From positions 1-38,186 of the forward strand of contig JADFZO010000022.1 in the NCBI GenBank assembly GCA_015232465.1: DNA of 38,186 nt, written 5' to 3'. The notes under the pieces were generated by a model. That model did no database searches. It was given only the letters and a program-made list of their open reading frames with translations, and was not told the origin of the DNA. Position numbers and translations under genes: made by a program. This DNA is from Desulfamplus sp. Its GTDB lineage: Bacteria; Desulfobacterota; Desulfobacteria; Desulfobacterales; Desulfobacteraceae. Positions within the stretch are counted from its first letter, which is position 1. Each line of letters opens with the position of its first letter. Of the stretch, positions 1 through 38,186 are shown in pieces.

Positions 1-660
1 GATTACGCTGGTCATTACGCTGACTTGTACATATTTCAAGATAAAATCCTTGATATTATCTTCTCATTTGACAATCTATTTTATCTAACTGGAGGAACAG
101 CTCTTACAAGGTTTCATAAGTATAACCATAGATACAGCGATGATTTAGATTTTTTTACAAATAAAAATAATAACTTTAAAGCTGAATTTAGGGAGTTTAA
201 AGAGCTGGTAGAAGAGCAAGGTATGCTTTTTGATATATCTGTTGAGAGTAAAGATTTTATAAGGGTGGGGTTTAAAAAAGATGGGGTTATTCTTCAAGTC
301 GATTTTGTAAACGATTATGTAAAAAGGGTGGAAAAAGCAAACATCATAAATGGTTATAAAATAGATACAATAAATGAAATCATCTCAAATAAGTTTGGGG
401 CTATAATTAACCGAGATGAACCCAAAGATATAGCAGATATTGTAGAGGCATACAGACAGGGCTACAAAGATTGGAACAGAGCTTTTGAGATGGCTATGCT
501 AAAACAGAGTTTTTCTAACGAAGATTTAATTTTAAGATTGGAAACCTTTCCAGTAAGGCTTTTGGAAAAGATACGATATGTTGATAGCTCTATAAAAGAT
601 ATACATCTGATAAACTGCAAGAGCACTCTATCCTCTGTTATTGATCTTATCTTAAGCTAA
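1..660 (+). CDS. AbiEii/AbiGii-type nucleotidyltransferase toxin, 5' end outside window
   Basis: The reading frame is open to the left edge of the window, so the gene starts upstream. A TTG at 25 is the first possible start inside the window but has no ribosome binding site. The visible 220 codons carry a nucleotidyltransferase motif: LTGGTAL followed about 13 residues later by YSDDLDFF, which gives the GG...DxD metal- and nucleotide-binding pattern of the AbiEii/MNT superfamily. Members of this family act as toxins in type IV toxin-antitoxin or abortive-infection systems, usually downstream of an AbiEi-like or small HTH antitoxin. That partner, if it exists, would lie to the left and cannot be seen. 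The gene ends about 95 bases before the flagellar operon and appears unrelated to it. Family assignment is fairly secure; toxin activity is inferred. Confidence 0.8.
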   Translation, partial: DYAGHYADLYIFQDKILDIIFSFDNLFYLTGGTALTRFHKYNHRYSDDLDFFTNKNNNFKAEFREFKELVEEQGMLFDISVESKDFIRVGFKKDGVILQVDFVNDYVKRVEKANIINGYKIDTINEIISNKFGAIINRDEPKDIADIVEAYRQGYKDWNRAFEMAMLKQSFSNEDLILRLETFPVRLLEKIRYVDSSIKDIHLINCKSTLSSVIDLILS

Positions 661-666
661 TTTACT

Positions 667-694
667 TTAAGATACTTAAACTTTATGCCGATAT
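667..694 (+). promoter_or_regulatory. sigma-28 (FliA)-like promoter upstream of fliD
   Basis: GCCGATAT at 687-694 matches the sigma-28 -10 consensus GCCGATAA at seven of eight positions. TTAAGATA at 667-674 matches the -35 consensus TAAAGTTT at five of eight, with a 12-base spacer (11 is typical). It lies about 60 bases before the fliD start, where a class III flagellar promoter is expected. This is a by-eye match with no mapping of the transcript start. Confidence 0.55.
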
Positions 695-755
695 ATTATA
701 TTAAACTAATCGCACGGTAATTTAACGGCAACTTTTAAACCTGAGGAGGTGCCTT

Positions 756-2888
756 ATGGCTTCAGGAGGAATTACAAGTCTTGGGGTTGGTTCTGGTCTT
801 GAACTTCAAAGTATGCTTGAGCAGCTTCGAGAGGTGGACAGCAAACCCATAGAGACAAAAAAAACAAAACAGACTGAGCTAAATCAGAAGGTTGAGGAGT
901 TTAACTCCATAAAATCCTCGCTCTTATCTATAAGATCAAAGGCTCTTGAGCTATCTTTGGGATCAAACTTTATTGATAAAAAAGCCAGTGTCTCTGGAAC
1001 ATCTATTAACGCTACATCTGTATCTGGAGCAAGGGAGATTTCACACAGTGTCAATGTAACCTCACTTGCCACAAATAGCACTTGGGCTTCTGAAGGGGTA
1101 TCGAGCAAAACTGCTTCAATAGCCTCTGAAGCTGGAACATTTTCATATAAACTTGGACAAACTGGCAGCACAATTTCTCTTGATATAAGTTCTGGCACTA
1201 CTCTTCAAGGTCTTGTTGATAAGATAAATAGTGATAAATCTAACCCTGGAGTTATTGCAACAATAGCAGATACTGGTTTTGGAGATAATCCATATAAATT
1301 GGTTCTATCAAGCAAAAATACAGGCGAAGAGAATAGAATTACTATGGAGAGTCAGCTATCTGGATTGAAATTGACTGAGACAAACGGAGCGGGTCGTCTG
1401 CCTCCAGTTAGTGATAGCCCCGTAACTATTGGTGCGAATAACCCCATAACTGTAGGTGTTGGTGCAATACCAGTAAGTGATAATGGCATAACTATCAGTG
1501 CAACAGACCCGCCTGTATCCATTTCAGAGGCTGGGGGCAATAATAAAATAGTATTTCGTGAGCGTCTTGAAAGTGGTGAGCTTGGCGAAGAAAAAACAGC
1601 AACAATTGCAGATGGCGACTACACTGATGGCAATGCCCTTGCTGCTGCTATAAAATCAGCAATGGAGGCTGCATCAACAAACGGGACTAAGTTTGCGGTT
1701 GGTTTTGATTCTGTTACAGGAAAATTTACCATAAATGAAGATGGTGCAACTCTGCATGAGCTTCAAATTGCATGGGATAAAAGCAATGCTGCATCAGCAC
1801 TTGGATTTGATGCAAAGGCAGATATATATAAACCCTATGGCAATCAAGATAATAACAAAATAGTGTTTCGCGAGCGTCTTGCAAATGGTGAGCTTGGCGA
1901 AGAAAAAACAGCAACCATTGCAGATGGCAACTACACTAACGGAGATGAGCTTGCTGCTGCTATAAAATCAGCAATGGAATCTGCATCAACAAACGGCACA
2001 AGGTTTTCTGTACTTTTTAACTCAGATACCAAAAAGTTTACCATAAAGGAAGATGGCTCAAATCTGCATGAGCTTCAGATTGCATGGGGTAAGAGCAGTG
2101 CTGCATCAGCACTTGGATTTGATTCAACAACAGATGTCTATGATCCGTATAACTCAAAATCAATATTAAATGCCCAGTTTACTGTTGATGGTATTGATTA
2201 TCAGAGACAATCTAACAATGAGATAACTGATGTTGTCTCTGGTATAAACCTATCTCTTAAAGAGACTGGCTCATCATCTTTTAATGTTGATTCTGACTTT
2301 GAGAAGGTTCAGACAAACTTAGAGGAGATAGTATCCACTCTCAACACACTAATAACAGATACAAAAGCTAAGAGTAAGTATGATATTAACAATAAAGAGA
2401 AGGGGATACTCTTTGGAGAGAGTTCTGTGCTTCGTATTAGTGAAGATATAAAAACCCTCATGGGTCAAAAATTTGATGCTGGAGGCGAGATTAGCACCCT
2501 GTATGATTTAGGTCTTGAGGTTGAAAAAGATGGAACACTATCAATAAATACAACAACATTACAAAAGGCTTTCTCTTCAAACTCTGAAGATGTAATAAAG
2601 TTCTTCACAGGAGATTCAGAAAAAAAGAGAGATGGGTTTGGAGATATGCTCTATGAGAAGATGACAAAATACACAGGCTCAACTGGTTTGATGACAGTAG
2701 AGATAGACTCTGCACAGGCAAGAATCAGTAAGATGGATTTAGAGATTCAAGAAGATACAAAAAGGCTTGATCAGCGTTACGAGTCTTTAACTAAGCAGTT
2801 TGTCAAATTAGATTCATTTATGAGCCAGATGAAATCTCAATCATCTTTTCTTGATATGATGTTCAATACAAATAAAAAAGATAAGTAA
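756..2888 (+). CDS. fliD: flagellar filament cap / hook-associated protein FliD
   Basis: FliD forms the cap at the tip of the growing flagellum and helps flagellin subunits fold into the filament; it is exported by the flagellar type III system, so no Sec signal is expected or seen. The start is supported by a strong GAGGAGGT eleven bases upstream. The N-terminal heptad-rich region (residues ~5-60, with LGVGSGLELQSML) and the C-terminal coiled coil (ending SFLDMMFNTNKKDK) are the conserved D0/D1 parts of the family. At 710 residues it is longer than many FliD proteins (roughly 450-700). The extra length includes a tandem duplication, residues 262-362 and 366-466, of a domain that also occurs in flagellin-family proteins (pattern FRERL...TATIADG...LGFD). 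First gene of a fliD-orf-fliS-flaG operon. Confidence 0.95.
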   Translation: MASGGITSLGVGSGLELQSMLEQLREVDSKPIETKKTKQTELNQKVEEFNSIKSSLLSIRSKALELSLGSNFIDKKASVSGTSINATSVSGAREISHSVNVTSLATNSTWASEGVSSKTASIASEAGTFSYKLGQTGSTISLDISSGTTLQGLVDKINSDKSNPGVIATIADTGFGDNPYKLVLSSKNTGEENRITMESQLSGLKLTETNGAGRLPPVSDSPVTIGANNPITVGVGAIPVSDNGITISATDPPVSISEAGGNNKIVFRERLESGELGEEKTATIADGDYTDGNALAAAIKSAMEAASTNGTKFAVGFDSVTGKFTINEDGATLHELQIAWDKSNAASALGFDAKADIYKPYGNQDNNKIVFRERLANGELGEEKTATIADGNYTNGDELAAAIKSAMESASTNGTRFSVLFNSDTKKFTIKEDGSNLHELQIAWGKSSAASALGFDSTTDVYDPYNSKSILNAQFTVDGIDYQRQSNNEITDVVSGINLSLKETGSSSFNVDSDFEKVQTNLEEIVSTLNTLITDTKAKSKYDINNKEKGILFGESSVLRISEDIKTLMGQKFDAGGEISTLYDLGLEVEKDGTLSINTTTLQKAFSSNSEDVIKFFTGDSEKKRDGFGDMLYEKMTKYTGSTGLMTVEIDSAQARISKMDLEIQEDTKRLDQRYESLTKQFVKLDSFMSQMKSQSSFLDMMFNTNKKDK
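1539..2153 (+). repeat. in-frame tandem duplication within fliD
   Basis: Two copies of a 101-codon segment, 1539-1841 and 1851-2153, are offset by 312 bases. By my hand alignment 77 of 101 residues are identical, and many stretches are identical at the DNA level, which points to a fairly recent duplication. Both copies begin NNKIVFRERL and contain TATIADG and ASALGFD. Confidence 0.93.
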
Positions 2889-2908
2889 AAGAACAAAAGA
2901 GGCAATTT

Positions 2909-3274
2909 ATGGATAGTAATCTCTTACAACAGTGTTTTGTAGATTTTGTAAAGATTCAAGATATGCAGATAGATATGTTTAATAATTTAGGCTCTAAAAA
3001 CTATCCTGACTTAGATACCATTATTTTTGAGCGTAATAGAGCCTTTGAAAATTTAAGAAGTGCAATCTCTCTTGCATCACCATCTGATCTTGATAGGTTT
3101 AAACAAGAGGCTGATACAATTCTGCATAAAGATAAAATCTTTATGCAGACTCTTGAAGAGCAAAAAGATGAGTTGTTAAAAAAAATTAATAAAGGGGCAA
3201 AGGGAAAGCAGCTTCTTAAAGGTTATAATGTAGGCACATCTAACTCTTTGAGATTTATGAGCAATAAAATTTAA
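2909..3274 (+). CDS. small helical protein between fliD and fliS, possible FliT-like flagellar chaperone
   Basis: A 121-residue, cytoplasmic, mostly helical and charged protein with no signal peptide or membrane segment. It starts 20 bases after fliD, with a weak purine-rich AGAGG nine bases before the ATG. Position and size fit the short helical export chaperones (FliT, FlgN) that escort FliD or hook-associated proteins; FliT typically sits in fliD-fliS-fliT operons and binds FliD. I do not see a diagnostic motif, so the functional label rests mainly on context. The C-terminal third is lysine rich (residues ~90-110), an arrangement compatible with a chaperone whose last helix regulates binding. 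Confidence 0.55.
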   Translation: MDSNLLQQCFVDFVKIQDMQIDMFNNLGSKNYPDLDTIIFERNRAFENLRSAISLASPSDLDRFKQEADTILHKDKIFMQTLEEQKDELLKKINKGAKGKQLLKGYNVGTSNSLRFMSNKI

Positions 3275-3340
3275 AGAAAAAACTTAATAAATATGGGCAA
3301 AGTGCCGAAAAGTTATCTAAAATCAAATAGAGATAAAAAC

Positions 3341-3368
3341 TAAACTTTAACGACTAAGAAACAGATAG
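3341..3368 (+). promoter_or_regulatory. possible second sigma-28-like promoter, upstream of fliS
   Basis: TAAACTTT at 3341-3348 matches the sigma-28 -35 consensus at seven of eight positions. After a 12-base spacer, ACAGATAG at 3361-3368 matches the -10 at only five of eight. It sits 24 bases before the fliS start in the 117-base gap after the FliT-like gene. Weak candidate. Confidence 0.25.
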
Positions 3369-3391
3369 AAAATTAATTCTGGAGGGCTTAA

Positions 3392-3916
3392 ATGATGAGA
3401 CCAAACGCTGGAATGCAAAAATATATGAATAACCACTACGAAGGTATGAGCCCAGAACAGCTTATTTTGATGCTTTATAAAGGTGCTCTTTTTAAACTTC
3501 AACTTGTCAAACAGGGGATTGAAGAGAATAACATACAAAAACGTGGAGAGAACCTAAGCAAGGTCATATCTATAATTGCAGAGCTAAATGCCTCTATAAA
3601 TCCTGATATAGCTGACGAGAGCACCAATTTTCTAAGAGGTCTTTACAGTGCAATACTCATAGAGCTACCAAAAGTCTCTCTTACAAACGATATTGAAATT
3701 GTAAATAGAACAGAGAGATATATCTCAAAACTAAAAGATATATGGGAAAATGATGTTATGGGTAAAAAGGCTGCACCTGTAGCAAAGCCATCTCAAAGGG
3801 CAAGTGCTGTAACAGAGCATCAAAAGAGGTCTTTCTTGGGTATGTTGACAGGTAGTAATAGTAATAGCAGTTACGGACCTTCTGCTCAACCTAAGCTACA
3901 GGCATTTGCTGTATAA
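3392..3916 (+). CDS. fliS: flagellin export chaperone FliS
   Basis: FliS binds the C-terminus of flagellin in the cytoplasm, preventing early polymerisation and delivering it to the export gate. The start has a CTGGAGGG ribosome binding site. The N-terminal region (YMNNHYEGMSPEQLILMLY, residues ~11-29) is the typical FliS helix 1, followed by the four-helix bundle with an AILIEL...RTERYISKLKDIW stretch. The core ends near residue 127. A further ~47-residue Ser/Asn/Gln-rich tail makes the protein longer than the usual 125-135 residues; this tail is probably disordered. A second in-frame ATG directly follows the first. Third gene of the flagellar operon. Confidence 0.93.
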   Translation: MMRPNAGMQKYMNNHYEGMSPEQLILMLYKGALFKLQLVKQGIEENNIQKRGENLSKVISIIAELNASINPDIADESTNFLRGLYSAILIELPKVSLTNDIEIVNRTERYISKLKDIWENDVMGKKAAPVAKPSQRASAVTEHQKRSFLGMLTGSNSNSSYGPSAQPKLQAFAV

Positions 3917-4029
3917 ATACAATTTTTATGTAAAAATATGTTGACAAGAACTCTAAAACAAGACAATTGTAGATAACAATTATCTATCTTAAATATCTAA
4001 ATATATAAGTGAAGATCAAGGAGGATATC

Positions 4030-4491
4030 ATGAATATTAATCCAATAAGACATAGCGACTCAATAGATATAGTCTCTTCGCTAAAAACTCAAGTTAAGCC
4101 AGAGAAATCTGATGCTGTAGCTACAAAAGCAACCCAAAACAGCGGGCTTAACAATCAGGCAACAAGAACAGAGTCTGACAACAGAGTTAAGGCGGAACAG
4201 AATAAGGGGTTAAAGGGCGAATCAAAACTCAACGAGAATCAAAAAGATGATAAAAAGCAGCCATCAATGACAGATGCCCAAAAGATGGTTGATGAGCTTA
4301 ACGACTACATGGACGAGCTTCATACATCTCTTGGTTTCTCAGTATCTAAGGATCCTAATAATCAGGTAATCTTTCAGATAAGAGATCGTAAAACCGATGA
4401 GGTAATAAGGCAGATACCTACAGAGGAGATTCAAAAGATAAAAGAGAAGATGACAGAGTTGACTGGACTTCTTTTAGATCAGCATGTGTAA
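4030..4491 (+). CDS. flaG: FlaG family flagellar protein
   Basis: FlaG proteins are small cytoplasmic or exported proteins, often next to fliD, that affect filament length. I chose the ATG at 4030 because AAGGAGG lies directly upstream; a GTG at 4009 in the same frame has no such signal. The C-terminal 70 residues hold the FlaG domain: LGFSVSKDPNNQVIFQIRD then TDEVIRQIPTEE, the conserved signature. The first ~80 residues are polar, rich in Lys, Asn and Gln, and probably disordered. Gene order fliD-orf-fliS-flaG supports the call. No clear terminator is visible between its end and the convergent gene at 4564. Confidence 0.9.
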   Translation: MNINPIRHSDSIDIVSSLKTQVKPEKSDAVATKATQNSGLNNQATRTESDNRVKAEQNKGLKGESKLNENQKDDKKQPSMTDAQKMVDELNDYMDELHTSLGFSVSKDPNNQVIFQIRDRKTDEVIRQIPTEEIQKIKEKMTELTGLLLDQHV

Positions 4492-4563
4492 AAAAGCGGG
4501 CTATCTGGTCTATTTGATTATTTATATTGATAAATCCTTGAGTAGTATTGAAAAGCCAATATC

Positions 4564-5961
4564 CTAAGCCATTTTAAGCAGTGCTACTGACTCAATGTGG
4601 AAAGTGTGGGGAAACATATCAACAGGTTGCACCTCAACAACTCTATATTTTGATTTCATAAGGGCAAGATCACGCGATAAAGTGGCTGGATTGCATGAGA
4701 CATAAACTATACGTTGTGGGGCAAGCTCAATAACCTTAGCAACTACATCTTTGTGCATACCTACTCTTGGAGGATCAATGACCATAACATCATCACAAGA
4801 ATAGCCTGACACAATAGATGGCAATACATCTTTTATATCTCCTACATGAAACTCACAATTTGTAATATTATTAAACTTTGCATTTCTCCTTGCATCTTTA
4901 ACAGCACTCTCAACAATCTCAATTCCAATAACCTGTCGGGCATCTTTTGATAACCATATCGGAATGGTGCCGGTGCCAGAGTAAAGATCAATAACATATT
5001 CTTTCCCTGAAAGCTCTGAATATTTAGAGACCAACGAGTATAGAGCCTCTGCCCCTTTTGTGTTGGTCTGAAAAAATGAGTTTGCTGAAATCTCAAATAT
5101 AAACTCTCCAAGCCTCTCCTTAATACAACGGTCACCAGCAATAACCTTTTCATATTCGCCAGTTGCGATAGATGCTTTACGTGCAGTAATATTATTAACA
5201 ACAGAGGCAATCTGAGGAAACTTTGCCATCAATTGGTCTGCCAATGGATTTAGTAGCTGATCGTTCTCCTGATTTGTAACCAAATTGACCATCCACGTTC
5301 CAAAGGCTGACGAGCTTCTGAGCATCACAAAACGCCAAAAACCCTCGTGAGTTTTAAGGTTGTAGGCTTGAAGCCCTGACTCTTTAATATATTGGCGAAT
5401 GTGATTTAAAATCTGGTTTCCAATATCTGGCTGAATTAGGCAATTTTCAATATCAATTATTTTATCAAAAGTTCCCGGCACATGAAGCCCTAAACCAAAA
5501 TCTTTTTTAATTTCAGGGTTTTCAAGCTCCTCAGATGTGAGCCATCTGCTATTGCTACACGAAAACTCCATCTTATTTCTAAATCCAAAAATCTCTTCTG
5601 ATGGTATAACATCTTTAACCAAAACCCCCTTTAAAAGTCCAATATGTTCAAGAGAGTCAATAACATGCTGCTTTTTGTACTTTAGCTGCTCACTATAAGG
5701 CAGAGCCTGCCAGCGACAACCTCCGCAATAATCAGCATAATAGCAAGGTGCTTTTTGTCGCACTTTTGATGGCTCAACCATCTCCAAAACTCTTGCTTCA
5801 GCATAGTTTTTCTTCTTTTTGGTGATTTTGACCATAACTCTATCGCCCGGAAAAGCTCTCTCAACAAAGATCGGAAAGCCCTCTGGTTTTGCAACTCCCA
5901 TTCCGCCAAATGCAAGGTCAATTATCTCAACCTCTACTATTTTTCCCTTTTGAAATCCCAT
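4564..5961 (-). CDS. rlmD: RlmD/RumA-like 23S rRNA (uracil-5-)-methyltransferase
   Basis: Class I SAM-dependent enzyme that makes 5-methyluridine in RNA; in E. coli RlmD modifies U1939 of 23S rRNA. Domain order: an N-terminal TRAM RNA-binding domain (residues ~4-62), then an iron-sulfur site with Cys73, Cys79, Cys82 and Cys174 as likely [4Fe-4S] ligands, then the methyltransferase fold with DLYSGTGTIP (SAM loop), DPPRVGMH and the catalytic Cys423 in VSCNPATL. At 465 residues it fits the family (E. coli 433). The iron-sulfur cysteines and TRAM domain argue against TrmA. Which uridine is methylated (U747, U1939 or both) cannot be told. Stands alone, convergent with flaG and divergent from the hydrolase at 6039. 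Confidence 0.9.
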   Translation of the reverse strand: MGFQKGKIVEVEIIDLAFGGMGVAKPEGFPIFVERAFPGDRVMVKITKKKKNYAEARVLEMVEPSKVRQKAPCYYADYCGGCRWQALPYSEQLKYKKQHVIDSLEHIGLLKGVLVKDVIPSEEIFGFRNKMEFSCSNSRWLTSEELENPEIKKDFGLGLHVPGTFDKIIDIENCLIQPDIGNQILNHIRQYIKESGLQAYNLKTHEGFWRFVMLRSSSAFGTWMVNLVTNQENDQLLNPLADQLMAKFPQIASVVNNITARKASIATGEYEKVIAGDRCIKERLGEFIFEISANSFFQTNTKGAEALYSLVSKYSELSGKEYVIDLYSGTGTIPIWLSKDARQVIGIEIVESAVKDARRNAKFNNITNCEFHVGDIKDVLPSIVSGYSCDDVMVIDPPRVGMHKDVVAKVIELAPQRIVYVSCNPATLSRDLALMKSKYRVVEVQPVDMFPHTFHIESVALLKMA

Positions 5962-6038
5962 TTTTATCCCTTTTTTGTCTTTAAATATATTTTGTTAAGG
6001 GGTTGAACTCTTATATTATCTGTGCCATAAAAACAAGC

Positions 6039-6806
6039 ATGAATAGAGATAACAGACAAAATATTGAGATACGATTTTACTCAGGTAAGAGCCTGCTTCA
6101 CGGTATGCTACATCTGCCAGATAGCTTATTATTATCCTCTCTTCCTCCCCTTGTTGTTGGCTCTCATGGCTTTGAAGGGTCAATGGAGTCAGCTAAACAG
6201 CAGTTATTATCAAAAATTTTACCCCAAAATGGGTTTGCATTTTTAAGATTTAGCCACAGAGGGTGCAAAAAAAGTGAGGGTGATTTTGTTAAAGATACAT
6301 CTATTGCAAAACGGGTAGAGGATTTAATAAGTGCTGTTGATAACGCCCTAAAACTGCAACTAACAAAGAAGAGGCAAATTTTTTTATTTGGAAGCAGCCT
6401 TGGAGGCTCAACTGTTATTGCAACATGGCAAAGCCTTGCAGATAAAGGACTTTCCCCTTTAGGTGCCATTTTATGTGCTGCCCCTGTAAATAGCATGACC
6501 ATTCAGAGAATACCCTTAAATGGCAATGATCTTCACCCTCCTCTGCCAATCAGCTTTTTTGAGAAAAACCTTCTGTTTGATTTAACAGATAGATTAGCGA
6601 ATTTGAGCAATATCCTTATATTTCATGGGGATCAAGATAAGACAGTACCTATTGAGAATGGATACACAATTTATAAACATGTAAAAGAGCCTAAAGAGCT
6701 AATAATCTTAAAAGATGGGGATCATCAGATGTCAAACAAAAAAGATCAAGAGCTTTTTAAGGTTGAGGCTCTTAAATGGCTCAAAAAAACTATCAATCAA
6801 GATTGA
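6039..6806 (+). CDS. alpha/beta hydrolase
   Basis: A 255-residue serine hydrolase of the alpha/beta fold, without a signal peptide. The oxyanion loop is GSHGFEGS, the nucleophile elbow is GSSLGGS, the acid is in HGDQDKTVP and the base in DGDHQMS, completing a Ser-Asp-His triad. It resembles the dienelactone hydrolase / S33-like acyl hydrolases whose physiological substrates are mostly unknown; an ester or peptide bond is the likely target. The start is uncertain: ATG at 6039 lacks a clear Shine-Dalgarno, and a TTG at 6003 would add 12 residues. Its 3' end overlaps the convergent cinA by 14 bases. Confidence 0.85.
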   Translation: MNRDNRQNIEIRFYSGKSLLHGMLHLPDSLLLSSLPPLVVGSHGFEGSMESAKQQLLSKILPQNGFAFLRFSHRGCKKSEGDFVKDTSIAKRVEDLISAVDNALKLQLTKKRQIFLFGSSLGGSTVIATWQSLADKGLSPLGAILCAAPVNSMTIQRIPLNGNDLHPPLPISFFEKNLLFDLTDRLANLSNILIFHGDQDKTVPIENGYTIYKHVKEPKELIILKDGDHQMSNKKDQELFKVEALKWLKKTINQD

Positions 6807-8109
6807 GAATCTCACGCCTTAAAATATCCATAGCCTTAATTGCAAACATCTTTTTGTTCATTGCTCTATCGCCGTATGTAAATGTGTAACGATAACCCTT
6901 TGTAAAATCATCACCATTAACATCAACCCCAGCAACACCAATGCAGACTGTTCCAACTGGTTTATCGTTGCTACCGCCCCCAGGTCCTGCTACTCCTGAT
7001 GTTGCAAATCCATAATCAGCCCCAGCAACTCTTCTGACCCCTTGAGCCATCTCTTTTGCTGTCTCTTCATGCACAGCACCATACTCCATCAAAGTCTTTT
7101 GATTAACACCAAGAATATCCATTTTTGCTTGGTTGGAGTAGGTTACTGCTGATAAAATAAAATAGTCTGAACTTCCAGCAACATCAGTTAGCATACTGCC
7201 AATAAGTCCGCCTGTGCAGCTCTCAGCAACTGCAACTGTTTTTCTCTTTAAATTAAGAAGCCTGCCAAGCTCTTGTTCCATGTTCAGCCCTGTGTATGAA
7301 AAGATATAACCCTCAAGCCTTGATGAGACCCATTCTTGAGCTTTTGCCATCTCATTTTTTACAAAAGATAAATTGCTACCCACCCCGCTAAATTTCACCT
7401 CAATAATGGGAATAGATGCCCGAAATCCAAGTTTAAGGTCAGGAAACTCACCATTAAAACCTTTGAGCCGACTTCCAACCTTTGACTCAGGAAGCCCAAA
7501 AAGCTTAAATCTTGTGATAAGATGGTGTGCTATCTCACCAGTTGAGCCATCTGATTGCAAGCTACTTTTAAAAAATCGCTCTTTAATAATTGGCAAAACA
7601 GTTAGTTCATACATTGGCTTCATCTCTCTTGGAACCCCTGGCATAAAAAATATGGTTGTTTTGCCAATCTCAATATAAAATCCAGGTGCAGTGCCATTTA
7701 GATTTTCCATAACAGAGGCTCGTGATGGAAGCATTGCCTGTTTTATGTTGTCATCTGAAAGAGCCCAATCTCTTTTTTTAAAATATTCCTTCATTGAGCT
7801 AAGGGCAATCTGGTTTAGCTCAATTTTATCGCTAAATGCCACTGCTGCAGCTTCTGCCGTAAGATCATCAGAGGTTGGTCCAAGCCCGCCAGTAACCAAT
7901 AAAATATCTGCCCTACCTCTTTGTGTTATCTCCTTTATTATACCAGATATATCTTCAATCAAATCCCCAACAGAGCTAATCCGAATAACCTCAATATCAG
8001 ATTCACGCAATTTACGAGATAACCAACTTGAGTTTGTATCGTCAATATCACCCCACAAAACCTCATCACCAGTCGATAGAATCTCTGCTTTTATGGCATT
8101 ACTATTCAT
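6793..8109 (-). CDS. cinA: CinA-like competence/damage-inducible protein, nicotinamide-nucleotide amidohydrolase
   Basis: CinA proteins salvage pyridine nucleotides: the C-terminal domain deamidates NMN, and the N-terminal domain of the long form can hydrolyse ADP-ribose. Here the N-terminal molybdopterin-binding-like (COG1058) domain covers residues ~5-170 (TGDEVLWGDIDDTNSSWLS, TGGLGPTSDD), a linker domain follows, and the C-terminal amidase (~275-435) has AESCTGGLIGSML, VTYSNQAK and GVAGPGGG. The length of 438 matches the two-domain family. I prefer ATG at 8109, five bases after the cheY stop codon, over a TTG at 8124 that overlaps cheY. It is the last gene of the dnaJ-cheX-cheY-cinA run, so it is probably translated from that mRNA; the functional link to chemotaxis genes is not obvious. 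Confidence 0.93.
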   Translation of the reverse strand: MNSNAIKAEILSTGDEVLWGDIDDTNSSWLSRKLRESDIEVIRISSVGDLIEDISGIIKEITQRGRADILLVTGGLGPTSDDLTAEAAAVAFSDKIELNQIALSSMKEYFKKRDWALSDDNIKQAMLPSRASVMENLNGTAPGFYIEIGKTTIFFMPGVPREMKPMYELTVLPIIKERFFKSSLQSDGSTGEIAHHLITRFKLFGLPESKVGSRLKGFNGEFPDLKLGFRASIPIIEVKFSGVGSNLSFVKNEMAKAQEWVSSRLEGYIFSYTGLNMEQELGRLLNLKRKTVAVAESCTGGLIGSMLTDVAGSSDYFILSAVTYSNQAKMDILGVNQKTLMEYGAVHEETAKEMAQGVRRVAGADYGFATSGVAGPGGGSNDKPVGTVCIGVAGVDVNGDDFTKGYRYTFTYGDRAMNKKMFAIKAMDILRREILNLD

Positions 8110-8114
8110 AATTT

Positions 8115-8507
8115 TTATTTCCAAAATTTATCAAGAATGCGATCAATAGATGCTTTAAGTGTCTCTGGTTTAAATGGCTTTATAACATAACCTAAAGCTC
8201 CAGCCTTTATAGCATCAATAACCATCTGCTCCTGACCGTGTGAAGTAACCATTATTATCATTGCATCTTTATACTCGCTACATATATATTTTGTTGCCTC
8301 AATACCATTCATATCAGGCATAGTTATATCCATCGTAACCATATCAGGATTTACAGTCATGTATGTCTCAATAGCCTCTCTTCCAGTTCGTGCTACCCCA
8401 ACCACATTATGCCCAAGCTCCTCAAGCACTTTAGCCATTTTTCTTGTGGTGATACCAGAATCATCTACTATCATAAAATTTAAAGATGTTGGTTTTTGCT
8501 CTTTCAT
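8115..8507 (-). CDS. CheY-like single-domain response regulator
   Basis: A 130-residue stand-alone receiver domain. The acidic pair is Asp15-Asp16 (MIVDDSG), the phosphoacceptor is Asp60 (TMDITMPDMNG), the switch Thr is Thr88 (VTSHG) and the conserved Lys is Lys110 (VIKPF). With no output domain it should act by protein-protein contact, as CheY does at the flagellar switch. Its neighbour upstream, cheX, encodes a CheY-P phosphatase, which supports a chemotaxis-type or related role. The TMDITMP sequence is typical of the CheY group common in Thermotoga, spirochaetes and Desulfobacterota. Co-transcribed with cheX (42-base gap) and cinA (5-base gap). Confidence 0.92.
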   Translation of the reverse strand: MKEQKPTSLNFMIVDDSGITTRKMAKVLEELGHNVVGVARTGREAIETYMTVNPDMVTMDITMPDMNGIEATKYICSEYKDAMIIMVTSHGQEQMVIDAIKAGALGYVIKPFKPETLKASIDRILDKFWK

Positions 8508-8549
8508 CTGTCCCTCATTACAATTAGATTTTATATAGTGTTATGCCAG

Positions 8550-9044
8550 TTAAACTTCAAAAAGCTCATTTGGACATACACAAAATATACTCATATCTCC
8601 GTTGGAAGTTTTAAGATTATTGACAAAAAATTTAACGCTACGGCTCTTTGCAATGCTCTGAGCATTCGAGATTACAATTGGAGGAGAAAGAGAGATTGCA
8701 ATGCCATTATTTTCAAAATCTGCAATTGAGTTACCAACAATAATATTAACAATATCTCCAGCAGTCTCCTCAACATACTCAAGACGCTCCTCATCTAATA
8801 TCTCTAACTCTTCTGTATATATATCAAATATTTTATCAATAATGTTTTTTGTATAACTAAATATTACAAATATGTGAGGCGTAGAACCAACTGTAACTAC
8901 AGATGTGAGATAGTTAAGCTCAAGACGGTTATTCTCTACCAATCTTATATCCTGCTCATTTACCGCGATCCCCATCTCTTCATTAAAAAAATCTACTGTT
9001 CTTGTTGAAATAATATCCATCAGATGTTTTATACTTATGTTCAC
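8550..9044 (-). CDS. cheX: CheX-like chemotaxis phosphatase
   Basis: CheX dephosphorylates CheY-P. The 164-residue protein has the family fold length and the catalytic-helix motif EETAGDIVNIIVGN (residues ~92-105), in which an acidic residue and an Asn three positions later reach into the CheY active site. A GTG start is used, supported by GGAG nine bases upstream; no ATG candidate nearby has one. It sits directly before the cheY-like gene, so the two form a matched phosphatase/regulator pair. No CheA or receptor gene is nearby, so the kinase must be elsewhere. Confidence 0.87.
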   Translation of the reverse strand: MNISIKHLMDIISTRTVDFFNEEMGIAVNEQDIRLVENNRLELNYLTSVVTVGSTPHIFVIFSYTKNIIDKIFDIYTEELEILDEERLEYVEETAGDIVNIIVGNSIADFENNGIAISLSPPIVISNAQSIAKSRSVKFFVNNLKTSNGDMSIFCVCPNELFEV

Positions 9045-9076
9045 TATATTTTTCTCCTTTTCAAGCTATTTAGGGG

Positions 9077-9973
9077 CTAACTAAATGGTTTCAGGGCTTT
9101 TTTTATCTTTGATAACATATTATCCTTAATATTAACAACAAGAAATAGGTCTCCATTCTCTCCACTTTGTGGGTTCTCCATACCAGCCCCTTTTAACCTT
9201 ATTTTATGACCATTTTGGATATTTGGAGGAATCTTAACAATCAACTTTTTATCATTTTGTTTGTGGTAGTAGGCATAAGGTCCGCCCTTCTGTGCATGTG
9301 CAGATGATAGTGTTATAGTATCGTATATATCCATTTTAGTTGAGGCTGATAATCCATCTAACATATCAGATTGAGAGATATTGAGCTTTTTTAACCCCTC
9401 ATTTACAAATTTCTCAACAACTTTTTTAAAAATTTTACCACCAACTTCACGAATAATCCTCTGGTGAGGCTTTAATTTAGCAAGCTCATCTTTAGAATAG
9501 GAGCTATACCCACTTTGTGGCTGCTGTCCAAATGTGCCAAAAAAGAAAAATCCTCCTCCATGAACACCTTGATTGCCAAAGTTACTGCTACTAAAATTGC
9601 CTGTGTGTGTGTTGATATTTATGTTAAAAATGTCGTGTAACCCTCTGATTCCAAAGCTATCTGCAATCTCTTGAAAGATTTTTTCAAGATCAGAGTTTTT
9701 TAAAATATCGTCATAATTATTACTCTGCCTAAATCTTCCAGCAGCATCATCACCAAAGCGATCCTTTAAAATATCATACTCTCTTTTTTTCTCTGGATTT
9801 GAGAGCACAGCATAAGCCTCATTTAAGGCTGCCATCTTTTCAGAGGCTTGCGGGTCATCGGGGTTTCTGTCTGGGTGGTATTTTATGGCAAGATTTTTAT
9901 AGGCTTTTTTTATATCAGAAGATGTAATATTTTTATCAATGCCAAGTATTTTGTAGTAGTCCTGTTTTTCCAT
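9077..9973 (-). CDS. DnaJ-domain co-chaperone (type II, CbpA-like)
   Basis: J-domain protein that would stimulate a DnaK ATPase. The J-domain spans residues 5-70 with HPD at 33-35 and the expected positively charged helix II. A Gly/Phe/Ser/Gln-rich region (~105-165) follows, including a GGGFFFFG patch. There is no CxxCxGxG zinc-finger region, so it is not a classical DnaJ. The C-terminal ~65 residues (KLIVKIPPNIQNGHKIRLKG, GDLFLVVNI) are a single copy of the beta-sandwich client-binding domain; classical members have two, so this is a shortened form at 298 residues. First gene of the run ending in cinA, with 32 bases before cheX. Confidence 0.88.
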   Translation of the reverse strand: MEKQDYYKILGIDKNITSSDIKKAYKNLAIKYHPDRNPDDPQASEKMAALNEAYAVLSNPEKKREYDILKDRFGDDAAGRFRQSNNYDDILKNSDLEKIFQEIADSFGIRGLHDIFNININTHTGNFSSSNFGNQGVHGGGFFFFGTFGQQPQSGYSSYSKDELAKLKPHQRIIREVGGKIFKKVVEKFVNEGLKKLNISQSDMLDGLSASTKMDIYDTITLSSAHAQKGGPYAYYHKQNDKKLIVKIPPNIQNGHKIRLKGAGMENPQSGENGDLFLVVNIKDNMLSKIKKALKPFS

Positions 9974-10152
9974 TTTTCTTGTCTCTTATATCTTAATCTA
10001 TGTTACTTTTATGAAGAAAGCGTAATACATCAGTTGATTTTAAAAGATTTTTCATGTTAGAAGATTAGAATCTTTCTGCTTTTATGTTAAAATAGAGCAT
10101 ATTTCAAGCAAAAGGCTTTTTTACTAACCAATTCTAAGTTTAAGGGGGTAAC

Positions 10153-11994
10153 ATGAAAAAAGATTTTTTTCAAAGTATCATCAAAATTATGTTAGCAGCA
10201 GTTATTATTAGTTGGTTTAGTTATAACAATTTGTTTTCGTATCAAAATGATAAAACAACAAATCTAAAAAATTCAGTAGATAGAGAAAATTGTATATTAC
10301 TTGCCGACAACCTAAATATAAATATGTGCGTCATCTATAACGGTGCTAAATATGGCTTTGTGTTAAAATATGCACCTGAAATCTCTGATCTTGTCTGGAA
10401 AATGGACATCTCAACATTTATAGCAATCAACTCCCCAAATATTGCTTGCATACCTATTGATAGCACATTAGCTCTTGAAGTGCCATGTGTTGAATATGGC
10501 GAAAATCAATATAAAATAAAAATGGAATACCATATAAATTCTAATGATCCTAATGGGTTATATTGGAAATTAGCCAATATTGAGCTATTAGAGCCACAAA
10601 TCCCTACCCCTGAAGAGCCTACTCTGCCAGAGGCTGATTTTACAATCACGCTTGGAGCTAAAGATGGAAGAGAGATAAAGCCTCTTAATTCAGTATGTGC
10701 AGGACCTATTACATCAGATATTCCATCAAATGCAGATTTAACAGAACAATATAAAGAGCTTGGTATCAAGTATGTGAGAACACACGATTTTTATGGACCT
10801 TTTGATATGTCAGAAATTTATCCTGATAGAACCAAAAACCCTTTAGATTTAAATTCCTACAACTTCAAAGATAGTGATACAAACTATGAGGCTATAGTAG
10901 CGGCAGATGCAACTATATATTTTAGACTTGGCGATAGCTACAACAACCCAACTCCTCCAGAAAAATCAGAGCTTAGTAACTGGATAGAAGCATCAATAAA
11001 TATAATTGCACACTATTACGAAGGCAAATGGGAGGGTTATAATGGTAAATTTGAGTATGTAGAGATTTGGAATGAGCCAGACAATAGCCACTTTTGGCCC
11101 AATAAATCTCTGATTGATTTTTTTGTCCTCTTTGATGCTACTGCAAAAAGAATAAGACAGGAGTTCCCAGATATAAAAATAGGGGGACCTGGCTTTACCC
11201 AAAATCTTAATTTTAATGAGGATCGCAAAGCTATTTTAAACGATTTCTTAGATTATATCAAAAATAACAACACCCCAATTGATTTTATATCATTCCATGA
11301 ATATACAAATGAACCATCTGATATAACAGAAGCGACAAATAGCCTGAAGAGCACTCTTAAAGAAAAAGGATTTGAAGGACTATCCATGCACATAACAGAG
11401 TGGAACACAGATGCTGAACAGCCAAAAGAGGAGCAAAGTTCAGAAGAAAAAGCAGAGCTAAGGCTACACTCAAGAGGTGCAGCAGTTAATACTGGAACAT
11501 GGATTGAGATGCAAAATAATGGAATAGATATGGCATTTTTCTTTAGAGGCAATGACACAAATATAGATATGCCCCTATTTTATGGCTTATATTTAGCAGA
11601 TGGCACACCTAAAAAGACAGCTTTTGCATTTAATTTTTTCAATCAAATATCTAAATATAAAGATAGATTAGAGGCATCTGTTGAGGTTTCAAACAATGGC
11701 TCTCAATCAGATATAAATAGCTCAATATATTTTATTGCTGGCGAGAATGGTAAAGGAGATAAAGCTATTATAGTATCTAATCTTACAGACAAACAATACA
11801 GATACACGTTAAAAAATAGTAAAGATGGACAAACAGCAAATATTGTTAATAGCAACATTATTTCAGCCTCAGGAATCAGTGATGATCACAGCAACATCTA
11901 TGATATAGTCACTTCAACTCAAAATAGCGATGATGAGGTTAGATTTGATCTTCCAGCTTACGGGGTTCAGCTAATAACTGTTGAGCAACTTTAG
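10153..11994 (+). CDS. secreted glycoside hydrolase, GH39-like, with N-terminal repeat module
   Basis: The N-terminus (Lys-rich start, then hydrophobic residues 10-28) is a signal peptide or membrane anchor, so the protein is exported. Residues 52-88 and 103-145 are two copies of a ~40-residue module, also seen in the protease at 32945. After a Pro/Glu linker (~148-160) comes a TIM-barrel with features of clan GH-A: Glu308 in WNEPD as likely acid/base and Glu416 in ITEWN as likely nucleophile, with SFHEY at 380-384 between them. This layout is that of GH39 (beta-xylosidase, alpha-iduronidase) and relatives. A C-terminal beta domain (~510-613) follows. Substrate is unknown. Other clan GH-A families (GH5, GH30, GH79) are possible. 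Start has an AAGGGGG ribosome binding site. Confidence 0.78.
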   Translation: MKKDFFQSIIKIMLAAVIISWFSYNNLFSYQNDKTTNLKNSVDRENCILLADNLNINMCVIYNGAKYGFVLKYAPEISDLVWKMDISTFIAINSPNIACIPIDSTLALEVPCVEYGENQYKIKMEYHINSNDPNGLYWKLANIELLEPQIPTPEEPTLPEADFTITLGAKDGREIKPLNSVCAGPITSDIPSNADLTEQYKELGIKYVRTHDFYGPFDMSEIYPDRTKNPLDLNSYNFKDSDTNYEAIVAADATIYFRLGDSYNNPTPPEKSELSNWIEASINIIAHYYEGKWEGYNGKFEYVEIWNEPDNSHFWPNKSLIDFFVLFDATAKRIRQEFPDIKIGGPGFTQNLNFNEDRKAILNDFLDYIKNNNTPIDFISFHEYTNEPSDITEATNSLKSTLKEKGFEGLSMHITEWNTDAEQPKEEQSSEEKAELRLHSRGAAVNTGTWIEMQNNGIDMAFFFRGNDTNIDMPLFYGLYLADGTPKKTAFAFNFFNQISKYKDRLEASVEVSNNGSQSDINSSIYFIAGENGKGDKAIIVSNLTDKQYRYTLKNSKDGQTANIVNSNIISASGISDDHSNIYDIVTSTQNSDDEVRFDLPAYGVQLITVEQL

Positions 11995-12020
11995 AGAAAA
12001 GCTCAACTTATGGAGGTTTT

Positions 12021-13418
12021 ATGAAATTTGTAATTATTGGCGGAGATGCAGCTGGTATGAGTGCTGCAAGCAAAAGCAAAAGAAATAACCCAAACATAGA
12101 GGTTACTGTTTTAGAAAAGAGCCAAGATGTCTCGTACAGTGCTTGTGGTATGCCCTATAATATTGCTGATCCCAACAGAAGCATGGACGATCTGATTGTT
12201 AGAACTGCTGATGAGTTTAGGTCAAAAAACAGGATAAATCTCTTAACAGGGCACAGAGTTGATAAGATCGATCCAGTTGGCAAAACCGTATCTGGTATCT
12301 CTTTTGAAAATGGCAAAGAGAGCCAAACATTTTCATATCAATTTGATAAACTTCTGATTGCAACTGGAGCAGCCCCGATTATTCCTAATATTTATGGAGT
12401 TAATCTCTCTGGCGTGATGCCTCTAAAGAGCCTTGAAGATGGTCGGGCTATCAAATCTTTTATTGACTCTAATTTAAATTCAAAACCTGTAAAAAAGGCT
12501 GTAATTATTGGCATTGGATATATTGGGCTTGAGATGTGCGAGGCTTTAAAAGAACGCTCAATTGATGTATTTATGGTAAAACCCAGTGAGCAATTTTTGC
12601 CATCTTTTGCTTCTGAGCTTGCTGATGTTGTTAAACAGGAGCTTGTTGATAAGAGTGTTAATCTATATTGTGGCTATAATATTGATAAGATTGAGCAAAA
12701 TAGCAATTTAAACAGCTCTTCACTTGTAGTTGTTTGTAAAAATAGAGCATCAAATGAAATTGTAAATTTAGATGCTGATATGGTTATTGTGGCATCAGGG
12801 GTTAAGCCATGTAGCCAAATTGCCATTGAGGCTGGTCTTGAAATCGGTATCTCTGGAGCAGTTGCAGTTGATAAAAATCTAAAAACTTCAGATGAGAATA
12901 TCTATGCAGCAGGTGATTGTGCTGATGCTTTTCATGTAGTTACAGATAAAAAGTGTTGGATACCTTTAGCTTTAAGGGCAAATAGGGCTGGTTGGGCTGT
13001 TGCTGATAATGTGTGCGGCATCAATACAACTTTGCCTGGGGTGGCTGGAACTGCTGTTTTTAAAATTTTTGATCTTCAGGTAGCACGCACAGGTCTTACA
13101 GTTAAAGAGGCTCTTGAATTTGGCTTTGAGCCTGCTCAAATTGTTATTCAGAGCAGATCAAAAGCACATGGACACCCTGGCTCTAAAACTATCCATGTTT
13201 CAATGGTAGGGGATAAAAAAACAGGGCTGTTGCTTGGGGTTCAGATGGTTGGAAAAGATGGCGTGGTTCATCGAATAAATGCAGCAGCAGTTGCACTTCA
13301 TGCAAAAATGAGGGTTGTTGATTTTGCTCAGTGCGATCTTGCGTATGCCCCGCCATTTGGTCCTGTGTGGGATCCGCTTCTAACTGCTGCCAATCAGCTT
13401 ATTAAAAAGTTGGGTTAA
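12021..13418 (+). CDS. FAD-dependent pyridine-nucleotide disulfide oxidoreductase, CoA-disulfide reductase / NADH oxidase-like
   Basis: A 465-residue flavoprotein of the single-cysteine disulfide reductase group. The FAD-binding Rossmann motif is at the start (GGDAAGMSAA), the redox Cys42 lies in SYSACGMPYN, the NAD(P)H motif is GIGYIGLEMCEAL (~162-174), and the second FAD motif is YAAGDCADA (~294-302). The single Cys, rather than CxxxxC, fits CoA-disulfide reductases, NADH oxidases/peroxidases and persulfide reductases; there is no C-terminal rhodanese domain. A role in oxygen or sulfane-sulfur handling in an anaerobe is plausible. The start has TGGAGG nine bases upstream. It follows the GH39 gene by 26 bases but a functional connection is not evident. 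Confidence 0.88.
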   Translation: MKFVIIGGDAAGMSAASKSKRNNPNIEVTVLEKSQDVSYSACGMPYNIADPNRSMDDLIVRTADEFRSKNRINLLTGHRVDKIDPVGKTVSGISFENGKESQTFSYQFDKLLIATGAAPIIPNIYGVNLSGVMPLKSLEDGRAIKSFIDSNLNSKPVKKAVIIGIGYIGLEMCEALKERSIDVFMVKPSEQFLPSFASELADVVKQELVDKSVNLYCGYNIDKIEQNSNLNSSSLVVVCKNRASNEIVNLDADMVIVASGVKPCSQIAIEAGLEIGISGAVAVDKNLKTSDENIYAAGDCADAFHVVTDKKCWIPLALRANRAGWAVADNVCGINTTLPGVAGTAVFKIFDLQVARTGLTVKEALEFGFEPAQIVIQSRSKAHGHPGSKTIHVSMVGDKKTGLLLGVQMVGKDGVVHRINAAAVALHAKMRVVDFAQCDLAYAPPFGPVWDPLLTAANQLIKKLG

Positions 13419-13461
13419 ATTTTTAGGTGTTCAAAAAGGGGGGCATCTATTTGATAATATT

Positions 13462-14187
13462 TTACATATTCTCATCAATTGCCTCCTGATGAAAATCCCC
13501 TACAGATGCAGCCTCTCCCAATGATTTAGATAGCAGAGCAGCATTAAAAAAGTGGGGATAGACCTCAATACAGGCTTTAAGAATATTGTCAAATGGGAGA
13601 TCATCAAAATGCCCATGTTCTGTAAGATACTCCATGTGGCGATTCCCCTTTGTGTCAAACTCATGGAAGAGCGAATCATTAACACCATCAAACTCTAAAG
13701 GCTTTACATTAAAATTGGTGCACAGAGTGATGTTAAAGGCTGGTGTAGCCTTAACCCATCTACTATTTAGAAAAAGCTCAACATAGCCATGATACATAAA
13801 CACATCAGTTTTCATAAGTTCCCTCAAACGGCTGGTTGAGAGATGATTTTTCACATCAGCAAATCCAAGTCGTGCTGGAATCCTATGAAACCTTGCAACA
13901 GATGCAAGCACAATCGCCTTTGCAACGCAGTAGCCTCTCATCTTTTTTAGCGTAGTGCTTGCCTTAAAATTTAGTTTATCATTCTTAAAATCGTACGGGT
14001 CGTAACGAATCTCATCTCTTACAGCATAATAGAGTTTTATCGCTTTTGCTTTATCGCTGTCGCTTTTGCTGCATCTTGTTTGAGCAAACTCAATAACCTC
14101 TGGAGATTCAAAGTCCATAAAATATGTAGGCTGAAGATAACACTTAAACGAACTTAAATCTGATTTACCTGGTTTCATATCTCTCAT
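13462..14187 (-). CDS. transglutaminase-like cysteine protease-fold protein
   Basis: A 241-residue cytoplasmic-looking protein with a transglutaminase core. Helical residues ~43-62 (AKAIKLYYAVRDEIRYDPY) precede the nucleophile Cys87 in RGYCVAKA, and His133 is in MYHGYVELFL. The usual third residue, Asp in a WxxxDPT-like strand, is replaced: the strand reads WVKATPAFN. To my knowledge this ATPAFN form is shared by a subgroup of bacterial transglutaminase-like proteins, so it may be a family trait rather than damage. The enzyme activity (peptidase, amidase or crosslinking) is unknown. Start could also be the Met four codons in. Convergent with the flavoprotein gene, single-gene unit. Confidence 0.8.
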   Translation of the reverse strand: MRDMKPGKSDLSSFKCYLQPTYFMDFESPEVIEFAQTRCSKSDSDKAKAIKLYYAVRDEIRYDPYDFKNDKLNFKASTTLKKMRGYCVAKAIVLASVARFHRIPARLGFADVKNHLSTSRLRELMKTDVFMYHGYVELFLNSRWVKATPAFNITLCTNFNVKPLEFDGVNDSLFHEFDTKGNRHMEYLTEHGHFDDLPFDNILKACIEVYPHFFNAALLSKSLGEAASVGDFHQEAIDENM

Positions 14188-14340
14188 TATCCTTCTAATC
14201 TTGTTTTGAAAATTGATAAATTGACAATAAAATAGGCGGTTGTTATACCATGATAGAGAGCTTTTAAAAAGGGGTTCAAATTTTAAACTTGGCTATTATT
14301 ATTTCAAAATTGTAAAAAAGGAAAAAAGAAGGGGTAAAAA

Positions 14341-14955
14341 ATGTCTATAAGTAAACAAGATGAGAAAAAAGATATGGATAATCTATACTCTAAAGAGCAA
14401 GGAGGGCTACTTTTAAAACTTGCACGAGCTACAATTGGTGCAAAACTTGGCATAAAAAACGATCTTGCAGAGCCATCTAAAATAACGGAAAAATTAAAAG
14501 AGCAGGTTTTTGATCTAAATTTGGGGACTTTCGTTACAATACACATTAACAAAAAGTTGCGAGGCTGTATTGGCTCATTAGAGACACAAGAGAGTGTAAA
14601 AGAGGGGATAAAAGAGAATGCTATCAGTGCTGCATTTCATGATCCAAGATTCCCCCCACTTACGCAAGAGGAGTTTGATAAAAGCCATCTTGAAATTAGC
14701 ATTTTATCTAAACCAGTAAAGCTAAAGTACTCAAATTCAGACGATCTTTTATCAAAACTTATCCCAAAAGTGCATGGTGTTATTATCAAAAAAGGGGGAG
14801 CAAGAGCAACCTTTCTTCCGCAAGTGTGGCAACAGCTTCATGATAAAGAGAGCTTCTTATCAAATTTATGCCGAAAAGCTGGGCTTTCAAGCGATGATTG
14901 GAAAAGTGGGGCATTAGATGTTATGACCTATACTGTCCAATATTTTGAGGAGTAA
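14341..14955 (+). CDS. AMMECR1-domain protein (AmmeMemoRadiSam system protein A-like)
   Basis: A 204-residue protein with the AMMECR1 domain: FVTIHINKKLRGCIGSLE (residues ~61-78), AFHDPRFPPLTQEEF and HGVIIKKGGARATFLPQVW. The LRGCIG motif is the family hallmark. In many bacteria it is encoded with a Memo-family protein and a radical-SAM enzyme; neither is next to it here. Its biochemical role is not known. An AGAAGGGG sequence precedes the ATG. The 153-base gap upstream, divergent from the transglutaminase-like gene, should hold both promoters, but I see no clear consensus. Confidence 0.9.
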   Translation: MSISKQDEKKDMDNLYSKEQGGLLLKLARATIGAKLGIKNDLAEPSKITEKLKEQVFDLNLGTFVTIHINKKLRGCIGSLETQESVKEGIKENAISAAFHDPRFPPLTQEEFDKSHLEISILSKPVKLKYSNSDDLLSKLIPKVHGVIIKKGGARATFLPQVWQQLHDKESFLSNLCRKAGLSSDDWKSGALDVMTYTVQYFEE

Positions 14956-15006
14956 GGCAGTATCAGCCATTTGTGAGCCATATTTAACTATATGTTTAAA
15001 GAAATA

Positions 15007-16062
15007 TTATTGAAGCAATGTCTCATCTTGAGCCACTTTACGTATTAGCTCTTTGTAATCTAACGCTCCGTTGCAGCCTGGGGCATATTCAAATATTGTC
15101 TTTCCATAAGATGGGGCTTCGCTAAAGTGCTCATTATACCTTATTGGCTTGCAGATATATTCACTGTAAAGCTGCTTTAACTTTTTAAAAATCTCCTGCG
15201 GATGCTTTACTCGGGTGTCCATAAATGTTGGCACAATATACTTCAATGCAACCTCTTTACGATATTTATGTATTGAGCTTAAACTCTTTATAAATTCAGT
15301 AAGCCCCTGATAAGGCATAGCCTCTAAGGCAACTGGAACAAGAACCTCAGTTACATAAAACATAACATTGATTGTAAGAGAGTCCCAACCGGGTGAGGTG
15401 TCAATAATAACAAAGTCATACTGCTCATCAACCCCTGTAAGTGCCTCTGATAGAGTCCACTCTTGCCCAATTGTCTTTTTATCAATAATACGTTTAACAC
15501 CAGCAAGAGACCTACCTCCTGCTAAAAGCCATAAATTTTTACGCGCCTCTATTGTTGCCTCTTGTGCTGATAACTCACCTGTCAGTAGTTCAGTTAGCCC
15601 AGCACTCGGTTTTTTACCAAGATTGTATGCAGATTGACCTTGTGTGTCAGTATCAATAAGAAGAACTTTAAAACCAGCAAGGGCAAGGCCAGCACTTAAA
15701 TTAACCGATGTGGTTGTTTTACCCACTCCTCCTTTACTAAGAGATACAGATATTCTACGGGTAAAGGCTGTCTTTTTATCTAAAAGCTCGTCTGGCTGAG
15801 TTATGATTGGCTGCGATTGCGGAGGTTCAATAACCTTTTGAGCAGATGATTTTAAAGCTTCCTCAACAGAAGATGGCTGCGTGGCAAGAGAATTTAGAGA
15901 TTCTAAAGGGGCAGACGCAGCAGACTGAGAAAGGTGATTAACAATAATGGGAAAGCTGTGACCGCACGCTTTACAGCGGGCAACAATCCTCTTACCAGTA
16001 GGGACATTAGAAATATTTACTTGGTGTTGCTTTGAACACTTAGGGCAGACAATGACAGTCAC
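15007..16062 (-). CDS. ParA/MinD-family ATPase with N-terminal MJ0042 zinc ribbon
   Basis: A 351-residue fusion. Residues 1-40 hold a zinc ribbon with Cys6, Cys9, Cys30 and Cys33 (CPKC...CKAC). A Ser/Gln/Pro-rich linker (~45-95) leads to a ParA-type ATPase with deviant Walker A KGGVGKTT at 110-117, the DTDTQGQSA switch I region and VIIDTSPG (Walker B). ParA ATPases position cellular cargo such as chromosomes, chemoreceptor arrays, flagella or pili. No ParB gene or parS-like array is visible, so this is more likely a cargo-positioning protein than the chromosome ParA. It follows a PilZ gene by 89 bases on the same strand, suggesting a c-di-GMP-linked localisation or motility job. Confidence 0.88.
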   Translation of the reverse strand: MTVIVCPKCSKQHQVNISNVPTGKRIVARCKACGHSFPIIVNHLSQSAASAPLESLNSLATQPSSVEEALKSSAQKVIEPPQSQPIITQPDELLDKKTAFTRRISVSLSKGGVGKTTTSVNLSAGLALAGFKVLLIDTDTQGQSAYNLGKKPSAGLTELLTGELSAQEATIEARKNLWLLAGGRSLAGVKRIIDKKTIGQEWTLSEALTGVDEQYDFVIIDTSPGWDSLTINVMFYVTEVLVPVALEAMPYQGLTEFIKSLSSIHKYRKEVALKYIVPTFMDTRVKHPQEIFKKLKQLYSEYICKPIRYNEHFSEAPSYGKTIFEYAPGCNGALDYKELIRKVAQDETLLQ

Positions 16063-16151
16063 TTGTCCTCCTTTTTGAATTTTGTTAAAAATTGCATCAA
16101 TGTTCGAGTTAATCTGATATTCATATCGTTATACCTATGGGGGGAGGGGAG

Positions 16152-16706
16152 TTAATCAATATTTTCATCAGTATCATCAACAGACTCTTTAAGCAGGTTA
16201 CTTTTCAACTCACTACAAATATCTTCAATCTGCTTACCTTTGGCTGATCTCATTTTATTATCCATATTTAGCCATTTTACACCTAAAATGGGTTGAGAGC
16301 CTTGTGTATAGCTAATATGAACAATTTGGCACTCAACGCTATTAAATTTATCCTCTTCAATAACCAACTGACAATCAGACAGAAGCTGCCCATTAAAAAA
16401 AGAGTGATCTTCAACCATTAGTATCCCCGAACCCTTTGCATTAATATCTTCAACAGGAAAAGATGAGCCATGTATAATCATACAGACGCTCCCCTTTTTA
16501 CGTATCGGGATACGAAAGGACTTCCTAATTTTTGCAGCAGGCTCTAATGATTGGGTATCCAATGCCACAATATCAATTGAGTCTCCTTGCAAAATCTCAA
16601 CTAAATCGTCATTAAGCTTTCCCATTGAGGATTCATCTTCAACTGTTGAATCTTGAAATATTTCAATTGACTCTTCTGTTAGCTCTTCATTTAATTGCTC
16701 ATTCAT
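16152..16706 (-). CDS. PilZ-domain protein, divergent c-di-GMP site
   Basis: A 184-residue protein. The first ~60 residues are very acidic and probably disordered. The rest is a PilZ beta-barrel: an Arg-rich entry RKSFRIPIRKKGSV (~61-74) and EDINAKGSGIL (~87-97). PilZ domains that bind c-di-GMP usually have RxxxR and [D/N]xSxxG; here the second motif reads DINAKG, with Asn where Ser is expected, so binding may be altered or lost. Located upstream of the zinc-ribbon ParA gene and likely co-transcribed with it. A perfect AT-only palindrome lies just upstream of its ribosome binding site. Confidence 0.78.
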   Translation of the reverse strand: MNEQLNEELTEESIEIFQDSTVEDESSMGKLNDDLVEILQGDSIDIVALDTQSLEPAAKIRKSFRIPIRKKGSVCMIIHGSSFPVEDINAKGSGILMVEDHSFFNGQLLSDCQLVIEEDKFNSVECQIVHISYTQGSQPILGVKWLNMDNKMRSAKGKQIEDICSELKSNLLKESVDDTDENID

Positions 16707-16721
16707 AGGCTATACCTTTAC

Positions 16722-16750
16722 ATATATTATTTTTTATAAAAATAATATAT
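16722..16750 (-). promoter_or_regulatory. 13-bp perfect AT-only palindrome upstream of pilZ gene
   Basis: Arms 16722-16734 and 16738-16750 are perfect inverted copies made only of A and T, separated by three bases. The element ends 15 bases before the PilZ start codon, directly upstream of its AAAGG ribosome binding site. It could be an operator, an AT-rich promoter element or an mRNA leader hairpin; sequence alone does not decide. Confidence 0.4.
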
Positions 16751-16800
16751 CAATATAGAAATTTACAGGCAAGAAAAAATAATAAAAATATCAATATTTT

Positions 16801-16844
16801 TATTATAAAAACTGTAAGGGGCATAAATTAAATAGATGCCCCTT
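16801..16844 (-). terminator. intrinsic terminator after fumA
   Basis: A 9-bp stem, AAGGGGCAT (16816-16824) with ATGCCCCTT (16836-16844), encloses an 11-base loop. On the minus strand it is followed by ACAGTTTTTATAATA. It lies about 50 bases after the fumA stop codon, so it probably ends the long minus-strand central-metabolism transcript. Confidence 0.8.
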
Positions 16845-16892
16845 AATATTTCATTTAAACCAAATAGGAATCAAAAACACTAAAAACTTTTA

Positions 16893-18503
16893 TTACATAA
16901 ACTGGCTATAAAAATCATTGCCCTTATCATCAACGATTATAAAAGCTGGAAAATCCTCAACCGTTATCATAAAGACAGCCTCCATTCCCAACTCCTCATA
17001 CTCTACAAGCTCAACTTTTTTGATAAAATCTTTACCAAGTCGGGCAGCAGGACCACCGGGTGAGCCAAGATAAAAGCCACCAAACTCCTTGCAGGAGTCT
17101 GTAACCTGTTTTGAGCGATTACCCTTTGCAAGCATAATCATTGATGCCCCCTCTTTTTGAAACAGAGGAACATAGGTATCCATTCTACCAGCAGTTGTGG
17201 GACCAAACGAACCAGATGCCTCACCCTCTGGAGTTTTGGCAGGTCCCGCATAATAGATAATATGATTTTTAATATAATCAGGTAGCCCCTCGCCTCTATC
17301 AAAACGCTCTTTAAATTTAGAGTGTGCAATATCTCGTGCAACAACAATTTTGCCTGATAAAAGAAGTCTTGTTGCAACTGGATATTGACTCAATTGTGCA
17401 AGTATCTCTTTCATTGGGCGATTTAGATCAACTTTAACAGGCTCTGACATCTCTGGCTCTTTTGCAGGCAGATATTTAGAGGGGTTCTCCTCAAGTTGCT
17501 CTAAAAAGATTCCATCTTTTGTTATTTTACCCTTAATCTGACGATCAGCACTACAGCTTACACCAATACCAATTGGGCAAGATGCACCATGTCTTGGCAT
17601 TCTAATAACTCTGACATCAAGGGCAAAGTGTTTGCCTCCAAACTGAGCACCAAGCCCAAGTTTTTGGGCACGCCCCATCACCTTTGCCTCAATAGCTTTG
17701 TCTCTAAATGCGTGTCCGCTCTCATCACCCTCTAACGGCAGATTATCTAAATATCTTGCTGATGCAAGTTTTACAGCTTTAAGATTAGCCTCAGCAGATG
17801 TGCCACCAATAACAAATGCAATATAATATGGCGGGCAGGCTGCTGTTCCTAATGATTTCATCTTTTCTGTCATAAAATCGAGCAAAATATCTTCAGAGTT
17901 TAAAACAGCCTTTGTCATCTGAAATAGAAAAGTTTTATTTGCAGAGCCTCCACCCTTTGCCATAAATAAAAAGTGATACTCATCGCCCTCTGTAGCATAA
18001 ATCTCAACTTGGGCTGGCAGGTTATTTTTGGTGTTTTTCTCTTTATACATGGTAATAGGAGCATTTTGAGAATATCTCAAATAATTTTGAGTATATGCCT
18101 CAAAAACCCCTTTAGATAGAGCATACTCATCATCGCTATCTGTCCAAATCTGCTGCCCCTTTTTACCCATAACAATTGCTGTTCCAGTATCTTGACACAT
18201 TGGATAGACTTTATCAGCAGAGATAACAGCATTTTTAAGAAGCTCCAACGCAATATAGCGATCATTATCTGAACTCTCTGGATCGTCCATAATACGTTTA
18301 AGTTTTTCAAGGTGCTCTGATCGATATAGGTGGGCAACATCTTTAAAGGCTGCTCTTGAAAGCTCTGTCAAGGCTTCAGGCTCAACAATAACCATCTGCT
18401 TGCCATTAAATTCACCAACTTTCACATATTTATTAGAGATAAGTCTGTATGGGGTGGCATCTTTCCCAAGCGGAAACATTGTTGTGTATTTAAATTCAGT
18501 CAT
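16893..18503 (-). CDS. fumA: class I (iron-sulfur) fumarate hydratase
   Basis: Interconverts fumarate and malate. The 536-residue single-chain enzyme carries alpha and beta parts fused, as in E. coli FumA/FumB. Likely [4Fe-4S] ligands are Cys103 (PMCQDTGT), Cys223 (TAACPPYY) and Cys317 (GVSCSADR), at positions close to those of E. coli FumA (105, 224, 318). The C-terminal part ([31 protein letters not shown], each typical) is complete. Oxygen-sensitive class I enzymes suit an anaerobe. Start supported by GAGGAAA upstream. Last gene of the mce-to-fumA cluster and followed by an intrinsic terminator. The 161-base gap before it, after sdhB, contains an intergenic repeat. Confidence 0.96.
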
Positions 18504-18527
18504 TACTATTATTTTCCTCGTTAAAAA

Positions 18528-18660
18528 TCAGTGCAATCTGTGTAATCAGGTTAATCAGTGATTCTGAATCACTGCTTGCCACAGATTAAAGGATTTCACA
18601 GATTAAAACGTTAGTCCAATCCTATCAATCCTTTAATCTTGAAAATCCTGATTCAGACAA
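18528..18660. repeat. CAGATT/TGAATCA-rich intergenic repeat, copy 1
   Basis: The sdhB-fumA spacer contains short words in both orientations: AATCTGTGTAATCAG, CACAGATTAAA (twice) and a perfect 8-bp palindrome CAGTGATT (18556-18563) / AATCACTG (18567-18574) with a CTG loop. It ends with CCTGATTCAGACA. Similar words recur in the spacers at 22154 and 25272. Confidence 0.6.
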
Positions 18661-18664
18661 TTAA

Positions 18665-19396
18665 TTATTTCACAAGTGCCATTTTTCTTCTTAGATAGGC
18701 TATTTGTGTCTGGTGTGGTAAATCTTTTGGACAGTAATCTTGACAACCAAGAAGGGTCATGCAGCCAAAAACTCCATCATCATCACCAATGATCTCATAA
18801 AACTCCTCATCTGATCGTTTATCTCTTGGATCAAGGGCATATCTTGCAAGACGCATAAATCCCACTGCACCTAAAAAGCCATCTCTCATTCGTTTGGTCG
18901 CACATGCTGATATACAGCAGCCACACTCTACGCAACGCTCAAGCTCATATATTTGATCTGCTATATCAGGATCCATTCTCTCTTCAAGTCTATCTAAATC
19001 TACGCTATCAGCATAGGTGTCATGTATCCAGCTCTCTACACGCTCACTCATTGCACGCATAAATTTACCAGTATTAACAGATAGATCGCCAATAAGCTCA
19101 AACCCTGGAAGAGGCAGAAGTTTTATCTCTCCATCTGGAAATTTTGAGGTTAATGTGCGGCAGGCAAGATCAGGGCGACCATTTATTATCATTGCACAAG
19201 AGCCGCAAATTCCAGCACGACAGATAAAATCAAACTGCAATGATGGGTCTTGAGTCTCTCTTATGTCATTTAATGCAATAAAGATTGTCATGCCAGGAGC
19301 CTCTTTGACCTCATAAGTCTTCATGGTGGGCACATCACCCTTAACCTGAGGATTAAACCTTAATATATGAAACTTTAATATTCTCTCATCACTCAT
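18665..19396 (-). CDS. sdhB: succinate dehydrogenase/fumarate reductase iron-sulfur subunit
   Basis: Passes electrons between the flavoprotein and the membrane cytochrome. Of 243 residues, the N-terminal domain has the [2Fe-2S] ligands Cys59, Cys64, Cys67 and Cys79 (CRAGICGSC...C). The C-terminal domain has the [4Fe-4S] and [3Fe-4S] ligands in CVECGCCISAC (155-165) and GCMTLLGCQDYCP (211-223). Spacing closely follows Wolinella FrdB. I use ATG at 19396 with GGAG upstream rather than a TTG at 19432, which would overlap sdhA. An additional Cys160 inside the second cluster motif is notable. It follows sdhA by 22 bases. The order C-A-B is that of epsilon- and deltaproteobacterial enzymes. Confidence 0.96.
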   Translation of the reverse strand: MSDERILKFHILRFNPQVKGDVPTMKTYEVKEAPGMTIFIALNDIRETQDPSLQFDFICRAGICGSCAMIINGRPDLACRTLTSKFPDGEIKLLPLPGFELIGDLSVNTGKFMRAMSERVESWIHDTYADSVDLDRLEERMDPDIADQIYELERCVECGCCISACATKRMRDGFLGAVGFMRLARYALDPRDKRSDEEFYEIIGDDDGVFGCMTLLGCQDYCPKDLPHQTQIAYLRRKMALVK

Positions 19397-19418
19397 TATC
19401 GTAGTATCTCCATAATAG

Positions 19419-21389
19419 TTATTTAAAACCAATCCCGATTCTTTCGTTTTTGCCTCTGAACTTTTCTGGTATCTCTATTGGATTTAAAAGACGCTGAAGC
19501 TCAAATCGGTCTGCTGATGGATTTGTTTTTTTAATCTCCTCAATCTCAGCAAGCCTTTTTTCTGTGTCAGGATGGTGAATGGTGTTATCAACGCCGTATC
19601 CTCTTGCACCTGGTGCTATCTCCATCTTCATAATATTTAGCTCTTCATATTTGACCTCTGGCAAATCTTCATCTTCATTTTTCCAAAAGGTTAATGTCCT
19701 CTTTAGCCAATCGCGATCGTTTCTTTCTGGATAGTCCTCTCTTGAGTGTGCCCCACGACTCTCTTTTCTTAGCATAGCTCCATAAGCTACGCACTGGGCA
19801 AGGCGTATCATCTTTGGAACTCTAATCGCCTCTACAAGTTCAGGGTTGGCAGCTCTTACTTTATATCTTAGTGCAATATTTTTTGATTTTTGATGCAAAA
19901 CCTTTAACTCTTCAACAGCTTTAGAGAGATCAGCCTCATTTCTAAAAATTCCAACCTTATCCATCATAATCTGCTGCATCTCTTTTTTAAGTGCAAAGGC
20001 ACTCTCGCCCTTGTCACGGCTCAAAAGAGTTGAGATTTTTTCCTGCTCTTGATTTACAAATTTTTCAATAAGCTCTGTGTCGATTTTAAGAGGATTAGAA
20101 GCACAGTAGTCAGCAACATATTCACCAACAATCATGCCAGCAACAACAGTTTCAGCAACAGAGTTACCACCTAATCGGTTAAATCCGTGCATATCCCAAC
20201 AAGAAGCCTCTCCAGCAGCAAAAAGACCTTTTAAAGTTGGACTCTCTCCAGTAGGTTTAGTGCGAACTCCGCCCATTGAGTAGTGCTGTGTTGGTCGAAC
20301 AGGGATATACTCTTTAACAGGATCAATCCCAAGGAAATACTCACAAATCTCTTTTACTTCACGCAGATTTTTCTCGATATGTGCCCTTCCAAGCAAGGTA
20401 ATGTCAAGCCAGAGGTGATCTCCATATCTTGATGGCACACCTTTGCCCTTTCTGATATGTTCAGTCATGCGGCGAGATACAACATCGCGTGATGCAAGCT
20501 CTTTTTTACCTGGCTCATAATCTGGCATAAATCTGTAACCATCTTTATCAAGCAAAAGCCCACCATCACCACGACAACCTTCAGTGGTCAAAATGCCAAC
20601 TGGAACAATGGCAGTTGGGTGAAATTGAACAGCCTCCATATTGCCAAGTGGAGCAACTCCAGTCTCAAGAGCTATTGCATTTCCAATACCTTCAGAGATA
20701 ACAGCATTTGTTGTAACAGCATAGAGGCGACCATAACCACCAGTGGCAATTACAGTAGCTTTTGCAACGTATGCAAGCAGCTCACCAGTAATAAGATCAC
20801 GAACAACAGCACCATAACAGACACCATCTTCGTGGATAAGGGCAACAGCCTCTTTTCTTTCATGAACCTGAATACCAAGCTCAATAGCCTTGTTATCCAT
20901 TGCATAGAGCATTGTGTGCCCTGCACCATCTGAAGTGTAACAGGTTCTCCATTTTTTTGTGCCACCAAAATCTCTTGATGTGATTAAGCCATGATTCTCA
21001 TCTTTCTCTGTGATTGTAACCTTCTGCCCATTGATTACAACCTCGCGATCCCCTTTTCTAACACGGCTCCATGGTACGCCCCACGCACAGAGTTGGCGAA
21101 TAGCTTTAGGAGCAGTATTTACAAACATTCTTGCAACATCTTGATCGCAACCCCAATCGCTTCCCTTTACTGTATCTTCAAAATGGACATCTTCGTTATC
21201 ACCCTCACCTTTTACGCTTGCTCCAAGACTTGCCTGCATTCCACCTTGTGCTGCTGCTGAATGGGAGCGTTTGGCTGGCATGAGCGATAAAATTATGCTG
21301 TCATACCCCCGCTGACGGGTTGCTATGGCAGTTCTAAGACCAGCAAGACCGCCACCTATTATGAGTGAATCTGTATATATTACCTTCAT
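19419..21389 (-). CDS. sdhA: succinate dehydrogenase/fumarate reductase flavoprotein subunit
   Basis: Catalytic subunit that interconverts succinate and fumarate. The ATG at 21389 has AAGGAG just upstream and gives 656 residues, the same size as Wolinella FrdA; the longer frame from 21440 would overlap sdhC. FAD-binding [10 protein letters not shown] begins at residue 12, and His43 in [11 protein letters not shown] aligns with the His43 that carries covalent FAD in Wolinella. Substrate-site sequences [24 protein letters not shown] and GFNRLGGNS are all present. The family cannot be separated by sequence alone into succinate-oxidising and fumarate-reducing forms; the surrounding sucCD and methylmalonyl genes suggest succinate oxidation during propionate breakdown, but reverse use is possible. 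Confidence 0.97.
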
Positions 21390-21403
21390 TTGTTCTCCTT
21401 CAA

Positions 21404-22123
21404 TTATAACCTTATCCCAATCACAGTAAATACTAACCACGCCAAGAGTCCGAGTGCTAAAAAGAATATTGTGAGCCGTTTTTTCAACACCTTGAGATAT
21501 TTTCTTGCACCACCACGCTCATCTTGATTAAACCAATCAACTTTATCAAACCAGCCCCACTTCATAGCAAGTCTATAAAGTCCAATTGTTCCATGAAGCT
21601 CAACAGCAAACAGAAGAACAAGATATAGAGGCCACATACTGTGAGTTACAAATCTTGCTGCTGATAACTCAGCATTAATTTGACCCGGATTTGTTAGCAT
21701 AACGTAAAGATGGACAGAACCAAGAAAAAACATGATAAAACCAGTTACCACTTGAACATACCAAAAATTTGTATCTTCGTGGTTCATTATTCCCATCTGG
21801 TTTCTAATAATTGCATGTTGTTTCCACGAAATTGGGAACTTTCTTACGCCAAGTGCAGCGTGAACAATAAAAAGTGTAAAGATTACAAGCACAGCAAAAA
21901 ATACCGCAGCTGGATAGCCATGCCCTGAGCTTGAGAGAAAGGATAGCTCCATAGTGCTTGCTACAAAGTTAAAAACCCCTTTTCCAAGCACAATACTGCC
22001 AACAAGCATCATGTGAACCCACATGAACAGCCCCAAAATAAGCCCTGTCCCGCTCTGAATGAGATCAAGTCTTGCAGGCAGCCTGCTTTTTCTAATTTTG
22101 TCGTTAATGATTAAACTCTCCAT
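21404..22123 (-). CDS. sdhC: succinate dehydrogenase/fumarate reductase dihaem cytochrome b subunit
   Basis: Membrane anchor with about five transmembrane helices in 239 residues. ATG at 22123 has TGGAGG upstream; a longer frame from 22165 lacks one. Likely haem ligands are His37, His88, His138 and His177, which line up with His44, 93, 143 and 182 of Wolinella FrdC (offsets 7, 5, 5, 5). Glu59 and Glu175 fall at the positions of Wolinella Glu66 (menaquinol site) and Glu180 (the 'E-pathway' proton residue, here in VELHG). This marks it as a dihaem, menaquinone-reactive type B enzyme. Fifteen bases separate it from sdhA. Confidence 0.94.
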
Positions 22124-22153
22124 TTTACCTCCATTAATGTTATTAAAATATAG

Positions 22154-22195
22154 TTGTCTGAACACAGATAAATCAATGATAATCAGTGATTAGAC
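22154..22195. repeat. CAGATT/TGAATCA-rich intergenic repeat, short degenerate copy 2
   Basis: The sucD-sdhC spacer has TCTGAACACAGATAAATCA and AATCAGTGATTAGAC, words related to those in the spacers at 18528 and 25272. This is the shortest and least certain copy. Confidence 0.4.
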
Positions 22196-22218
22196 CTTTA
22201 TTAAACCCCTTTTTTAGA

Positions 22219-23088
22219 TTAAAAAACCTTTTTTGCAATCTCGCCTATCTCGCCCAAATTTTCGCAAACATGAATGCCATTTTTTTTCATAGCTTCAATT
22301 TTTGCCTGACCAGTTCCACTGCTTCCGCTTATGATTGCTCCTGCATGACCCATTCTGCGTCCAGGAGGAGCTGTCAATCCAGCAATAAAGCCAACTACAG
22401 GCTTTGTTAGGTTATTTTTTATATATTCTGCTGCCTCCTCTTCAGCATTTCCGCCAATTTCGCCAACCATCACAACCCCTTTAGTCTCAGGGTCATCTTG
22501 AAATGCTTTTAAGACATCAATAAAATTTGTGCCATTAACAGGATCCCCACCAATGCCAATACAGGTAGTCTGACCAAGCCCCTGCTTTGTAAGCTGATCA
22601 ACAACCTCATAAGTTAAAGTTCCAGAGCGAGATATAACCCCAACAGGTCCTCCAGCTTTATGGATTTTGCCAGGCATGATTCCAATTTTGCACTCACCCG
22701 GAGTTATGATTCCCGGACAATTTGGACCAATTAGACGACATTTTTTCGTTGCAAGAAAATTTTTAACTTTAACCATGTCAAGCACGGGTATCCCTTCGGT
22801 TATGGCAACAATAACATCAACACCAGCGTCTGCTGCCTCCATAATAGCATCAGCCCCAAATGCAGGGGGAACAAATATTAGGCTTGCGTTTGCTCCAGTT
22901 GATTTAACGGCTGATTTCACAGTATTAAACACTGGAATATCGTCCATATTTTGACCACCCTTGCCAGGTGTAACTCCAGCAACAACATTTGTGCCATACT
23001 CAACGCATTGTCTTGTGTGAAATTGTCCTTCACGTCCAGTTATCCCCTGAACAAGAAGTCGTGTGTTTTTGTTTACAAATATGCTCAT
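22219..23088 (-). CDS. sucD: succinyl-CoA synthetase (ADP-forming) alpha subunit
   Basis: With SucC it converts succinyl-CoA, ADP (or GDP) and phosphate to succinate, CoA and ATP. The 289-residue protein has the CoA-binding Rossmann start ([12 protein letters not shown], residues 13-24) and the phospho-histidine His248 in [20 protein letters not shown] and [12 protein letters not shown] are typical. Starts 15 bases after sucC with an AAAGGAG ribosome binding site, so the subunits are translated together. In a propionate route this step yields ATP by substrate-level phosphorylation. Confidence 0.97.
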
Positions 23089-23103
23089 GTAAAATATTCT
23101 CCT

Positions 23104-24264
23104 TTAAGCCACTGCAGCAGCAATTTTTGCTGCTGCATCTTTAAGGTCAACTGCACTTGTCAGATTTAACCCAGATTCAGCAAGAATTTTTCTGCCAGTC
23201 TCAACATTTGTCCCCTCCATACGAACAACCACAGGGATATTGATACCAGTCTTTTTTGCAGCTTGAACCACACCTTCAGCAAAGACATCGCATCGCAAAA
23301 TACCGCCAAAAATGTTAATCAAGATAGCTTTTACCTTCTGATCCATCAGAATAATTCTAAGTGCATTTTCAACCATCTCAGCAGTTGCACCGCCTCCAAC
23401 GTCCATGAAGTTGGCAGGCTTTGCACCAGCATTTTTAATAATATCCATTGTTGCCATTGCAAGCCCAGCACCATTGACGATATTTCCAACATTGCCATCT
23501 AAGTTAATGTAGTTTAGGTTGTATTTCGATGCCTCAACCTCTTGTGGATCCTCTTCGTCAAGGTCACGGTAGGATAGAAGGTCTTTGTGCCTAAACATGG
23601 CGTTGGAATCAATATCAACTTTAGCATCAAGTGCAAGAACCTGATTGTCAACCGTCAGAATGAGGGGATTTATCTCTACAAGCGAACAATCATTGGCAAC
23701 AAACAGAGTATAAAGATGTTTGACCATTACAGAAAATGGCTTCATGGCATCAGAGGGCATATCAAGCCCAAAAGCCAAATCCCTGATATGATAAGCCTGA
23801 ATCCCGCAAAGCGGGTCAACATAAACTTTGATAATTTTTTCAGGGGTTTTGGCTGCAACCTCTTCAATGTCCATGCCTCCCTCTTGACTTGCCATTATGA
23901 CGATTTTTGCACTCTGGCGATCAACAAGCATACTTAAATAAAGCTCTTTTGCTATCTTTTGACCAGCCTCAACGAGAATCTTTTTAACTTCTTTACCAGC
24001 AGGCCCAGTTTGATGAGTAACCAGCGTCATTCCTAAAATCTGATTGGCAAGAGTTCCAACATCTTCGCGTGAAGAGGCAAGTTTAACTCCCCCACCTTTG
24101 CCACGTCCACCCGCGTGTATTTGAGCTTTTACAACCACTGGATATCCACCAAGCTCATCTGCAACAGCTTGAGCCTCTTCTTTTGAAAAGGCAACCTTTC
24201 CTTGAGGAACTGGAACATCATATTTTCTAAACAGCTCCTTTGCTTGATATTCGTGTATTTTCAT
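23104..24264 (-). CDS. sucC: succinyl-CoA synthetase (ADP-forming) beta subunit
   Basis: Nucleotide-binding partner of SucD. The 386-residue protein opens [15 protein letters not shown], the canonical SucC start, continues with an ATP-grasp domain ([18 protein letters not shown] at ~43-60, EINPLIL at ~197) and ends with a flavodoxin-like ligase domain ([20 protein letters not shown]). Length equals the usual ~388. The nucleotide choice (ATP or GTP) cannot be read from the sequence. It follows meaB by 18 bases with AAGGAAA upstream of the ATG. Confidence 0.97.
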
Positions 24265-24282
24265 ACGATTTCCTTTTTAAAT

Positions 24283-25254
24283 TCAATTAGTTAAACTTAA
24301 CAATATCTGAGCCGCTGCTGTTGGCGAAATCATCTGTTTTTCAACCTTCATTGCGATTTCTGGCAGACGTTCTGTAACATGTATATTCTCTTTAAATCGT
24401 AATCTTAACCCCTCATCAATCAGATGCCACATCCACTCTAAAGATTGCTTTTTTCTACGCTGCTGCAATTCACCCGTCTCCATCATCTTTTGACGATGCA
24501 ATAGCACTGTTTCCCAGACATTCTCTGTGCCATTAGGTAGCACTGAACTGCATGTCAGAACAGGCGGTCGCCATGTGGGGGATTCAGGAGTTATCATGTG
24601 CATAGCAATTTCGTATTCATGACGAGCCTTTGCTGCACGCTCAAGGTTATCGCCATCTGCTTTGTTAATTACAATTGCATCAGCAACCTCAAGTATCCCT
24701 TTTTTGATCCCTTGAAGTTCATCGCCAGCTCCAGCTATCATCAATGCAAGAAAAAAATCAACCATTGTGGCAACAGTGATCTCAGACTGACCAACCCCAA
24801 CGGTCTCAACTAAAATAACATCAAAGCCCGCAGCTTCGCACACAAGCATTATTTCGCGTGTTCTTGCTGCAACTCCGCCTAAAGTGTCGCCTGACGGAGA
24901 TGGTCTGATAAATGTGTTTGGGTGAGATGAGAGCTTTTCCATACGGGTTTTATCGCCTAAAATACTGCCTCCGCTTCGCCTGCTTGAAGGGTCAACAGCA
25001 AGAACAGCAACTTTATGACCCTTTTCTGCAAGGGCAAGCCCAAGATTTTCGACAAATGTGCTTTTACCAACCCCAGGAACGCCTGTGATTCCAACACGAA
25101 TTGAATTGCCCGTGTGTGGAATAAGTGCGTCCATAACGCGAGCTGCAATTCCTCTGTGTGCTGGCAAAACGCTTTCAATTAGTGTGATTGTTTTGGCAAG
25201 AGTGCGGCGGTTACCTTCAAGAACACCTTGTATGTAATAATTTTGTGGTTGCAT
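24283..25254 (-). CDS. meaB: MeaB/ArgK-family GTPase, methylmalonyl-CoA mutase chaperone
   Basis: G3E-family P-loop GTPase that guards methylmalonyl-CoA mutase by gating cobalamin loading and release. Of 323 residues, the Walker A is GVPGVGKST (~56-64), with VDPSSRRSGGSILGDKTRM (switch region), ETVGVGQSE (~149-157) and NKAD (~196) as base-specificity motif. It lies directly downstream of the mutase gene, the usual arrangement. I see no good Shine-Dalgarno before the ATG at 25254; the upstream 101 bases hold an intergenic repeat. Older annotations call this family 'LAO/AO transport ATPase ArgK', which is misleading. Confidence 0.95.
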   Translation of the reverse strand: MQPQNYYIQGVLEGNRRTLAKTITLIESVLPAHRGIAARVMDALIPHTGNSIRVGITGVPGVGKSTFVENLGLALAEKGHKVAVLAVDPSSRRSGGSILGDKTRMEKLSSHPNTFIRPSPSGDTLGGVAARTREIMLVCEAAGFDVILVETVGVGQSEITVATMVDFFLALMIAGAGDELQGIKKGILEVADAIVINKADGDNLERAAKARHEYEIAMHMITPESPTWRPPVLTCSSVLPNGTENVWETVLLHRQKMMETGELQQRRKKQSLEWMWHLIDEGLRLRFKENIHVTERLPEIAMKVEKQMISPTAAAQILLSLTN

Positions 25255-25271
25255 ATTTATCTATTTAATTT

Positions 25272-25360
25272 GTCTGAATCACTGATTAATCTTATTACAC
25301 AGATTTCACTGATTTTTTAATCTGTGCAATCTTTCAATTCGTGAGAATCCGTGATTCAGA
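25272..25360. repeat. CAGATT/TGAATCA-rich intergenic repeat, copy 3
   Basis: The scpA-meaB spacer contains TCTGAATCACTGATTAATC, CACAGATTTCACTGAT, AATCTGTGCAATC and finally GTGATTCAGA, the last of which includes the scpA stop codon (TGA, minus strand). The outer TCTGAATCAC and GTGATTCAGA are perfect inverted copies about 70 bases apart, so the whole unit could fold back as a long interrupted hairpin. Confidence 0.65.
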
Positions 25361-27470
25361 TTTCAATAATATTTAAGGTGCGATTAGCCGATTCAGTAAC
25401 CACAGTGCCCGGACCAAAAATATCTGAAGCCCCAGCCTGTTTTAGAAAATCATAATCTTGAGGTGGGATAATTCCACCAACCACAACTTTTATATCATCA
25501 GCTCCTTGCTCTTTTAGTGCTTTTATCAATGCTGGAACAAGAGTTTTATGTCCAGCAGCAAGGCTTGAGACGCCCACAACATGAACATCATTTTCAACTG
25601 CCATGCGTGCAGCCTCTTCTGGTGTCTGAAACATTGGGCTAATATCAACGTCAAACCCAAAATCAGCGTAAGCTGTGGCAATCACCTTAACACCTCTATC
25701 GTGTCCATCTTGTCCCATTTTGGTCAATAAAATTCTTGGGCGTCTGCCTGTTTTTGCCTGAAAATCTGCTGTTCGTTTTCTTAATGAGGCAAGAATCTCA
25801 GAATCGCCAAACTCAGAGGCATAAACACCAGAAATACATTGAGTTGTTGCCACAAATCGTCCAAAAACCTTTTCCATTGCATCAGATACTTCTCCAACAG
25901 TTGCTCTTGCTCTAACAGCTTCAATTGTTGCAGCAAGAAGGTTAGAGCCATTTGATGTTGCTTGTGTAATATTTTCTAATGCTTGTATAGCCCTATTGTT
26001 ATCGCGTTTGGCTTTTATCTCTTTTAACCTTGCAATCTGCTCTTCACGAACAGAATCAGAGACCTCAAGCACATCAATTGGTCGTTCATCTGCAATTTTA
26101 TACTTATTTACCCCAACAATTACGTCTAATCCCTGATCAATACGAGCCTGTCTTCTTGCTGCAACCTCTTCAATTCTCATCTTTGGCATACCAGTCTCAA
26201 TTGCCTTTGCCATGCCACCAAGCTCATCAATCTCTTTTAAAATCTTGCGAACCTCATCAACAATATTTTGAGTTAAAGACTCCACATAGTATGAGCCTCC
26301 AAGCGGGTCAACAACTGAGCAGACCTTTGACTCTTCTTGAACTATTATTTGTGTATTTCGGGCAATTCGAGCAGATGTTTCAGTTGGCAGACCAACTGCC
26401 TCATCAAAAGAGTTTGTGTGAAGTGATTGTGTTCCACCAAGAACTGCTGACATGCACTCCAATGTTGTTCTTATGATGTTGTTGTATGGGTCTTGCTGTG
26501 TTAAACTCCAGCCAGATGTTTGGCAGTGAGTTCTTAGCATTTTAGATTTTGGGCTTTTAGGATTAAATTTTGACATAAGCTCTGCCCACAAAAAGCGAGC
26601 AGCTCTAAGCATTGCAATATCCATAAAAAAGTTCATGCCAATACCAAAGAAAAAAGAGAGTCGCGGGGCAAAGGCATCAACATCAAGACCAGCAGCAATA
26701 GCAGCTTTTACATACTCAACGCCATCAGCAAGGGTAAAGGCGGTTTGAAGAACAGAGTCAGCACCAGCTTCCATCATGTGGTAGCCGCTGATACTTATTG
26801 TGTTAAATTTTGGCATATTTTCAGAACAGTAGCCAATAATATCAGCCACAATTCTCATTGATGGTGTTGGTGGATAAATATAGGTGTTACGAGTTAAATA
26901 CTCTTTTAAAATATCATTTTGGATTGTGCCTGTAAGCTGCTCCTGCTTTACACCCTGCTCTTCTGCGGCAACAATATATCCAGCAAGAATCGGCAGAACC
27001 GCACCATTCATGGTCATTGATACAGACATCTTATCAAGCGGAATCTGATCAAATAAAATCTTCATATCTTCAACAGAATCAACAGCAACGCCAGCTTTTC
27101 CAACATCGCCAAATACCCTTGGGTGATCTGAGTCATAACCTCTGTGGGTTGCAAGATCAAAGGCAACTGAAAGCCCCTTTTGACCAGCAGCAAGATTTTT
27201 ACGATAAAAGGCATTTGACTCTTTTGCAGTTGAAAATCCAGCATACTGGCGAATTGTCCATGGCTGGTGGGTGTACATTGTGGCTCTTGGACCTCTGACA
27301 AAAGGCTCAAACCCTGGTAAAGAGTCTTTAAACTCAACAGACTCAAGGTCTTTGGCTGTATAAAGAGGCTTTACTGTTATCCCCTCTGGTGTTTTTTTAT
27401 GTAAAGAGTCTAAAGAAGCACCTCTAAGCTCTTTTTCTGCCATCTTTTTCCAAGCGTCTAAATTTGACAT
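25356..27470 (-). CDS. scpA: methylmalonyl-CoA mutase, large/homodimeric type
   Basis: Adenosylcobalamin-dependent isomerase of (R)-methylmalonyl-CoA and succinyl-CoA. The catalytic TIM barrel covers residues ~1-560 ([44 protein letters not shown]). The C-terminal B12 domain has the base-off DxHxxG motif in GQDGHDRG with His590 as cobalt ligand, plus GVSSLAAGH and VVGGIIP. Both domains are complete, and no small MutA-like subunit is encoded nearby, so it should work as a homodimer. Its 704 residues fit ScpA/MutB. Start has AGGAGA upstream. The mce and scpA genes would be neighbours were it not for the inserted island at 27573-31191. Confidence 0.97.
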
Positions 27471-27523
27471 TTTAAGAAATCTCCTGATTGTTTTATTAAG
27501 GGTTATATCCTGACGATAACTAT

Positions 27524-27557
27524 AAAACTATATAGACGCATGGTCATGCGTCTATAT
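27524..27557 (-). terminator. intrinsic terminator after the SWIM/HTH gene
   Basis: Perfect 13-bp inverted copies, 27530-27542 and 27545-27557 (core GACGCATG / CATGCGTC), form a long stem. On the minus strand it is followed by AGTTTTATAGTT. It lies 15 bases after the SWIM/HTH stop codon and would separate the island transcripts from scpA. Confidence 0.75.
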
Positions 27558-27572
27558 TGCTGATAGATACCC

Positions 27573-28127
27573 TCATTTTTTGGTTGATTTACAATGTTCC
27601 GCTACCCATAGACAGGCTAATTTGGTCGCTCCCAACTCATGGTAATAACGGTTTTTCAACTCACTTGATTTAATGGATGATAAGTGCCTTGCACTCATAC
27701 CAATGCTTTCAGCAAACGATTTTTGAGTAATCCCCTTCGCTTGCAGCTCTTTCAGCAAATAATCTAATGTAACACCTTGAAGATAGAAATGAATATCCTC
27801 AAGAGTTTTTATTTTTGCTTTGGTCTTGGCAGGAAGGAGTTTGAATGCCTCCGCATTGTTTATGAAAGTAAAAGCTAATGCTTCACAATGATGGCAATAC
27901 CCATCACTTCCGATGTAACAACTACAAGCCGCATCAATGCCAGTATCAGCAGCTTGAATAGAAACAGTATAAGTCCCGTAATTCCCCTCCACCTTGGCTT
28001 TGATTTTTGTGTCTTGCCGAGTTTGTTCAAAAAATCGCCCTACATAGTTTTGGGCTTTGACACTGGGGGGATAAGACCAGCGTCTTTGGATAATGCCCTT
28101 GAGTTGTTCAATTTCTATTTTAGTCAT
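27573..28127 (-). CDS. SWIM zinc-finger plus helix-turn-helix protein
   Basis: A 184-residue protein of unknown function. The middle has a SWIM-type zinc motif CxCx(n)CxH: Cys68, Cys70, Cys78 and His80 (CSCYIGSDGYCHH). The C-terminal part (~120-152) looks like a phage-repressor-type HTH (LLKELQAKGITQKSFAES, then SARHLSSIK). SWIM domains bind DNA or protein, so a transcription-regulator role is plausible. It starts 17 bases after the Phd-like gene with AAGGA upstream and is followed by a strong terminator, so the two probably form a bicistronic unit. It is not a recognised toxin; its link with an antitoxin-type gene is the odd feature. Confidence 0.7.
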   Translation of the reverse strand: MTKIEIEQLKGIIQRRWSYPPSVKAQNYVGRFFEQTRQDTKIKAKVEGNYGTYTVSIQAADTGIDAACSCYIGSDGYCHHCEALAFTFINNAEAFKLLPAKTKAKIKTLEDIHFYLQGVTLDYLLKELQAKGITQKSFAESIGMSARHLSSIKSSELKNRYYHELGATKLACLWVAEHCKSTKK

Positions 28128-28144
28128 TTGATCCTTTTTGCAAA

Positions 28145-28387
28145 TTAATATTCACCAATTTTTGCTGATCCAATCGCAACCTCAATATCCCGGAACTCTT
28201 CATCTATAATCTTACCTTTACCTCTCATACATCCAAGCCATGACTCTTGTTCAGTATACGAAATAGGAACAATCTTTACTAAAAATTTTCCTTTGTCCCT
28301 TATTATTACAGGTTGATGAGAATTGATTACGGAGTTGATAACATCGTAAACATTATTCTGAAAATTAAAAAGCTGCACCTCTTCCAT
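28145..28387 (-). CDS. Phd/YefM-type antitoxin-like protein
   Basis: An 80-residue protein of the prevent-host-death family. The N-terminal half (FNFQNNVYDVINSV, then QPVIIRDKGKFLVKIVPI) is the DNA-binding, dimerising fold, and SWLGCMRGKGKI (~54-65) is a motif I know from Phd antitoxins paired with PIN toxins. The acidic C-terminal stretch would be the toxin-binding part. No PIN or Doc toxin follows it; the next gene, 17 bases on, is the SWIM/HTH protein. GGAGA precedes the ATG. It is therefore an orphan antitoxin or a member of a different kind of pair. Confidence 0.75.
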   Translation of the reverse strand: MEEVQLFNFQNNVYDVINSVINSHQPVIIRDKGKFLVKIVPISYTEQESWLGCMRGKGKIIDEEFRDIEVAIGSAKIGEY

Positions 28388-28440
28388 TATATTCTCCTTA
28401 TCTTATGACACAGCACTACGGCAACCAGAGACAACGATTA

Positions 28441-28487
28441 ACCACAAACCAACACGCCGTAGGGCTGTCCCCTAAAACGCTGGGTTA
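28441..28487 (-). repeat. 47-bp attC-like repeat, copy 1
   Basis: Shares 43 of 47 bases with 29376-29422 in the same orientation, 935 bases apart. On the minus strand it begins TAACCCAGCG and ends with a GTGTTGG core. It can fold with TAGGG pairing CCCTA around a GACAG loop, then CAGCG pairing CGGCGTG with single bulged G residues. Bulged bases and terminal AAC/GTT boxes are features of integron attC sites. It lies downstream of the PIN-toxin operon. No integrase is visible, so other repeat types are possible. Confidence 0.55.
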
Positions 28488-28511
28488 TGCCAATTTTTAA
28501 CTGTAATATTT

Positions 28512-28703
28512 TTAAGAATTGAATGTTGGAGCGTTTTTATTAGCTCTTTCATTTCGCCAATCTGAATATATTTTTAATGCTTCCCTGTTTATCTCTTCTA
28601 TTGTTTTATTTTTTCTTTCTTTATGAAGTTCATGTCGTATTTCATGTAATGCCCATAAAATTTTATCTTCTTTTTCGGAATAATTATTTTTATAAATTTC
28701 CAT
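28512..28703 (-). CDS. small charged protein paired with PIN toxin, possible antitoxin
   Basis: A 63-residue, strongly charged, helical protein. The ATG at 28703 is chosen because GGAGGT lies seven bases upstream. Its start overlaps the end of the PIN gene by 14 bases, which implies translational coupling. Charged helical residues (IRHELHKERKNKTIEEINREALKI contains the pattern) resemble small VapB-like or toxin-wrapping proteins, but no known DNA-binding fold is apparent. Genes in this position next to PIN toxins usually encode the antitoxin; here the order is toxin first. Identity is inferred from context only. Confidence 0.55.
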   Translation of the reverse strand: MEIYKNNYSEKEDKILWALHEIRHELHKERKNKTIEEINREALKIYSDWRNERANKNAPTFNS

Positions 28704-29184
28704 ATTCTGCACCTCCAAATAATTCCAATGAACCTATTCCAATAATTGGATAACCTAATTTAGTGTTGATTTCATATATTTTTCTTATCGGATTCATACT
28801 TACAATATGTTTGAAATTCCATGATGCCAAAGCGTCAATGCAATTAACAGATGCTATTGCTACATGACAGGCATCTTCTGGTTCAGACTTAGGAATTGCC
28901 CCTTTTCTCATATATTCATCTGCCAATTTTACAGCTTCTTCAGATAATTCAAGAATTTTAACATTATGATCAAATATCAAATCTCTTATATTCTGTTTTT
29001 TGATAAGATTCTCAAGTTTACTTATTTCTTTGAGTGCTATCGAACCAATATACAAATCATATAATGATGCTTTATTTTCAAACCATTTCTGGGTGATAAG
29101 CTGTCTTAATGGTTTTGAAGTGTCAAAAAAAGCACTTGGAATGGATGTATCAAGAAACAATTTGATCTTCTTTTCTTCGGTCAT
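28690..29184 (-). CDS. PIN-domain ribonuclease, VapC-like toxin
   Basis: PIN domains are Mg2+-dependent RNases; VapC toxins cut tRNA or rRNA. In this 164-residue protein, the acidic residues are Asp12 (LFLDTSIPSAFF), a Glu in SIALKEISK, the Asp in EPEDACHVAIA and the final polar residue in LASWNFKHIV, where Asn takes the place of the usual Asp. NxxH-type endings of this kind occur in a PIN subgroup that carries a DTSVIS-like start. The ATG at 29184 has GCAGG upstream and replaces a TTG at 29199. It follows an Rpn-like stub by 11 bases and overlaps the small gene downstream. Confidence 0.8.
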   Translation of the reverse strand: MTEEKKIKLFLDTSIPSAFFDTSKPLRQLITQKWFENKASLYDLYIGSIALKEISKLENLIKKQNIRDLIFDHNVKILELSEEAVKLADEYMRKGAIPKSEPEDACHVAIASVNCIDALASWNFKHIVSMNPIRKIYEINTKLGYPIIGIGSLELFGGAEYGNL

Positions 29185-29195
29185 CTTATACCTGC

Positions 29196-29354
29196 TCAAT
29201 GTCGGTTATTACTTTCACTCTCAAGGATTTCAAGAATTTTGATATTGTCATTAAGAAGTTCACTTAAAAAGCCTTCTAATATTTCAAAATTAGCCTTGCT
29301 TCTCAAGAGTTTTTTCATTGCCCAGTCAAAGCTGATTAGTTTTCTTTTTGACAT
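29196..29354 (-). pseudogene. N-terminal stub of an Rpn/PD-(D/E)XK-family transposase-like nuclease
   Basis: Only 52 codons remain. KLISFDWAMKKLLRSKANFE followed by LEGFLSELL and ILESESN is the N-terminus of the Rpn-type recombination-promoting nuclease (transposase_31 / PD-(D/E)XK) family, whose members are normally around 250-300 residues. The frame ends at a TGA just after ESESNNRH and the PIN gene starts 11 bases later, so the catalytic part appears to be deleted rather than frameshifted. It may be a dead remnant, or a short leader peptide translated with the PIN gene. Confidence 0.75.
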
Positions 29355-29375
29355 TAATTTTATCTCTTTATGTTG

Positions 29376-29422
29376 ACCACAAACTAACACGCCGTAGGGC
29401 TGTCCGCTGAAATGCTGGGTTA
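29376..29422 (-). repeat. 47-bp attC-like repeat, copy 2
   Basis: Second copy of the 47-bp element (four differences from 28441-28487). On the minus strand its outer boxes CTAAC and GTTAG are perfectly complementary, but the TAGGG/CCCTA inner stem has been lost by substitutions. It lies between the end of the nuclease gene (29450) and the Rpn stub, i.e. directly downstream of a gene, as cassette recombination sites do. Confidence 0.55.
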
Positions 29423-29449
29423 GAACTTCTGTACCAATTAAAATTAACC

Positions 29450-30298
29450 TTATCTGGATATAAGATTCTCAATATTGGTTAAAATAGCAGTTGCTTTATC
29501 AGATTTTGACTCTTCTGTTTCCCATTTAACGTCATCTTCAAATATTCTAACAACTGGCTTTAATCCTACTCGAGGGGCTAAAATATCACGTATAGAATCA
29601 TAAAAAGCTCTTTGCTCATCACGGTAAATAGGACTGTTGTCCCCTGCTCTAATTTGGTCTGATAAATTAATCCATCTTATCTTGTCAAAACCAAGTTTGG
29701 TGTCATCTGAATAGGCATTCAGGGCTATAGCACGTAATGGCGTAAAATGTTGTCGTTCATCAAATTCTATTGGTAGGTTAATGCTTGGAATAAAAAAATC
29801 AAAGGCAAGGACAAAATTCTTTTTCCCCTTAACCGTTATTTGTCTATGAGCCTGAATTGCATCTAATATCTTTAACAAAGATGGTTCTATGGTTGATTTG
29901 TCGGTTAAATCTGGCACAAAAACACCTTTTATTCTTTTCTCTATTTCCACATCACTCCATAAATTTAATAAAATCTTTCGTAAGGCTTCTCGTCTTATGC
30001 TTTTTATCTTATTTCTTTTCCCACCTGCTACATGTTGTTTTTCGTATATAGCGTTATTAAAGCCTAAATTTTGTAAAACGCGAATACTTGCCTTACCGCC
30101 TGTAAGGGTTTCAGGGTGGGGCATATGTCCAGTCGCAATTTCAAAAGCAAGGCGGATAATAAATTTAGCGGGCAACTTGTGTTCTTCATGGATTAAAAAT
30201 GCACTTCTTGCAGAATGGCGATTATCAGGTGAAGATAGATACTTTTCAATGGCTGCTGTTACATGCTCTTTTTTAATGAGTCTTTCATCAAAATCCAT
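29450..30298 (-). CDS. candidate restriction-type nuclease with ScoMcrA-like N-terminal domain
   Basis: A 282-residue protein. Residues ~10-82 (VTAAIEKYL, LPAKFIIRLAFEIATG, LTGGKASIRVLQNLGF) match the pattern of the N-terminal domain found on ScoMcrA-like and HNH restriction enzymes, which is thought to recognise modified DNA. The C-terminal half has a likely PD-(D/E)XK-like core: Asp167 (LAFDFFIP), Glu178 and Asp180 (PIEFDERQHF) with Gln183-His184, and a downstream DKIRWI strand. The usual lysine is not clear. It is preceded by an unknown gene 32 bases upstream, probably its partner, and both look AT-rich. A defence role is inferred, not shown. Confidence 0.6.
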   Translation of the reverse strand: MDFDERLIKKEHVTAAIEKYLSSPDNRHSARSAFLIHEEHKLPAKFIIRLAFEIATGHMPHPETLTGGKASIRVLQNLGFNNAIYEKQHVAGGKRNKIKSIRREALRKILLNLWSDVEIEKRIKGVFVPDLTDKSTIEPSLLKILDAIQAHRQITVKGKKNFVLAFDFFIPSINLPIEFDERQHFTPLRAIALNAYSDDTKLGFDKIRWINLSDQIRAGDNSPIYRDEQRAFYDSIRDILAPRVGLKPVVRIFEDDVKWETEESKSDKATAILTNIENLISR

Positions 30299-30330
30299 AA
30301 AAGCTCCTGTAATTATTTTAAATTTTTAAT

Positions 30331-31191
30331 CTAAATTGTAGTAAGTTCTTGTATATAAAAATGATTTTCTAAGCACTGTCTCAACTCAAATTGAGCTATC
30401 TTATTAGAAGATAATATATCTGTGATACTATCAAAAGCCTGAATTATAGAACTCCCTTCTTTTGTAGTAAAAACAGGACCTTCATTAATAGCACATGGTG
30501 CGTATGATATCCATTGATCAAATTGCAAACTACCTTGACGGGCAAGAATGTTGGCTGTAGTCATCTCCTCTTTGGAAAGATTACCATTACTTATGTTTAA
30601 TGACTTAATCATATTCCGAAGATCTAACTCTTTAAACTGCCATCTCTCTGTTGTTGGATGAAGTAGAATATGCTTGAATGCTGTAGTTCCGCAGGCTTTT
30701 ATAAAAGAATCTTCTGAAACTATAATATTTTTTCCAACCAAATATTTTTGTGCTGCTTTAAGTCCCATTCGATGAGAACGTAATAATTTAGCCAATCGTG
30801 AAGTATAATTTGAAGTATAATGTTCATGAAAATAATATAATTCATGTCGAACGGGATGGATAAAAAAAAGGCAATACCATATGATTCGATACTCTTCTTT
30901 ATGTGTTATATTAAACAATTCATTAAATTGCTGCTTTAATACTTTAAAATTACTCTGTGCTACTTTTTTAATAATTGGTAGAGTGATCCCATTCCAATGA
31001 GCTGAATGCATATTGAATTTAAACTGTCTTTGAATCCCATCTACTTTAATTTTCTTTTTTTCTATACTTTGAATAACATCATCGTAAGTTGAAAAATTTC
31101 CTGCCCATTCTGTGTACCTCTTTTGGAGAAGTGCGTAGCTTTCGGATATCTCATTAATCAAATATTGTTGCTGTGTGGTTAGTCTCGACAT
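30331..31191 (-). CDS. hypothetical protein upstream of candidate nuclease
   Basis: A 286-residue protein I do not recognise. It has no signal peptide; a moderately hydrophobic stretch (RIIWYCLFFIHPVRHELYY, ~103-121) is followed by many His and Tyr residues and is more likely buried than membrane-spanning. It is rich in Lys, Asn and Ile, in line with AT-rich DNA. It starts an apparent two-gene unit with the candidate nuclease. Such pairs are common in defence islands, where one gene senses or modifies and the other cuts, but nothing in the sequence proves this here. Confidence 0.7.
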   Translation of the reverse strand: MSRLTTQQQYLINEISESYALLQKRYTEWAGNFSTYDDVIQSIEKKKIKVDGIQRQFKFNMHSAHWNGITLPIIKKVAQSNFKVLKQQFNELFNITHKEEYRIIWYCLFFIHPVRHELYYFHEHYTSNYTSRLAKLLRSHRMGLKAAQKYLVGKNIIVSEDSFIKACGTTAFKHILLHPTTERWQFKELDLRNMIKSLNISNGNLSKEEMTTANILARQGSLQFDQWISYAPCAINEGPVFTTKEGSSIIQAFDSITDILSSNKIAQFELRQCLENHFYIQELTTI

Positions 31192-31222
31192 TGCATTGCC
31201 CTTATTTTTGTTCTATTCGTTC

Positions 31223-31257
31223 ATTAGCTTACCTACCCCAAAATGCTTAGTTCTAAT
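31223..31257. repeat. possible degenerate third copy of the attC-like element
   Basis: This stretch has complementary ends ATTAG and CTAAT and an inner CCCCAAAATGCTTAGTT that resembles the CCCCTAAAACGCTGGGTT of the copy at 28441. It lies between mce and the first island gene, exactly where an island boundary is expected. The similarity is weak and may be chance. Confidence 0.25.
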
Positions 31258-31303
31258 CATAATATTATCAAGCCTCTATGTTCATTAATCATAAAATTGA
31301 GCT

Positions 31304-31708
31304 TTAATCACGTTGGCAAAGCTCAACCAAAACGCCAGCAGTTGCCTTTGGGTGAATAAAGGCGATCTTTGCACCACCTGCCCCAATTCGTGGAGTTTCG
31401 TCAATCAGCTTGATACCTTTATCTTTTAACTCTTGCAGAGCCTCTTCGATATTTTCAACCCTGAATGCAATATGCTGGATCCCTTCGCCCTTTTTTTCAA
31501 TATATTTTGCAACTGGTCCATCAGGAGATGTTGATTCAAGAAGCTCAACTTCGCTCTCTCCAACTGGAAAAAAAGCAGTTGTAACCTTCTGGGTCTCTAC
31601 AGTTTCAGCTCCTTCAAATTTTAGCCCAAGCACGTCAGACCAAAAGCTCTTCCCATTTTCAATGCTGTTTACCGCTATTCCAAGATGATCAATTTTTGTT
31701 ATTTTCAT
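31304..31708 (-). CDS. mce: methylmalonyl-CoA epimerase
   Basis: Interconverts the (S) and (R) forms of methylmalonyl-CoA, feeding the mutase. The 134-residue protein is a single VOC-fold chain with two beta-alpha-beta units. Metal-ligand candidates are His8 (KIDHLGIAV), the Glu/Gln region in ESEVELLES, His78 ([10 protein letters not shown]) and Glu near the end ([10 protein letters not shown]). Length and motifs match bacterial epimerases. It is on the same strand as scpA but is separated from it by the 3.6-kb accessory island. AGGAGA precedes the ATG. The 153-base divergent spacer on its right shows no promoter I can name. Confidence 0.94.
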
Positions 31709-31861
31709 ATAATCTCCTCTCTGTTTTTTTGTGAGTAAAAATGCTAAAAATATAAATTTGTTATTGATGCTCTAAAGATCGGTTAAAGTCAACCACAAAT
31801 GATGTTTACAATCCAAAACAGTTTATATTTTTAATTAAAAAATAATTCAAGGAGTAAGTTA

Positions 31862-32896
31862 ATGAAAGAAGTTAGAGAGAGTGCAAAAAAATTGATGAAA
31901 AATTTTTGTCGTATCTGCCCACGATGCGATGGGAGAGCCTGTGCTGGCGAGGTGCCAGGTATGGGTGGACTTGGGACAGGCTCATCTTTTAAGGCAAATA
32001 TTGAGGCTCTTGATAGATTGAAATTTAACATGCGTCTAATTCACGATGTTGTAGAACCTGACACAAAAATCAATCTACTTGGAATTGATATGGCTCTTCC
32101 GCTTTTGGCTGCACCTATTGGTGGTGTATCTTTCAACATGGGCGGAGGAATCACTGAAGAGGCTTACATAAAGGCTATAATTAATGGCTGCAAAGCTAAG
32201 GGTATAATTGGCTGCACAGGCGATGGTGTGCCTGAGTTTATCCATAAATCTGGATTTGAGGCGATAAAAAATGCTGATGGGCACGGCATACCATTTATAA
32301 AACCTTGGGAAGATGAGGAGCTGTTCCAAAAAATTAATTTAGCTAAAGAGAGTGGCTGCTCCATTATTGGCATGGATATTGATGCTGCTGGTCTAATTAC
32401 TTTGCGAAAAATGGGGCGACCTGTATCGCCAAAAAATCTTGATAAGTTAAAAGAGATAATCAAGAAAATAAAAACTGTTAATAAAACAGGTAATATTATT
32501 AAATTTATCTTAAAAGGGATAATGACACCTGACGAGGCAGAGCTTGCAGTTCAAGCTGGAGTTGATGCTGTTGTTGTATCTAACCATGGCGGAAGAGTGC
32601 TTGATTTTACAAAAGGTGTGGCTGATATTTTAGAATCTGTTGCTGATAGAGTTAAGGGGAAAATAACCATTTTAGCAGATGGTGGAGTCAGAACTGGCGG
32701 TGATATTTTAAAACTTCTCGCACTTGGTGCAGATGCAGCATTAATTGGCAGACCATTTGCAGTTGCAGCAGTAGGTGGGTTGAAAAATGGGGTTGAAAGC
32801 TACATTGATGCAATTCATAGCGAACTTAAACAGACTATGGTGCTGACTGGAACTAAATCAGTTAAGTCAGTGAGCAGATTGATCATAGCCAGATAA
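31862..32896 (+). CDS. FMN-dependent alpha-hydroxy-acid dehydrogenase-like protein with N-terminal Cys cluster
   Basis: TIM-barrel FMN enzyme of the lactate/glycolate oxidase superfamily, 344 residues. FMN- and substrate-site motifs are present: LLAAPIGG, KGIMTPDEAELA, SNHGGR (catalytic His and Arg) and LADGGVRTGGDILKLLALGA. The usual N-terminal Tyr-containing segment is replaced by a cysteine cluster, Cys16, Cys19, Cys22 and Cys27 (CRICPRCDGRACAGE), which could bind zinc or an iron-sulfur cluster. That start defines a subgroup found in anaerobes. The substrate is unknown, L-lactate being one guess; isopentenyl diphosphate isomerase type 2 is a related alternative. CAAGGAG precedes the ATG. 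Confidence 0.82.
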   Translation: MKEVRESAKKLMKNFCRICPRCDGRACAGEVPGMGGLGTGSSFKANIEALDRLKFNMRLIHDVVEPDTKINLLGIDMALPLLAAPIGGVSFNMGGGITEEAYIKAIINGCKAKGIIGCTGDGVPEFIHKSGFEAIKNADGHGIPFIKPWEDEELFQKINLAKESGCSIIGMDIDAAGLITLRKMGRPVSPKNLDKLKEIIKKIKTVNKTGNIIKFILKGIMTPDEAELAVQAGVDAVVVSNHGGRVLDFTKGVADILESVADRVKGKITILADGGVRTGGDILKLLALGADAALIGRPFAVAAVGGLKNGVESYIDAIHSELKQTMVLTGTKSVKSVSRLIIAR

Positions 32897-32944
32897 AAAG
32901 GCAAATTATAAAAAAAACCAAAACTAAATTTTAAGGAGAGAGCC

Positions 32945-35575
32945 ATGAAAAAAGTATTGATTACTATGTTTGTTGTAATTGCTGCATTGTCATTTTCCCC
33001 AATTCAAGCAAGGGCAGATTGCGCATCTGTAAAGGATAATCTAACTATTGAGATTCAATCTGCTGAGTTTGAATCCATCAAACTCAAGATTGAGCTTGAG
33101 CTTTATAAAAACTCCTTAGACTCATCTGGCTTATATTTTAAACTTGGTGAAATTGATTTTTCTCTATTAACCTCATCATCAGCTACTATTGCAAAAAACC
33201 TTGATATTACTGTTAGTTGTGCCACATTTCAAGGTGTTAAATATACCCTCTACCTTAAAAGTTACTTTAACATAAAAGATATGGATTGGTTCTACTGGAG
33301 GCTTGCTGATGTTGGCTATGTTAATGATGGTGGTCAAAATCGCAAACCAGTTGCAGATTCTCTCTCTTTAAATGTTGACTCTACTGTTCCATATATTGTT
33401 CAGCAGTTATCTGCCCGTGATCCAGATAACGACACAATAACCTATGAGCTTGTATCTCCAACAACAGGCATAGGTTACTCTTCAGCCTACATTAATCCAT
33501 CAAGCGGAAGGCTATATCTCACACACATACCTGATGGTAATAACTCCTTTAATATTGAGTTTAGGGTAACTGACGGCAAACTATTTAGCGATCCTGCAAA
33601 TGTCAATGTATCAGTAACATACCTATCTGATGAAGATAAGGGGACAGGACAAATTGAGACACCTGCTGAGGAGTATGCACGTTTTTCTTTGAGCACACTA
33701 AATGCCAATCTATTTGGAACAGTAGGCGAACAGCCCACAGCCCCACGATCAGTTGATCTTAGTGCCAATTTTCCAAATCCAGGTGATCAGGGAAATCAGA
33801 GTAGCTGCGTCGGTTGGGCAACTGCTTATGCTTTAAAATCGTATCATGAGAAGGTTGAGTTAGGCTGGACTTTAAATACCCCATCTCAACTATTTAGCCC
33901 AGCTTTTATCTACAATCAGATAAATGACGGGCAAGATCAAGGCTCATATATTTATGAGGCTTTAGAGCTTGCTGTCAATAAAGGGGTAGCAACCCTTGCC
34001 ACAATGCCCTACTCTGCAAAAGACTATATAACACAGCCATCTGCTGCTGCATTTTCTGAAGCCTCAAAATTTAAAGCAGCAAGCTGGAAAAGGGTGAGCG
34101 GTAGCACTCAGATCAAGGCAGCACTTGCAAATAGAAAGCCTGTTGTGGGTGGAATCACTGTCTATCAGCAGTTGATGGAGCTATCTGGTTCAAACTCTGT
34201 CTATAATACAGCCTATGGAAATAATCAGGGTGGACATGCAATTACAATTGTGGGTTATGATGATGATAAGTATGGCGGTGCATTTAAGGTTATCAACTCA
34301 TGGAGTCAAAATTGGGGAGATCGAGGCTTTTTTTGGATGCCGTATAGTTTTGCAGCAGATGGCATTTTATCAGAGGCATACGTGCTTGAAGATGCCAAAA
34401 ATTCAGAGAATATAACTCCAGAAGAGCCGACAAAACCAGAGCCAAACTACAACACACTTCCAAATCTTACAGTCATAAATTGGGACGCAAAATATGATCC
34501 ACGTCCAAGAGGGGCTGGTGAGCTAACCTATAATATTAAAAACACAGGTGCAGCCATAGCCCCATCTGGTGTTGATGTAAATCTGATGCTATCTGAAGAT
34601 AGAGAGATTGATACTAATGACTACTATGTGATCTATGAGTCAATCCCATTTGAGCTTAAAGTCGGGGCAAGCGTCTATAGAGATGCAAATAACTCTATCT
34701 CGTTTATGTTTCCAGATAACTTAAGCTCTGGCACATACTACATGGCGTTGTGGGTTGATGATCTTGATCTGATTGAAGAGTCAAATGAGGAGGACAATAT
34801 ATCTGTTGGCAGCAGCAAAATCACAATTGAAAATACCCTTTCTGATCTTGAGGTAAAAACTTGGTATGCCAATTGGGATAGTTACGGAAACGGCACTCTC
34901 ACCTATGAGATTGTCAATAGTGGGGTATCTTCTACAACCAGCACAGATTGGTATATAAATTTAATTTTAGATACGGATCAAGTTGCTGGCAATGGTAACG
35001 AGACATACCTTTTTTACGAGCAGGCTCAATTTATACTGGCACCAAATAAAACCATATATCGCAAAGCAGGTGTAAATCCAGCATACTTTAACCTATATCA
35101 AACCTATGATGGCTCTTTTGTCCCCTCTGGCACCTACTACATGGCTTTATTGGTTGATGATATGGACTCTGAAGCTGAGAGCAATGAGCTAAATAACGGC
35201 TCTTACAGTTGGGGCACTGTACCTGTGAAGGGTTATTATGCTACAAACCGTTTTAGTCAAGCTGACAACTTCTCTGATGAGGTTTTTGGCTCTGCATACA
35301 ACGGCAAAAAATTACCCACATCTAATCTTGTTTGGAAAAAGGTTGAGATTAACAGGGCAGAAAATGGCGATACAACCCTAAAAGTTATTGAACCAGAAAC
35401 AGAGGCAGAGTCAAAATCAACATTGAACCAAGACTTAGAAGGGGAATTTGTTCAGGCTATGAACGAGCAAGCTACTGATGATAACAGCTCTGAACCAATA
35501 TACTCAAAGAGAATTGAAGCAGCATCTAAGATGATATTTCCAACAACCTCATCAACTCCAATGCCGTCTAAATAG
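32945..35575 (+). CDS. secreted papain-like (C1 family) cysteine protease with adhesion/CARDB domains
   Basis: An 876-residue multidomain exported protein. Signal peptide: residues 1-24 (MKKVLITMFVVIAALSFSPI, cleavage near ARA-DC). Residues 31-72 and 84-125 are two copies of the module also found in the GH39-like protein. Residues ~133-226 are a cadherin/Ig-like domain (ARDPDNDTITYELV). The protease domain (~270-485) has Gln285, Cys288 (GNQSSCVGWAT), His431 (GGHAITIVGY) and Asn451 (INSWSQNWGDRGFFW), all the catalytic residues of papain enzymes. There is no obvious long propeptide. Two CARDB-like beta domains follow (~505-628 and ~632-760, each with SGTYYMAL and ESNE..N). The last ~100 residues look unordered. 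AAGGAGAG precedes the ATG. Confidence 0.9.
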   Translation: MKKVLITMFVVIAALSFSPIQARADCASVKDNLTIEIQSAEFESIKLKIELELYKNSLDSSGLYFKLGEIDFSLLTSSSATIAKNLDITVSCATFQGVKYTLYLKSYFNIKDMDWFYWRLADVGYVNDGGQNRKPVADSLSLNVDSTVPYIVQQLSARDPDNDTITYELVSPTTGIGYSSAYINPSSGRLYLTHIPDGNNSFNIEFRVTDGKLFSDPANVNVSVTYLSDEDKGTGQIETPAEEYARFSLSTLNANLFGTVGEQPTAPRSVDLSANFPNPGDQGNQSSCVGWATAYALKSYHEKVELGWTLNTPSQLFSPAFIYNQINDGQDQGSYIYEALELAVNKGVATLATMPYSAKDYITQPSAAAFSEASKFKAASWKRVSGSTQIKAALANRKPVVGGITVYQQLMELSGSNSVYNTAYGNNQGGHAITIVGYDDDKYGGAFKVINSWSQNWGDRGFFWMPYSFAADGILSEAYVLEDAKNSENITPEEPTKPEPNYNTLPNLTVINWDAKYDPRPRGAGELTYNIKNTGAAIAPSGVDVNLMLSEDREIDTNDYYVIYESIPFELKVGASVYRDANNSISFMFPDNLSSGTYYMALWVDDLDLIEESNEEDNISVGSSKITIENTLSDLEVKTWYANWDSYGNGTLTYEIVNSGVSSTTSTDWYINLILDTDQVAGNGNETYLFYEQAQFILAPNKTIYRKAGVNPAYFNLYQTYDGSFVPSGTYYMALLVDDMDSEAESNELNNGSYSWGTVPVKGYYATNRFSQADNFSDEVFGSAYNGKKLPTSNLVWKKVEINRAENGDTTLKVIEPETEAESKSTLNQDLEGEFVQAMNEQATDDNSSEPIYSKRIEAASKMIFPTTSSTPMPSK

Positions 35576-35596
35576 TGCATCAATCTTATAAAATAA

Positions 35597-35647
35597 AAAT
35601 GCTCAGAGTGAAGCCCAAAAGGGGACGCTCTGAGCATTTGCTATTTT
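35597..35647. terminator. bidirectional intrinsic terminator
   Basis: A 12-bp stem, AAATGCTCAGAG (35597-35608) with CTCTGAGCATTT (35628-35639), encloses a loop with a CCC/GGGG pair. It is followed by TATTTTTT on the plus strand and by a T-rich run (TTTTATTTTATAAG) on the minus strand. It lies between the convergent protease and histidine-kinase genes and should stop both. Confidence 0.9.
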
Positions 35648-35672
35648 TTACAAGATTATAACGAAAATTATG

Positions 35673-38042
35673 TTATCCCCCCTGACCAGATAACTTCTCC
35701 ACAATCTCCAACGCATCCTTAAACTTATATTTTCCAATCAATCTATCAAGTTCTTTTAATTTAGAATTCACATCGTCAGACCAGCTAAAAGTGCCTATCT
35801 CCTCCATTATATCCTTGCATGGTTTGGGCTTTTTCTTGTGTAGAGCTGGTCCAAGTTTTTCTAAAAATTGCGATAAAAGGGCAGAGTCTCCCTGTTTTGA
35901 AGAGCCTTGATTTACAACATTTTCTTGATCTGCCTGTACAAAGATAATTAGTTCCAATGTTTTGAGGATTTGACTTATAGAAGCATCTAATTTGGTTATT
36001 AATTGAGAGTGATCTGCATTAATATCAGACTTTAAATCTGCCTCTAAACTGCCTACTATGGCTTGTACCTCTTCTGCACCAATAGTTCCCGCAACCCCCT
36101 TTATTGTGTGGGCTAATCTTACCGCAAGCTCTTGATTATTTTGCTCAACAGCTTTTAATATCTCTTGAATTACATTCTGATTATCTCGGTGAAATTTTTT
36201 AAGCAGATTGATATATAGCTTTTTATTGCCGCTTACCCGTGAAAGACCTGCATCTGTGTTTATTCCATCTAATTTGGGAATTTTAATCTCTGTAGCAGCT
36301 TGATTAGATGAGTTAGACAAATCCTCTATTTTTGAGTTTATCTGTTTGATGTATTCATCAGGCAATTGGCGTTGAGCTGGCTTTATCCATTTAAAGAGAG
36401 TTTTGAACATCTCTGACGGCTCTATGGGTTTAGTTACGTAGTCGTTCATGCCAATACTTAAAACCTCTTCACGAACCCCGCTCATTGCATCTGCTGTCAT
36501 GGCGATAATGGAAATTTGCTCATCAAAATTATTGACACTACCTTCTGTTCTATTATTGCGAGCTTTCTGTTTATTTTCAGCCTCCAAAGTTCGTATCTCT
36601 TTTGTTGCTGTTCGTCCGTCCATAATCGGCATCTGCAAATCCATCAACACAACATCATAGGGCTTCTCTGTTGTTCTCTTGACCATATCCACGCCAATTT
36701 GACCGTTACCTGCCACATCAACAAAAAAACCTTGTTCAGTTAATAGTTCAATAGCTAACTGCTGATTAATCTCGTTATCTTCAACAAGAAGAATATGTGC
36801 ACCTCGAATATTGTCAAATCCATTGGGAAGCTCGTCTTTACTTATATTTTTAATGTTGTCAGCACTGAAATTACCATCTTTTACAATATTTTGACCCATT
36901 CCAAACTTGGCAGTAAACCAGAATGTGCTGCCCTCTCCTGGCACACTATCTACCCCAATTTCACCGCCCATCATTTCAGATAACTTCTTGCTTATAGTGA
37001 GCCCTAAACCTGTTCCACCATATTTACGGGTAGTTGATGTGTCTGCCTGCTGAAACGATTGAAAAAGTTTTCCCTTCTGCTCTTGGCTAAGACCTATGCC
37101 AGTATCTTTGACTGCAAAATGGATAATTGCTGATTCATTATCTGACTCTATCTGTCTGATTATGACTGTTATCCCGCCCTTTTCAGTAAATTTTACAGCA
37201 TTGTTAGCAATATTTAATAGAACCTGTCCAAGTCTCAATGGATCGCCTTTTAAAGCCTTCGGCACATCACAAGCCACATCAAAATTGAACTCAAGACCTT
37301 TCTCCTCTGTCTTCATGCCAACCAAACTTGCCAAATTGTGCAATACATCATTAAGATCGAAATCAATGGTCTCCATGTTTAGCTTGCCAGCCTCAATTTT
37401 AGAAAAATCGAGAATATCGTTGATTATTCCCAAAAGGTTTTGAGCAGAAAGATGGACTTTATTGATATAATCCCGCTGCTTAGGGTTAAGGTCGGTTTTG
37501 AGTGCCAAATGGCTCATTCCAATAATGGCATTCATCGGGGTTCGGATCTCATGGCTCATGTTTGCTAAAAAATCGCTCTTTGCACGCGTTGCAGATTCTG
37601 CTATCTGTTTTGCATCTTCAAGCTCTGTGTTAGCAGCTTCAAGAGCAGCAAAAGAGTATTTTAGCTGCTTTGTCATGGTGTTGAAAGCATCTGAAAATTC
37701 ACCCATAAAGCTGATACTCTGATTAAGATCGCCTGTTGCAATTTGCTGGGTTGTCCATGTTAAATGTTTCAAACTTGCCTGAAGGCTCTTGAGCGACTGG
37801 ACAACCAGCAGATTTATTTTTGGCGGTGCCTGAAAATTTATATCTCCCCGTGCCAATGAGTACGCTATATCAGTAACAGCACCGTATTCATTTAAAAACC
37901 GATTAATATAGCTTACCATCTGGTAAATCTCATTTTTAGGATAATCTTCAGGCAGCTTTATAGCCTCTGGTTTTTTACCCTTTAGCAAAAGGTAAAAAAC
38001 CTCAGTGATTTTATCAATCTCCTCTTCTTTAACAGAAAGCAT
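35673..38042 (-). CDS. soluble hybrid histidine kinase with receiver and HPt domains
   Basis: A 789-residue phosphorelay protein without membrane segments. Residues ~1-90 form an alpha-rich N-terminal region, ~90-130 a HAMP-like linker ([10 protein letters not shown]), HisKA with His164 ([16 protein letters not shown]), then HATPase ([30 protein letters not shown]). The receiver (~415-545) has Asp468 ([11 protein letters not shown]) and Lys538 (VTKPI), with a ~15-residue Asn-rich insert at ~495. The HPt domain (~600-685) has His645 (AHTIKGVAG). A ~100-residue C-terminal tail is helical. It starts 8 bases after a V4R-domain gene with AGGAG overlapping that gene's stop, so the V4R protein may be its sensory partner. 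No phosphotransfer target is nearby. Confidence 0.95.
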
Positions 38043-38050
38043 GATTGCTC

Positions 38051-38186
38051 CTAAGCCGCTGGTTTTGCCTCAAATCTACACACCCTATCTCCTGAACACC
38101 AGCAGTCAACCTCTTTTACATTAAAAGGTTTATTTGTGTACTCTTCTAAAATTCCAGCAATAAAACCCTCATCATAAGTGCAGACA
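38051..38186 (-). CDS. V4R-domain protein, C-terminal fragment at window edge
   Basis: The 44 visible codons end in TAG at 38051-38053 and continue off the right edge. The residues [12 protein letters not shown], then [20 protein letters not shown], match the end of the V4R (4-vinyl reductase-like) domain, whose hallmark is two or three Cys residues in this last stretch (here Cys in CWC and VCRF). V4R domains bind small hydrophobic molecules or metal cofactors and occur in regulators such as XylR/DmpR. The stop codon overlaps the ribosome binding site of the histidine-kinase gene, so the two are translated together and likely work together. Confidence 0.78.

Follow-up and report, generated by a model that had tools for sequence, protein, structure and literature searches.

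A ScoMcrA-type head domain joined to a Vsr-like nuclease domain in a probably defensive nuclease family with a recurrent nitrilase-like partner

Protein B, encoded on the minus strand of the window (the whole 38,186-nt stretch of DNA analysed), is a new member of a restriction-like nuclease family. It carries an N-terminal head domain of the ScoMcrA type and a Vsr-like PD-(D/E)XK nuclease domain, and it is preceded by the gene for an unrelated protein, A. The best explanation, to which we would give an even chance, is that B is a restriction-like, probably defensive nuclease of a two-component family in which the usual partner, a protein of nitrilase fold, has been replaced by A. The locus indicates a little-described, probably defensive nuclease family, and its interesting part is the recurrent nitrilase-like partner together with the apparent replacement of that partner here.

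Two genes in a variable insertion

The two open reading frames were present as the initial annotation had reported them, on the same strand and 32 bases apart in the order A then B. Protein A (30331 to 31191, minus strand) comprises 286 residues and protein B (29450 to 30298, minus strand) 282 residues. The sequence AGGAG (30304 to 30308, minus strand), located 5 bases ahead of the ATG of B, represents a good ribosome-binding site. B is a real gene because it is conserved, with 54-58% full-length identity to its relatives L002-L005. A has no homolog; nevertheless, its in-frame codon usage was ~4.7 sd above nucleotide shuffles and the best of the six frames, and on this basis A is probably coding. 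The G+C contents of A and B (32% and 35%) are below those of the flanking housekeeping genes. Promoter and terminator scans yielded chance-level signals only.

The region is flanked on the minus strand by genes encoding methylmalonyl-CoA epimerase (31304 to 31708) and the mutase (25356 to 27470). In G004, the genome of a sister species of the same genus, the site is empty and the mutase-epimerase gap amounts to ~70 bp. Different cargo was detected in the same spot of two further genomes, namely a large membrane protein in G005 and a PIN-type toxin-antitoxin pair in G008 (names read from the sequence). The empty site and the other cargo place A and B within a variable 3.8-kb insertion (27507 to 31303, no strand assigned), which also contains the PIN/antitoxin group. 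Of the toxin-rich island described earlier there remain a single PIN-domain gene, a single Phd/YefM-like gene and a fragment of a PDDEXK_2 (Rpn-type) gene; the remainder of the window, where identified, consists of chromosomal housekeeping and flagellar genes.

Several minor features were also observed in the insertion. Two copies of a 50-nt repeat (28438 to 28487 and 29373 to 29422, 90% identical) lie on either side of the PIN gene region, and in G008 two copies bracket the PIN/antitoxin pair found in the same spot (L103). An integron reading of these repeats was rejected, as the own genome contains three copies only. A shortened PDDEXK_2 gene of the Rpn transposase/nuclease type adjoins the PIN gene (29196 to 29390, minus strand) and represents an N-terminal fragment. 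The gene at 27573 to 28127 (minus strand) encodes a 184-aa protein that ends in an HTH_3-like part and contains a C-x-C...C-x-x-C pattern resembling a SWIM zinc finger; DNA 98% identical to this gene was found in the same spot of G005.

A Vsr-like nuclease domain in protein B

B was modelled with AlphaFold2 from 16 aligned sequences, yielding a confident model (pLDDT 89.6). The initial annotation would have been refuted by a structure prediction without a nuclease fold; a nuclease fold was seen instead. By structural alignment, the nuclease domain (residues about 97-282; 29453 to 30010, minus strand) matched I-Bth0305I (3r3p) with a Z of 8.0, Vsr (1cw0) with 7.7 and TnsA with 6.0, and AbaSI was a weaker, low-ranking match (Z 3.9). 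Foldseek alone gave no significant match for B. Z values of about 8 denote a moderate fold match, here in agreement with the motif D167...E178-x-D180-E-R-Q-H184 (29747 to 29800, minus strand), in which D167, E178, D180, R182, Q183 and H184 are identical in all 16 aligned relatives and D167, E178, D180 and H184 are invariant across many bacterial phyla. Asp167 and Glu178, the two residues named in the initial annotation, proved invariant in all 16 rows and part of a Vsr-type fold. EFDERQHF lies in this core as proposed, but at residues 178-185 of 282 and not at the C-terminal end.

Comparison with profile libraries pointed in the same direction. B scored 21.6 bits against Pfam DUF7255 (PF23913), below the cut-off of 27 bits that is exceeded by the relatives L005 (31.4) and L017 (30.2). 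PADLOC returned a weak mREase_II match (0.004) and no confident match to a curated model, and the PHROG matches were phage homing endonucleases (3e-5 and 1e-4). These sub-threshold matches accord with the nuclease fold of B. DUF7255 is uncharacterised, and no mention of it was found in the open-licence papers searched. Phage and plasmid searches for B as a gene of such elements gave only remote matches, to the nuclease domain. B is very probably a PD-(D/E)XK nuclease of the Vsr-like branch, for which metal-dependent DNA cleavage would be the predicted activity.

The ScoMcrA-type head

Residues 6-88 of B (30035 to 30283, minus strand) matched the head of ScoMcrA (5zmm) in a profile search (hmmsearch E 4.6e-6), and structural alignment of the two heads with VIA-align resulted in a Z of 8.7 and an rmsd of 2.3 Å over 68 residues. 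The relationship to ScoMcrA recognised earlier in the N-terminal part of B is thereby supported. However, the same domain had been taken for a reader of modified DNA, a role that this match does not bear out, whereas the head of ScoMcrA is a small domain published as "unknown function", and sulfur is read there by a separate sulfur-binding domain (PMC6224610). ScoMcrA, a type IV enzyme dependent on phosphorothioate or 5mC, shares with B the head (its residues 4-95) and contains in addition sulfur-binding, SRA-like and HNH domains. None of these three is present in B, in whose model head and nuclease fill all 282 residues; for HNH no Pfam match was obtained, the fold being PD-(D/E)XK instead. 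With B, the ScoMcrA head, which has no assigned function, gains a new testable context.

Two further groups of enzymes resemble B in the nuclease domain. The 5hmC-dependent PvuRts1I/AbaSI family has a Vsr-like PD-(D/E)XK domain as in B (PMC4157451), but the SRA-like reader of this family is absent from B, and domain order and partner differ. The Vsr endonuclease and I-Bth0305I have the catalytic-domain fold of B, to which B adds the ScoMcrA head and the E-x-D-E-R-Q-H motif, and the family of B adds nitrilase-like partners.

Heads of the ScoMcrA type were observed in other arrangements as well. In L044 the head adjoins a gene with a NOV_C domain, and in L048 (534 to 1583, minus strand) it is followed by ~250 aa with no nuclease domain between. 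The ~250-aa part may be a nitrilase-like remnant, although it was not significant in the profile test.

Nitrilase-like partners of the relatives

Reading the gene neighbourhoods of B's relatives revealed a protein of apparent nitrilase fold at 15 loci, either fused to the nuclease or adjacent to it. In L006, head, nuclease and CN_hydrolase form a single chain (Pfam CN_hydrolase 2.6e-11); two more fusions of this kind are L037 and L038, and in L012 the partner is fused on the N-terminal side. The partner is encoded directly upstream of the nuclease on the same strand in L002-L005 and L017, and directly downstream, again on the same strand, in L013, L014, L021 and L039-L041. This conserved partner differs from A and was invisible to the initial annotation.

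The partners sort into several groups, the profiles of which were compared with 15 reference nitrilases using 146 unrelated ORFs as control. The profile of the L004/L005/L012/L017/L039/L040 partners scored 35.3, that of the L013/L014/L021/L037 partners 43.8 and all partners pooled 51.2, compared to a maximum of 24.4 for the unrelated ORFs; four more ORFs of the control set, scoring 56-83, are true nitrilase-family Lnt proteins by sequence. For partner types t2 (L002/L003/L038) and t7, which includes L041, the nitrilase match was not significant when each was tested alone, and L002 and L003 are close relatives of the window's B. In a seeded alignment guided by the groups, which is supportive but short of proof, the catalytic Cys was aligned in every partner row shown, and the catalytic Glu in the L006 partner only. 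The catalytic Lys is kept in the L002 and L013/L014 groups, whereas the L004 group has Gln in its place. With the catalytic Glu mostly gone, amidase activity would be impaired in the majority of partners. Searches of solved structures with three partner profiles returned no nitrilases, and the nitrilase fold consequently rests on the aligned catalytic Cys, the comparison of profiles and the Pfam match of L006.

A tree built from the nuclease domains places B of the window in one clade with L002-L005 (100/99). The partners of these four belong to two different nitrilase-like groups, each located just upstream of the nuclease, which is the position of A. Searching the own genome (~86% complete) with the partner alignment gave no match, in a search run without a positive control. 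In at least five relatives (L008, L009, L010, L011 and L015), which come from Binatota and Deltaproteobacteria MAGs, the B-type nuclease is solo and has conserved housekeeping surroundings, which suggests domestication.

No description of such a nuclease paired with a nitrilase-like protein was found in the open-licence literature; an earlier description elsewhere is possible. Nitrilase domains are described as uncommon in antiphage defence, and the studied case is DRT1, a reverse transcriptase-nitrilase system acting in phage infection, which demonstrates that a nitrilase domain can belong to a defence system (PMC13275509). In contrast to DRT1, the B loci contain no reverse transcriptase, and most partners are devoid of the catalytic Glu, some also of the Lys. 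That a modification-dependent restriction enzyme can employ a Vsr-like nuclease is shown by PvuRts1I (PMC4157451). Both precedents bear on the B system by likeness only. If true, the pairing of this nuclease with nitrilase-like proteins across many phyla would represent a second nitrilase-linked defence system, and the mostly lost active-site Glu would point to a sensing rather than a catalytic role of the partner.

Protein A

No relatives of A were detected in Pfam, PADLOC, NCBIfam, PHROGs, PDB, plasmids, phages, IMG/VR or ~750 sampled genomes; the matches in all of these, three genome samples included, stayed below significance. As far as these collections go, A is an ORFan. Since it was found nowhere else, its adjacency to B is conserved in nothing searched, and the conserved A-B pair proposed initially, with absence of pairing in other genomes named as its refutation, does not hold by that measure. 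The profile searches and structure predictions suggested at that time for both proteins resolved B, but left A without a homolog and with a single-sequence AlphaFold2 model of pLDDT 38, which was discarded. The idea of A as a hidden nitrilase was not supported by hhalign, and a Chou-Fasman comparison was uninformative. A did not match the partners or nitrilases, yet low scores were likewise obtained for some of the true partners when a single sequence was used. As A has no homolog, its link to B rests on the 32-bp gap and on position. A is either a replacement of the usual partner or a passenger beside a B that lost its partner; judged from a single sequence, it may also be a diverged nitrilase. 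In the first case, the A-B pair would amount to a partner swap made by nature, from which the purpose of the nitrilase-like protein could be read.

Alternative explanations and proposed function

That A is an unrelated passenger, with B acting alone or having lost its partner and A being separate ORFan cargo of the variable spot, has a real but smaller chance of being correct. The uniqueness of A, the unrelated cargo in the same spot of sister genomes and the solo nucleases of the family agree with it, but A and B are on the same strand with a 32-bp gap in which no terminator-like site was found, are alike in low G+C, and A occurs exactly at the partner-gene position of the four nearest relatives. 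A modification-dependent, type IV-like restriction enzyme, in which the head of B would read a modified base or backbone, B would cut and A would be accessory, appears rather unlikely. Homology of the head to that of ScoMcrA, the PADLOC mREase_IV model, which matches the L038 head (1.4e-5), and PvuRts1I, which joins a Vsr-like nuclease domain to a 5hmC reader (PMC4157451), with AbaSI at Z 3.9, argue for such an enzyme; the head is not the sulfur reader of ScoMcrA, however, and B offers neither an SRA nor a sulfur-binding domain within its 282 residues.

The nearby PIN and Phd/YefM-like genes, the order A then B and the short spacing would also fit a toxin-antitoxin pair with B as toxic nuclease and A as antitoxin or inhibitor. 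We regard this as improbable, because A with 286 aa exceeds the usual size of a type II antitoxin, its slot is occupied by a nitrilase-like protein in relatives, and head domains of this type are typically those of restriction-like enzymes. That B, as a relative of Vsr or I-Bth0305I, serves DNA repair or homing and has no role in defence is very improbable. These two enzymes top the structural matches of the catalytic domain, and the PHROG matches are to phage homing endonucleases, but the head common to B and ScoMcrA, the nitrilase-like fusions in relatives and the patchy distribution in a variable island argue against it, and an intron or intein context was not seen.

The context of the family is probably defence-like, considering the insertion in a variable spot, the joining of a ScoMcrA-type head to an HNH nuclease in L045, and a relative on a Mucilaginibacter plasmid (L049, 4761 to 5447) neighboured by GmrSD (DUF262), Z1, PLD-nuclease and DNA cytosine methyltransferase genes. 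According to the partner-replacement explanation that we favour, B would be an endonuclease combining the ScoMcrA-type head with the Vsr-like catalytic domain, and its family would probably comprise anti-phage or anti-mobile-element nucleases that depend on a further component. For most relatives this would be the nitrilase-fold protein, fused or encoded adjacent; as the catalytic Glu is mostly absent, it would perhaps be a pseudo-enzyme that senses a ligand or infection and not an amidase. Here the unrelated ORFan A would take the partner's place immediately upstream of B, be cotranscribed with it and most likely restrain or direct it. The partner would hold the nuclease, or license it upon infection or entry of foreign DNA; the head would help to engage DNA, and nucleic acid of the invader or of the cell would be cleaved by the Vsr-like domain. 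The domain folds, the invariant active-site residues, the recurrent nitrilase-like partner and the location in a variable spot are results of the computations, whereas nuclease activity, the role in defence, sensing by the partner and concerted action of A and B are inferred. Whether A and B act jointly is close to evenly balanced. Counting against this explanation are the weak PADLOC match, the failure to find a homolog of A, partner types t2 and t7, which were not significant alone, and the solo nucleases. We tentatively propose, as a possibility and not as the expected outcome, that B and its relatives constitute a two-component defence family not described before, with a head/Vsr-like nuclease under the control of an exchangeable partner, usually an impaired-nitrilase sensor and here the wholly unrelated A.

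Two observations concern the surroundings of other relatives. The gene directly upstream of the nuclease/partner pairs of L039, L040 and L041 shows DUF2779, Cas4-like and RNase_H_2 matches, which were tested in L039, the genes of L040 and L041 being look-alikes by eye. In L007 (5791 to 8118), the B-type nuclease is part of a 775-aa chain whose C-terminal part is weakly similar to uracil-DNA glycosylase (E 0.046) and takes the place of the nitrilase-like domain.
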